Of a DNA stretch of 64,000 nucleotides, positions 1 to 64,000 are shown piece by piece. A program made the position numbers and the translations under genes. Location: NCBI GenBank assembly GCA_033675265.1, contig JAUJYZ010000290.1, positions 124,001 through 188,000 on the forward strand, written 5' to 3'. Origin of the DNA: Actinostola sp. cb2023 (Eukaryota; Cnidaria; Anthozoa; Actiniaria; Actinostolidae). The first letter of the stretch is position 1. Every line of letters begins with the position of its first letter. The notes below the pieces were generated by a model. The model did not search any database and had not been told where the DNA came from. It saw only the letters and a list, made by a program, of their open reading frames with translations.

Positions 1-99
1 AATGATATCACAAATCTCAAGTACAAATGCAACGAACTTAGTTCAGTAAAATATCAGCAATATAATCAATTTTTTATTAATGGCTTGGCCTAAACTCAA

Positions 100-437
100 C
101 CAAATTTTTAGGTTTAAAATTTAGAGGCTAAAGCTACAAGCTGGGACGTCCGAACAAATCACTGCCTTGGTAGAATATATTGAAGACAACTGGGTCACAG
201 CACCACCTGTGAACCACAAAACTGGAGTGTTTATGGTCAGTCCATCAGGACCAACAATGACGCATATAGAGAGCTGGCACAACAGCCTCAACTCCGACGT
301 GCGAAAGGAATAGTCCACCTGCCATTCTACATTTTAGTGCGGCTCCTTCATTATGAGGCTGAATTGACGGAAATTCAAGTAAGACTGGTATCGGAAAAGA
401 AATTGAAACGAATACAGAGAAAGAAGTACAGAAATCT
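100..437 (+). pseudogene. MULE-like transposase relic (C-terminal end)
   Basis: Translated on the + strand in two alternating frames, this stretch reads like the C-terminal end of a Mutator-like (MULE/FLYWCH-associated) transposase. One frame gives ALVEYIEDNWVTAP, followed by PTMTHIESWHNSLN. The neighbouring frame gives EAELTEIQVRLVSEKKLKR and then a basic tail. Animal MULE proteins end with a TNNxxEGWHxxLN block followed by an E-A-E-L-x-E-x-Q-V-R-L stretch, and both are recognisable here. At least one frameshift and one stop separate the blocks, and the upstream catalytic domain lies outside the window or is lost. The reading runs directly into a TTTC microsatellite. I am fairly sure it is mobile-element coding debris and less sure of the exact superfamily. 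Confidence 0.45.
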
Positions 438-449
438 TCAGAGACAAGT

Positions 450-659
<210 letters not shown>

Positions 660-842
660 ACTTATTTCTTTATATATATATTTCTTTATTGATAACAAGT
701 TTAATATGCGGGAAAGTTCAACTCAGCTGCATATCAATTGATTAAAAAAGCCTGTTCCAACCTTAATGGCCCTGTTAGGCAGCAGTAATTTTAGGACTTA
801 CTGCAAATATATTCAATTCTATATATTCTCTATATTCTTGAT

Positions 843-893
843 TCCGGGCGAATCGACTCCGGGCGAAACGACCGGCATCGGGCGAAACGACCG
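843..893. repeat. short tandem GGGCGAAACGACC units
   Basis: Three tandem variants of CGGGCGAAACGACCGG occur in about 50 bp of otherwise AT-rich DNA; the first is degenerate (GGGCGAATCGACT). They sit just left of a foldback hairpin and may belong to the same repeat. Confidence 0.7.
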
Positions 894-916
894 CAATAGG
901 AATAAAGGTAAAAAAC

Positions 917-1074
917 GAAGAATAACCAATACGACGTAGAATTATACGGATGTTGCACAATATTTCGACTAGCCATACTAGTCTTCATCAGGTGCATATG
1001 AAGACTAGTATGGCTTGTCGAAATATTGTGCAACATTAATTCCGTATAATTCTACGTCGTATCGGTTATTCTTC
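917..1074. repeat. foldback (hairpin) element with hammerhead-like core
   Basis: An inverted repeat with arms 917-988 and 998-1074 and a 9-nt loop. The arms are near identical, except that the right arm has 5 extra bases (TAATT) at about 1036-1040. Minus-strand bases 991-963 read CTGATGA, then a 6-bp perfect stem (GACTAG/CTAGTC) with a 5-nt loop, then GAAA. That order resembles the hammerhead ribozyme core found in Penelope-like elements and retrozymes, with one extra A after CTGATGA. Confidence 0.75.
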
Positions 1075-1139
1075 ATTTAACCTATTTCTTAATTTGCGAA
1101 CCAGTTAGATCATTGGTGATCCGACGTATACCAGTGGAG

Positions 1140-1731
1140 TGTTGTTCGTGGCCGCTCAATTATAAAAAACGAAAACGGACTTTCTCTTTGTTTCTTCTTT
1201 GTGATAGTTGATATTACTACTTTATATTTATATCAGCAAAATCATCCGATCTGAGCAGATGGTCCGATGCAATGTCCCAATTACTCATGATCCGATCCGT
1301 TTCGATTCGATCCACATTGCATGATCCACGATCCAAGTTTCACGTTTTTGTTATCACGTGACTACGTGTATGTCATTTCGTGCCTCAACGTGAACGTGAA
1401 GCAAAATCTTCCGGGAGAGAAAAATCGGATTTAAATAGACTTTTGTGCCATAGTTTTGTTCCAAATCTCACCTTATATCACTTATTAAGTATTGAGTTTT
1501 AGTTTTACAACCCAAATCCTCCATTTCAAGGGTCTTTCATTGAGTTTTTTTGAGCATTTATCGCGTCGACCGAGAAAGATGGCGTGGCTTGGCGTTGCCT
1601 CTCGACTGTGAAGGTTTTTCGTCGCTTTTTCGAGCTCTTCTCCTAAAGTTAAGCCCAAAATCAAGATGGAATCGAATTGGATATAAGTTTATGTGACAAC
1701 AAGTGAGTTCTGAAAGACTTTGGCCTTCAAA
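1140..1731 (+). promoter_or_regulatory. possible promoter and 5' untranslated exon
   Basis: The stretch is locally richer in CG than its surroundings. It has several CACGTG-like or ACGTGA boxes (about 1340-1400) and an AAAGATGGCG motif (1575-1584), which looks like the YY1-type element often found just downstream of animal transcription starts. Two short upstream reading frames (starting near 1579 and 1664) precede the ATG at 1732, which abuts a GTGAGT donor. I infer a first, mainly untranslated exon of the gene ending at 12625. No TATA box is evident. Confidence 0.35.
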
Positions 1732-4700
1732 ATGGTGAGTATTCACGTGATGTCCGTGAAACGTACTGAAAGTGAAAGCAAAGTGTCGTCACTATCTAAT
1801 ATATCGAACCTTTTCTCAAAGAAACTAAGGCCCTATGGTCGCCAATGTATCTAACATTAATGCTGGGATCATTGTATATCGATTGATTCTAGATATAAGA
1901 TCTAATTTGTTCATTTGGCGTAAGGATTTATTAGATTATGTAGTAGCGAGCGAAACTTCGAGCGACGAGAGCGGGAAACAATAATTTATGCTCGTGACTC
2001 GTCGTTGACCTTCACTTTGGCATCGAGTATTTTGATTCTTTTAAAACATTGACTTCAGTGTAGAACATTCTGAACTGATATCTTAAGTTTTTAGATAATT
2101 ATTTGCGAATCTAAGTGTTTTCCAAAGGTTTTTGTGCGAACCATGTGGTCGGCCTTGTCTTTATGCAAATTTCAAGTATACACTAATCAAGTCATGGACG
2201 TCATTTTCAATAAAACTGATTTATTATGGGTAAATTGGTTTATAATGGTAGTTGAACTGAGTGGAGTGCAATTTGATCCTAAATCATACCTGTGATTACA
2301 AAATTCATGTCATGAGTGCAGTTTGTAATCACAAGTAAAATATACAGTCATTCTCAAAAAGGTTGTCCAGATGAAAAGACTACAATACTACAATAAAGTC
2401 ACGTGATTCATATGTTTCCTCTTGGAATTTCAATTTGAGATGCAAAAGTACAAGGCATTGTGAGAACTGAATGTAATGGCGCTGGTATCAACTCGCAGTT
2501 CCGCGTGCAGAAATTGAAAACATTATGAATCATGTGACTTTATTGTAGTATTGTAGTCTTTTCATCTGGACAACCTTTTTGAGAATGACTGTACTAAAAT
2601 AGTGTGATAACAGACATAAAATGGTGCCAGCAACAGTTATTTTCACACATCTACAAAACAATACTTGTTTCTGATTGGCTGTGAATTTTCTCTTTAATTG
2701 CACAAGTTAGCTTTATTTTATTTTATCAGCAACTCATATTTTTGTAGATGTATTACATTCGTTCTCAGTAACACGCGCAGAAAGGTACATTTGTCTGGGC
2801 GACAAAGTTGACTTTTGGTGGACGTCAATCAAATAGTTTCCATGACAATCACAGCACATTTCCACGTGCACATCCCATTTGACGTAAAATAAAGTTCCCG
2901 ATTGTCCTCAATCACCCGGCGAATGAGTCGAATTTCGTTTGCTAAATAAAGAACAATCAAAGCTGCATGTGGACAGATACACAGAAGCAGTTCACATTTA
3001 GAAAATGGCATTTTCTTTACCTGTAATCGTTCGTGCCTTGGACTTTCGCTGCGGAGGCTCTTTTACGTCGGCTGTGTTTTCGTACCGTACAGTCGAATTA
3101 CTTTATTTATGAATGTTTCGCTCACGCAAAATATATCAGCAATACCTTTTGTAGACATGCCTCTGCTTTAACATTATAACTCTCCATCGAAACGATTTCG
3201 AAAAAGGCTTGAAACTCCCGCTTGAATTACTGACTACTCCTGGAAAATGTGCTTTGATAGACCAAATCGACTAACGCACTGTTTACATTCTTTGACCCAT
3301 TACAAACCTTTTGGGAATACGATTCTTTCTCTGTTGTATTTCGATTTCAGTAGAGCATTGACATGATAATGAAATGGAAATGTTTGGAACAAAAAGCCCT
3401 TATTCCCAAAGGTTTTGAATTACGTTAAAGAATGTAAACATTGCGTTAGCCTATTTTGTCTATTGCCGTGAAAACTGTTTGATTGACGTCCACCAAAAGT
3501 CAACTTTGTCGTCGAGACAAATGTAGCTTTGGGCGCGTGTTACTGAGAACAAGTGTAATGTTGCTAGACAGTTTTGTAAGAGCATAGAGACAATAGTATT
3601 ATGCTCCAAATACTTATTATTATTATTATTATTAAGAAGCTTCGAGTATCTTCACTTTACCATAAGCCGATAAATGACACAAAAAGTTTAAATAAACTCT
3701 TGAAGTTGTATCTAGAAACAACATTCATTCAAAACGTCTTTCCCACCAACTTTCAGTGTTATCAGTTCTAAAGTCACTTTTGGATTATGATTGAAGTTGA
3801 ATATAACACCAGAAGTGGAAGAATGTAACTGAAGAAATAAAGATTGTGTGAGCATTGTGTAATTACAAGTGGACTAATTTCCATCTCGATAACTTCGGAA
3901 TCACAAATATTTTATTTCCAAGTAAGTGAGACCCTAACAGGTCTACAATATGAAACAAGGGTTTAGTAATACTTGAAGCAGCTAAGAAGAGAGCATTTAT
4001 ATCAAGATAACTATAAAGCGGCTGTGAAAAGTTCAAAACAATATACCATAAGTATAAAAACAAGTCCGGTCACCACACTGCATTTCTCTGCCAGGTCAAT
4101 TTCGGTCCCGATTCTCCGATTCTCGGGAACTTACTAACAGCTTTGAATCACTTCAAAGAATACACTTATGACATATTTCATTAGCGAGTTTGATATTCTA
4201 CGTATCTCAAGAAGAGAAAAAAAAAAGAAAAAAAAGAGAATATGTTGTACAAACATCATTTACTTGGTTTCAGTACTCGCATAATATGCGCTCGCAAATT
4301 ACGTGATAAACGCTGTTTATGCGCTCGTTGCCTGCTGTTTACGAGCTCGCGATGCGCTCGCAGAGGGAAGTTACATTTAAGAGGTACTGCAGTTAATAAA
4401 GTCTCTGGACTAGAGAACATTTGTTGAGCGAAAATATCACTATTAATTCGGTTCTAGACTACTAGAAAAATTGTGTTTCAAGCATAATGAACAGAAGGTG
4501 ATAAAAGTTCGCACCTCAGAAATTTATTCACTTGTCGATTTCATAGACGGAGGTCTCACTGGAGAGTTAAGCATAAACATAAAATCCAGGATTTGAGTGA
4601 AGATGATGGGAGATTGAATGTGAGGACTACAGCGTGCACACTGACAAATACTGTTAAAAACGACAGTTGAACGTCCTTTGCGGCAATCTATGACAGCACC

Positions 4701-7700
4701 TGTCATAGATTGCCGTCAAAGTACGTCAACTGCCATTTTGAACATTATTCGTCAGTGTGTAAGCTGTCGTCCTCACATTCAATCTCCCGTCGTCCTCACT
4801 CCTGTCAAACCCGTATATATCAACTGTATCTGGATGTGGCCTGAGTAGATGGGGGTCAGTACCTGAATCAATATCTGGATACATGTGGATGGGCTAATAC
4901 AATTGCAATACACTACATGTGGACGTGAAATTTTTAAACAACATCGAAAAAGTTGCGGATTCAAAAATATCTGGATACATGTGGACAGGGCCTCAAATTG
5001 TCAGAAAAGGAAATACAAACAAAACAACTCCATTCAAAAGGTTGCAAAACAGCTACATAGAAATCTGTTTCTAATATGACATAGCCAAAAAAGAATAGAA
5101 GCTAATTCAGGCATCAAAGAAACCAACCCAAGATGGAGAGAGCTGAAGAGGCAAGAAATATGTGCCTTTGGCAACATTGGACGAGGTGGCCCATTCTATG
5201 CTACCTAAACTAAAGAGTTTATAAAAAACCTTCACACTTCAAGTTCTGAGACTCTTAAAAACCCGATGGTTTGGAGGCAATGTTGGTTAAAAGTAGGGTC
5301 ATGCACTTTTGATACATCCTGTTGTGTCATCAAAAGTAACACCATTTCCTTGATTTGAAAGAAACAAGAAACAAGAACCAAGGACCAAAACCTTCAAAAT
5401 CCTATATATCCTGTTCCTTTGATGACGAAGTTTGTCTTGCTAAAGGTGACAATCCTTTTCTAAAATAAAACTAAAAACTGGTGCTTTTGTTCCATGTTTG
5501 GAAGCCATGAAGTCATGAATAAGTCATTATCATGGTAATCTGTTTGCAGAACCGATGAAAAAAGATTCACACCGACAATGTTTTCATTGTTTAAAGATTC
5601 AATGACAACTGTTATTTTTCAGTAACTAACCCTAAATTTCCATCTTTGCCCGATAACTGGTGCAAAAGTTGTGTTGATCAGTCTAGGATAAGTCTATCAA
5701 TTCGCCAAATGAAAAGTGGAAGTGTGGTCAGTAAAAACTACTTTGAGTCTCCTTAAATTGAAGCATATTTTTCATAAATATAAACAAAGTAAATGGTAGA
5801 TGGGCAAAATGAAACAAATGATGGGCAAACTATCTACTGGGCAGTCCATAGTAATTCTTCTGTCTTGGTTTATACCACTTGAAAATGTAATCTTCAAAAT
5901 CTGTATTTTCATGGATAAGATTACATAGCATGTCCCTTCCTTCCATTTCAAGCAAACAAGTCTGTGTCAATCTTGACCGCTATATTGTTTGTTTGTTCAC
6001 TGCATAATACATTTTACAACTACTCCATTATCTCCAACCAAAGGAACCTACTATGCACAGGGATTAATTTCAAATTCCCTTTACATTTTCACTGTACAGC
6101 AGCAAATGCATGCAATACACTAAAATTATACAGTTTTCAGCTGTTGAGATACACACATCCATGGGATTTTGTAATCTTATGAAGATGTTGATTGTTGTTG
6201 ATGACTGGTTGTTGAAAAATGTTCCTTTTTCTTTTTACTGAATTTTATATTTCATTGTCTGAAGAGAGTGAACCAAAACTGCTGTCCACAGGTCATATAT
6301 TGATATGCTTGTCTTCTGTACTTGACACATCCAGTGGGAATGGTTCCATTCCCAATGAATCTAGCTTTCTGTGTCTTGGTAACTATTTTCCCTGTAACTT
6401 TTAATTTTTTCCTGTTCTCCTTATACTGGCTTCCTGTGTTGTCCTTCCATAATCTATTGTGTGTATCAAGTGCTTCACGAAACTAAAACATGATTTCCAG
6501 TCAAATACAGTTAGGAATCCATGCTACAATTTACTATTGAAGGTAAATTTACTATAACATTTCAGATATCTTAATTTTCTTCTTTATCATTGATGTTTCT
6601 TATAAGCTTGTTTCTTGCATCAAGTACCATCCTTAAGGCACCTTCAGCCCTACTCAGCTCACTTTGTTGTCTTTGCAGAGCTTTCTCTAACTGATCGGCT
6701 TTGTCACTAGCAATTTTACACTGAGTACTGTCATAAGCCTCGAAGAGTTCTAACCTTGCATATTCTGTTGATAGTGTTCATTGGTATCTGCACTTGCCTT
6801 ACAATTATGGACTGGCACTTTCAAATTTTGCACCTTGAGTATTGGTTAATTGTTTTCTTTGCAGCAATTTCATCTCTCTTTTATGTGTTTTATTTATTTT
6901 TACTGTTTACTATACGCCATTTTTCAAAGCATCCGTTTTTACTTGATGAATAAGTGATCAGCATCCTTGTACTACTCCTTAAAGTGCAAAGGAAATGAAG
7001 AATTTCATTGCATTTTATAGTATAGATTATTCAAAGAAATAATGTTATCATCAATATATTTTTGTAAAAATGATTGTTTTCTAAGATATTCAAGAAAAAC
7101 ATGTTGCATAGTGTGACATCACAAGGTTTGTAAAGTACTTTGTTTCACTCAAATCCTCTAAATTTATTTTGACTTTTGCACTGGAAAAAGAAAAGGATAT
7201 CAAACAATTTTAAGCTTTTTTGCAGGCATAAGATGTGCACTTTTACTCGGCTAAAAGTTGTTTGATCTTTTCTTTTTCCAGTGTAAAAGTCAAAATACAT
7301 TTACAGGATTTGAGTGCAACAAAGTACTTTACAAACCTTGTGATGTCACACTATGCAACATGTTTTTCTTGAATATCTTAGAAAGCAGCCATTTTACAAA
7401 TTTAAAATATCTTGATGATAACATTATTTATTTGAATAATCTATAATATAAAATGCAATGAAGTATTTAATTTCCCTTGCACTTTTTATCATTTTTACCT
7501 ATCGTAAACTGATATGTGTTTTCATAAGAGCAATAGTCATCCACTTAGATGTTAGAGATAGTTGTGCTTTCAGTGCTTCTCTCATTTCCTGTTTCTTTTA
7601 TAAAGAAGCACAAATCAAGCTATTTTCAATATATTGTTATGGAAAGTTTTTTCAGATAATGTCAACTGTATATATTATTGTTTCTCTGTAGGCCACTTTC

Positions 7701-10700
7701 CTTTGTTTCAAACTAAATTTCCTTCTTGATTTGATTTTAGTCACTCTCTGCATCTATTAGCAAGGAAATATTCTTCAATATTTGCTTATCCAAATGATTT
7801 TGATTCATCTTAAAAAAAGAGTTTGATTCACCTTTCTGTGGCAAAGCAGGCCAACAATTTGAAATCAATGAATCAGTTGCTGGTCACCAGGCCCTCACAT
7901 TTGATCTCATAATTCTCAAAGGTTTTTCGGTATACCAGGTTATATGGTTATGTGGATTTAATTTGTTTCAATTATTATATAACTTATTATTATTATCACA
8001 GTTTTTTTGTTTGTCTTGCGATCAAACATTGAGTCAACGTTTCTTCTTGAAATGATCGAAGGAGATGTAAACAGGTAAAACATGACTTACAACAAGACCG
8101 TTTCTTGTTTTGTGACATTTTTTGACTGTTTAAATCTCCCTCAAACATTTGAAGAGGGAATGTTGACTCAAACACATTTGTTTGTGATCACGTGGTACAA
8201 ATTGTCTCGCCGCCATTCAAATCCCTGTTGATCAATTTACCACTATTGATTTGCATAGTATTGTATGACTTTGTTTGCCCCCTGGCATACCCAGAAAGCT
8301 TTGCTATTTATGGGATAAAATGAGGGAGCCTGGTGATCGGCAACTCATGCATTCTGTTGGTAGTTTTAATGTTAGTATAATGGACTGTTATAGTCCTCCA
8401 AAGAATACAAATTAGTTATTAGTATGTTGCATCTCAAACTGTGTTTAAAATGGCCTTCAGTCTGCACTCCTCACAAACAAGCAAACAACTTGAACACTCC
8501 TTAGCGTGTATTATGAATATGATTATTATATCTATTTTGAATACTGTAGACATTTTAGGTTTAGCATTAATCAAAAAGAGTGAAGATGGTAAAAGTGTGA
8601 TACAAATTTCAAACCAATATAAAAGTTCTCTATCTACAAATCTTACAGGGTAAAACAAGTAACAGACATAGTCCTAGAAAGGGAGAAGCAAACTGCTCTC
8701 CAATTCTGAAAGTCTCCAACTCCTCCAAATCTATCAACAAATCATGTCCAAGTAAGTACACAGTGATTTAAAAATATAGTGTGTATACTTCCTTCAATGT
8801 TCCACACATCTTTTCTCATTAATTAGGGCTCCCATTGATAGCAGTACGTTTTGTTACTGAAGGGAATACCCTGTTTAAATAAAGGTTTTCATTCATTCAT
8901 TCATTATATAGTTCAGTTGATTTTATTTCTCTGTATTCATACGTAATCATTGATTTTCAGATCTGCTTAACCTTCCGTGTGTCAGTGTCCATATCACGTC
9001 CCTGACTCCTTCCCAACTGCAGCCAATTGCATTGGGACAATATTACAATTTGATTAGAAAACCATCCATTGTGAATGAAGATGGCAATAGATCACCCCAG
9101 GTTGAAAATCCTGAAAGAAAATACAACTTGAAGACCACAAGAAATTCTGATGTGCTCTCCTCTATCAGAAGGAATCAACTTCAACTCCCTCCCATAAACT
9201 GTGATGATTATTTCTGTAGCAGTATACAACGACGTCCTACCAGCCCTACTAATGCGAAACCACTATATATATGTACACCCGAGTCACCTGTTTCACTTGA
9301 TGACAGTTTGCAAGACAAGCTGTCTTGTAGGAATCTCGATAACGAAGACGATTCTATACCAACACCAACAACATCTCACAAAGAGGTTTGTAAAGAGTTC
9401 AATCGTTGAAGAAACAATTTTTCTTACCTTACTAATTCTTACTTTTGTTTAAAGGATACCAAGACAATGTGCAAGGACTTTGTTTCCCCAAAAGATTTGA
9501 ACACAGACAGAGGATGTCTGAAAAATATGAGAGTACCAATCCAACCAATCGACAATTCAGTCAAAACAATTTTTCTGAATGATACTCCACAGAAGCATCC
9601 AAACAATGTGGAAACATCCTCTAAAAAGCAACAAATTGCCCAAGAAGATAAAGAAACATTTGTTAGTGAAGCCCCAAGAAACAAAACTAATATTGATCAT
9701 TCTAAATTCAAGAATTTAGAAACCCAAGAAGAAACTATACACAAAGTTCAAGCAGACTATTTATTATTTGGAGCATCAGATAAAGTATGTGGTAGAATTT
9801 CAGTCCATAATAAATGGCTAAAGTCTGTAAATCTTGAAATATCACCATTGATCAAAAAACAGTCACAGTTATTGGCCAACCAGGAAATGCAACCTAGATG
9901 TATTGAAAGAAATTCTGAAGCATGTGAAAGTGGAATACATATTGCAACATCTAGTATTTCTAAGGTCAGACATAATCTACTAACTATGGAAGACCAGCAA
10001 TTACATCAGAATGAAGAACAATGCTGTTTTATTAAAGAGCATGAAGCGAATAATGCTGAACTGCTTTCCTGCACAAATTCCACAGAATGTGATAGGGAAG
10101 ACCAAAATCATCAGTTACCAGAAACGTTTCAATCCACAAATAATAATGAACACTGTGCTGAGGATGGAGATATTACTATGCGAAGTAAGAAAATAACTTT
10201 GGACTGTAACACCAGAGCTAATCAAATAACTAGCAGTGGAAAGTGGCTAAGGTGTGAAATTGAAATTGAGAAGTCACCACTGACCAAGTATTATCATGAA
10301 GGAATCTCGGCTAAACCAGAAATCCCAGCTCCTTATAGTGAACATTCTGATTCATCATGGCAAGATAACTGTCCTTGTGAAAAAGAGGATGACCTTCTTA
10401 CACCTACTGTGACTAAAACTGGGTCAACAGGAAATCGTTCTTCCCAAAATGTGAGCAACAAAGCACAGGACGCAATTGGTAAAGGAACAATGCAAAGACA
10501 GGATCAACAAGAGCACATCGAATCATTTACCATAAATGAAGTTGTTTCAACAGAAAATGGTTATTTTAAAAGCCCACCTAACAAGAGATTAAGAACGTTT
10601 TCTGCAAGTAAAGGAGCAGAACATGACAGCAGCAAGGCAACACCTAACTATCACTGCCAACAAGAAAATGTTGATTTATTAATGTTGACTGAAATCAAGT

Positions 10701-12625
10701 CAAGTGAACCTACACCAAGCTATTTAAAAAAAAGAAAAAGAACATTCTCATTAAACAAAGAAACAAACAATGAAACAAGTGAAGAAACACAAGAAAAGCA
10801 ACACCAAGGTAACTCGGAGTCGGTAATGGTAACTGGGATACATGAAAAGCAACATCAACATGAAAACTCTGAGTCATTAGTGGAGACTGGAAATGTATCA
10901 ACAAATGGTGACTCAATCTTATTAATCAAGGAAACAGGGCATAACAGCAAAGACAATCAGAACAAAGAAAATAAGAACCAACAAGAAAATGTTGAATTAC
11001 TGATGTCAACTGAATTGATGTCAACAGGAAGTGGTCATTCAGAAAGTCCAATTATAAAAAGATTGAGAACTGTCTCAATGAGCAAACTCGACCAACAAAA
11101 GTCAGGAAGTGGTCATTCAGCAAGTCCAATTATTAAAAGATCAAGAACAGTCTCAATGAGCAAACTCGACCAACAAAACTTAGGAAGTGGTCGTTCAGAA
11201 AGCCCAATCAAAAAAAGATTGAGAACGGTTTCCTTGAGCAAACTAGAATCATCACTTGAGCTTTCAGTTGTGTGTGAGCGACTGCCACATGTTCTGTATT
11301 CCAACAATGATCACTCATCTAAGTATCCCTTTTGTGAAAATGGAGTATCATGCAATGACTCATTCTCATCAATCAAGGAAACAAAGCGTAATGGCAGCAA
11401 AGAAAATGTTGAAAGTGGTCTCTCAAAAAGTCCAATTAAACAGAGAGTGAGAACCATCTCAACGAGCAAAGAAACAGAGTATGAGAATCACAAACAATCA
11501 CAAGAGAAAAAGGGCCACATAACCTCCCAATCATTATTGGAGATTTCAGTTGTGTGCGAGGAACTGCCACATGTTATGCATTTGCACAATGATCATTTAT
11601 CTTACTACTCCTTTTCTGACAATGCGAACACTGATGTTATTAAAACTTCACAGGATAGCATTCCTGAAAATGAACATACTGTTAACTCTGTAACTTCAGA
11701 TAAACTACCTAATCTTCATGAACATGACCAAGAGATTGATCATGATGATGGCCAAGAAGAGGACAGAGACTCAACAGATAGATCTCAACTCATTTCTAGC
11801 AATTCTAGGACACCTAACCTTTATAACATTAGTGAAGATACTACAACTATTCTAGAAGACAAAGGTTCAGTGACATCCCCTGAGAACAGTGTTGACAGTT
11901 CTGACTGGCTGATGTGTGATAGAAGTACTGATTCCATTCCTGATGAGAATGATTTTGATGCTTATTCTTGTGCTGGCAAAGAGAAGGTGTCTCCTTCAGT
12001 TGTACTCCATGATCATTCTTATTGTTTCACTCCAGTTCACTGCTCACACCAAAGTACCAATAGGGATGGAATGCATGGAAATGATTCTATACATTTATTG
12101 GATGGAAGTGTTTCTTTAATTCCATGCAGCCCCAAGACCCCAACAAGAACACATCAACAAGCAAATAATGTTTTCACCTTTGAAAAGCAAAATACGAAAA
12201 GAAGACACCTCTCAAATCGATATCAATCACCAGTTCCTCTTAAAGAGCTTGTTGTCAAGTGTGAACGTCTTATTACTGATAACCTAAATATCCTGAAAAT
12301 ACCGGAAAATTTTGTCATGAAACCAGTAAAACGGAAGTCCATTCAGAAGTCCAAGAAAAAAGGAATCAAACGTGGTACAAAAAGGAAGACACAAGAACAC
12401 ATAAAAAGAGCCGCAAAGCGTTTTAAATCAAAAGTGCCAAAGGTTCCTTTGCATTACATATCATTCAAACCCAATGATATAAGAACTATCAAGCATATGA
12501 ATATGAGGTACCGGGTTGCATTCTCCTTGTTTCCAGAGAAGTATTCAGGTGCTTTGGATAAGATTAACCAAAGACTTACTAATCAGAATGCGTTTTGGAA
12601 AACGTTAAATTCACTAGAAACTTAA
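1732..12625 (+). CDS. long Ser/Glu/Asn-rich nuclear-type protein with repeated SP-KR-RTxS motifs
   Basis: The coding exons are 8649-8751, 8961-9385 and 9455-12625. All junctions are GT-AG and in phase (donors GTAAGT at 8752 and GTTTGT at 9386; acceptors ACAG, TTCAG and AAAG). The first of them opens in phase 0 with GGT AAA ACA, so it can be preceded directly by an upstream ATG. The best candidate is ATG 1732-1734, immediately followed by GTGAGT, giving a start MGKTSN and about 1,233 residues. Most of the protein is low-complexity and acidic. Six copies of a motif near SPxxKRxRTxSxSK occur between about 10566 and 11470, three of them nearly tandem at 11035-11240. A VVCE(R/E)LPHV block recurs twice (about 11260 and 11550). 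The last 150 residues are very basic (KRKSIQKSKKKGIKRGTKRK) and then contain YRVAFSLFP, a candidate RVxF site for protein phosphatase 1. I do not recognise the family. A nuclear, cell-cycle or chromatin scaffold is plausible but inferred. The upstream exon is the least certain part. Confidence 0.72.
2248..2335. repeat. half copy of the GAACTGAGTGGAGTGCAAT hairpin family
   Basis: Contains GAACTGAGTGGAGTGCAAT followed by an AAATCATACCTGTGATTAC-like stretch and a complementary GTAATCAC further on. It matches one arm of the perfect hairpin at 38245-38396, so it is a degraded copy of that MITE. Confidence 0.65.
2345..2591. mobile_element. Tc1/mariner-type MITE with about 67-bp terminal inverted repeats
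   Basis: Ends CAGTCATTCTCAAAAAGG and its reverse complement, flanked on both sides by TA (2343-2344 and 2592-2593). The inverted repeats run about 67 bp with few mismatches; the centre (about 110 bp) has no reading frame. CAGT ends and a TA target duplication are the signature of Tc1/mariner. It lies in the first intron of the host gene. Confidence 0.85.
2761..3550. repeat. large foldback element, one arm interrupted
   Basis: The right arm (about 3385-3550) is complementary to two separate left pieces: 2761-2846 (from GTTCTCAGTAACACGCGC) and 3255-3323 (from AGACCAAATCGACTAACGCA). About 400 bp at 2847-3254 therefore interrupts the left arm. The insert includes a 60-codon minus-strand frame (3011-2829) that I do not recognise and treat as non-coding. 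Confidence 0.7.
3551..4586. other. intron/intergenic sequence without recognisable genes
   Basis: AT-rich, with a short (ATT)n run at 3612-3634, a purine tract at 4210-4232 and a stretch of spaced GCGCTCG words at 4280-4360. No coding pattern seen. Confidence 0.6.
4587..4804. repeat. foldback MITE, near-perfect arms
   Basis: The arms 4587-4694 and 4696-4804 are reverse complements with scattered mismatches and almost no loop. The centre reads CTATGACAGCACCTGTCATAG. No target duplication is obvious. Confidence 0.82.
4830..4992. repeat. degraded element with ATCTGGATACATGTGGA ends (hAT-like)
   Basis: The word ATCTGGATACATGTGGA occurs at about 4871 and 4968, and the right side ends in ACAGGGCCT. 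Such GGCCCTGTCCACATG ends resemble hAT-type MITEs. The assignment is tentative. Confidence 0.35.
4993..6570. other. no recognisable gene
   Basis: AT-rich sequence. Several minus-strand stretches at 6280-6400 stay open (for example LDSLGMEPFPLDVSSTED, then IN and a stop) and could be a small exon, but splice sites are ambiguous. Nothing else seen. Confidence 0.5.
6571..6764 (-). CDS. possible 3' exon of a coiled-coil protein
   Basis: The minus strand stays open for about 64 codons from a possible acceptor (ATCAACAG ending at 6765) to a TAA stop at 6573-6571. The peptide contains KADQLEKALQRQQSELSRAE, with heptad-like spacing of leucines and strong helix-forming composition. That is unlike the random translations around it. 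No start codon or upstream exon was identified, so it may be the last exon of an antisense gene inside the first intron of the long plus-strand gene, or the remnant of one. I do not recognise the family. Confidence 0.4.
6981..7485. repeat. 505-bp foldback element
   Basis: The left arm (6981-7225) and right arm (7250-7485) are reverse complements with modest divergence. Both carry, for example, AAGATATTCAAGAAAAACATG and its complement. The loop is about 25 bp. It probably arose as a MITE and lies in the first intron of the host gene. Confidence 0.85.
7486..8648. other. rest of intron 1, with a short dispersed repeat
   Basis: No coding pattern. Bases 8279-8350 (CCTGGCATACCCAGAAAG ... GGCAACTCAT) recur at 13271-13352, and the first part recurs inverted at about 13078-13098. 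Confidence 0.55.
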
Positions 12626-14174
12626 AGTTGATAGAGTAAATGATAGAGAAAAATGGGGGACTATAATTTCATTTGTTAAAACTATTTTTATTGTCATCAA
12701 TTAGGCTTTTAGTTTGGTATTTTTATTACAGTCCCATTGAATTTGAGGAAAGTTTGGAATAATTCCTATTGATCTATTTAAAATTCTAGGTATGTTGCAT
12801 GTACATAATTTCTAAATATATATACATTTTTATGCCATAACAATATTTTGATGCATTTTAATAATAATACACTTTATTTCAAGAGGGTGGAATATACATT
12901 ACAGCTAAAGCTGATAAACTTATGGCCCTCCTAACTTATGACCCTCCGAATTTTGAAGTGCATTGTTTGAAAAAAAAGAAGAAGATATCTGTATTCTTAT
13001 TCATGGACCATAGATACAATGAAACTTTAAGCCTGGTAAAGTAACAAAACATCAAAACATCTTAAAAATACATTCCCTAGTTTCTGGGTATGCCAGACAA
13101 ACAAATGAAAGTAATTTAATATAACAAGCTTTTTTGTTGTGTGAAGTTCCATTCCATTCTTATTCAAACTGTTGATATCTATACCTGTTTCACAGCAAAC
13201 ATGTAGAACTCCTAATCATTTGACTTGTAAAAACATACAGTGACACATGTGAAGGCCTATATTTATGATTTTGTTTTCCCCTGGCATTCCCAGATACCTA
13301 TGCGATTATTGTGACAAAATGAGAGGGTCTTGTGACTGGCAACTCATTGTGTTTCATTCAGATATCATTTGAAAATATATTTTATAGTGACTCATTTATA
13401 GTCTGTGTATTCTGTGGGAATTAAATTATGTGAATTGCAGATATTTGTTCATTGCTGCGAGCGTAGCCAGCAGCGAAACTAATTGTGACAGAGTTCCTGT
13501 GTCATGTGTGGTCGTGTGGGATCTGGGCACTTATGTGGATGCAATGAGAGTCTCGACCAGATTTCACGGAGTTTGTGTGTGTGCATCCTCGGGAACCCAG
13601 GGGTATATTCTGTCGCTCGTTAGTCGCTCCCAGAGAAATACCACTGGGAACGAAGTCTGTTGGAACTTGTTCCGGAAGTCAAAATTACTCTCGTTTCTGA
13701 TTGGTCGACCTAGGAAGGGGAAGACAATGTTGTTTTATGAGTTTTTCAGCACTGTTACGTGTGCATGTGCTCAGTCGATTTTGCTCAGTCGCGTCCAGTT
13801 CCAACACTACAGTCAGATAACGCTTAATTGACAGAAGGAGACAGCATGTACTCGAATACTTTTGGAAGACACAGTATCCCAGATACAGAGACGCTGTCGC
13901 TGACCTATCTGCCTGATCGAGCTCGTTGGTCTTTGCCAAACCAATCGCCCATTGTCAATTGCATTCAGGCAACTACTGAATCAAATTATATTTGTTCGAC
14001 TGAACGATCCATCCTTGTGTACTTCATCAATATACAACTACTTGGTATCTTTGAAGTATTATACTTAAACACTTTGAAGCATGGAGTACATGAAACTTGT
14101 CAAGGATTGATAAATCATTACTTTAATACAAGAAAAAAACCTATTTATTGGACTCGGTCTTCAGTACTGCTTTA
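12626..14174. other. 3' flank of the host gene, dispersed repeats
   Basis: Several AATAAA-like words follow the stop codon. Bases 12862-12900 (ACACTTTATTTCAAGAGGGTG) resemble 57226-57240, a repeat tail. Bases 13271-13352 match 8279-8350. Two plus-strand frames of 133 and 144 codons (13430-13831 and 13828-14262) overlap repeats and show no protein-like composition. Confidence 0.5.
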
Positions 14175-14461
14175 TATACAGCTATTTCAAAAAACGTTGA
14201 TACTGAATAATAGTGTATTCCAAGAACGAAATGCATTTTGGGACTCGTGTATTATTGTCTAAAGTAATATAAATAATAATAATTTACTTTATTTTTAGTG
14301 CATTCCATCAGAAACAATATACCAGCTCCATATTGCGAACAAATCGCTGTATATTTACTTTTTATTTCAAAATAACTAGGCCCACAATGCCCTTTGGTCT
14401 TGGAATGCACTATTCAGTATGCAGTATTCAGTTTTCAACGTTTTTTTGAAATAGCTGTATA
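14175..14461. mobile_element. MITE with TACAGCTATTTC ends
   Basis: The left end TATACAGCTATTTCAAAAAA is matched by its complement at the right end. Inner inverted blocks (TGTATTCCAAGAACGAAATG and its diverged complement) extend the pairing to about 70 bp. TA at both outer edges is compatible with a Tc1/mariner-type element. Confidence 0.7.
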
Positions 14462-14470
14462 GCAACGCTA

Positions 14471-14530
14471 TGTGAAACTGCTTTATTGATTGGCTACATA
14501 TACATAGCCAATCAATAAAGCAGTTTCACA
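14471..14530. repeat. perfect 26-bp palindrome with 8-nt loop
   Basis: The arms 14471-14496 and 14505-14530 are exact reverse complements around CATATACA. It lies 9 bases beyond the MITE ending at 14461. Confidence 0.95.
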
Positions 14531-14585
14531 TTTCAAATATAAGTATTACTATGTTGTTCCTTTCCTCCAAGAGGCCTTGATAAGG

Positions 14586-15410
14586 TTCTTAGCCTGTTGC
14601 GAAAGGCAGTACATTCCAAGTCTTCCGACGAGACATGCCATTCAACAAAGGTTTGGCCAGAGTGGGTGTACTTTTTTCCGGTTGAGTTCTCCGTAGAGGT
14701 GCAATTAATATTGCTTGTCCCTGTCCTTTTTGAAGCTTCTGAAGTACTCTGGACATCATACTAAAGGAGGACACATACAAACATATTTGTCATTCCAGCA
14801 CATGTCATCTACTGCTAAACTTCAGGGTCTGTGTGCCACGACACAAATGGTTTCAATTGAAAATTTGCCTTCTGGCAAACAAATCAATATCTGGCATCTA
14901 GGTGTCAGCAATTTGAAAACATTTGGGTTGAGTTGCTACTCAGTTCGGTCCAGAAACAATTTCTAGTCATGCACCATGACCATATGTTACATGTGATCTT
15001 GTTGCATAACTTAGAGTAAGTACCTACCATGCTGTTAATATAATTTACAAAAGCATTCACTTGCAGGCGGCAAGGAGTTTTCACCTTTATCTGCCTTGAC
15101 ATATGCATCTAAAACTGGTGTAACCTTCTGTAGAGGTTTTTGTGCCTTCTGGAGCATAATATCTTCACCTTTTAGCTCTATTTGACACTCTTGAAGATTT
15201 CCGGATTAACCCTGGCAACCTCTAAATGTTGACAGTTCCCTGGTGTTGAAATTTGGCTGTCAACTCATCACAAGCTTTGCTCCTCAGTTCAGTGTCCAGT
15301 TCTTGCCCGTCATTTTGTGGCAAATTGATTGCTTTTGCCATAGAGGTTAGTAATCCAGCCATTATTTCAGTTTTTAACTCTGAAATATCACAGGAGAATC
15401 TTTCCATGTC
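14586..15410 (-). pseudogene. DIRS-like retrotransposon relic (gag-like plus RNase H region)
   Basis: Read on the minus strand, 15407-15225 and then about 15190-15035 give gag-like peptide (for example ELKGEDIMLQKAQKPLQKV and VLDAYVKADKGENS). The stretch 14930-14586 gives VDLFA-like and WHTDPE-like pieces followed by VLQKLQKGQGQAILIAPL. That order matches the RNase H-to-linker part of DIRS/tyrosine-recombinase retrotransposons, whose proteins read IDLFASRxN, WxPDP and CLxKIxxDxxxxxxxxPxW. Stops and frameshifts break every block, and no recombinase or split repeats were found. It is a short relic; the distance between gag and RNase H shows that most of the reverse transcriptase is missing. Confidence 0.5.
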
Positions 15411-15650
15411 TCCATATGATTATAAAGCACACAGTACTCAAATACGCCATATATTTCACATTCCTAATTATATTCAATGGACCATGCATCTACTAGAGAA
15501 CAATCTTTACTCTTTACTTCTCTCCCAAACCTGCTTTGTGAAGGCTGACTACTCCATATTATTTGGGCTCTATCCTTCAACACCATCAGGATTTTCTTGC
15601 CTTGCCTGGAAGTCTTCCTCTGACAACGTTTTTGTTTTTTGTTTCCCTTA

Positions 15651-15996
15651 AGGTGCGGTTATACGGGCAACAAAATCGTGCAACTTGTCGCGCAACATTG
15701 TTGCGTTGCAAGTTGCAGAGCAATGTTTCTCGTATTACCATCGTTCGCGCAACTTGTCGCGCAACACTTTTTCGTGTTGCAAGTTGCAAAACTTTGTTGC
15801 GCAAAGTAGAAGCTCTTTCTACTTCATGCAACAAAGTTTTGCAACCTGCAACAAATGACCGAAAATGTAATTTGTTGCGCGACAAGTTGCGCGAACGATG
15901 GCTATACGAGAAACATTGCTCTGAAACTTGCAACGCAACAATCTGAAAATGTTGCGCGACAAGTTGCACGATTTTGTTGCTCGTATTACCGCACCT
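15651..15996. mobile_element. 346-bp foldback MITE with TTA target duplication (PIF/Harbinger-like)
   Basis: The ends AGGTGCGGTTATACGGGCAA and TTGCTCGTATTACCGCACCT are flanked by TTA on both sides (15648-15650, 15997-15999). The inverted repeats cover almost the whole element and are rich in GTTGCGCGACAAGTTGCGCG words. A 3-bp TTA duplication is typical of PIF/Harbinger. Reading frames through it (127, 127 and 110 codons) are by-products of the palindrome. Confidence 0.85.
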
Positions 15997-16318
15997 TTAG
16001 GGGACACTTCTCCTTCGCTATAAGGCAGGTGAGATGGGTGCTCTCTGTGTTGATTAGGAGGGGAGGGTTGCAGTGGAGATTTGGTAGAAGGGGTAGATGG
16101 GGTAGTCTCCTTCCCATCTTGTGCAAAGCCATGAAACTTTGGTAAAATCATCTCTTCCTGTGGGAGAAAATGCTTTCTGCGACCTCAACATATCGTTGAC
16201 CAGATCCGCTATGTTAGAGCATTGACCATGTTTACTTTCTAAGGAGATCACACCCCTTTTATCCCATTGGATTGCCTCGGGGGCAAACCGATCTTGTTGT
16301 CTACTAGTTCTAAATACT

Positions 16319-16685
16319 GCTGTCTGGTTGGCTCAGTTGGTGGAGTACCGGTCTATTGTGCGGGAGGTTCGTGGTTCGAGTCCCGGCCGGACCATTGCTC
16401 AGGGTCTTAAAATAATTGAGGAGAAGGTGCTGCCTTTGTAATTACATCTACAAATGGTTAGCGTGGCTCGGATGATCACGTAAACTGGCGGTCCCGTCTC
16501 TCCACACTCCATTACATTGCACCAGAGGGACGTAAAACAACCCACACCACTGTTTGACTAAGAGTAGGGCATGAAGTACATGGCATGTGTGGCCTGACCT
16601 ACTGGTGGGTGGATCCTACATTATAGGGCTAACCTCAGGATCTACTATTTCGAAACACCTAGTGTATTTTGAATAAATTATTATT
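16319..16685 (+). mobile_element. tRNA-derived SINE
   Basis: The first 76 bases look like a tRNA gene. An A box TGGCTCAGTTGG lies at 16329-16340 and a B box GGTTCGAGTCC at 16373-16383, and a TGTCTGG/CCGGACC acceptor-like pairing frames them. RNA polymerase III would start just upstream. About 290 bp of unrelated body follows, ending in a TTATTATTATTA tail at 16679-16690. No anticodon arm of good quality and no CCA context is visible, so this is a SINE and not a functional tRNA. Confidence 0.85.
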
Positions 16686-17000
16686 ATTACTTGGCGGGCT
16701 GCCTGTTGGCGGGCTGCCTGTGGCAGACACCAAGTTATAAAATGGGCTGTGTTTTGGTTAGAAGTGTCCCGTCCATCCCGGCCACAGGAAGCCCGAGAGC
16801 ATTTCGGTTGGTTCGATCGTTCGTTCTTCACTCTTCACTTTGAGGATTGAAAAGATGTGGTTCGAAGTTCTTTGTTACCTTCTTCTCCAAACGCTTACTA
16901 TGCTTACAAACGCTAGGCCTACTCTGAAAGATGTCAGTGAGCGATTTTGGACCGGGCTGTCCCGCAAACTCGAAGAGAATATTCAAAGCAAACTATGAGT
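16686..17000 (+). repeat. second copy of the 25.98-26.85 kb sequence
   Basis: AAGTTATAAAATGGG at about 16730 and the coding-like PTLKDVSERF (about 16919-16948) match GAGTTATAAAATGGG (26014) and PTLKDVERF (26750) in the same order. It is a diverged, shortened paralogue or transposed copy, with extra residues LEENIQSKL and a stop. Confidence 0.5.
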
Positions 17001-17500
17001 ATGAGATCAAATGAGCAAAATATATTCAAACTAGAAATAATCAAACCACTGATACAAATCACGAAACTACGACTAAAGACATGACTATCAACTCTTGTAC
17101 TGTAAAGTATTACTCAGATGCGGATGAATGCCAGACTCCTGATCTGAAGAACTTATAGAAGCTGAAGAAAACAACTCATTTATGTACGGGCGGGCCAGAT
17201 GTACGACAAGAAAATGCAACAACAGTCGCCACATGAAGCGTAAATTCCTCCAATGGTTTTTCTCTGCTCTTGTAGAGCAGTATTTTTATCAGTAGGCATA
17301 GGAACATCAGCAGCCAAGGTTAAAATCACCTTTCTTGTTATCAATAGTCTGAATAGAGTTTTACAGTATTGAACTTCAATGAAGTCCAGATTAAAGATCA
17401 ACTATTAAGCTTTGGTTCTTGGCTATATTTACAATAGCTCCATGGTCGAATATCGTCAAAATAGAAGAGAAAATCTACAACTTGATACTGCTAATCATGC

Positions 17501-17841
17501 ATGCATGTTCTAGCGAGTACAGTCACACAACGAGTGCAGTGCATACATTGGTGGATGAGTTTGTTCAAGGACCTTAGGGACAGGGAATTGTACAGTAAAC
17601 ACAATCCTGTACATACTCGATGTATACGCTTTTGTTTAATGGATGTGCTGCACACAGTGGAGCTACGCAGGATAGCTATGTATTGGAATGTACACACTAT
17701 AAGACATCAATTGAATGCAGAATGTCCATTATGTACTTTACTCCTGAGTTGTATGACTCGCGTGATTATGAGGATGTTGCTATTTTCAAAGATCTTTATA
17801 TGCAAAGAAACCCTCAAATGGCTGCAGTGATGAATTTCTAG
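17501..17841 (+). pseudogene. integrase-core (rve-type) protein relic
   Basis: One plus-strand frame reads WWMSLFKDLRDRELYS, then CIRFCLMDVL, then YWNVHTIRH and NAECP. After a frameshift near 17725 a second frame reads MYFTPELYDSRDYEDVAIF. I recognise this as the C-terminal half of the integrase-core proteins common in fish and cnidarian genomes: an R-x-E-x-W-W block, F-K-D-L, C-x-x-F-C-F-M, W-N-x-H-x-I-R, P-x-x-x-Y-F-x-P-E. The first two catalytic acidic residues are not in this piece. One frameshift and the lack of the upstream part indicate a relic, probably of a Ginger-like or retroelement-derived gene. Confidence 0.55.
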
Positions 17842-18312
17842 AAATAGTTACGCTGCTGAGGCGAGATCTCACAATGGAAGGAAGGAAGCAATGAATATCT
17901 ACGTAGGTCTCATTTCTGAGACTGATAAATATACAGATGTAGTGTAAACAAGATACATGTGCATTTAATTCATTTGCACTCATTACATAAGAAACCTTAA
18001 GGCCCAAGCCCAGCCAACTAAATTATGCAACTTGCACACTATATCGCTTGTATTACTAATCTGCAAAGCAGACCAGGCTTCTACTAATTTGTACAACAAC
18101 CTTAGCTAGAATAATGACAGATTCTGAGGTTTGGGTCACTTCACCAATCTGCACAACAACACTGTAAATGCCTTGACTGTAAACAGCAATGCAACATGAA
18201 TGCTGGTGAGATTTGATTGCCACTTCATCCTTAAGCTAGGTGTAGTTAACATGTGGACCCATGTGATGTGATGATTCCAATCATCAGCTGGTTACCATCA
18301 TAACGCCTGACT
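17842..18312. other. no recognisable feature
   Basis: AT-rich unique-looking sequence; I see neither coding pattern nor inverted repeats. Confidence 0.5.
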
Positions 18313-18827
18313 TCAGTTGGCTGATGAAGTATCAACTACTTGCAGAGCTGCTCTTGTGCTGTTATTTGTGGATAAAGAAACGTTTTCTTGACCAGGTTCT
18401 TCATCTGAAGAAGCTTCCACAAATACTTCAATACAGGTAACAATATAGCCTTCGTCTACAGGATCATAGTTGTGAAGTTCAGTTTTTAAAAGGTTGGGAT
18501 CCAGCATGTATGAAGATTCAAAGCACTGAGCTCTTGAGACACAGCTGATGGTAGTAAATTGATTCTGTTATTCTCTTATAATAATTAATCATAATTTGGT
18601 TATGATCAATAATTGATATGCTTGTGCCTTGTGGCTGATCTCCAGTGGAACTGCATATTGTGAACAGCTCTAATTGGCTCTCCTGTGTTGTACTGAAGCC
18701 AGTATATGTAGCTGAAGTGGTTATCCCTAACTCCACTTGTACTTCTGAGTTCCCAGCTGTATTTTGGTTACTGGACTGCAGCTCAACCATCTCTTCACCT
18801 ATCTCTTCTTCATCATCCTATTTCAAT
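18313..18827 (-). CDS. possible exons of an unidentified minus-strand gene
   Basis: A minus-strand frame opens after a plausible acceptor (TTGAAATAG ending at 18828) with DDEEEIGEEMVELQSSNQ. It continues open to about 18640 with Ser/Thr/Gln-rich sequence. A second frame covers 18540-18313 (YMLDPNLLKTELHNYD, then EASSDEEPGQ) and ends with a stop. Composition is protein-like (acidic, few Phe/Ile runs), and the two pieces could be joined by splicing between about 18640 and 18545, though I cannot fix the donor. No known domain is recognised. It may be a fragment of a host transcription-related gene or of a transposon accessory protein. Confidence 0.3.
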
Positions 18828-19171
18828 TGTCATCAGGTAGAGATAGCATTGACTGGCATACAAGCCATGAGATTTCAGATAGGATGGAAGTCACAGTCTT
18901 TGTCATTAATGTCAACGATTCTGATATACATATTGGTCATATTATAACTGCTCATCCTTAAATCCTCAATGCAACGATAATTCTTGAGAATTCAGTCTGA
19001 CTAAGCCATCAACACTAACCAACGCTTACGTATACTCCTCTGAACATAAGGGATCACAGACCTCAGGAGCTCCGAAGTTCAATGGAAGACTGGTACCGAA
19101 CCATCCTCTTATATCTCATACTGTGCCTTTTGATGGACATTTTCCAAATAACTGTAGCCCCTTAGGCTTCC

Positions 19172-19220
19172 ATTAGCCACTTTAGAAACGAGTAAAGGAC
19201 TGGGAACGAGTTTTTAGAAT
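19172..19220. repeat. end fragment of the 45.4/56.7 kb repeat family
   Basis: TTAGCCACTTTAGAAACGAG ... GGACTGGGAACGAGTTTTTAG resembles the outer end of the repeats at 45425-45674 and 56282-56730. Confidence 0.6.
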
Positions 19221-19431
19221 TAATCTAATTAAGAAATCACATCACAAGAAAGAGCATATCAGAATTAGTAAGTTTCAGGAGTTTGATAGGGTTTGGACAA
19301 GTAGTAAATGAACTGCAGACATTTAAAAACGGCAAAAAATGCAAATTTTGTAAATTTTTAGATGTTTGGAAAGCTGTTACTCATTCAATATCTAGCTAAG
19401 CCTAACAAAACTCATGAACAGTACTGCATCT

Positions 19432-19830
19432 ACGATTGATGATCAAGATTCCATCGCAATAAAATTTGGTTTTCTTCACTCAACGATGGCGGCTTGCCTC
19501 CTCACTTCAGCTGTTTGACCCTTTTTTCAATGGCTTCAAAGTCAGAAAGAATCCCCACTAGGAATTGTCGAAAATATAGAACATGCTTTGAATTATTACT
19601 AGTGATAATAATAATAATAATAATAATATTTATTTTAAGTGGGTTTACAAATTTACAACAATACTGGTTTCCAATTTGGCCCACTAGATACAATAACTAC
19701 TGATTACAATAATTACAGAACAAATAACTAGTTACAATCGAAAACACTGACAATTAGATGCTTGAACAAACCTGATTAAGGTCGATGGAAACCGATTTAA
19801 AACATCGATTATAATAAAAGTCCACGGTGA
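19432..19830. repeat. dispersed repeat, direct partner of 62290-62550, with an insertion
   Basis: Bases 19432-19611 and 19754-19830 match 62290-62550 in the same orientation. About 140 bp at 19612-19753 (starting with a TAA microsatellite and resembling a LINE 3' tail) is absent from the other copy, which therefore shows the empty site. Confidence 0.7.
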
Positions 19831-19831
19831 A

Positions 19832-20025
19832 CTGTTCTGGTTCTGGTTCTGAAGATTTGGTTAAAAAATTAAATGATGAAGATCTGAAAGAGCGAGAAGG
19901 GACATATGACATTATTAGGTCACAGAGGTAAGAAGGTGCAACATTATTTAAAGCCTTAGAGGTGAATAAAAGTATTTTGAATTCAATACGCTGCTCGACG
20001 GGCAACCAATAGGGACCTTAAGCAC
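19832..20025 (-). pseudogene. non-LTR (CR1/L2-like) reverse transcriptase 3' end relic
   Basis: The minus strand encodes WLPVEQRIEFKILLFTSKAL and then YVPSRSFRSSS. These match the H-W-L-P-V-x-x-R-I-x-F-K-x-L-x-x-x-x-K-A-L block and the P-x-R-x-L-R-S-S-S block near the C terminus of CR1/L2-type LINE reverse transcriptases. Only about 60 residues remain. The reading then runs into the neighbouring repeat, so this is a 5'-truncated or chimeric fragment. Confidence 0.65.
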
Positions 20026-20491
20026 TGGAAAAATCTACGATGCAGACGTCAATCGGAAGTAATTTTGTGCATTTCAATTAGGTGTTGCCATTGGATACGA
20101 GCGTAAGCTCCCGTCCTCTCGCCGTCCCCGACGTCAATTTGTTTTACTTTCACGTCGCCGATAAAACGTCGTTTTAAAACTGTTTTTTTCCGTAGAAAAC
20201 AGTTTCCTGTAAACTTAGAAGAGCTTCTGGTCTTACTTCAAGGCATAATCTTTATAAAATTTCCGTTTTTGATTGAAATAACAACGACATTTGTATCAAT
20301 ACAACTATTTTTGTAAGACTACGGTAGTACTTTTTCTCTCAGTATGTGTGGTACAAGAAACAAATAATGCAGACTGTACCAATACAGGAGCCAATTTTAG
20401 GTACTAATGACTTTGAGTTTGAAAGTACAAAACGAAACTCATATATTTTAGAAATTAATCTATTAAAATTGCTCTGTTACTCTCCTCACTT

Positions 20492-20860
20492 TTATATGAA
20501 AATCCCCTGCACTTCCCCCTCCCAGAAAATAGGACACTTACTGCTGGAAATTTCAGTTTTCATATCCTCCGTATTTGCGTTATGGACAGCGGGATCATAC
20601 TGCATGCAACCTTTAGTGTGTTTTTGGTACATTTCGTACACTGTTTGAATGGTCATGCAGGAAGGAAGCTCCTTTCGATTAACATCTGGCATTCTGTTGG
20701 CCAGTGAGTCGATCGCTCAGCCACAATTCCGCATCCATGCCCCATTCGGTTGGAATAACCATACTGTTTCGAGCATGGATGGGATTCGTCATTCCACGTA
20801 TGGTGCAGGCGTTTCTCCAGCTATGAAATCTATGGAAAACGAAAATACAAAAACAAAAGA
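20492..20860 (-). pseudogene. unidentified minus-strand coding relic
   Basis: Two overlapping minus-strand frames (20860-20695 and 20692-20492) have protein-like composition: VIPTEWGMDAELWLSDRL and then ELPSCMTIQTVYEMYQKHT. A one-base shift at the CTGTTGGCC stretch near 20695 would join them. I recognise no family. The first frame begins after a possible acceptor (TTTCATAG), so it could be an exon; the frameshift favours a relic. Confidence 0.3.
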
Positions 20861-20893
20861 AATTTAAGTTATCACTCAATCCTTTTCAGTCTT

Positions 20894-21038
20894 AAGCCTG
20901 GTTTCCATATGATCGTAACGATCACTACAATCGCTGGATTCTTTTGTTTGGTGTGAATCGAAGCGTAGATTTATGCAGAACAAAATAATAATAATAATAT
21001 AATCCAGTGACCGAGACGATCATATGGAAACCAGGCTT
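20894..21038. mobile_element. 145-bp MITE with AAGCCTGGTTTCCATATGAT ends
   Basis: The terminal inverted repeats are about 23 bp (AAGCCTGGTTTCCATATGAT to CGT, and the complement at 21016-21038), with an AT-rich centre containing a short (AAT)n run. Target duplication not clear. Confidence 0.8.
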
Positions 21039-21044
21039 GAAAGT

Positions 21045-21290
21045 CTATTTACATGGCCTTACTCCAGGCATACCTTCCATAGAACATTCCATGGCTTGAA
21101 ATCCAGGCTTTTGGCAGACTTTCTTTCCTTTGACATGGTAATGGAAAGTCTTGTTTCCGATTTTCACCCTTTGGCTGATTTCAAAAACTTTTATCATCCA
21201 CTGTCCTTGTTCCTCCCTACTTTTCTCTTCACGGCGGGCCCAGACCCTCGAAAAAACGTCACGTTCGCCAGACAAATTGGCCAGCGGTTT
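21045..21290 (-). pseudogene. unidentified transposon-type coding fragment
   Basis: The minus strand reads WARREEKSREEQGQWMIKVF and then YHVKGKKVCQK. The 'xxYxVxGxxVCxxAF' pattern is typical of the N-terminal region of cnidarian and fish integrase-core transposon proteins, so it may be related to the fragment at 17501-17841. It is truncated by the MITE at 21038 and by a stop. Confidence 0.35.
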
Positions 21291-21299
21291 AGCGCATAA

Positions 21300-24250
21300 A
21301 TGTAAACAAAATGGCGTCGTGTATAAACATGCGGTGTGGTCTTAGAGCAATTTGTTCAGCGAAATTGACGGGAAAATGAACGAGTAAAATATTTCGTTGG
21401 TGAAGAATGGTGAAACAGTTAATTGAGTTTGTTGTTGGATATGGTTGGGAAAGAAATAGGCCTCCATGATGTATTTTGTTAAGGAAAAAGCAACAGACTT
21501 CTGCTATTCGATCGTGAAATATACGGTACTTCCATGAAGAACACTCGATTTAATAGACGGTAAGTTTCTCTGAAATATCTCCTCTTTCTTTATGCCCTAC
21601 AGTAATTTTAGGGGTTTCATGTTGTAAGATTTAACTCATCGTTAAATATATTTTGCTCTTCACGGTAAATCTAGCAAATGAAATGACATATATAATGCTG
21701 TACAGTAACAATACCATTGTTTATCTCTATAGTTCATATGCAGCGACATGAGTAATTGTTTTAACTACAATTTTATGTATTGTTTTTCTTTTAGGTACTG
21801 TACTGTAGGTCCTTAACGTCAAGAGCTTGAGTGTACAAACTTGTATGATCTTTGAAAATAAGCTTATATAATTTTAAAATCATTTATTAATTTATTAATT
21901 CAGTAAAAATTATTAGTCTATGTTCTGCAACTGAGTGATGGTACATGTGATGATATATATGTTATTGTTTGTTGTTTTCGACAACATTCAACATTATGTT
22001 CTTGACTAGTATTAAATAGTGGTGGTGGTTAAAATTAAAATTATAAGATTAGCAGGCACAGCAATAATGCCCTAATTAGGCATTTATTGTTGGAATGAGT
22101 AGAAGAGTAGTATGGCAATGTCTCGTTTTAGGGAGGAAACACTTGGTACATGTACATGCACACAGATGGAATGAACGCAATAGTACAATAATAATTATAA
22201 TACAATTATTGGGTACTACAGTACCCTTCAGTCTTTGTTTATGGTGTTCAAATTCTGAGTTCAGGATATTCATCTGCACTTACATGTACAAACATTCTCA
22301 ACTTTCAATAAAGTTAAATACATTTCAGAGTGTGACGACAAGTTTCATTATGTGTAGGGGCTCATTGTGAGGCAAGCAAGTGTTACTACCATAGTATTTG
22401 AATACTTCCATTTCAACCTGAAACATATAGCATGCAACAACAGACTTATCATTATAAGTTAGTCATACTTTGATTGTGTCACGTACACTCCTATAATATA
22501 CTTCTTTTACCCCAGTCATGTATATTTAAGTCAATGCTATTGTATAGACTGTAACTGTAAGTTGCCGTCATGCATGTCTGCAATGAATCTTGAATTTGAT
22601 GTCACTGTCTGTGGACTAACACTCTAGCTTACGGTCAACTGAACAAGTTAGATTAATTGCTAATCAGTACTGATTAAAAGGTAAATAAATATTGGGAAAG
22701 GTAAAATGACCAACTGGTATAATCAGAATATTTGAAAATGGCCTCAAATAGTGTTATCATATGAGTAAATTTATAGAATACACAATCCTAGAAAACAAGA
22801 CATGGACAGTATTTATTTTATTTATTTATTTATAATAATAGAGTACGAACACTATATGCATGCAACATTTTGTTCTAAATAGCACTAATTAAACGAGGAT
22901 ATAAATATCAGTTAAATATCAGTATTTAGTACTAATAATACTATTATATTTATGTTGCATGGTATAAGTGTTTGTACTCTTAAGTTTGGGGACTTTGTGT
23001 CCTAATGTAAATCCATAGACTACTGTAATGATTGGTATAATAACAAAATAACAATTATTGTTATATTTAAACTGCAAATATTATGCAAATAGTACACAAG
23101 GTATTGTATGTATTGATATTTTATATGGATTAATTATATTTAATTATTATAACAGCATAAATGGAGTACATAAATAAATATAATTAATCAGATAACTTAT
23201 CTGTTAGTTACTGTCACCATTATTTAGATGAAAACTTGTCACACTTATACTAGTTGATTTGATATTTCTGCAGTTGCAATTGTAACCAATAATTGGTCGA
23301 CACCAATAGATCAAACTTTACCTTACTTCACTGTGGAATTATTTAAAACGGTATTTATTAGTTCTAAACCAGGCTAAGTATTGGTCTCACATACAGTAGA
23401 AGTGTTCATGGGGTGAAGAGAGTTTCACTGTGAAACAATAGTTATGTCATGTCAGCTTGTATATCAAGTTTTCAGACTACCATATTTGTATTTTTGAATA
23501 TCTCATTTATATACATGCAATGACAATATAATATAATTACTTTTATGTCAAAAAATATATAATTTGTCACAGGCATATGGTACATACCAGTACATCGAAT
23601 ATACACATTCATTGTTCAGTACAGTTCAATTTTTAATTGTACACAGTACATTCATGTATACAGTTTTACTAAATACAAGATAAGCTTAGGTTTTTCATCA
23701 GTATTATAACCCTTATCAATACACATTCATTTCCTCGGTGTGGTTCGGGGTACAACATGGCCTAAACTGCATGGCTAAAGTAAAGTTACAGGAGGGAAAT
23801 GGAAAAAAATGTTAATTCAGAAATTAAATTTGCTTACTAAGCTGATTTCGCAATTAAGTCACAACCAACAGCACATGAGACCTATAACTAGCTCTTTTAT
23901 GCATCTTCCACAAAAAAAGATGAATGATCTCCCTCATTTACCATTATTTGCTTTCTAACTCTTTTTGTTTACTTAGTTTTCTACTTCTTGCCTAATAGAC
24001 TTTTCCATTACAGTGTTTTTGATTAGCGATGACTCCTTATCTCTTCGTAATTTGGTGACTTGTAAACGCGGCAGCGTTGAAACTTACAGTTAATGTAGTG
24101 AAAATTGACCAAAAGCAACCGCTCATGACAGAAAATCAAAAACAAAATTCAAAAAACTAAAACGATAACAATTTCAAACAACTATCGAGGATTCAAAATG
24201 TGTTTATTTCATTTACAAAATAATTAACACGGCGAAAATTTACCAAGGGT
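21300..24250. other. AT-rich gene-poor stretch with a possible first exon at its left edge
   Basis: AAAATGGCGTCG at about 21308 and a GTAAGTTTC donor at 21561 could mark a 5' exon of a plus-strand gene (short frame MASCINMRCGL, then stop). The rest (21600-24250) is AT-rich, with (TTTA)n at about 22813-22835 and many ATTAATTA words. I see no coding pattern. Confidence 0.4.
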
Positions 24251-24333
24251 CAAAATATGTCCTTCAAATCAAAATCTTCAGTTTTTCAAAAACCAGGAGA
24301 AAACGACAATCATATAAAATCGCTTTTCAATAT

Positions 24334-24621
24334 TTACCCGTCGAGTTTGGTACCAAAATGGACATCAAGGAAGGATTCGTCTCTTCCTGTGTTCCGATTG
24401 TTATTCGGAATAACACGATCGACATACGAGGCTCCGAAAACGAAGTCGTTTTGCACTCGTGAAATTCGTTCCCAGACTCCCAAAATATGCGCCTGTCCAA
24501 TATGGCGGCTGGTTACACTCGAACGTGCTGTTTTACGAAGCGCGCGGGCCCGCCGTGCTTTAAATTCCTTTCTTGTCTCATCTATTTCATCTTTACTCAA
24601 AACAAACTTCATACAATTCAT
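24334..24621 (-). CDS. possible 5' exon of an unidentified minus-strand gene
   Basis: A 95-codon minus-strand frame starts MNCMKFVLSKDEIDETRKEF and continues with an Arg/Ala-rich helix. It sits in a CG-richer patch with AATATGGCGGC-like words, which suggests a promoter-proximal exon. The plus strand is also open for 153 codons here but has no protein-like composition. A donor is not obvious, and no family is recognised. Flanks 24000-24330 and 24720-25640 hold further short minus-strand frames (for example 25379-24918) that I could not organise into a gene. Confidence 0.3.
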   Translation of the reverse strand: MNCMKFVLSKDEIDETRKEFKARRARALRKTARSSVTSRHIGQAHILGVWERISRVQNDFVFGASYVDRVIPNNNRNTGRDESFLDVHFGTKLDG

Positions 24622-25651
24622 TTTGCAGCATGATGTGTCCTCTAGTTCTCATTTCCTAGACGAGATTTTGTCTTTCCTAGCTGGTATACTTGACACTTGT
24701 CCACTTTCAACGCCATAAGGTGAATCGAAAATTTTCTAATGATATCATCAAACAAATAAAACTAACTAACTTTAGTAATCGCCGCGGAAGCCAGAAATCC
24801 AATTTAATAAGTATTGAACGCGTTTCCTGAATTTCACAACTTCAATTGATAATTACCCAACGATCCTCGTCGAAGCTTCGATTTAAACCCTCACTTAGTT
24901 GGGCATTGCTTTCCAAATCACTCCCTTCTTCCTGAAATTTGAAAGGTTTCCCAAATTTGGCCTTTGACCTTCAGATGGACCATCGTTAAATTCATTATTA
25001 CCTCCAACTCCATGCAACTGCGGTTAAAATTCCCATTTGTATCATTCTCCTTAAAGGATAGAGAGTGATTACATGCACCAGCACAAGGACAAGTTGATTT
25101 TATTCGCGACTTAAACATAAAAAAATATAACGAGATCACAAATACTCGCCTTTCAAGTGCGATAGTTTCTCTTTGAGTGGCAGTTTCCAATTTCAATATA
25201 TAATTCCTTGTTGAAAGGAAATATTGCCAGAAAGTGAGATTTTTTTTTCTCCTGGATATCCTCTTTGTCGATTTCAAACACAAAATCATTTTAATTTCTT
25301 GAGGCGCTTTGAAAATCTTTGGTAACAGACGGTGGAAAATAATTCTTTGTCGCATTGGATGCCTTGAACTTTTCCTCAAATTCCATTCTGCTTTGCCAAT
25401 CTAAAATTCAGTTTGCACGATACAACATATTCTGCTGCTGATTGTGCGAGATATTCGCTGTAACACATGGGTACTACACATTGAGTTGTTTATGTTACAA
25501 ATAGAGTAGTGTTCTTCATCAAATAAAATTGACATGTACTTATGCATAAATTACTTGTTGTGTTGTACATTGAATCGGCGCTGGGTATCGGCTATGGCCG
25601 CAGTACTGTAAGCGACACCGTTTCTACATCATGAGATGGAAGCGAATTTGA

Positions 25652-26847
25652 AATCAAATATTCTATGCTCTTACATCACACCTCTATGTATTTTTTGCTG
25701 TTCATCCAAGTAAGGTGGTTTTCCTTGGCGCCAAACCTTCGATAGTTTTCGCGCGAAATGGAATGTCGAAGATTTTGCCGAGAAAGAAAGACGTTGGAGT
25801 TACGCAGTGGATAAATCATTTGAAGAGGACTACATGGAACTTGTTAGGAGATGAAAATTATACGAAAGCAAGCAATGGAGGAAGAAGTTTCGATGTTATT
25901 CTGCAATCACGTGGTCCATCAGTGCTTAATTTGATGAACGTAAGTGTGCGTGAAACTTGCATAAAATATTGAACAGGGCATATTATTACTCGGGCCCTTC
26001 CGAAGGAAGCCCGAGTTATAAAATGGGTTTTTGTTAGTAGTAGTAGTTGTAGTTTTGTTCGGTCAAAGAATGAAGAAAGTATGCGACGTATTTAATCGTA
26101 TCGAGTTTCAAGATTACTCAGCAGATAAGAAAAAACAAACGACACACAGGACTCAAGTAGATTATGAATCTTAGTTTTGAAAGCAACATGTCGTTAATAA
26201 CCCGTTACTGAGCAGCTTCGTATTATGTCTCTGAAGCTAGAGAGCAAGGATTTGATTTTTCAGTAGATTTTGTTTTGATAGCTAATCTCGCTTTGCTTGC
26301 TGCCTGACTGTCGTCACGCGCCGTGAAAAACCGTTTAAAAAGTATCCGTTAGTAAAACGAAACACATTTCTCAGATATATAATGATGGATGTTTATTCGA
26401 TTCGACGTTTGAAAAATTCAGAAGGAAAAGAAATTGTAGAAATCGTACTTCAAAACTTCATCAAAGCAAAGGTAAACAAGGTCAATGTCCGAAATTTGGG
26501 TTCATGCCAAAGTAGTTTTAATAGCCTATTTATATACTTGAGGTTGCATATTCATGGCGCCACAAACATGTAAAATAGAAGTATTGTTCGCTCAGGGCAG
26601 ATACTGATAGTGCTAAGTGATCGTATTCGACGACTAGAAGTGAAAGAAGCAGTTGACCTGTGCAGAAGAGAAATTATGTTGTATCCAAGGCAAGCCCCTC
26701 TTAAATACGCTCTCACATACAAACGCATACGCCGATTCGTGTGGGCCCACTCTAAAAGATGTTGAGCGTTTTCGACAGGGCCTTTACATGAACTCATCAA
26801 AAGCAAATCAATTGAACTCAAAGTCAAAAGGTAATCAATTGAACTAA
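25652..26847 (+). CDS. three-exon unidentified protein, at least 188 residues
   Basis: Exons about 25652-25939, 26375-26471 and 26666-26847 join in phase. Donors are GTAAGT (25940) and GTAAAC (26472); acceptors are TTCTCAG (26374) and CTGTGCAG (26665). The joined frame has no stop until TAA 26845-26847. Peptides include AKPSIVFARNGMSKILPRKK, then TQWINHLKRTTWNLLGD, then exon 2 IYNDGCLFDSTFEKFRRK, and exon 3 LSHTNAYADSCGPTLKDVER. The frame is open upstream to 25652, so the true start or an upstream acceptor is unresolved. I recognise no domain. Exon 3 sequence (PTLKDV) recurs near 16920, so it may be a multicopy gene or part of a mobile element. Intron 1 contains the hairpin at 25989-26015. 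Confidence 0.45.
25989..26015. repeat. CTCGGGC/GCCCGAG hairpin
   Basis: 7-bp GC-rich perfect arms around CCTTCCGAAGGAA, itself palindromic (CCTTCCGAAGG). A diverged equivalent lies at about 16695-16735. Confidence 0.7.
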
Positions 26848-27160
26848 AGCTCAAAAGCAAATCAAATGAACTCAAGAACTATAATGCAAATGAACTCTAA
26901 TGTTGACTTAAATGTGAACTCAACTGAGTACTGCCTAGCCAAGCATGTATACCACAACTTGAAGCCAGATGTACTGATTCAGAAGTGTGATTCCAACATG
27001 GACAAATCCAAAGGTGAGAAAACAACTTTGAAATCGCATCAAGAAGAACACAAATCTGAGGCGAAAATGAAGTCAATCCTTGTTTACATTCTGTTTATAT
27101 TTTTTATTGTGTTAATGCTGTTAAAAATAGTATTTTTCTATATCAAAGAGAGAGTTTTAA

Positions 27161-27597
27161 GTATAACACTTTTATGTTTCCAACTTGAAGGAAAGAAACG
27201 CTCCTCTCACATATGTCACACACGCTGTGATTAAAGATTAAAGCCCATACTAGTTATTCGCTAGTTTAAATTATCTCTCCTTTGCTTCGTTTGCTTCGCG
27301 ATAAATACGCTAAAGTTACATCATACCAGAAGTACATAATAGACACAGGAGATACATACAGGTACAATATTCGTGTAGCTAGGTTCCTCTGTTGTACTGT
27401 ATGTATCTCCTGTGTCTATTATGTACTTCTGGTATGGTGTAACTTTAGCGTATTTATCGCGAAGCAAACGAAGCAAAGGAGAGATAATTTAAACTAGCGA
27501 GTAACTAGTATGGGCTTTAATCTTTAATCACAGCGTGTGTGACATATGTGAGAGGAGCGTTTCTTTCCTTCAAGTTGGAAACATAAAAGTGTTATAC
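27161..27597. repeat. 437-bp near-perfect inverted repeat
   Basis: The arms 27161-27366 and 27392-27597 (about 206 bp each) are reverse complements with only two substitutions and one 1-base indel that I can see; the spacer is 25 bp. A 122-codon plus-strand frame (26866-27234) runs into the left arm and includes one hydrophobic stretch (IFFIVLMLLKIVFFYI). I do not regard it as established coding. The arm identity implies recent origin or gene conversion. Confidence 0.92.
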
Positions 27598-28824
27598 GTT
27601 CGACTCGGAGTTAACCCCGAATTTCGTACATTGAACTTGCTTAGTCCGTGGCGTTGATGATGGCCTATTTGCTTTGATGAAGTTTTGAAGTACGATTTTT
27701 ACGATTCCTTTTCCTTCTCAATTTGTCATAATGCCCGAGTGTACGCTCTTTGAGCGTCTTGTTCCCATATATTTTAGGACAGTTTTGTGGTTTTTTTTTT
27801 TTGCAAGTTAACTAGAGACAAGAGAAAATGAGGTAAGAGAAGGAATCTCCCGTATTGGGCTCTTCACCCATCATGTGCCCCGTTAATTCTATTTTTAGAA
27901 TGCTCAATCTATTTTGGGAACGGAACGTGATTGGTCAGATCATATAAGGCGAGGTTGCGGAGGCCGTTACGCACTGCTTTGATATGAAAAGTCAAAATTG
28001 AGCGAAGTGAGCGAAGAAAATCTTCTCAACTTTCTCGAACATTTTGCAAATTTTTACTTCGAAAATTCAATAAAGGGTTTTACCAAATTATCCTTTTTGG
28101 ATTTGACTGAAATTATTGTGAATTTGGGACACTTGAGACGATTCTAAATAGAGGAAAACGGCTTCATTTTGCCATGTGCTTCGACAGAAAACCGATAAGT
28201 GCAAGGAACCGTTTTGTTGTAGCCGTCTTGTAGGACTGCAGATGGAGATGCTTGTTCTTGAATTAAATTTTCATGACCACCATATGGCTGGTGCTTCAAG
28301 GTTTTGGTGATGTTGGCTTTTGTAAAGTTTCTTTCGTGTTTTCCAACCTGAGAATAACGCTTGGACTTCGTAATTGTTGAATACAAGTGCCGGTAAGACC
28401 ACATTAACAATATAGTTTGTTTTCGTGATTGCTTTGACTTTGACCGTTGTGTAGTTTATATTTGTAGCACCTTAATTTTGCTCAATTCGCCTGAGTATTC
28501 GTAAAATTCTTCAATGAGTCTTAGAGAATTAAATTGTGGCATTTCTCAGCCGAGAGTTGACGATGTTTGTTTCGCTCAGTTTTGTATTTTTATTCAGGTC
28601 GTTTGCAGACTTTGCACGTATTAAAACATCGTAGAAATCGTACGACCACTGCTTTGTTATCTTGGAGCAGAAGCTGTGTAGTCTTTCGCTTTTCTTTTTA
28701 ATGACAAAAATAAAAAGTTTTTGAAAGGAAAAACCAAGGTAAGGTTGAGTATTTTGTAAGTACACTTTTAAATGGAGATTACAAATTTAAGTGGAGATGT
28801 GTTTATTGAAGTTATAATATGTAG
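27598..28824. other. no clear gene
   Basis: Minus-strand frames at 28410-28144 and 28765-28529 (for example SERLHSFCSKITKQWSYDFY) have some protein-like content but no supporting splice sites. Otherwise unfeatured. Confidence 0.4.
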
Positions 28825-29033
28825 AGCTAAAAGAAAAACAAATAGGAGCTGAGGGCAAAAGGCACACAGACATGATGCAGATGTTCAAGAACCAGCAACA
28901 AATGCAAATGCAAATGCAGCAGCTTCAGATGATGCAACAGCGGCAGCAACAACATGAATTTCAACAGTGGCAATTTGAAATGATGATGAGGTTATTTGAG
29001 AAAGTTTCACTGAATTTATTTGAAGATTGTTAA
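28825..29033 (+). CDS. Gln/Met-rich C-terminal exon, DNA-binding adaptor type
   Basis: After an acceptor ATAATATGTAG (ending 28824) the frame reads LKEKQIGAEGKRHTDMMQMF. It is then strongly Gln/Met-rich (QQLQMMQQRQQQHEFQQWQF) and ends MMMRLFEKVSLNLFEDC and a TAA at 29031-29033. Such Met/Gln-rich helical tails close many Myb/SANT-like proteins, including those of PIF/Harbinger elements and their host relatives. No upstream exon was found in the window with confidence, so this may be an orphan exon of a relic. Confidence 0.45.
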
Positions 29034-29530
29034 TATGTATGTATAACATAATAAATAATTATAAATGGTATTTTTATGGTGTACTATCAGTCAGTTCCAA
29101 ATATGATACAAACTAATTCAATATATTTATGGATACAATTTGTAAAATGTTTTAAACAATTTGAATGGCATTTCAACAAATATATGCATACTATTTACAA
29201 ATAAATTGGTTATATACTGTATATATCAGAGATTGAGTGAAATATGTTGTCCAATTGTATTACAGCTATTTACATACGTAGTGCATATACAGTCAACTCT
29301 CATTATATTGCAGACTGCCTTAATGTAAGCCAATCAATTTTATTTCCATATTTCTGACATTTTGTAATCAATGCCTTTATATATATCCTCAGTCAATCTT
29401 TTTAGACTGCTGCGTTTGTCAAGATGCAACTTGCAAAGTGCATGATCAATTAAAGTTAGATAAGAACTATACGTTGTTCAATCGTTTTATAAATATACTT
29501 TGACTGTCCATGTGTATTGTTGTCTTCTTT
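29034..29530. other. AT-rich, nothing recognised
   Basis: Several AATAAA words; no repeats or coding seen. Confidence 0.5.
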
Positions 29531-29814
29531 TATATAGCTAATTGCATAATCGAAAATCATAAATCATAGAAGCTGAGACCGCAAGAATGGATGGGAAATC
29601 AGTTCATGCATTACATGCAGATATATTCAATGTTCTCGTATTTTTGAAAATATATGAGTAGTTTTAACTTAGTTAAAACTAAGATCCTACAAGACGGGAT
29701 GAAAAGGTCGATCATTTGACGGTGTTATTTGAGAGCTATAATTTCCCAGAATTCCTTTTGGTCATAGCTTTCATGATTTTCAACCCGACAACGATTATGC
29801 AATTAGCTATATAT
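29531..29814. mobile_element. 284-bp MITE with TATATAGCTAATTGCATAAT ends
   Basis: Terminal inverted repeats of about 22 bp (29531-29552 and 29792-29813) are followed by weaker inner pairing (AAAATCAT and ATGATTTT). A small palindrome TTTTAACTTAGTTAAAA lies in the centre. Confidence 0.75.
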
Positions 29815-30104
29815 ATTCTTATATATATTCACATTCACTCTTGGGTATAGTGAAATCAATCTAACTGCAAGGGGCATTGTCATTTATGGTGAAGTTAACT
29901 ATTTTAAAGCATTTCTGTTCTTTTACAGTACGACTACACCATGCAAGTACCTGAAGGCTACCCAAATAAATTTTAAATCAAATTTTCCATACACATTTAT
30001 GATAATGAGATAACTTTTGACAATTTAATTCACTTTTAATCAAACTAACTTTGGTTTGATTTTATAGGTAAATTCATTGGATGACGAGGGAATTCCACGT
30101 TGAA

Positions 30105-30302
30105 TTCACGAGAAAAGGCGATAACGCACAAGTCGCGAAGCGACGAAGGTGTCAGTAAATCTAAGCGAATACGCATCCTACTTTTCATAAGTAGCATTGC
30201 GGGTGACTCACCAGTTGTTGAATGTGGCGCATTACGGTAGATTAATAAATATCGTGGTAGTACGATGTCCACACTCGTTCCAGTCAGTTGTTCTTGCTTC
30301 AA
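30105..30302 (-). pseudogene. Ty3/Gypsy integrase C-terminal relic
   Basis: The minus strand reads LPRYLLIYRNAPHSTTGESP, then AMLLMKSRMRIRLDLLTP. This is the conserved stretch of Gypsy integrases just after the catalytic core (F-L-x-x-Y-R-N-x-P-H-S-T-T-G-x-S-P-A-x-L-L). Sequence on either side does not continue the protein, and no LTR was found, so only a fragment remains. Confidence 0.75.
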
Positions 30303-30497
30303 TGCTTTTTATTCATTTATTTATTTTATTTTATTATTATTATTATTATTCTTTATTACGAATATTAATTAATACAATCATTTGACAAAAGACAGTTACA
30401 AGAATACACGAAGAAAAAGAAAAAAAAACGAATTACAAGAGTATAATAATGCTTTTACAATGTTGATTACAAGAAACTAATATATTTGAATAAATCA

Positions 30498-30885
30498 ATT
30501 CTCGGTTTTCACGTGAAAAAAAAAAAGCTAAAATCCAAACTATTCACCTCACAAAACTGTTTGTTGGATATCTTGTTTATGTCGTTATAAGAAAAGTCCT
30601 ACCAAAATAATTTGGATGTTTTGTTTTCAATTTATTGCGAGTCAAATTCTGTCACGCAATACTGTCACGCCCATTTTCAAAGCCGTAGAAATATTATTTC
30701 GTTTGAAATAATACGATTTTAACTTAGTAGATGATGGGTAACTATATTTTGATGAAGGTAGCTGTTTAAAAATTGAAGTGTTTGCAATATAAACATGATT
30801 TTCAGTCTTCGTGACTTGGCCGCCATGGTTTTGTTCTATATAAGTCCTGGGAAGATTTTCAATGACGTAGGTGAAAACCGAGAAT
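30498..30885. mobile_element. MITE with ATTCTCGGTTTTCAC ends, copy A
   Basis: The ends ATTCTCGGTTTTCACGTGA and GTGAAAACCGAGAAT are inverted repeats. The whole element matches 63988-63434 in reverse orientation; copy A lacks about 170 bp present in that copy. A (TTA)n tract and A-rich stretch precede it (30320-30430). Confidence 0.85.
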
Positions 30886-31012
30886 ACTGATGTAAGTGGC
30901 AGACAGCACTTTAAGAAAAATGTTATAAAAAGTCATTAATATTCATAACACAGGGAACCAGTGCAAACAAAAAAAGAACCCACATCCATCGCAGTAGTGC
31001 TATCAAGGAAGT

Positions 31013-31690
31013 TCAGAAATGGAACAATGGAAGTAAGTAAGAAGGGAACAGATTTACCATGAAATTGAAATATGGTCTGACTTGGCCCATGGAAACCATC
31101 GACTGGTAAACGGTGCGAACCAATTCTCTTCTCCTTGTTAACTTGGGATGAATTGGGATGTAGACATCTGCCGGTATAACAAGGGGTCGGACTGACAATT
31201 GGTACTCACTCCTGCATTGACTTCCTCGGTGTTGGATGTGGTTTTAGATTTCTTTGTTGCTGAACCCGCTAAAACATAAAGAAAAGAAATAAATCATGAA
31301 TCATCGAATTGGAAATGGAAATCTTAAATATAGATAAAAGATATAAAGGTCTTAGAGATGAAGTTACCTTGGTTATTGTTTTGCTGTCTTTTTCGTTTTT
31401 CTGGTGTTGTTTTCGGCGGTGTGGGATGAGCAGACTTGAGGGGGCTTGGAATAGAGCCGCATCCCTAAAACATCACCACATACCACACTTGAACTCCCAC
31501 TCCACACCTCTTTTCTCGCAAATCTTTCCATGTATTTTGACGTTGTCAAGGCGGTTGAACTTTTTGCCACAGACATTGCACTGATGTTCTTCAGCTCTGT
31601 TATTAATCTTCTTATGGCGCTTCAAGTTGTCTTTGCGATTGAAGTTTTTACCAGAGCTCTCACGTTCATGGCGTGTCCGCTTGGGTAAAG
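31013..31690 (-). pseudogene. C2H2 zinc-finger protein exons, probably broken
   Basis: Minus-strand 31680-31475 encodes a degenerate finger (GKNFNRKDNLKRHKK) and a better one (HQCNVCGKKFNRLDNVKIHG, with Cys in place of the last His), then a stop. About 31365 carries a GTAACT donor, and 31298-31216 forms a neat small exon (acceptor TGTTTTAG; KKSKTTSNTEEVNAG; donor GTGAGT). 31198-31013 is open with RPLVIPADVYIPIHPKLTRR. Together these look like pieces of one gene, but frames do not join cleanly. It lies just downstream of a protein-primed DNA polymerase relic on the same strand, so it could belong to that element. Confidence 0.4.
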
Positions 31691-31794
31691 GTTCCTACAA
31701 ATAGAGAATAAAATAAAATAAATAAATAAATAACACCATCAAATATAGACTTAGATTTGAAAATGTCTTCCACCATTTTGAGCATCATCATTAA

Positions 31795-32473
31795 GGTGAC
31801 TCCGTTATCATTCTCGGCGCACTCGTCCATGACAAACTTTGGGTCATAACTTCCTCTGCTTTTATGCAATTGCCATAAAACATTGGCAACTATTAGAGCT
31901 TTCATTCACCTAAAGTACTATATAATTCGATTGCACTGCAGAACATTTTTTTAAATAATATTAGAACTTAAGTAAACTCAATATTTTGGATAAAATTGGA
32001 TATTGCGAAAAATCTGTCCGTTTTTTTTGGATGAAAGTTTTGGAATCACTTTAGATTGACATAATTCATAACCTGACCAAGTTTTAGCAAAATCGTTGGA
32101 GCGAAAGCAATCATTGGAGCTAATTTCCGTGCTTAATTTTGGTTGTTTTCATGCGGCCGTGCTTTAGCTCCAACGATTTTGCTAAAACTTGCTCAGGTTA
32201 TGAATTATGTCAATCTAAAGTGATTCCAAAACTCATCCAAAAAAAACGGACAGAATTTTCGTAATATCCAATTTTATCCAAAACATTGACTTTACTCAAG
32301 TTCTAATAATATTTTTACAAATGTTCTGCAGTGCAATCGAATTTATATTGTGTCATAGGTGAATGATAGCTCTAATTGTTGCCAATGTTTTATGGAAATT
32401 GCATAAAAGCAGAGGAAGTTATGACCCAAAGTTTGTCATAGACGAGTGCGCCGAGAATTATAACGGAGTCACC
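31795..32473. mobile_element. 679-bp foldback with TTAA target duplication
   Basis: The ends GGTGACTCCGTTAT and ATAACGGAGTCACC are flanked on each side by TTAA (31791-31794 and 32474-32477). The arms are about 315 bp with a roughly 50-bp centre. TTAA duplications are typical of piggyBac and Kolobok. The ends differ from those of the Kolobok-like element at 37895, so this is a different family. Confidence 0.85.
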
Positions 32474-32885
32474 TTAACAACCTTCTCCGGAACATCAATA
32501 GTCTATAGATAAAAATAGAAAGGATTTAATATTTTGCTTAAATGTTTAATAATAAAACAGAACCGAAACTCACTGGAAATTCAGGCCATTTGGTGTCTGA
32601 AAGTGACTCAAGCAATTTTGGTGGAACCGAAACAGCTTTCTACAAAGATAAAATACAATGTTAAAAGAAAACAAATGACTATTGAACCATATTACATTTA
32701 TCTGTGGAGACTATATTTTTGGTTTTGATATCACATACTATTTTACAAGGATTGGTGACACTTTCTGCATTTTGCGCACCGCTACAAGCCATTTCTATCA
32801 TCAAATTGAAATATTGAATTGATGATCAATGAATTCCTATAATTGATCGTGATTCCACATACTTTACAGTGGGTAGTTCCATAAT
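32474..32885. other. no recognisable feature
   Basis: AT-rich; one 64-codon plus-strand frame without protein-like pattern. Confidence 0.45.
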
Positions 32886-33991
32886 TTAGCTGGTAAGCAT
32901 AGTTTTTAGATCCCCCAGAGACAAAAGTAGTAATTGATCACCTGTTTCCGAAGTCAGTTGACATAAATAATCACCTAATGGAGGTTCCCCATCACCCTCC
33001 CGACATAAATCGGTATCATATAAAAGAACCATATCACCTAAGCTATCAAGTACACTATAGAGACGAGCGTGAGCCATGATAAATCACAGCATTGTTTTTT
33101 CCGTTTACAGGAAAAAATCAGTGTTGTGTATTTAATGAACTTCCAAGATTTCTCTGTTCACAAAGTGAACATTCTGCACTTCCACGGAATCATCAGTAAG
33201 AAGGTCGAAGAAACGTTCTGGGTCATTGATCATCTCTACTTGCGTCATATTACTTCGTTGAGTGAACTTTACTCAGAAACTAGAAAACCAATGAAACGTT
33301 CCATTAGCTTGTTGCATTGCTATAGTTTTACCAAAAAATGACTTACCTATTTAACATGGTCAAATTTGGTCTGTTCTAATCATATCCCTTCGTTAGCATT
33401 GTATTCATCGATGTAGTGGCATTTGTCTTCCTCGTTAACACACCAGGATGGATACCCTTAACTCTCTTGGTTGATATTCAGAAAACGGTTGATGAACAAA
33501 CGAAAGAGTTCATCCAATGAGGGAAATGCCACTTCCACAGACACCCACGTACCATTGATCATCCGTTCCTTGTCTGTGTGTTCACAGGGCTCTTGTTGTA
33601 GATTTTGAACACAGGTTCGACATAGAGGGAACATTAGTTTACTGTTACAGCGATGTGGAAGCACAGGGTGATACAATCCATGAGGTGGAAGTACTACGCA
33701 CTTGATCAGTCCAAAGTACGGTTTAGAATTTTCTGTGATGATCTCTGGATGTTGCAAATGGTTTTCACAATACTTGTTGAAGTAAGGATATAAACTATAG
33801 AAGTAAACAAAATCACAATCAGTCAGTGTGAAATAGTAGACATACAATATTATTAAAATTATATTTCCCTGGTCATGATACTTGATTTTCTCTCCTTCCT
33901 TTGCGAAGATCTCCATCAGATTGCAGAATGGTGCTGCTCTCACTCTCTTGATAAACCCCATGCCATTTGGAGTTAGACAGAATATTTCCAA
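32886..33991 (-). pseudogene. protein-primed type-B DNA polymerase relic (Polinton/adintovirus type)
   Basis: Read on the minus strand from 33991 downward, the pieces follow the order of a family-B polymerase palm. They are VYFYSLYPYFNKYC (the S-L-Y-P motif A), EIITENSKPYFGLIKC, LPPHGLYHPVLPHRC, a Cys/His cluster, GYPSWCVNEEDKCHYIDEY, INDPERFFDLLTDDSVEVQN and finally VLDSLGDMVLLYDTD (motif C). Several stops and frameshifts separate them and motif C is followed by a deletion, so no enzyme can be made. This domain set (DNA_pol_B_2) is carried by Polinton/Maverick elements and related adintoviruses. No retroviral-like integrase, ATPase or capsid gene was seen nearby. It is an old truncated copy. 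Confidence 0.72.
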
Positions 33992-35700
33992 GCTTCCACC
34001 TATTAAGGCGAGGGTCTACCTAAAATTTGGACAAAATGGAGGCTTTTACCAAAAATTATATCTCGAGTTATATTCTAAACTAATGCAAAACCATATATTG
34101 ATGTAAAGCTTAGACATTGGAGAAATAAAAAAAAAATCATTTTCTACATTTGCAGTGGGTGCTCATTATAAACACTCCATGCTCAGAATGACCCATATGT
34201 GATCAAGAAAAATTCTGGCTATAAATTGCATTAAATTAAATACTAATAACTATTTTTTAGAGAATTGATATAGATGATGGTTATAGTGATGGATTTTTTG
34301 ATATGAACTGAACTGAAAGACTTTCTTTTGTTTAGGTCATCTTTGAAGTCGGCTGTTTCTTTTGATTCTCTGACACTTTCCTTGTTTTCACAGTTAATCC
34401 CTCTTCAGTTTGAGTATGTTTTATCAAGTTGAACTTGCATCTGTTGCCATCACATTTACAAATTCTCTGGCATATATCACAGCATTAAGAACACCCGAAA
34501 CTTACTTTTTAATAATTCCACCCGCTTGACATCTGGGCTTGACTTCAAGCTCTTTCTTGCCATTCCCTTTTGCCCGCTGATTGGGATCTGTGATCCCTTC
34601 AGCCATCTCGTTAGTGTTGAAGATGTTGGAGAACACTCTTGAGGGCATATTTCTTAATATCACCCCCAGATAAAACAGAGAGAAGATTGGTGCCATTGTA
34701 CTTCTAGCAGTAATAAATGAGAGAGAAAAGTAGTTATCAAAGGTTGCAATTACAATAAACTTCTTTTACACCAAGGTCAAAACATGACAAATGCACAATA
34801 ACTAGAACTGTGCATTGCACACTGAGATTGATAAATTACACCATTGTCATCACCATCACCATCATTAAATTACTATCAAAATTGATCAAGAAATTACATG
34901 CATGTACCTTTAGTTGGTGGTGGTGTTTCAACTAATGTTTTGACATGGGCAGGATTTCTGCTTGCAACTCTATATTTGTCATCCTTGACAAAATTTGGTC
35001 CAGGGTTGTGAAAACCCATTGCCATGGCTCATTGCATTGCATTGCTTTATTTGGAGGTTATTTTCATGTTGGGTCACTCTTGAATTAAAATGTATTCAAA
35101 TTATAAATTAATCAATCAGCGGTAGAAAACACAGATATCACCACTGGCCACTGGTAGCGGTGTTGATATGGATTTTACGATGTTGCTATCAGCCAGTATA
35201 CCACTGATTGTAATATGATACAATAAACTTATTACATGACTTAACTTTATTACTTACATGTACATGATACTGATCATGATACTATCACTTAACTTATAAA
35301 TATTTTGATATATTTTGATTCATATGACCGATATTTGTATGAACAACCACATGCAATTTCACAAGTAATCTTACCTCAACCATTGCTTTAGAAAGTCGTT
35401 TAACCTACTTGACCTCCTCATCCAGGACTTTTGAAGGAGAATTGAAGTAAATAATATTGGAGAAACCGAAACAAACATAAAATAAGTTATTACATTATAA
35501 AATTTATTACAGTATACAGAAATGTTAATGACCTTTAAGTAGGGCCAAATGACAAGAAATACGTATTGGCTCTTTCGGTTTCCTAGCTATAGCTTGCTCC
35601 TTCATCATGCTGTTTTTTTTTGAAGGGGGTATTTATAACTTACAATTAAAAGCCGTGGCTACAAAAACATTGTTATCGGTACAAATGATATGAAACAAAA
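33992..35700. other. gene-poor; short Cys-rich minus-strand frame
   Basis: Minus-strand 34484-34335 reads CCDICQRICKCDGNRCKFNL and stays open to a stop; frame 34696-34502 precedes it. These could be exons of one gene, but the junction is not convincing. Nothing else is recognised. Bases 34843-34860 hold a short ATCACC repeat. Confidence 0.4.
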
Positions 35701-35739
35701 CCTACCATGATCGTAAGTCTGTTTCACCAGAAAAGCTGC

Positions 35740-36048
35740 TGTTCTGCCGTTAGTTGAGATTCATACTCTTCCACCTCTTTTTTGGTTACGACGGGCTCCA
35801 ATTCTTCATCGTAAGAATATGTTTCAATAACAACTGACATCTGAAATGCCCGATATTGATTCGGAAGAGTCATCTAAAGATTCTTCAGCCGGAAAATAAG
35901 TGTCTTCCGAAGAAAATCTTGTTGAAAATTCATTATGATTCGAGGCCATTTTGTATAAACTTACATGGACGCTCAAGTATCGCTGAGTACATGCATCACA
36001 GACGAAAACCGCTGGAAGTTTTCCACTGGCCCATATATTCAAATTCAA
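35740..36048 (-). pseudogene. unidentified acidic Ser-rich frame, frameshifted
   Basis: A minus-strand frame (ATG about 35950) reads MASNHNEFSTRFSSEDTYFP and then DDSSESISGISD. A one-base shift leads to SVVIETYSYDEELEPVVTKK and a Gln-rich end with a stop near 35735. The acidic Ser/Asp start resembles the N-terminal tail of the ballast-type protein encoded at 38667, but no Cys-rich domain follows, so I leave it unassigned. Confidence 0.3.
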
Positions 36049-36049
36049 A

Positions 36050-37218
36050 ATGGCGGGCAGGCGATTTTTTTTTTGATAGATTATTTCATAAACTTTCAGA
36101 TTATGTGTTGAAATTGGTATTCAAACTTGAGCGATTTTCGTCCAAGTAGCACTTTTATGAAGCAAATCTTACCAAACTTGATTCAAGGACATTTTCAGTT
36201 AAGTTTTCAAACTCAGTAACGGATATATTTATAGAAATATAAAAGTCATTATAAAATCTAAACACGATGCTGATGAAACAGCTGATAAAAATAATTAACT
36301 CTCTCTTTGCATGACTTCAAATTACTATGCAAAACCACGCTACTTAGGCTTGTTAAGTAGGTATTCGTTGTTTTGAACAACAAAGGGTGTTTATTGTGCT
36401 GCTACAGGCATGCCTGGACAGCAGTCAAACCTTGACAACTTGTCCCTTGGTTGGTTAAAAAAATAATGCAAAGAAACTAACTATGTACTGTACTAACAAT
36501 TTTGTTTTACTTTCATTCATATAATCTCACACAATAATCTCACTGACTATGAACCATTTGTATTCAAAAGTTATACTTATCACTATTATAAACTACAAAA
36601 CTAAATAAATAAACTACAAATTATTATTATTATTATTTATCAACTTTACTTATAACTATATATTTCCACAAATCAACGTTTCATCTCATGGTTGAAACGG
36701 CAAAAAGATCAACATTTAAGCAAGCTTTGAATAAGTCTACCCTTTTGTGCAAGTAGTGCCACATAAACTGTGCAAGATGCGAAGATAACATGTGTTTCTT
36801 TACTCCAAACTTCATCAGTTTTGCTTTGTCCTGCCTCCAATGACCCTCAATTTTGTTTGTGTGTTCTCCCGCATCATTCGCAAATTATTTTGAAAGATTC
36901 ACTGTCCTGTGCTCATATCCATGATGCTCCAAATTGCAGTAAGCCTTCCAGCAGATGCAATGATTGTTACAATGATTGTCCCAGGTTTGATCCACTTCTT
37001 TATAATCGAGAGCAGCATCTCTTCTTTTATCTACTGCTACCAAGAAACACTTTCTACTTTCATTCTATATACTTCCAAAGACCCACTGTACTTCATGTCT
37101 ATGACCTCTTTGGTTTTTCTTTTTTCCAAACTTTCCCTTCATCACCAAGCTTTTCACTCTGCTTTTCCAGTGTCAGTTCGCAATTCAAAACATGTCGCAA
37201 CAGCTGTGGCCTAGCAAT
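36050..37218. other. no supported gene
   Basis: AT-rich with a short (TTA)n. A 187-codon frame at 36770-37333 has Cys/Phe/Ser-rich random composition and ends in the minisatellite; I do not accept it. Confidence 0.5.
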
Positions 37219-37421
37219 TCCAGGGAAACCCTGGAAACCATGGAAAGTTAAAAAAATAATAATACAGGGAAAGTCTGAAGATTACTCTATTCTTAACCGA
37301 TCCCAGGGAAACCCTGGAAACCATGGGAAGTAAGTAAATTACTGTTATACATTAATTATTCTAAGTTCAGGATTAAAATTAATATCTTGAGGGAATAATC
37401 CCTGGAATCCATGGGAAGTAA
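37219..37421. repeat. three spaced copies of a CCCTGGAAACCATGGGAAGTA unit
   Basis: Units CAGGGAAACCCTGGAAACCA and TGGRAAGTAA occur at about 37220, 37303 and 37388 (the last diverged), with 50-85 bp between. Confidence 0.7.
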
Positions 37422-37517
37422 AAACATCCAGGGAAAGGGAAGAAATCCCAATTGTTGAATAATGTTGGAAAGAAACATGGAAAGTAAAAGAAACTTGAAC
37501 ATATGTGAAAACAACAC

Positions 37518-37738
37518 TGAAATTTTGAGCTACGAGTGTCGCCCAACAAAATACTGATTTATTCACTCACAAGCTCACAAAACTCACTTACATTTTTACC
37601 TCTTCATCAATAGTTTAATACACACTAACTTTTCAAGGTGTTACATAGGGTGTTGTCTTACATATTTCAACAGCGTGAGTATACCTTAATTAGTTTCTGC
37701 TTAACTCCAAGCTGTTAATCATATATTTATCTCCGACA
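37518..37738 (-). mobile_element. divergent solo LTR of the BEL/Pao element family
   Basis: It follows the 261-bp LTRs at 50141 and 55842 along their whole length. Matches include GCCCAACA, TTTATTCACTCACAAGCTCA, CATAGGGTGTT, AGCGTGAGTAT and TTATCTCCGA, with many substitutions and short deletions. No internal region is attached. It is an old solo LTR or a related subfamily. Confidence 0.75.
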
Positions 37739-37948
37739 GAAATCGAGAATTCTTATTAATTATATTTGTTTTTATAATGAAACTAAGGATATGAGCATAC
37801 AACGTTTCGGTGACATACTTGCACCATCTTGAGGTAGTAATAAAATAATTTGAACAAGAATAAGTACGATGTTAACAATGGTCATTGTTCTTAAAGGAGA
37901 ACTCCACTATTTTACGATCTTTTTATATATGATAGGTATTATGATACT

Positions 37949-38399
37949 AATCATATTCATTTTGAAATCACTAGTAAATCCTGCAATCTGATTGGCTAAA
38001 AATGGTGCGATTAAATCATTAATTGCACTATTTTGGATCATTAATTGCACCCATTTTTTTTTTTTTTAATTTTCGCACAGAAACTCTAATTTTATTAAAT
38101 TCAAACGATTCTTCATAAAAAGTAATTTGTAATTTAGAATGAAAGAGTTGTATTTTAGGCATCAAAATTATTCTTATTATTGCAACTTACCACCTAAATA
38201 TAACGGGTGTATTTGAAAAGATTTCAAAATGAATATGATTAATAGGTAATAGAACTGAGTGGAGTGCAATTTTGGTCTGAAATCATACTCGTGATAACAA
38301 ATTGCACTCCCGCTACGCAAACGCGGGTCGTGCAATTTTGTAATCACTCGTATGATTTCAGACCAAATTGCACTCCACTCAAACAGTTCTATTACCATT
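37949..38399. mobile_element. nested double-hairpin insertion in the transposon's left end
   Basis: Comparison with the intact right terminus shows 451 extra bases flanked by ACT (37946-37948, 38400-38402). The insert consists of one inverted-repeat unit (AATCATATTCATTTTGAAAT at 37949 and its complement ending 38240) followed by a tight hairpin (38245-38396, GGTAATAGAACTG arms). It post-dates the Kolobok-like insertion. Confidence 0.8.
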
Positions 38400-38666
38400 A
38401 CTTAACTTGTTTGCAAAGTTTCAATGTCCTATCTTGCAATAAAGTGGAGAAAAAATTATTGGAAGTAACGATAAATCGCTGACATGGAGGCCACCATCTT
38501 GAACACTCTTCTGAATCTGCAAGCAGTCAGCGGTTATCTCTCGTGACGTCACTGCGCGCCAGTGAACGACAGATCGACAGGAGATCGAAGGAATAATTAG
38601 CTCTACAGACTTTGTTTACAGTAGTTTCTAGTATAAAAGAAAGCTAAATTTTGAATGTGATCGAAG

Positions 38667-39369
38667 ATGAGTTCTACTGATAGTTCTTCTAGTACTACTG
38701 ATATTTCTGATGTTGATTTTGATGATTTTTTGGCCGAAAGAGAGGACAGTCTTCATTTACAAGGCTATCAGTTTCAACCTACACGTGCCATCAATGAAGA
38801 CGATTCAGATCTCTCAGATTCTAATTCATCAGAGAGTGCAGCGAATGCTGGCACTCGATTAGAGAACTCAGATTGGTAAGTACATATACGATTAATTACG
38901 CCGGGACATGTAATTTTGTACTCAGTAAGAGCTAATTATTTTCAGGTGTACATGCGAACATTGTCAAATAATGGACAGAGAAGTGGAATGTGTTTGCTGT
39001 CAGGACATTCCCCAGATAGTGGACAAAAATCGTAATGTCTCTGAAGAAGAACATCTTAATGATCCTATCACATGTATCACTAATAATCCTGGTTTTAAGG
39101 CCGTGTGTCTCAATCGCTGGGTGTTAGAGGCTGCATGGTATCAATATCGACAGCAATATGGCAGCGATGTTAATTACGAAGCTCCTGCGCACAAGAAGAA
39201 TCGCCACACTGCTTATAGACAGTTGGTTCGATGGTGTTGGGGAGTCTTGGGCAAGGAGATCAGGGTTGTCTTACCATCATGTGCTGTGATGTGTATTCGT
39301 GCACATTTCCCACCTCCTGGCCTAGAGGAAGACTTTGAATTTGTTGGTTTCCATTATGCAGATGAGTAG
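38667..39369 (+). CDS. P2X7 C-terminal 'ballast'-like Cys-rich protein encoded in a transposon
   Basis: Exons 38667-38875 and 38946-39369 join across GTAAGT and TTTTCAG to give 210 residues with no stop; the Trp70 codon is split. Residues 1-66 are acidic and Ser-rich. Residues 70-210 follow the cytoplasmic ballast domain of vertebrate P2X7 receptors: WCTCEHC (70-76), VECVCC (83-88), CITNNPGF (113-120), a WVL...YRQQYG helix, RHTAYRQLVRW (156-166), LPSCAVMCIRAHFP (179-192) and a GF near the end. The Cys set (71, 73, 76, 85, 87, 88, 113, 182, 186) fits a zinc-binding cluster. There is no membrane segment or P2X channel part. The gene lies wholly between the ends of the Kolobok-like element, converging on its transposase gene, and unlike that gene is intact. 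I infer an accessory protein, perhaps DNA- or nucleotide-binding; function is unknown. Confidence 0.8.
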
Positions 39370-39589
39370 TACATGTATGTACATTGTACATGTATGTCAA
39401 CACCTGTTGAACAGTTAGACAAATCCTTTAAACAAGTGCATGAGTACATGATTGTCTAATCTATTGTCAGTGACAAATATATTTGAACTGTGAAATATTT
39501 AGTTAGACAAATATTAATATTTATTTGTAAATTTATTTAACTCATGGGTAAAATAAATACAATCATTATAATTTAGGAAACAGTGGAAT

Positions 39590-39995
39590 TAGGGACGTCT
39601 TCTAATGTCTATAACTATTTTCTAATAAATAGGCCGGCATCGATCAAGGGGATAGGAGACGTAAGAAGGATAACATACTCTCAGACAAGAAATACGCGAC
39701 AACAACTGTGTAACAGCACTAAATATGGGCACCAGAAGGTAACAGAAAGAGAGGAAGACCAAAAACAATATGGCATCAAACAGTCAATGAATTTGTAAAT
39801 ATTGTAACTTTAGCTCAGCTCAGTTTAATATAGCTTATATTAGATTAATCCTGTAAATTAATTCTGAAAAGGTGTGCAAGATGAATTAATAAATGAATTG
39901 TAGTTGTATTTTAGTTGAGAACTTAGACAGAGCAAGAGCTGGATGGAAGACATATGGGATGAATTAGTACAGGCTGCAGCAAAGGACAGGTGACA
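39590..39995 (+). pseudogene. LINE (non-LTR) reverse transcriptase tail relic
   Basis: The plus strand at 39721-39800 encodes WAPEGNRKRGRPKTIWHQTV, the G-R-P-x-x-T-W-x-x-x-V motif near the C terminus of many cnidarian non-LTR polymerases. Near 39935 follows SWMEDIWDELVQAAAKDR. Stops separate the two. It sits between the two convergent genes of the Kolobok-like element and is probably a later insertion. Confidence 0.5.
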
Positions 39996-40209
39996 ATTAT
40001 TATATTACCCTAATATATATATATTCCTAATTCATTCCTATTTGATATTTTGCTCTGTTATTTTATATGATAAACCATCTTGCAATGTGGTTTATTGATT
40101 TCCAAAAATGATATGACTGTAACATAACAAGTGATACATGTATATATTTTGTTACATTGTAGTAATTGGGCTAGTATTCAGCACTAATATTGGACACTTT
40201 ACTTACATA

Positions 40210-42796
40210 TTATCGCTCCTCTTTCTTTTTTTTCACCATTCGAGAAATGTGCTGCTTTATCACTTCCTCCTTAGGTGGTCGTTGAAGAGTGGCAAAATTT
40301 TTTGGAATATGTGCTGGTGTTCTTAGTTTTGGTGCTTTTGTCCCAGCCTCATGACATTCAATTACTTCATCCATCAGCTCTGTGACAAAGGTATATGACT
40401 TGTCCTCCAATATTGGCTTTGCCACCCAGGTTTTACGGTTTTTTTGGAAAAACCACTTTGTACCGTTTTTCACCCTTTTTGGTTGTTGCTTGGGATCTGT
40501 TTGCATTGTTATTATGATCTAATATGGCCAGCTGTGTTCTGCTTATCATTCCATGATAAGAGAAGTGCTTTCTCTTTGGTGCATACTTCAAAAGAAGTGA
40601 ATGGAAAAAAACTTCAAGATTACCAGTATGATGAAATTCTGTTAGTTTTTTAAAGTCCTTTAATAATTTCTTATTGCAGACTATTTCTTCTAGTGCCACA
40701 TGGGCAGAGGAACCAGGCTTCAGCCACATGATTTGTTTACGCTCTCTCTTTGTAAGTCTGGCATGTTTGCATGATACACTGGCTTCTCCTTCCTTCCAAG
40801 AGTGTTGGTCTGCTACATGATTGACAATGGAAACCCAGTTTCTTACAAGGATCTCTGGATCTTCATTACAGGTTTGTACAGTCCACCATAGATGATTAGA
40901 TATAGATTTAATCCAAGGACGAAGCTCATCATTGCACTTTGTTTTTGCCTTTTGTGTTAATTTTTTGGTCACTGATTTTGCTAGGTGCCAAACATCATAT
41001 TGATGTTTGATGTTGGGGTATCTTTTCTGTAACTGGGCTGTGATTTGAACGTGCCGATCTGTCGTCAAACATCTAATTGGAAGTTGGTGATTTAAAAGAT
41101 TGTCTAATGATCGTTTGCATCCTTCGTACTCCATTGCATATGATGAAGACACCTCAGAAACATGCACAAGTGAAAAGTCCACAATCTTCCCAGATTCCTC
41201 ATGCATTAAACTATATGTGCCATATTTGGCATTATGGCCTGGGCTGTCAGATCTGCCATCCCCACATAAGTTAATAGGTCCATTATTCTTCAGGTCAGAA
41301 ATTAAACTTAGCTGTTGTTCTTTGTACTCTTTTTTGATAATGGGAAATATATAACATTATTTTGAACATTATAAAAACATGATCTGCTGATGAAATTTAA
41401 TTTCAAAGCCTCAGCAAAACTTGAAAATTCTTGAAAGGATCCCCCTGTAAACACTATAGCAGCAGGTATCATTAGATTTCCAGCTGGGACATTATTTTCT
41501 GTGATAGGCTGGGAGTTCCAAGTGTACTGATGATTTTGTAGACACAATGTGCGTATGGTAAGCATGCTGCCAGTGTTGATCTTTGAGATTTCACATACAG
41601 GAGACCCACATTGTTGACAGAATTTAAATAGCTCATCAAGTTGGCATTGATATACTATGAACTTTGAGTCATTTGTACAGTTAATATCAGTTTCAGGGTC
41701 TGAATCGTCACTGCTTTCTTCTGAATTTGAACATCTGTATTCATCATCAGAATCATCCACTAGTACATGATTGCTTATCACAGGTGCTTAGTGTGTCAGT
41801 TAGAACAGTCTCTATGTCGACAGTTTGAGACATAGTGACAGAACAGGCAGGCAGAGGGACAGGCAGAGGGGTAGGCCTAGGAGCAGTACATGTATAACTG
41901 TGATCAATGAGATGGGATATAGGATTACTTGTTTCTCCACAAGATGTTTGTAATATTGTATTTGTATCGTGTTTTCTTCCACTGCGAGGTTTTAGTGTCT
42001 GAGTCCCAATATGTCTATGTGTTGTTTTCTGTGCAGTTATCTGTGTAGTTATCTGTGTAGGACATTCTGTGTAAGACATTGATGTCTGTGTAGGACATTG
42101 TTCAACTGATTCTAATCCCATACAAGCATCCATATCCATATGGTCTTCAGTACACATCGACTCTGGCTGGACTGGCTGCAGTAATTGCACAATTTCCTAA
42201 ACAAATGTATTGTATATTGAAATAAATGGAACTGATGTTCAATTTGTTAAATTAAAATTAAATGTCAAAACTATTTTTTCTTCTGTTTTGCATTTTAATT
42301 TTCTGTCATTATATCTTTACATTAATAAATATACAAGTTTGTTGTATAATATTTGTCTTGTAATAATCATAACTTGTATATATGTGTGAAATAAAGACAA
42401 ATTATATGTTTATCTTTTTTAAATTCATTAAATTCATCAAAGTTACATCTGGAATAAAAACGTACCTCGTTTCGATCTTGGTTACGTCTTCTTTGTATGG
42501 AGTTAAAACGTTCACATTTGTTACCAGTGTGAGGAAATATTGTTGGGATTGAACCAGGTTTTAGAGTTTTTGTTTTGCTGCCCACACAGGTGCTTTAGGG
42601 AAGTCTGAAAACAATCTGGCATAAAGTGTACGCTACAAACGTAAGAAGAGTCTCGTTTGGCAGGATTCTTTCGGCGAGTTTTCGTCAGCCAAAGTTTACT
42701 TATTTTTTCATCTTTTGGCAAACGATGGAACGAAATATCTGTTCCTTTTGTCTTTCTGGAGCCGTTTGTACATCCAGGTACCATGCAGTGAGGCAT
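40210..42796 (-). pseudogene. THAP-domain Kolobok-like transposase, frameshifted
   Basis: Exon 1 (42796-42466) starts MPHCMVPGC. It carries a THAP zinc finger: Cys4, Cys9, Cys54, His57, with FHRLP and, after a frameshift at the TGTGTG near 42588, LKPGSIPTIFP. A GTACG donor (42465) and TTTAG acceptor (42197) join it in phase to exon 2 (from 42196). Exon 2 has a Thr/Cys-rich linker, an acidic DDSDDEYRCSNSEES patch, CxxC pairs, then the core: NLCGDGRSDSPGHNAKYGTY, LTTDRHVQITAQLQKRYPNI, YDVWHLAKSV and the C-terminal RYKVVFPKK...TWVAKP, ending at 40210. I can place further one-base shifts near 41775, 41340 and 40450 (the last in a run of seven A), so the copy is inactive unless these are sequence errors. 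GDGR and TDRH are the likely catalytic acidic residues of the DDE fold. The N-terminal finger would bind the TIRs. Confidence 0.78.
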
Positions 42797-43136
42797 AATT
42801 TACAAAAGTTAAGCAGCAAATTCACCGATAAACTAACTTACAATGAAAAAGAATGAATGAAACATGTAAACAAAGTTCACTTTTATTCGGATTTCGCGCC
42901 ATCTCGGAACCAGCGCGCAGTGACGTCACGAGAGATAACCGCTGACTGCTTGCAGATTCAGAAGAGTGTTCAAGATGGCGGCCTCCATGTCAGCGATTTA
43001 TCGTTACTTCCAAGGATTATTTCTCCACTTTATTGCAAGGTAGGACAATGAAACTTTGCAAACAAGTTAAGTGTCATAATACCTATCACATATACAAAGA
43101 TCGTAAAATAGTGGAGTTCTCCTTTAAGTAAACAGT

Positions 43137-43495
43137 TTAGCCCCAATTGAGTCCGATTGGACATTGAGGACTGGTTTGCGTTCTTTGATTAGCAGCATTT
43201 CAAAAATTAGACAATCAAGTTTGGTCTTGCATTTTTTCAATACTGTAAAGCTTTCAGTCCTCACGGATTCGGATGATTGGTCATGCAGAGTTATGTGCTT
43301 CGCAATTGAACTGGACTGACTCTTATGCTCTTCTATACGCTGATAGAGGTGGCGCGGCGCGTATAACCAACATAACTCGCATCACACGAGTCACATTTAT
43401 ATTCGTAAATAACACTCTGTTGGTTGATTATATCGGACTTAACCTGACGTATCTTCAGGTCTTCGAAGATATATATGGTTTGCACTCTAGCCTTT
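43137..43495 (-). pseudogene. Penelope-like GIY-YIG endonuclease relic
   Basis: The minus strand reads YKCDSCDASYVGYTRR (the GIY-YIG-type start) and, after a one-base shift, HLYQRIEEHKSQSSSIAKHI. It then reads FTVLKKCKTKLDCLIFEMLL and RKPVLNVQSDSI. The C-x-x-C before YVGYT, the R-x-x-E-H helix and the E-x-x-x-I-x-x-x-x-P-x-L-N end are typical of the endonuclease that closes Penelope-like and related retroelement proteins. It begins 10 bases outside the Kolobok-like element, which may have inserted into it. Confidence 0.65.
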
Positions 43496-43499
43496 AACT

Positions 43500-44289
43500 A
43501 TTTTATTACTCTCAAATTCAAACACTACTGAATAATCCATAACATAATTGAAAACTCATTAGATGTAGGTTCCTATAAGTGAAGGAAAACATAATTACAA
43601 ATAAATTTTCAAAAAGAATGTCCTTAAATAAGTATGTTTGACAGCAACTGTAACATAATATTTGGAAGATGAATTATTCAACGGTTTTTACAAATAAGGT
43701 ATTATTTACAAGCCGCAGGGTACAGTTTACAGCTGTCTTTGGCGCTTTGCCAGAGGCACTTTAATGGAGGAGTCGGCTTGGTCGTGGCGGCTTTCAGCTG
43801 GTTCTAGGTGAAATTGTATTTATTTATTGTATATATTTATTTCATTGTAAAGTGCTTTTGGGCTTCCAAGGAAAAAGCGCTATTTAATACATTATATTTT
43901 TATTTTTATTATTAAATAGAAAAAGACCCTGAGAATAGTTTAATGTGCAACAGATAACTTAGGATTACGGCGGAGGCTAGTTTCCTGTCTAGTTGGATAT
44001 TGGTCAAGAATGAACTCGCATTTCATGCTAACACGATATCACTGTAATTTAGTGCAAAAAGCAAAGCACATTAGCTTGTAATATATTCATCATTTTGGAA
44101 TAGCTATTGACATTTGTAGAACCTTACCATCCACGATGTGGGTGGATGGCCAAATTTGCTGAAATAGAGTGATTGAAAATTGATACTGATATTTGTATAG
44201 GCCTAATAAACGGCCGGTATGATCATGACTTCAATTAATATTATGATATGCACCATGATTGTTATATATCTAGAATTGTTATTTAGTAC
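43500..44289. other. no recognisable gene
   Basis: AT-rich; nothing beyond short low-complexity tracts around 43810-43915. Confidence 0.5.
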
Positions 44290-44828
44290 CTGGTCAACTA
44301 TCTGGAGGTGGCCTTGAAGAAAGCTGGCCAGCTCTCTTAGATAATCGGGGACTTGTTGGTCCTCAACTGTTATCTACACCGAAAAAAAGGAAACTGTTTT
44401 AGTTTCAGTTTCAATAACAGTGTTCAACAACATAATGTAGTGCTTACATTATGTTCAAGTAAGCACAATAAGTAATAAGTCAATTAGTCAGTCTGTCTGT
44501 CCGTCAGTCAAGTCACAACTGTCAAATAATTAGTCAAAGTGTAAATATATTATAAGTAAAGCAAAGTACCATTGTATAACGCTATGGTGAAGTGATGATC
44601 TGCATTGTGTACTTCTTCATTCAGAATGCTGACAACAGCCATTACTGTTCCAACTTTTGCACTGGTTTTTCTCCAATCCGCAGCAAATCGAAGTTTAATT
44701 AAATTTCCCTGGCTTTCTACTGCGTAACTGACACTTGATATTGATAAAAAGGGGTACTCTAGAACATGGTGAATTGAATGAACTGCTCCATATGAGCCTT
44801 GTGCCTTTATTTATGCTATAGTATACAC
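44290..44828 (-). pseudogene. two exons of an unidentified minus-strand gene
   Basis: Exon 44828-44570 follows a TTTTTCAG acceptor and ends at GTACTT. It reads QGSYGAVHSIHHVLEYPFLS, then NLIKLRFAADWRKTSAKVG and HHFTIALYNG, with 80 open codons after an in-frame TAA six codons in. Exon 44373-44290 (28 codons, phase 0 both ends, GGTGTAG acceptor, GTACT donor) reads VEDQQVPDYLRELASFLQGH. Clean splice signals and protein-like content say these are or were real exons; the TAA suggests a relic unless the acceptor is elsewhere. I recognise no domain. Confidence 0.45.
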
Positions 44829-45029
44829 CTGAAAAATTAACTTAAAAATATGTAAACCAAACCCTAAAAAGGTTGTACAGTAGCAAGAACTAATGTGTTC
44901 TCCAAACCATTGAAGTCCTGATAGCTACGAGAAGAGGTGTCCAGCTCGAGGCTTTCTTCAGCAACGAGTTTCAGTGACGGTGCCTATGGACCATCTATGC
45001 ATTTACCTGACTGTTCGGCTCGCTTCTTT

Positions 45030-45240
45030 CAGCTCCGAGGAATTTGGATCGACGAGTTGCTTGCAGTTGGATAAAGATATAGATTGGCAAGATACTGGAT
45101 ATCAGCTTTTATCATCTTGCTGTTGTTCCAATATTGGACCCAAACCAAGTAAAGATACATCAGCTGACATGCGGATCTCAGCTTTGGGGTCATAATGTGC
45201 AAACACTGTGTCATCGCTCGAGATGATCTTCTTCATGAGA
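45030..45240 (-). pseudogene. Ty3/Gypsy RNase H relic
   Basis: The minus strand reads DDTVFAHYDPKAEIRMSADV and then SLLGLGPILEQQQDD followed by YPVSCQSI. It matches the L-x-x-Y-D-P-x-x-x-x-x-x-S-x-D-A-S-x-x-G-L-G-A-V-L block of Gypsy RNase H, here with Ala to Val and a stop before the next block. Only this piece remains. Confidence 0.65.
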
Positions 45241-45424
45241 TGAAAGCTTCTTGATGTGGACTCTACCAGGACCACATATTCTTTGTGCTGGTTCTCTTTC
45301 GAAGTTCTAGTTTCATTTTGTAATCAATAAACATCACCAATTCGTTTGGCTTCAGATTCTTTCAGCACAAACTTGTAGTAATGTGCCTGGTGCTTTGTAC
45401 GTAGTAGGTGGGCAGGGTAATATA

Positions 45425-45674
45425 TAGCCATTAACAAAACGAGCAGGGGACTGGGACCAAGTCCGTAAAACCAATTAAGAGTGAATGTCAGCAATTGTCA
45501 AACAACTCGCGGCAAGTCTCCAAAATCGATTTCGCTCATAGTCTCAGGTTAGGTACCCCATTATGTAACATTAACCATGATATACTTTATTTGTCAAAAT
45601 ATCTTTTCGTTTTCGAGATATAACGTTAACAGTCCAAGTGGGTGAAAATGCTAATTTGAGGGGTATCAAATTGA
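45425..45674. repeat. dispersed repeat copy A (left, inverted to 56282-56730)
   Basis: Starts TAGCCATTAACAAAACGAGC and ends near GAGGGGTATCAAATTGA. It is the reverse complement of 56282-56730 but about 200 bp shorter because of an internal deletion. Confidence 0.85.
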
Positions 45675-46561
45675 CTGACTTACGTGACCTCGTGCCACAA
45701 AGCTAAATACGATACGGTATTGGATGTATCATGTTAGTTTCGCTCATCATCTGAGTGTATTCTACTGTCATCATTGATAGTTTTAATAGAAGTTGAAATT
45801 TATAACGAATTTTCTTGTTGACCATACATTTTCTCACTCAAAAAGTAGCCTCCAAATAAATACGATTTTAGCTATGTGCGATACAACGGAATCCATCGAG
45901 CTTGCAGGATTTAAAACATGAGAGAGTGTTGTTTCAATTGATAACAAGATTGGTTTGTGTATTTGAGTATTATTCGGCAAAATCCGAGCTCAAAGTTACA
46001 CAAAAATGTAAATTTCAGAGACTTTAAAATTAACAACGGCGCCTAAAGGTTGAATACTTAACAGACTTTAGTGGTTCCTAACAGTCCCGATAATATAAAA
46101 ATAAACCACAAATGTTCAAGATAACTACCTTGTTTATTATGTGAAGTTGAGAGCTCAAACAACTGTTTTATCAATGATTTTCATCATTTTCAGGCGAAAT
46201 CACTATTGTATGTCACGTAAAGCAGAAACGCGAAATATTCATTCTCGTAGGTTTTTAGGTACGTTTTCTTCGCTTCATTTCCTTCTACGACTAGATGATA
46301 CTTCCTTTAGATTTTCAATTTCCGTTTCATTCAAGCGAGAAATGAACAGCACACGGTATTACCGGTTCTCCAACACCTATCGTGACCACAAATATGTAAG
46401 CTAATTTGATTGACAGGTTTCAATTTTGATATTTTTATGGTAACCGGTCAAGAAAGAAATAATTAAGTAAGGAGAAAGAGACCAACTGCAAAGAGAAGAG
46501 AAACGAGAGAACAAGAGAAGTGAGACAAGAAAATGATAATAATAATAATAACATTCTTATT
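45675..46561. other. no recognisable gene
   Basis: A chance 87-codon frame at 46141-46404; (AAT)n at about 46535-46552 directly before the Harbinger insertion. No coding pattern. Confidence 0.5.
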
Positions 46562-46999
46562 AGAGATGTTCCGTGTAAGATTACTATTTATGTTAATCAG
46601 TCACAAAATATTTAAATGAGCTTCGATGCAGTGTGACCTGATCTGTAAAAAATATAAATAATAGTAAATGCTTCAAATATATACTTTTATTCTAAATAAC
46701 GAAACGATAACACTGCGGAGATATTCTGTAGAATATCTCAGTGGTATTTATATATGGCGAATATTCTGGTATGGTGAAAACTCTAGTATATACGCGCGTA
46801 TAGCGTATAAATTAAACTAGACAGAAGTAGAATGCATTCGGCTAGCTTATTAGCCTGTGTACCTATTTTCGAATTGGAGAGAGGACGTCTGCACGCAGGC
46901 TACTAGCTTATCAGTGAATAATTTTAATTTTAATTTTAAAAGAACAGTAACATTAATTGTGGATCTTAAATTGAAAATTGTCAAATGTCCGTGTCAATG

Positions 47000-47569
47000 T
47001 TAATCGCTCGAACTGGAACTATCGTCATATTTGTCCAGAAGCTTGTTGACCTTATCCAATGTGCTCATTGCCTTCTTACACATTGCCACATGTGCATCTT
47101 CCGCCTTGCCTTTTTTCTTTCCTTTTCCTTTTCCTTTAGATCGTTTTTGTTTGTTTCTTGGCTTTTTACTCTTAGCTTGGTTTTCGTGTTCGTCGCTTTG
47201 CTCTTCAAGGCTTGGTTCACTAGAATCATCAGACAAATGACTCAATTTTGCTTCCCAACGTTCTTCAGGCATCATTTTCTTCGCATATCTCATCTTTGAT
47301 GATATTATCTCTGACATAGGCCCTGCTACCGGCGGAGTCAGTGGCGGCTTTCAGTTGGCTACTTACAATACGGCGAATTCGATTGATTGCTGTCTGGCTT
47401 TCTTGTTCGAAATAGAACTCAACAACAGGAGATGACAAAGAAAGGCAATCAAGATTCGCTTGGACATGTTGAAGAACGTTTGACCAACTTTCCCCACTTT
47501 TTTCCTCATAACATCGTAGCACTAGTTCTTTTTCTGGTACAGTTATGCGTATACGTTTTCTTGATGGAC
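47000..47569 (-). pseudogene. Harbinger Myb/SANT-like DNA-binding partner, apparent frameshift
   Basis: After an acceptor GCTGCAG (ending 47570) the minus strand reads PSRKRIRITVPEKELVLRCY, then SGESWSNVLQHVQANLDCL and an acidic/helical stretch. A one-base change of frame in 47330-47300 leads to SSKMRYAKKMMPEERWEAKL and a Lys-rich tail (QKRSKGKGKGKKKGK) ending DDSSSSSD and a stop at 47000. Harbinger elements need such a second protein, which carries the transposase to the nucleus and binds the ends. An upstream exon must exist but was not located. The shift may be a mutation, an unrecognised tiny intron or a sequence error. Confidence 0.6.
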
Positions 47570-48057
47570 CTGCAGCATTAGATAAATTAAAACTTCAGAT
47601 TCATATTCAACAACATTGCACGTGTAAGCAGCTCACACTGACAGAGCAAAGAAAGTCAGCCAACGCCATTAGCTAAGGCACTAGTTCAGAAACCACGTTG
47701 TTGTTTTAATACCTTGCTCATTCTTTTCCATCATTCACTGCTCTTTACTTTCTGTCAGCTTTATTGGCTTTAGTGTAGAGTCGAGCACTGTTAACGCAGA
47801 AGTGCAGATTTTCACAGCGAATAATTAAAACCACAAACTAACAACACCACTCCAGTGCTCGTTCTATTGTTTAGGTTTTCTCACGAGCTCATGAAACTAT
47901 TCACCATGATTTTCAACATGCATATGATTAATCATTGCAACGTAGGAAATGTCGTGGGCAATTCAAACTACAAACCCGAAAAGAAGAAAAAAGAGAAAGA
48001 AGAAGAAGGAGGAGGATATTTCGTATTTCTCTTCTGCTGACCAATCTATTACCGCTC

Positions 48058-49116
48058 ATGAATTTATATCAACCTTCGTCAGTGCCTTTTGAAAACTGCC
48101 TGCAACGTTTGGTCCCTTTGCTACTTGTACTTATTTCCTTAGGTTGTCCATTGACATATTCGGCAACTCCTTTGTTTGACCGTCTTCCATTTGGACCACA
48201 CTTTCCCTTTAATGGTCGTGACGTGTTCACCATGTACCATCATCACAGATATTTGTTTTGGCTCAATACTGGTGAATTACCAGAAACACTTGAGCAGTTA
48301 GTTCACGATGTTACGCCTGAATTACGTCGTCATAACAGAGATGGGAATCTTCGACAGAGGCAGAGAAGAGGAAAATTAAATTTGAAAAATCAAGTATTAT
48401 TGGTTATGATCTGGCTAAGGAAGTATCCCTGCCTTGATAGCCTTGCGTTGCTATTTGACGTAAGCAGACAGACTGTATCAACAATCATATATCATGTTGT
48501 TCCAGTTCTTTGGATATATTTTCAAAGTCAAGTTTCCTGGCCATCCTTAGCTGAATGGAATGCAATGCGAGGCTCTTGGCCATCGTTCCCAAACGCTGTA
48601 GGGTGTATTGATGGAACTCCCCATAGGATATATAGGCCACAGGTAGAGCCACAGCGTGAGTTCTATAGCGGACATCGCCATTTCCATCTCATGAGTACTC
48701 AAATAATCACAGACAACGACAATAACATAAGGTTTTTACATACTGGATTTATTGGAAGTATGGTTGACTCCATGACGTACAGGCTAATGACCCCCGTTGG
48801 TCCTGGAAAAACACTAGATTTACCTCGTGGGGCTGTTCTTTTAGCAGACCAAGGCTACCCTGATAGAGAACCACTTCTAACACCTTTTAGACAACAACAA
48901 ATCAGACGTATGGGAGCATTAACGAAACTTCGTGCCCAGAAATTCAACGGACGATTAACTCACTACCGTGTTTCTGTTGAACATGCAATCAAACATGTAA
49001 AAACATATAACGCCGTAGGATCTCTTTGGCGCCATCCTCGCTGGTTCCAACCTGTTGTTGTCGAGCTCTGTACTTTCCTTGCACAGCGACACATAGAGCT
49101 ATTCAAGACAGTTTGA
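48058..49116 (+). CDS. PIF/Harbinger transposase (HARBI1-like, DDE_Tnp_4)
   Basis: 352 residues from ATG 48058, an uninterrupted frame of the usual length for the family. The N-terminal half has the VFTMYHHHRYLFWL start and an LNLKNQVLLVMIWLRKYPCL helix-turn-helix region, with FDVSRQTVS as likely recognition helix (133-141). The catalytic set is Asp185 (GCIDGTPHRI), Asp264 (LLADQGYPD) and Glu308 (VSVEHAIKHVK), with the accessory VDSMTYR at 236-242. The enzyme cuts at 3-bp targets and reinserts the element. The frame is open upstream to 47935, but no ATG precedes 48058 there. Intact frame plus intact ends suggest a recently active copy, provided the partner gene is functional in some copy. Confidence 0.88.
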   Translation: MNLYQPSSVPFENCLQRLVPLLLVLISLGCPLTYSATPLFDRLPFGPHFPFNGRDVFTMYHHHRYLFWLNTGELPETLEQLVHDVTPELRRHNRDGNLRQRQRRGKLNLKNQVLLVMIWLRKYPCLDSLALLFDVSRQTVSTIIYHVVPVLWIYFQSQVSWPSLAEWNAMRGSWPSFPNAVGCIDGTPHRIYRPQVEPQREFYSGHRHFHLMSTQIITDNDNNIRFLHTGFIGSMVDSMTYRLMTPVGPGKTLDLPRGAVLLADQGYPDREPLLTPFRQQQIRRMGALTKLRAQKFNGRLTHYRVSVEHAIKHVKTYNAVGSLWRHPRWFQPVVVELCTFLAQRHIELFKTV

Positions 49117-49383
49117 GACAAAAACTACATGCTCAATGCCCGTTCATTAGTATAGTGTATGCTATATACCATATAAGAGAGTTTATAGAAACGGTTTAGA
49201 AAAACTGCACAAACAACAATTGGCACACATTTCGTAATAGCAATTCATAAAATTTATTTAAGATATAATTATACCTTAGAGGTTCAATGTTTTGTTAGAA
49301 TTAAAAAGAATTCCAGTCATATTAGTCATTTGCATATTTTGTGACTAATTAAAATAAATAGTGCTCTTACACGGAACATCTCT

Positions 49384-50135
49384 ATTAAACGCACTAAATA
49401 TTGATCTCAGTGCGTTTTACAACTGAGGGAAAGTAAAATAAATAAAAATATAACTAAAATATAAAATAATAAAAATGGAAGAAAAAGGAAGAAATGAGAG
49501 AAGAAAAATAATACATTTGAATAGATACGACCTTAATTAATTTATACATTGTAGATACATTTGGGGATGAGGAAGGGTTTTCTTTGAGTTACGCACTTTG
49601 AGTTATGCGTTTTTCGAGTTAAGCAGTCGGACACACCCATATTTCTTAAGCCAACGCCCACTTTAAAATTATGCGTCTAACTCGATAACAAACATTGGTG
49701 AAATCAACACTGAGTTACGTAACTCGAAGTCAACGAAGCGAGTTACGCGCGTTTCAAATCACTCCCACCCACTCTCTCTTCAACCAGCGCGTAACTCGAA
49801 GTGATTAAGATAGTTTATTGAGCACTAAAACATTTTGGGAGTTCGAATTACGCACGTTTTATTAAGCAAGGGGTTGTATATTCCTCGCAATCAGAATCTC
49901 CCAGTTGCACACAATTTTTTTATATTTCCGTGTAAATTTAGGCTGTTTGAAGAAGCAGCCTTGGGCAGGAAGTTGGATTGCCAACCCTCGTCAGTGTGGA
50001 AGCAACCTGAACGTTGAGGATTGCGCACTTCTTCGTTCAAGGGCAATACTCCCTTTCTTATTTAGTACAGGAGTACCGGCCGCTTCAGCAGATCAAATGG
50101 AAATATAAGTTTCTATTCTCATTTTTCTTTTTAAA
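49384..50135. repeat. irregular array of GAGTTACGC words
   Basis: Between 49580 and 49865 the word GAGTTACGC or its complement and one-base variants occur about ten times (for example 49588, 49738, 49788). Two more occurrences lie at about 56205-56240 on the other side of the BEL/Pao element. No gene seen. Confidence 0.5.
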
Positions 50136-50140
50136 AACAT

Positions 50141-50401
50141 TGTTGAGAACACTACGAGCGTTGCCCAACACAATATTGTTTTATTCACTCACAAGTTCAC
50201 TAATGGCTCCCTTACAATTTACTCACAGTATTTTACCTCTTCTCTCGTCAATAGTTCGACACACACTAACCTTTCACAGTGTTACTTGTACATAGGGTGT
50301 TTCTTACATATTTCCATAGCGTGAGTATCTGCTAGCTCCTTAATACTGTCAATCATGTGCTAATCTAATTTGAAGGTCACGATACTATATTTATCTCCGA
50401 A
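50141..50401 (-). repeat. 3' LTR of the BEL/Pao element
   Basis: Plus-strand ends TGTTGAGAAC and TTATCTCCGAA. It differs from the 5' LTR at two positions (T/C in GCGTTGCCC and in CACAAGTTCAC). Confidence 0.95.
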
Positions 50402-50417
50402 ACCCTCCCCCCATTTG
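50402..50417 (-). other. polypurine tract
   Basis: In sense orientation GGGGGGAGGG directly precedes the 3' LTR. Confidence 0.75.
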
Positions 50418-50576
50418 CTTTGGAGAAGCAAATGTTCTAAATCAGTGTTCTTCGTCAATTATTGTTCAATGTCCTGACTTCTTATTATTCAATGTTAAAC
50501 TAGAACAATCGATTATAATGTATCATACATGATAATGTGTCCCGTAAATACTAAATGTCGTGTACTAAGTGTCTGA

Positions 50577-53500
50577 TTAGTCTTCATCTCCAACGATGTC
50601 TTGCACACGCATTCTTGCTGCTGCTGCTGCATCGCGTCTTGGACGGAAAGTTTCAGCCTGTGGATTAAGCTGTTCCGTTTGCAGTGGTGCTGTCCTGTCG
50701 CATGATAGTTCCATAGGGTAGAGATGTTGTATTGGTCGTTCCATAAAGGACTTTCCAGCTCTGAGTCTTGCCCCACGCACTACCCCGTCCTTCCCCACAA
50801 TTAACTTGTCCACTATTCCAAGCTTCCACTTTACCCGATTCTTCTCGTCTGACTTGATAATGACAACCTCACCTTCGTTTGGATGGTTGTGTTTTAGACG
50901 ATGCTGCTCCCTTAGGCTTCGTAAGTACTCTGTAGTCCAGCGTGACCACAGGGCGTTCTTGCACTTCAGTAAGTGCTTAGCGCGGTTCCGCAGGTCATAG
51001 TCTTGCACATGGTGGGTCTGGAGGTCAGGAAGCATGTTGTGTTGTATGTAAAGTAATGAATTTGGGGTCAGTATCGGTAGCTGAATATCGTCTTCCACAT
51101 AGCTCAAGGGTCGGTTATTGAGTGTAACCTCCACGTCCAGTATGACTTCTTGCAACTCCTTCCATGACAGCATGCCGTTTCCAATGGTCTTGTAGAGAGC
51201 TGCTTTGACTAACCCCACCATCCTCTCAAACTGTCCACCCCACCAGGGTGCACGGCTCAGGTTGAATTGCCAGTGGATTTGCTGCTGAGCCAAGAAGTAT
51301 TGGACTCTCTCGTGACGCATAACTTGCTTGATCCACTTCGCTGCTCCGATGAATGTTCGCCCATTGTCAGAGTAGATCTTCTTTGGTCTTCCACGGCGCG
51401 CGATGAGGCGTTTTAGACTTCCAAGGAACTCAGTGGTTTCCATGTTGGGTAGCAATTCTAGAAATAGCCCCCTAGAGAGGCTACAAGCATACAGCACTAC
51501 ATATGCCTTTCCCTCTGTTTTTCCTCTGCCGCGGTACTTGATAGGTCCTGCGTAGTCTACTCCTATCACTTGAAATGGCGTTTCACCCTCCGTACGATCT
51601 GTTGGAAGGTTTCCTGGAGGTGGAGTGGCGTAAGCTTGAGCTTGAAAGCGTTGGCAACCGTGACAAGACTTGACTATCCTCTTAGTTAGACATCGTAGGC
51701 GTGGTACCCAATGTTGCTGGCGCACCTTCGCCATCGTAAGACCCATTCCTCCGTGTAGAGTAGTCAGATGTGCGTCCATGACAACCTTCTGAGTGTAGAG
51801 CTGGTTGTCGGGCAGGAAAACCGGATATTCGCCCTGAATCCTCCCTCGACACTCAAGCACTCCTTCGCTGTTTGGCTGTAGATTCAGTTGCAGCTTGTCC
51901 TCTTCAAACTGGTCACTTTCCGATGCACTAGCTTGAGCCCGCTTCACCCAAACCAACCTGGCTGTTTCAATCTCTCTGGTCGTTAAAGGACCCCTCACTC
52001 GGTGAGCTTTTGTAGCGCGGGCGTTCTGTATGAACCGCATAACCCAGCCACACACTCTCATTGCCCTCCAGTAATCACTTCTCTGTAGCAGGGCGTCTAG
52101 CGCATCTGGCTCTGCCACCGCTACGGCGAAAACTTCACGCAGCGCTTTTGCTTCGGTTTGCGACTCTGCAGTTGCGGTTGTTGTAATGTCCGGTGGCCAC
52201 AGTTTCTTGTCAGTGAGCCATGGTGGTCTCTTCCACCACAGCGTGTGCTCACTGACCTTTCCACTGCGACTACCTACATCTGCTGGATTGTCTTTCGTAC
52301 TTACATGGTGCCATGTTATCTCCGGGTGGTCCTGAATCTTCTGAACGCGGTTGCTAACGAACTGCTTGTATTGACCTTGTCCCCGAATCCAGTGTGGCGC
52401 AACGCTGCTGTCAAGCCAACCGTGGCGTGACGAAATTGAGAAGCCATCCAATGCAGCACTGACATTAGTGAGAAGATTGACAGCCATATGCCCGGAGACT
52501 AACTCAAGACGAGGTATAGTTAGCCCCCTCTTCGCTAACCTGGCCTTTGCTGCCACCAGTCCCTGGTTTACTCCCGTTGGTTGCTTGATGACCGCATAAA
52601 CTGCTGCACATACACCTTTGCCGCTTGCGTCCCCAAACGCGTGTAATTCAACTTCCTCAATCTCCTGTTGATGAGTTGCGATGGATCTCGGTACTGTTAT
52701 CTTGTCTGGAAGACTCTCTTCCCACTTCGACCACTTGCTACTCACCTAGGTCGGCAGCTCAGCATCCCAAGCTAGTTTGACGTCACAGGCGTCACGTCAC
52801 GGTAGAGAAGTTTCCCCCCAAGTGTAACTGGGGATGTCAGTCCCAGGGGGTCGTAGATTCTTGCAACTTTACCAATAATTCCTCTCTTTGTTTGATTGGC
52901 AGGTTCTGCAGGAAATTTGACGCAGATAGTGTCAGTTCCTTTGTCCCAGGTGAGACCGAGAAGAGTTGATTCTCCCCCTTTCGGGACACCCAGTTGTTCC
53001 TTTGCAAAGGTCTCGATGTCTCCGTTAGACGGCAGCTCTGTAGTCTCTAGCTCACGCGCACTAGAGTGCCACTTGTGAAGCTCGAAACCCCCCTTGGCGA
53101 AGATTTCCGTAGCTGTAGATTTAACCTGTAGCGCATGCTCGACGGTAGGTCCCCCAGATATGAGGTCGTCCACGTACAAGCTTCTCTCGATTTCCCCGAC
53201 AATCTCTGGATATAATGATTTGCACATTTCTAGGTGATGCTTGAGCACACCCCCAAGAGGAATGGTCAGGGGGCAAGCCCGAACAACGCCCTAGTAAAGC
53301 GCAATGTCTCTACTGTTTTGGTGTCTAAGTCTTTCAGCCAGTGAAATCGCAGTGCGTCACGATCCTCCTCACGTATGCGAACTTGTAGGAACGCTTGCTT
53401 GATATCTCCTGTGATAGCCACTGGATGGAACCGAGCACGGACTAGCACATTCCAGAGCTGATTCTGGAGTGGTGGTCCTGGATTGAGACACTCGTTGAGT

Positions 53501-54001
53501 GACGCCGCGTTGTCATACGCCCGTGCTGACGCATCGTACACCACACGGAGTTTTGTGCTCTCCGCAGCTTCACGAACAACCGCCTTGTGAGGTATGTAGA
53601 ATTCTCGGCCGTTTGGTGGATCTGTGACACGTTCCACGATCCCTGCTTCAAGCTGTTCCTGAATGATGTTGTGGTATTTCTCTGTTAATCCCTGCTTTTC
53701 AAGTTTGCGCTCCAAACTATGGAGTCTGCGCAAACTCCCTGCTTCGTTGTTATGTAATATCGGGTGGTTTCCCTTCCAGGGAAGACCTGTCTCGTACCAT
53801 CCCTCTGGGCTGCGCACCAGTTGCTCCTTGAACTCTGTGTACACTTGGTTCTGATCTCCCTCCGGAAAATCCTGTAGTCCCAGGACGTCCAGTCTACACA
53901 GGTTTCATAGTCGGTCGTTGATGTCTGCGCGACAAACATGGGCGACAAATCTACTTCTTTACCTGGGGACATCATTGTCCAACCAAATTTTGTCTGTTCC
54001 G
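50577..54001 (-). pseudogene. BEL/Pao polymerase (RT, RNase H, integrase), frameshifted
   Basis: The sense strand runs downward. The reverse transcriptase begins GWTMMSPGKEVDLSP (53980), with EAGIVERVTDPPNGREFYIP, LRVVYDASA, TGDIKQAFLQVRI and the catalytic SLYVDDLISGG (53180). RNase H follows (VELHAFGDASGKGVCAAVYA). The integrase has an H-H-C-C finger (HLTTLHGGMG ... CHGCQRF) and a D-D-E core (VIGVDYAGP, YSDNGRTFIGA, WWGGQFERM). A DUF5641 tail ends at 50577. The last 722 codons (52745-50577) are intact, but upstream the frame changes near 54025, 53907, 53258 and 52765. Stops also stand where sense codons are expected at 53266 and 52743. A copy this young would need several recent lesions, so sequence error should be considered. 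Confidence 0.9.
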
Positions 54002-55798
54002 CTATTGGCTCTCCCGGTGCGCCGATCTTAGGTACGGTTTTGTTTTGATTTTCGCGTAATCGCTCGCACCTAGTATCAAGTGCACCGGAAGTCTCTCTTT
54101 AGTGTCAGTGTCTTGCATTTCAACTCCCACGAGATGAGCGTGATTTGAAATGCAATCCTGATAGCGTGGATTGTCAAAATCTAATAATCTTTGTTTGTTT
54201 ACCCTGGTCACGGATACGTTGAGATGAAAATCTCCACTTATCGATTGAACTTTGACCTTGGGTATCTCAACTGCTTTCGTCACTGATCCTAGGATCATTT
54301 CGATCTGACGCACTTCGCGCTGATGAGGACGCACTCCTATTCTGTCGAGTAATGCCGCTGATGCATAAGAACTTCCGGCGCCGGTATCAAGGAGAGCGCG
54401 ACACATAACGCCTTCAACTTTTACAACTACTACTGGATAGATAACTGGGCTGCTATCAGGGGTTGTTGTAGTCATCATTTTCTCGTTTTTACCCGCCTTT
54501 GTTTCAGTACTGGCCTCTTGTTTATCACAAATAGACGTATGATGGGATTGTTGGCAATTTTGACATGACCTGCTTTTACAATCAGCAGCAACGTGCTTTT
54601 CCCCGGTACAGTTGAAACAAAGGCGTTTCGTGCTCAGGATTTTTTTTCTGTCACAAACAGTGATGACCTTTACACAATCAACAGCCTTGTGCGGCCCGTC
54701 ACAATACACGCAACCCCGTTTCCTCCCAAATTGCTGGGTTTGATAGGCTGGGAGGCGATTGCGTGCGGGTTTTTCTTGTCGTTGCGGTTCACTGAAATCT
54801 CTGACAGGGATGGGATTTCTCGTTGTCCATCTTTGTAATGCGTCAACGAGCTTTGGGAAATCCCATTCTTGCCAATCGTCATCTGTTCGCACGAGGTCAC
54901 CCCTTATCCCTTCAAGTTTATCTAGTGTCATTCTGACATATCCATTTACGGTGCTCAATTTCCCCATTGTTTGTAGGGCTTGCACTTGAGTGAGCAAACA
55001 TTGATAGAATTCATGAATCTTGGGCGTGTGTGACCCATTGATTTTTGGCAGTGACATAATATTTTTAATATAAGCGTTAACTATTTCGCTAGTTTTGCCA
55101 TACCTGTCTTTCAAGATGTTTTTGGCGCGCTCATACCCTTCAGTTGAAAAGGGAAGACCATCGATTGTCGCTCTCACGCTCGGCTCGACCAATTCTTTTA
55201 AATAGCTGAACTTCGTGACACCCGCTACACTTGCTCGGTCGATTACCGCTTCGAATTGACTCCAAAACCTTTGCCAGTCGGTGTAGTCTCCATTAAACTT
55301 TGTAATCACCAGCTTAGGCAATTTCGCATTTGTGTAGCCACTCACATTTTTGTTAGACACACCGCCTACCTCTCCCGTTGCTTCGTCGTTAGGTTTTTTC
55401 TCGTATCCTATCTTCAGCTATAGTTGTGCCTTTTCAAATTCCAGCTGAGCTTGACGTGACTTTGCTAACAACTTTTCCTCGTTTTCCTTCATGATTCCCA
55501 CTGCCTCTTGTCTTGCGTCGGTCAAACAATTTTCTAAACGCACTATATCGTCATCTGCCGCTGCTTGTTGTTCCTCCACATTATGACTCCATGTTGCAAT
55601 ATCTGCTACTTGCTCTCCAGCCGCGAATTTTCCTTGCTCTATGCTCACTTTAAAATTCTCCACTTCTTTCGTGATTATTCGATTATTTTGACGTTCTATA
55701 CCCTCCGTGTTGCGTTTACCAATTACTGTGTCGGTTTTCGTTCTTGTAAATTCCAGTCGTTTGAGTTGAACTTCCAGATCCTGAAGTTGCTTTTCCAT
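54002..55798 (-). CDS. BEL/Pao Gag-protease with one in-frame amber codon
   Basis: From ATG 55798 (MEKQLQDLEVQLKRLEF) a coiled-coil Gag segment runs to a TAG at 55420-55418. The same frame then continues without further stop to 54002. The second part has the DUF1759 Gag region (LVITKFNGDYTDWQRFWSQF), zinc knuckles CFNCTGEKHVAADC plus C-x2-C variants on either side, and an aspartic protease (ALLDTGAGSSYASAAL). CAA CTA TAG CTG surrounds the amber; whether it is a mutation or a read-through site cannot be told from one copy. Gag assembles the particle and the protease cuts the polyprotein. The frame must shift by one base near 54025 to enter pol. Confidence 0.88.
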
Positions 55799-55818
55799 TG
55801 TTCCGTTTAGAGATGTGT

Positions 55819-55836
55819 GTCCCTTCGTGGTCGCCA
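55819..55836 (-). other. primer binding site, tRNA-Arg
   Basis: Sense TGGCGACCACGAAGGGAC, five bases inside the 5' LTR, is complementary to the 3' end of animal tRNA-Arg(TCG) including CCA (from my knowledge of that tRNA, not a search). Confidence 0.75.
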
Positions 55837-55841
55837 CCTTA

Positions 55842-56102
55842 TGTTGAGAACACTACGAGCGTCGCCCAACACAATATTGTTTTATTCACTCACAAGCTCA
55901 CTAATGGCTCCCTTACAATTTACTCACAGTATTTTACCTCTTCTCTCGTCAATAGTTCGACACACACTAACCTTTCACAGTGTTACTTGTACATAGGGTG
56001 TTTCTTACATATTTCCATAGCGTGAGTATCTGCTAGCTCCTTAATACTGTCAATCATGTGCTAATCTAATTTGAAGGTCACGATACTATATTTATCTCCG
56101 AA
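55842..56102 (-). repeat. 5' LTR of the BEL/Pao element
   Basis: Same length and ends as the copy at 50141, with two substitutions. It should carry the promoter; no TATA box is obvious apart from AT-rich ATAAATATAGTATCG at its start. Confidence 0.95.
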
Positions 56103-56281
56103 AACATATTTGTTTTATTTGTGTGTGTGTGAGTGATTTTTTAAATGCTTTAGTTGCTTGGACACCAAATCAACAATAAAAGAAATAAAGAAATTTGGGC
56201 GAAGCGTAACTCGAACTCACTAAAGTATCTTAGTGACTTCGCGTTACATGCTTGGTGTGACAAATACAGATTTGGGTGTGG

Positions 56282-56730
56282 TCAATTTGATACCCCTCAA
56301 ATTAGCATTTTCACCCACTTGGACTGTTAACGTTATATCTCGAAAACGAAATATTTTGACAAATAAAGTATATCATGGTTAATGTTACATAATGGGGTAC
56401 CTAACCTGAGACTATGAGCGAAATCGATTTTTTTAGACTTGCCAACATTTTCCGAAATTGTCCGATTCTTAGAGACATTCGCTCTTAAATAAGAAACTAG
56501 CAAAAATGTTTGGTGAAATTCGGCTTAAAATTGACGATGCTAGAGGGCACCAAATATGTCTATTTTCCCATACAAACTCTGTAAAATTTTGACGCTATCC
56601 ATCCGAACCATACATTCACTGTAACATTTTGGATGGACAACGCAATTCCAAAAAGCTTATAATTCCGACAGAATTCGCTCAAATTCTAATAAACTCGTTC
56701 CCAGTCCCCTGCTCGTTTTGTTAATGGCTA
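56282..56730. repeat. dispersed repeat copy B (right, inverted to 45425-45674)
   Basis: Full-length partner of copy A, ending ...GTTTTGTTAATGGCTA. A third end fragment lies at 19172-19220. No reading frame of note. Confidence 0.85.
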
Positions 56731-56737
56731 ATTGAAT

Positions 56738-56769
56738 CAGTACTGTTTCAACAACGTGAAACAGTACTG
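56738..56769. repeat. perfect 13-bp hairpin CAGTACTGTTTCA
   Basis: The arms CAGTACTGTTTCA and TGAAACAGTACTG enclose ACAACG. It is followed (minus strand, 56817-56790) by CTGAAGATGGACACATTGTCC and GAAGG, another degenerate hammerhead-like order as often seen at retroelement ends. Confidence 0.8.
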
Positions 56770-57088
56770 AATTTATTTAAAATAGCGAGCCTTCGGACAA
56801 TGTGTCCATCTTCAGGGCTGGTGAAAATGATTACATCATGCGGGAGCTATTTTTATTTAATATAATTTTACTTGATGGGTAGTGCTGAGGGGAGTGTTTT
56901 AATCAAGTTTGTTTGTACTTTGTTGAGTTTATCCAATTGTCATTTCACGTTGTTCCAGATCACTTGGCACAGCAGCAGCTGCACTTGACATGGTGTTAGG
57001 AATTTCTTGGAAAAACTGGATATCAACTGATGTTGATGGATGTTCATCATAGTCAGCAAATGCATGCCATAGACAGAAGTCGATGCAA

Positions 57089-57090
57089 GG

Positions 57091-57122
<32 letters not shown>

Positions 57123-57210
57123 TAGTAATAATAATAATACTAATAATAATAGTAAGAATTTTAATAATAGTAATAATAATAATAATAAGAAGAAGAAGAA
57201 GAAGAAGAAG
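57089..57210. repeat. (AAT)n/(AAG)n simple repeats
   Basis: AAT-type microsatellite with an A run, then an AAG run at 57186-57212, followed by ACACTTTATTTAAAGAGGGT, a repeat tail also seen near 12870. The 108-codon minus-strand frame across it is low-complexity. Confidence 0.9.
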
Positions 57211-57315
57211 AATAACAACACTTTATTTAAAGAGGGTGTTGGCATACCAATATTTGAATGTGGCAATAGAAGAACTACTAACTAGGCTAACCATAGGTCA
57301 ACAATTGAAAACCAA

Positions 57316-57420
57316 GACAAATACTATTTAGCAGCACAGGTCGCCCGATATTTCAAACATGTGCATTTGTCAGTATGAGTGTTATCAACCAAAGGGCCAG
57401 CTTTATCACCACGCTTAATA
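57316..57420. repeat. 105-bp perfect direct repeat, copy 1
   Basis: Identical to 57545-57649. It contains (minus strand) CTGACAAATGCACATGTTTG and AAATATCGGGCGACC, a sequence style found at ends of Penelope-like elements. Confidence 0.95.
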
Positions 57421-57544
57421 ACCAGTCACGCTCTAATTCCATTGTTTTATGTCGGTTTTGAAATCAAGGATAAGCCCTACATTCTAAAAGCCGGGAGTGG
57501 ATATGATAAGCTAAGGGGAGAGCGGGGCTGAATTCAAAACCCGG

Positions 57545-57649
57545 GACAAATACTATTTAGCAGCACAGGTCGCCCGATATTTCAAACATGTGCATTTGTC
57601 AGTATGAGTGTTATCAACCAAAGGGCCAGCTTTATCACCACGCTTAATA
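57545..57649. repeat. 105-bp perfect direct repeat, copy 2
   Basis: Identical to 57316-57420. The 124-bp spacer begins with ACCAGTCACGCTCTAATTCC, which recurs inverted at 58748-58784. Confidence 0.95.
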
Positions 57650-57902
57650 GACCTTGTCCAGGTCTTGAATTTAGCTGAAACTCAAGAAGAACATACATGT
57701 ACGTTATAGAAATTATTTAATCAGTCCACTGGAAACAACAAAAATAATGCAAAGATCAACTGGTCAACCGCAATAAGTTAACTGGACAACGTTAACAATT
57801 TTTGACAATTTTTAAGATCAAAAATAATGCAAGGTTAATTAGGCTAGTCAACCTCAATAAGTTAGTCACAACATATAAACAATTATTTTAAATTTTGAAA
57901 AT

Positions 57903-58550
57903 CAATTGGAACTGAAAAAATTAAAGTTTATATTAAACTTTCCTTTGAACTCCTCCAAACTTTTCTGCCCTGGCACACTGGTTGTCTCTTTCACGTCTTC
58001 CATCTTGGCCTTCTTTGCTTGTTGTCCTTGTTCTCCACAACCATACAAAACATTCGAAACCATAACTTCTTGATTTGTTGAAGTCCTTTTGTACGATCGA
58101 ACACTACTGCTACGATGACCTACAGTCAAAATAAATGTCAACATTAAAATTATCAAACACACAAGTGTTAAAGCTGACAAAGCATGGTTCCACACGATTA
58201 TTATAATTCCTACATGCCTGTCTTCAGACTTCAGAGTCACCAACTCGCAGGTTTCTTTCGTAACGCCACTCTTCAAACATCTTAACAGCCCAGGCATCTT
58301 TGTATAAGCTGGACTTGGGCACAGACTGTTTAACTTTGACTGCAACTTCACTTTCATTCAATGGTTCACTACTAGCCTGAAGTCTTCTTCTTCTAGGCCG
58401 CACGGTTTCCGCTGTATGCTGCTGCTCAATTTCGCCTAGTAATTCCTCGATATCATTCAGTCCAAACTCTGGTAACTGGCTTGAATTACAAACAGATTGC
58501 GGAGTAATGAACATATCATTTTCGTCCGAGTCTTCAAATTCGTACTCCAT
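57903..58550 (-). pseudogene. Crypton-like tyrosine recombinase, internally deleted
   Basis: Exon 1 (58550 to about 58240) starts MEYEFEDSDENDMFITPQSV and holds VPKSSLYKDAWAVKMFEEWR. That is the P-K-x-T-x-x-x-x-x-W-A-V-x-x-F-x-x-W block at the start of Crypton/DUF3504-type recombinases. It can be spliced at TTG-GTGACT (near 58240) to an exon after TTTTGACTGTAG (58120). That exon reads GHRSSSVRSYKRTSTNQEVM, the last catalytic box with its His, Arg and Tyr. The roughly 200 residues between, including the first catalytic Arg, are absent. So this is a deletion derivative that cannot recombine by itself. The C-terminal tail (SLEEFKGKFNINFNFFSSN) ends at 57903. Confidence 0.55.
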
Positions 58551-58787
58551 CCTACAACACCGACGGCTACGACAAACTGAAATAATTACTGTTCTTTTTC
58601 AAAACTATCGTTGCACAAGACTATATTATCATATTCGTGCATGCAAAAATCTTGGACATTCTTTACATCTGTGGCACTTTCCATGGTGTTCATTAACACC
58701 CCCATACAATCTTGCAAGACTACATTCTCACTTTAAAAATGGCTTTCATGAAAACAATGGAATTAGAGCGTGACTGGTTATTAAATC

Positions 58788-58854
58788 GGTTCAAAACTAC
58801 GGGCTCGGACTTTCATTGAAATTCAATGAAAGCCCTCGCCCTATGTTTTGAACC
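58788..58854. repeat. hairpin GGTTCAAAAC ... GTTTTGAACC
   Basis: An imperfect 67-bp palindrome centred on TTCATTGAAATTCAATGAA, directly beside the inverted copy of the ACCAGTCACGCTC motif. Confidence 0.75.
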
Positions 58855-59532
58855 TTTATTTATAGCATTGATAAGGTTTTAATTATTATCACTAAAGTAA
58901 TAATAACAAAAACAATACAATTAAGAATAACATGTCCAACGTCTCAATCAATACAAATCAACATCACATTTTTTTCTTTATCGATTGCTTTATCGATTTC
59001 TCAGTATTCATTTTGCTACATTTATGAACACCCAGTTGCCATTTTTAATCAATTAGGAATGCCTCAGTAGGCTCTAACATGCATCAATATATATATGAAC
59101 CGTAAAAAAACTAGTATAATCAGGCTTATAATATATATATATATCAAGGCCTAAGGTGCGTGGTAATTATATCTAATCAGTGCTATAGATACCTAATTGT
59201 ATATAATAGATACATTAGATACATCAGAAGGCTTCCACCAGTGCAGCCGAAACATCAACATATACTTTCATTTCATACGTGTGGAAACTGTAAAAACTAG
59301 TATAATCATGTCTAACTAATGCGAAAGCTTTAAAAGTACTATTATAAGCATACTATAGCGACCTTAAAGTTACCCTTCTATCTAAAGAGGGAGGCGTATA
59401 TTAACGGTTTTTCTCCTTAAAGGGGGGGGGGGGGGGGGGGGGGGGGGGGTGGGGGTTGGATTTATTTGAGGCAATACGGTACTATGGTTCCTCAAGAATC
59501 AGTCATAGATAAGAAATAAATATTTCCAGTAG
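58855..59532. other. no gene; contains a 28-nt G run
   Basis: AT-rich with (TA)n at 59138-59150. Bases 59422-59449 are 28 consecutive G, then TGGGGGTTGG. Confidence 0.85.
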
Positions 59533-60870
59533 CTATAATAATTGTACTCTGTTTGACTGAGCTTTTATCTTCTTTAAGATGTCTTGTGCATCGTGGGAGA
59601 GCTCTTCAGAGGGACGTTTTCTGAAGTTGAAAGATGCCTTCTTACCACCGATATTTCTTGCCACTACATCTCCAAATCCAAGTCTTTCAAGCTTGCGTAA
59701 GAAGGAAACTGCCATAGCAACTGGATACTTGTTGCCATTGCTTGCACTGGTGTCTCTGGAGCTTTGCATGTACCACAATTGACGCGGAACGTTGCTTGCC
59801 TTGTTTTGTGTCCTTGTGTGATAATGCACAGATTATCAGGCTGTCCATAGTGACAAAGTCTTCCAGACTTTCATGACTATCTTGACATACAGTTTCCTGA
59901 GATGGTTGGTCTACGTTTAGACAAACTTCTTTCGGCATTAACTCAAATTTATGTGCGATGAAGTGGCTCCTTAAAGCAAAATCACTCATTAGTTTTGGCT
60001 TCAGTGTCATCATCGCTGGTTTGTCAATTCAAATTATCTTGAAATGCAAGTTAATTGCTTGTTCTAAAGATAACCATTGCAATTCTTGCTACTTGGCCTC
60101 TTGCTTTAGAAATAATGCCCCTTCGATGTTCATCAAACTTGTTTGTTTTTTTCTGTCGACAACGTTGTTGTAGTATTTGACAAACTCTTCAAGGGCCTGA
60201 TCATCGAAGGAATACACTTGCTCATTGCAGTGGTTGTTTTTGAGATGCCTTAGAATTTCACTGTCCATCAGAACGAAATCAATGATGCACATTGATTTCA
60301 TGTGGGCAATCGAACAACTGGCAATCGTTGAAACCATCTGTGTCATCCATTTGTAGCATGTCGATAACATGTCGATAACAAGGTTGTATGAAGCCACACA
60401 TTGAAGCATGTGCTGTCCATTTTGCCTGAGAGGTCTTAAAATACCTAGACCAACCTCCACCATAAGCGTAAATATATATAGTTTTTCTATCAAGTGAAGA
60501 ATGAAAGGGCTTGTAGACATCTAACTGGTTGTACATAGTTTCACGTCATGAAGGTTTTGAAAAGAAAAGTGTTCAACAAGGCTCTGAGGAATGTGACTCT
60601 CTTTGTCTTCAGTCGGCTCATGTGTTTCGTGTACTTCGTCTGCATCTTCCTTTTCGATATCTTGGACAGCCTTTGTGAGTTGTTTTGCCGCAGAGGACTT
60701 TCCTTCTCCTTTTCAAGTTGCCACTATGGTCCAGAGAATAGACGGATCATGCCATGCTGGATTGATGTTTACTGAGGAGTTGATTTCCATAAAGGCGACT
60801 GCCACAGTCAAAAGCGGGAAGAAGATAAATTATTTTGGAGCTCCAATGGAACTTGAGTGACCTTCAATCA
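59533..60870 (-). pseudogene. DUF3987-type P-loop ATPase (primase-helicase-like) relic
   Basis: Pieces of one protein lie in order on the minus strand but in several frames. They are FIFFPLLTVAVAFMEINSSV, then INPAWHDPSILWTIVAT and KGEGKSSAAKQLTKAVQDIE (Walker A-like GEGKS), QLDVYKP, KTSQ, SMCGFIQPCY, MDDTDGFNDCQLFDCPHEI, then NEQVYSFDDQALEEFVKYYN and ALRSHFIAHKFELMPKEVC. A basic C-terminal region ends at 59533. Family members in cnidarians are single long proteins of this layout, with a helicase-like core; some may be element-borne. Here at least four shifts and a stop in place of a residue (T*KGEGKS) break it. Whether exons explain some breaks is not clear. Confidence 0.65.
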
Positions 60871-61614
60871 CACGATTCAAATTTATGGTGCAGGCATTTT
60901 GCCACTGAAAGCGACAACTTTGAGCCACCTTAATTCGTTCGGTGGCAGCAAGTAGAGAATTCGTATTGATTAGTTAGTACGTAGTGCACATTTTTGGAGA
61001 GTTGTTCTCTGTGATGTCTGAGTGAGTGAAAACCATAACACAGCTCCGCGGCTTTGAATTAATTGTGTAATAACTGACAAACAATGAACGCATAAATGGC
61101 AATGAATATGTAAGCTAATTGATTATGCTTTATAAAAAGTAAGACAACAAACAATAGGTGATAACTTTAATAAATATTACCATTCAATTGAAAAATCTAT
61201 TGCCGAAAAAATGATAAAATAGCCATTCATTTTAAAAAATGGGAAAATGTTTCCATTATCTGGTAAAAGTAACTTGAAGCTGGTATATATATATATTTTT
61301 TTTTGCCTTTTGTTATGTCTTTGTTGTTTATGTCATTTTATAACCTTTGTATACATGTTGCAAAAAAAAAAAAATAATAATAATAAAAAACTTTAATCAG
61401 GGACCAGTTCGTGAAGATAATGTGCTTATATTATTGTAAAATTATAGTACTATTTAAAAAACGTACAAGTATAACAACCTTGATAAAACACGTGCTGCGA
61501 GTTTTTTTGAATGGATAAAGACACTGTTAAAGTGATGATTTCTATTGTATTGTCCTAATTAATTATTCATAAACGCAGTTTAGATGAAGTGGAAGAGTGG
61601 GCTCTTTTAGAAAA
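60871..61614. other. no recognisable gene
   Basis: AT-rich with poly-A/T tracts at 61285-61305 and 61363-61390. Confidence 0.5.
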
Positions 61615-61659
61615 GGCGGCAATTTTCAACTGAAAAAGGGCCAGTTAAAAGCTGCCGCG
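61615..61659. repeat. 45-bp perfect direct repeat, copy 1
   Basis: GGCGGCAATTTTCAACTGAA ... GCTGCCGCG; identical copy at 62229-62273. The 570 bp between has no reading frame of note. Confidence 0.92.
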
Positions 61660-62228
61660 ATGGAATTGAATAGGTGGGTGTTATGAAGCGTTACTAGATT
61701 CACAGAAAAAGTTCGCAAATATAAACAAACCTAATCAAAGAACGAGTAACCTCTCTTCTGAGACACTTCTAAGTTTTTCTTAGAGTCTGCAGTAAAAGCG
61801 TGACATTTATAAAGAAACAAAGTTGGCCAACGGAAACAGCGTGTGGATTTTCTTCCCACCAACAGATGGCGAATATTTTCAAATATCTTCTTAAAGCTGC
61901 AGTGTCAAGCCTCACACATGCGCATTAAAATCAAAACAATAACAAACGGTTGAGAAGCCTACCTTGCCCAGGAACTTTGTCCCGAAACCCCCTAAAACCA
62001 TTCTAATTGCTAAAAAATGACCTACAGGACTCAATCTTTATTTAGAAAGCAATTTTTTTAGAACTTCAAAATATCAAAAAGACTGAATTCTAGAAGTGAA
62101 TTCACGGCCATATTATTTTCCAACTGCCGATGAAATAAGACACAGGAAGCCCAACAGAAATAGAGTTGGAAGCTCACTGGGTTGACAAGTTGTTCTATGT
62201 GAGGTTTTTTATTCAAAAGTCATGAACA
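61660..62228. other. spacer between the 45-bp repeats, no gene
   Basis: No coding pattern seen and no inverted repeat recognised. Confidence 0.5.
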
Positions 62229-62273
62229 GGCGGCAATTTTCAACTGAAAAAGGGCCAGTTAAAAGCTGCCGCG
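62229..62273. repeat. 45-bp perfect direct repeat, copy 2
   Basis: Identical to 61615-61659. Confidence 0.92.
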
Positions 62274-62289
62274 TTAAAAGCTGCACCTA

Positions 62290-62550
62290 CATTGATGATC
62301 AAGATTCCTTTGCAATCGACCAGAATTGCCGGTCTAAAATTCGGTTTTCTTCACTCGAGGACGATGGCAGCCTGCCTCTCTACGGCTGTTTGACGCTTAT
62401 TTCCACTGCTTCAAAGTCAGTTCTAGGAATTGTTGAAAATGAAGAACATACTTTGAATTATTACTAGTGATCAATTAGACGCTTGAACAAACATGATTAA
62501 GGTTGATGGAAACGGTTTGAAAACATCGATAATAATAAAAGTCCACAGTG
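62290..62550. repeat. dispersed repeat, uninterrupted partner of 19432-19830
   Basis: Same order and orientation (GATGATCAAGATTCC ... AATAATAAAAGTCCAC) without the 140-bp insertion. It shows the site before insertion as TACTAGTGAT/CAATTAGAC. Confidence 0.75.
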
Positions 62551-62879
62551 GACTTTTACAGCTGTTTTGGAAAACAAGACCTCTTAAGGATGTTTCAGCT
62601 AGTATTGAAATTGGAGCCGATTCTTTTTAGGCAAGAGCCAAAGTTTACAATGAGGTGAACAGAGAAAGTGGAACAGTGTGGTTGTCGATCAATCCGAGTT
62701 TTCGCATGAGCTTTTCGCATGAGCTCTTTTGTGCAAAAGGAGGTATTGGATCAAAAAATTAATATGTCAGTACTTTTTTACCCTGACCCATGGCATTTAC
62801 TTGAACAGGAACAATGCAAAATCCTACGACCGATGGACACTTTGAAGCTTGGAATGTCTCAGTCTTGACATAGTTGTTG

Positions 62880-63232
62880 GTCGCATGTGCTCCTGTTGCT
62901 GATTCTCCAGTCTTGCTTGCTCCGTTGTTTCTTTCTACGATTCTTTCTGTGATTCTTTCTGCTCGTGCAGGAAGTTAGAATGCTTCTTCGTACAACCCTG
63001 TATACGACAAAAGCTTTTCTTTGGACATTCATGGACAAAGTGTCCAGAGACTAAACAATTTAGACAGTCTTTTGTCTCGAACTAACTTATAACGTTCCTG
63101 TAGATTTAGCTTCTTAAAGTCGTTACACTGTGAGAGCCGATGGTCCTGATCACAGGATGGACATTTCACTCTTTTCCTCTCTGCGTTTCTTGGTTGTGGT
63201 TGCTGGGGGTTGGCTTCTGCAGCGAATGACAC
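62880..63232 (-). pseudogene. BEL/Pao Gag zinc-knuckle relic
   Basis: The minus strand reads RVKCPSCDQDHRLSQCNDFK, KKLNLQERYKLVRDKRL, then, after a shift, CLVSGHFVHECPKKSFCRI and GCTKKHSNFLHEQKES. It has the C-P-x-C-x-x-x-H-x-x-x-x-C and C-x-x-x-x-H-x-x-x-x-C knuckles and the L-x-x-R-x-x-x-V-x-x-x-x-L-C-F-N-C connector typical of BEL/Pao Gag. Sequence differs from the Gag at 54002-55798, so it is another family. Confidence 0.65.
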
Positions 63233-63433
63233 TGCACCTCTTCTTTGCTTGTTACTATTGGGATTGCTTGATCTTTATTTTTATTTTATTCAACATTTAT
63301 TTTTTCTGAAAAAAACAACTTATTTCAACAAGAACATGATGACAGTCAACTAGACTAACTAGACATTATAAACTTGTAGCTAAAAAACAACAAAGTTTAT
63401 GCTATATACGGTTGCTCAGTTGCAAATGGTAGT

Positions 63434-63988
63434 ATTCTCGGTTTTCACCTACGTCATTGAACATTTTCCCAGGACTTATATAGAACAAAACCTTCATAGG
63501 CCGAAAGAGCAACCAAAACCATATATCTCACCCGAAGCTTTAGTTAAAAGAGGTTTTAGATACGAAGATATGAGCGATCAATTATGCTCATAATTTAGTT
63601 AAAATGTATGGGTCCGCCATCTTGGTGTCCCATCGAGGGACACCAGCATGGCGGCCAAATCACGAAGACTGAAAATCATGTTTATATTGCAAACACTTCA
63701 ATTTTTCAATAGCTATGTTCATCAAAATAAAGTTATAGATCATCTACTAAGTTAAAATCGTATTATTTCAAACGAATTTTCCTATTTCTACGGCTTTGAA
63801 AATGTGCGTGACAGTATTGCGTGACATAATTTGACTCGCAATAAATCGAAAACAAAACATCTAAATGACCAAATTATTTTGGTAAGACTTTTCATATAAC
63901 GACATAAACAAGATATCCAACAAACAATTTTGTGAGGTGAATAGTTTGGATTTTAGCTTTTTGATGACGTCACGTGAAAACCGAGAAT
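63434..63988. mobile_element. MITE with ATTCTCGGTTTTCAC ends, copy B
   Basis: Ends ATTCTCGGTTTTCACCTACG and GTGACGTC/ACGTGAAAACCGAGAAT. It is the inverted partner of 30498-30885 and carries about 170 bp (63490-63655) that copy A lacks, including a small GGTGTCCCATCGAGGGACACC palindrome at 63625-63645. Confidence 0.85.
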
Positions 63989-64000
63989 TATGTTGTTGAA

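Follow-up and report, generated by a model that had tools for sequence, protein, structure and literature searches.

Within a 64,000-nucleotide stretch of contig JAUJYZ010000290.1 from Actinostola sp. cb2023 (referred to here as the window), positions 37895-43123 are occupied by a transposon that is flanked on both sides by TTAA (37891-37894 on the left and 43124-43127 on the right). Its ends form inverted repeats. The right repeat is a single block of 211 bp on the minus strand (42913-43123, terminating ...GGAGTTCTCCT); the left repeat, on the plus strand, is split into an outer part (37895-37948), which starts AGGAGAACTCC and conforms to AGGRR, and an inner part of 160 nt (38400-38559) that is 96% complementary to 42913-43072. 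What splits it is a nested MITE-like repeat of about 460 bp with approximate boundaries (37945-38404, plus strand). This repeat is foreign to the element: it has at least 39 genomic matches at 94-97% and is missing at the equivalent position in the sister copies C1331 and C388. The element itself was inserted in a dispersed host repeat, and its joined flanks match other copies of that repeat (at least 52 matches). When five such loci were aligned as paralogous empty sites, four were continuous across the junction, where they have just one TTAA (L050, among the four, has gaps immediately to the left of this point), and the fifth showed a 15-bp gap there. Uninterrupted copies of the host repeat with a single TTAA are direct evidence for insertion with TTAA duplication, and they bear out the matching ends and TTAA duplications claimed in an earlier reading made from the letters of the window (the sequence-only reading). 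The 4-bp duplication was found in all seven elements for which both ends were located, namely the window element, C388, C636 and four more that were fetched in full, each of the latter with both inverted ends and TTAA either side. C1331 has the left TTAA and end, and its right end was not found within the 7.5 kb examined. The termini follow the pattern 5'-RR...YY-3', being AG...CT in the window element, C388, C636, C1506, C136, C400 and C14; family D has the terminus AGTAC rather than AGGRR. Long direct repeats of the KolobokP type (about 450 or 660 bp) were not present across the ends of the window element, whose terminal repeats are inverted, and the His-Me nuclease that is a KolobokP trait was absent from the five proteins searched against Pfam.

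The element contains two convergent genes. On the plus strand, a first coding exon (38667-38875) encoding an acidic, serine-rich N terminus with no Pfam match is followed by a predicted 70-bp GT-AG intron (38876-38945) and by a second exon, including the stop codon, that encodes a zinc-cysteine ballast domain (38946-39369). The joined exons give a protein of 210 amino acids with no internal stop, so that the intact ballast-like gene of the sequence-only reading stands, its splicing as a prediction; in the C388 copy, exon 2 encodes the same protein at 100% identity. Comparison with the profile of the P2X7 C terminus, which that reading had proposed as a check, shows the protein to be homologous to the ballast domain (Pfam P2RX7_C, E 8.1e-18, 65.5 bits against a cut-off of 23.5). 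P2RX7_C is its sole Pfam domain above cut-off, and the P2X channel domain (PF00864) was not found in it. P2X7 chains were matched both by sequence and by predicted fold in a structural comparison with VIA-align, which covered 41 chains, so that the absence of other folds from the matches means little. Sequence alignment and predicted fold place the seven P2X7 cysteine positions and the ballast fold in the window protein. Among the matches listed, the closest named relatives are proteins of Exaiptasia and of stony and soft corals.

The other gene, on the minus strand, encodes a transposase. Its N-terminal part (42521-42799) contains a THAP DNA-binding domain (Pfam THAP, E 8.8e-16), and homologous THAP pieces were found in three of the four other elements checked. 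The middle of the gene (41308-42196) is open in two frames (42196-41753 and 41787-41308) and the DDE-type region (40433-41356), which has relatives across the genome, is open for 307 amino acids; the C-terminal end (40210-40518) lies in a different frame again. A DVWH (DxxH) motif and a putative DDE triad were assigned by eye, and the match of the DDE-type region to Pfam MULE (E 7.4e-4) falls below the MULE cut-off. The sequence-only reading had recognised a THAP/DDE transposase, an assignment that we retain, but it did not report that the frame changes several times in the window copy. Two sister copies differ by frame-changing lengths; decay and assembly error are indistinguishable here as the cause. 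With a broken transposase frame of its own, the window copy is probably mobile only in trans. The TTAA duplications, the RR/YY termini and the THAP domain identify a Kolobok-type element, as had been suggested, and we have little doubt that it is a Kolobok element with a ballast protein of the KolX type. The sequence-only reading had left room for the pairing being undescribed, but it is already in print: Kojima and Bao (2022; PMC9587614) describe KolX of the Kol0 lineage as resembling residues 476-595 of P2X7 and as having seven cysteines. In the open-access literature searched, the term KolX occurs only in that paper.

Searched at the protein level, the host genome (424 Mb) gave at least 154 matches, and the 30 best copies, including the window's, were examined with 1.5 kb either side. 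Twenty-five have an exact TTAA at their start and, next to it, one of four terminal sequences, and copies of the same family are 91-100% alike beside their ends. The other five depart from this: L017 and L024 have a terminal sequence with an altered TTAA, and none of the four terminal sequences was recognised in L029, L035 or L036. TTAAAGG occurs about 1.2 kb upstream of L029, and another is present in L036. A transposase fragment lies within 1.5 kb downstream, on the opposite strand, in 26 of the 30 best copies; at L023, L029, L037 and L038 none was found within that distance, although three of these four do have an end. L017, L024, L035 and L036 have such a fragment no more than 1.5 kb away despite lacking an exact TTAA and end. 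The 19 control stretches (17 from the window outside the element and two MITE loci) yielded none. On a larger scale, and judged purely from coordinates, 104 KolX places were compared with the listed transposases: 36 have one no more than 6 kb away, where chance would give 0.34, and 35 of the 36 are convergent. The 104 places were taken from the at least 154 matches after exclusion of three exon-1-only rows and of the rows from C732:368953 down; the transposase list, itself a lower bound, comprised 137 rows minus the last seven, weak ones.

Could the ballast copies be ordinary host genes that lie near transposon ends by coincidence? Ballast genes and domains are found throughout Metazoa and show linkage with two markers in invertebrates (Rump et al., 2020; PMC7016195), and L029, with neither one of the four ends nor a transposase fragment within 1.5 kb, would fit such an account. 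This explanation was nevertheless rejected, and we regard it as close to excluded, in view of the ends, the empty sites for the window copy, the transposase linkage and the likeness of family members near their ends. In addition, the flanks of the 25 copies with exact ends are unrelated, save for L025 and L026, which have a common flank that they also share with L024; since the likeness of these three extends beyond the element end, they do not represent three independent insertion sites. Copies outside elements and beside conserved host genes were not seen among the 30 best, around which host genes are unannotated.

We next consider what the second gene is doing in the element. Seventeen of the 30 copies served as representatives for dN/dS, giving 136 pairs, 13 of them within 0.05<dS<1.5 and the remainder either saturated, with dS above 1.5, or too close. 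Between sister families the KolX ratio is 0.064-0.093 (dN 0.09-0.13), values that are rough because the dS of 1.3-1.5 is near saturation; the transposase of the A pair gives 0.091-0.096 at a similar dS. Ten pairs of near-identical KolX copies (dS under 0.05) differ by very few changes, and nine of them have ratios of 0.39-1.09, the tenth having a ratio of 0 from one synonymous and no nonsynonymous change. Two pairs run counter to the overall pattern: the F pair L033-L038, with 0.106 at a dS of 0.058, and a transposase pair within A (0.36). On the whole, the pattern is that expected of a gene required during the spread of the element and relaxed once inserted, and it indicates that KolX is important for the spread of the lineage.

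The sequence-only reading had cast the ballast gene as cargo, which in its simplest form would be a host gene recently taken up by one element and without a role there. The resemblance of the protein to the tail of a host receptor is in keeping with this, as is the state of the window copy, in which KolX is intact and the transposase broken. The dN/dS pattern speaks against it, since between families KolX is constrained much like the transposase. Moreover, elements whose terminal sequences are of four different kinds have KolX in the same position and orientation, and the named proteins among the 120 relatives listed are cnidarian ballast-only proteins and not P2X channels. We therefore consider recent capture improbable and treat KolX as a second gene of the element. 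Evidence that KolX has been selected as an element gene, and not carried as cargo, is what our analysis adds to the published description.

Our favoured explanation, which we hold to be probable, is that this is a two-gene Kolobok transposon of the Kol0 type in which KolX belongs to the transposition complex as an accessory protein. The THAP domain would bind the inverted ends and the DDE domain would cut and join at TTAA. KolX would form a zinc-stabilised helical scaffold within the complex, and its acidic, serine-rich N terminus might contact the host or the transposase. PIF/Harbinger elements are served by a Myb-like second protein, and the role of KolX could be much the same. The step from a selected gene to a part of the machinery is one that we infer; the same signature would result from an anti-silencing or import function. 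It is accordingly possible, if less likely, that KolX is a selected gene of the element which acts against host control, such as silencing or nuclear import. Purifying selection between families would be expected here too, and the accessory proteins of other Kolobok lineages are of quite different kinds (PMC9587614), so that the superfamily as a whole does not depend on any one helper. Nothing in our data favours a role against host control over one in the machinery. If KolX is indeed a cofactor of transposition, a transposition assay would give access to the zinc and guanine-nucleotide biochemistry of the ballast domain.

The P2X7 ballast binds GDP via R546, H547, R574, R578 and K583 (Rump et al., 2020; PMC7016195). 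Of these residues, R546, H547 and R578 have equivalents that do not vary across 14 aligned KolX proteins and P2X7 tails; in 36 KolX rows those of R546 and H547 are invariant and that of R578 is kept in at least 90%. Copy L013 of the same genome has lost the R546 equivalent, and the window protein does not retain those of R574 and K583. In Drosophila, the P-element transposase, likewise a THAP protein, requires GTP. A bold and unlikely extension of our model is that KolX makes Kolobok transposition dependent on guanine nucleotide. KolX would then supply, as a separate protein, the function of the inserted domain of the P element, and the nucleotide site of the P2X7 ballast would be left over from a switch that controlled a transposon.

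Kojima and Bao (2022; PMC9587614) propose that P2X7 originated when a P2X4-like gene fused with KolX, and they regard Nanor as probably a domesticated form of KolX. In our tree (35 rows, 228 of 331 columns, no outgroup, three rows with long end branches) the 12 P2X7 tails are set apart together (100/100), and the branch between them and the 23 KolX rows is very long. An unrooted tree of this kind shows no direction, and descent of P2X7 from KolX is neither proved nor refuted by the tree. The data as a whole favour an origin of the ballast domain in mobile DNA, as the sequence-only reading had suggested, and are consistent with, though they do not prove, descent of the P2X7 tail from a KolX-like protein; in a single genome, they provide an independent check on the idea, already published, that a transposon protein gave rise to the tail. 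There is also a warning here for annotation, as several cnidarian database proteins named 'P2X purinoceptor 7-like' are ballast-only and resemble KolX. In one study the P2X7 C terminus was cut from the queries because it resembles unrelated genes (PMC10620158). The stem 'transpos' is absent from the main text of Rump et al. (2020; PMC7016195), who report a tick ORF in which a THAP domain (printed TAHP) is fused to a ballast region; this may be a merged gene model of a KolX-bearing element.

Among known systems, the closest is the Kol0/KolX arrangement of the Kolobok-1_XT type (PMC9587614), with which the window element shares TTAA duplications, 5'-RR/YY-3' ends, a putative DDE-type transposase with DxxH as read by eye, and a second protein with a P2X7 ballast domain and seven conserved cysteines. 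Relative to that description it is a new family, probably of the Kol0 lineage; here the convergence of the two genes is demonstrated, and a nested MITE-like repeat interrupts the left end. With the C-terminal ballast of P2X7 (P2RX7_C, PF20478; PDB 6u9v and 9e3m) the window protein has in common the predicted fold, the seven cysteines and the R546, H547 and R578 equivalents, but it is transposon-encoded, shows no P2X channel domain, has its CC pair and CIT motif further apart, and has not kept R574 and K583. Nanor and the nanor-like or ZCD proteins are similar by description in being short and ballast-only, but are host genes according to Rump et al. (PMC7016195). T2-MITE and the Xenopus Kolobok elements share the TTAA target, the AGGRR terminal motif and a transposase with THAP and, for the window element putatively, DDE domains; the work that describes them defines Kolobok by AGGRR/TTAA and THAP-DDE-H2CH and lists transposases, whereas the term KolX is absent from its main text (PMC6004289). 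The two-gene PIF/Harbinger transposons offer an analogy only: they likewise have a second protein beside the transposase, but theirs is Myb-like, whereas that of the window element has the ballast fold.

The left inverted repeat of the Kolobok-type element contains a MITE-like repeat of approximately 460 bp (37945-38404), for which a search of the host genome returned at least 39 matches at 94-97% identity; it is missing at the corresponding position in the two sister copies compared (contigs C1331 and C388). On the minus strand of the right flank (43127-43497), within a dispersed repeat that is possibly a Penelope-like element, lies the coding sequence of a broken GIY-YIG-like domain, whose match to PF01541 (E 8.9e-4) falls short of the cut-off.

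Among the host genome copies of KolX, the ballast-domain second protein of such elements, L029 (C708:282290-282709) has an open frame and is a candidate solo or domesticated copy. It matches none of the four terminal sequences at which most of the 30 best KolX copies begin, and no transposase fragment lies within 1.5 kb of it; a TTAAAGG motif, a putative element end, lies approximately 1.2 kb upstream. Two further copies, L024 and L026 (C1556:164154-167887), face each other approximately 3 kb apart, each carry a short insertion in the protein, and have similar flanks that also match the flank of L025.

Among the relatives listed, proteins of Montipora, Acropora, Xenia, Oculina and Exaiptasia named 'P2X purinoceptor 7' or '7-like' carry P2RX7_C as their sole domain. 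These cnidarian database entries look like KolX, and their names are an annotation caveat for coral purinergic work. Finally, across the KolX rows of two alignments, in which the named rows are cnidarian, the residue corresponding to P2X7 H547 never varies. This is at odds with Rump et al., 2020 (PMC7016195), who describe only R546 and R578 as extending beyond deuterostomes.
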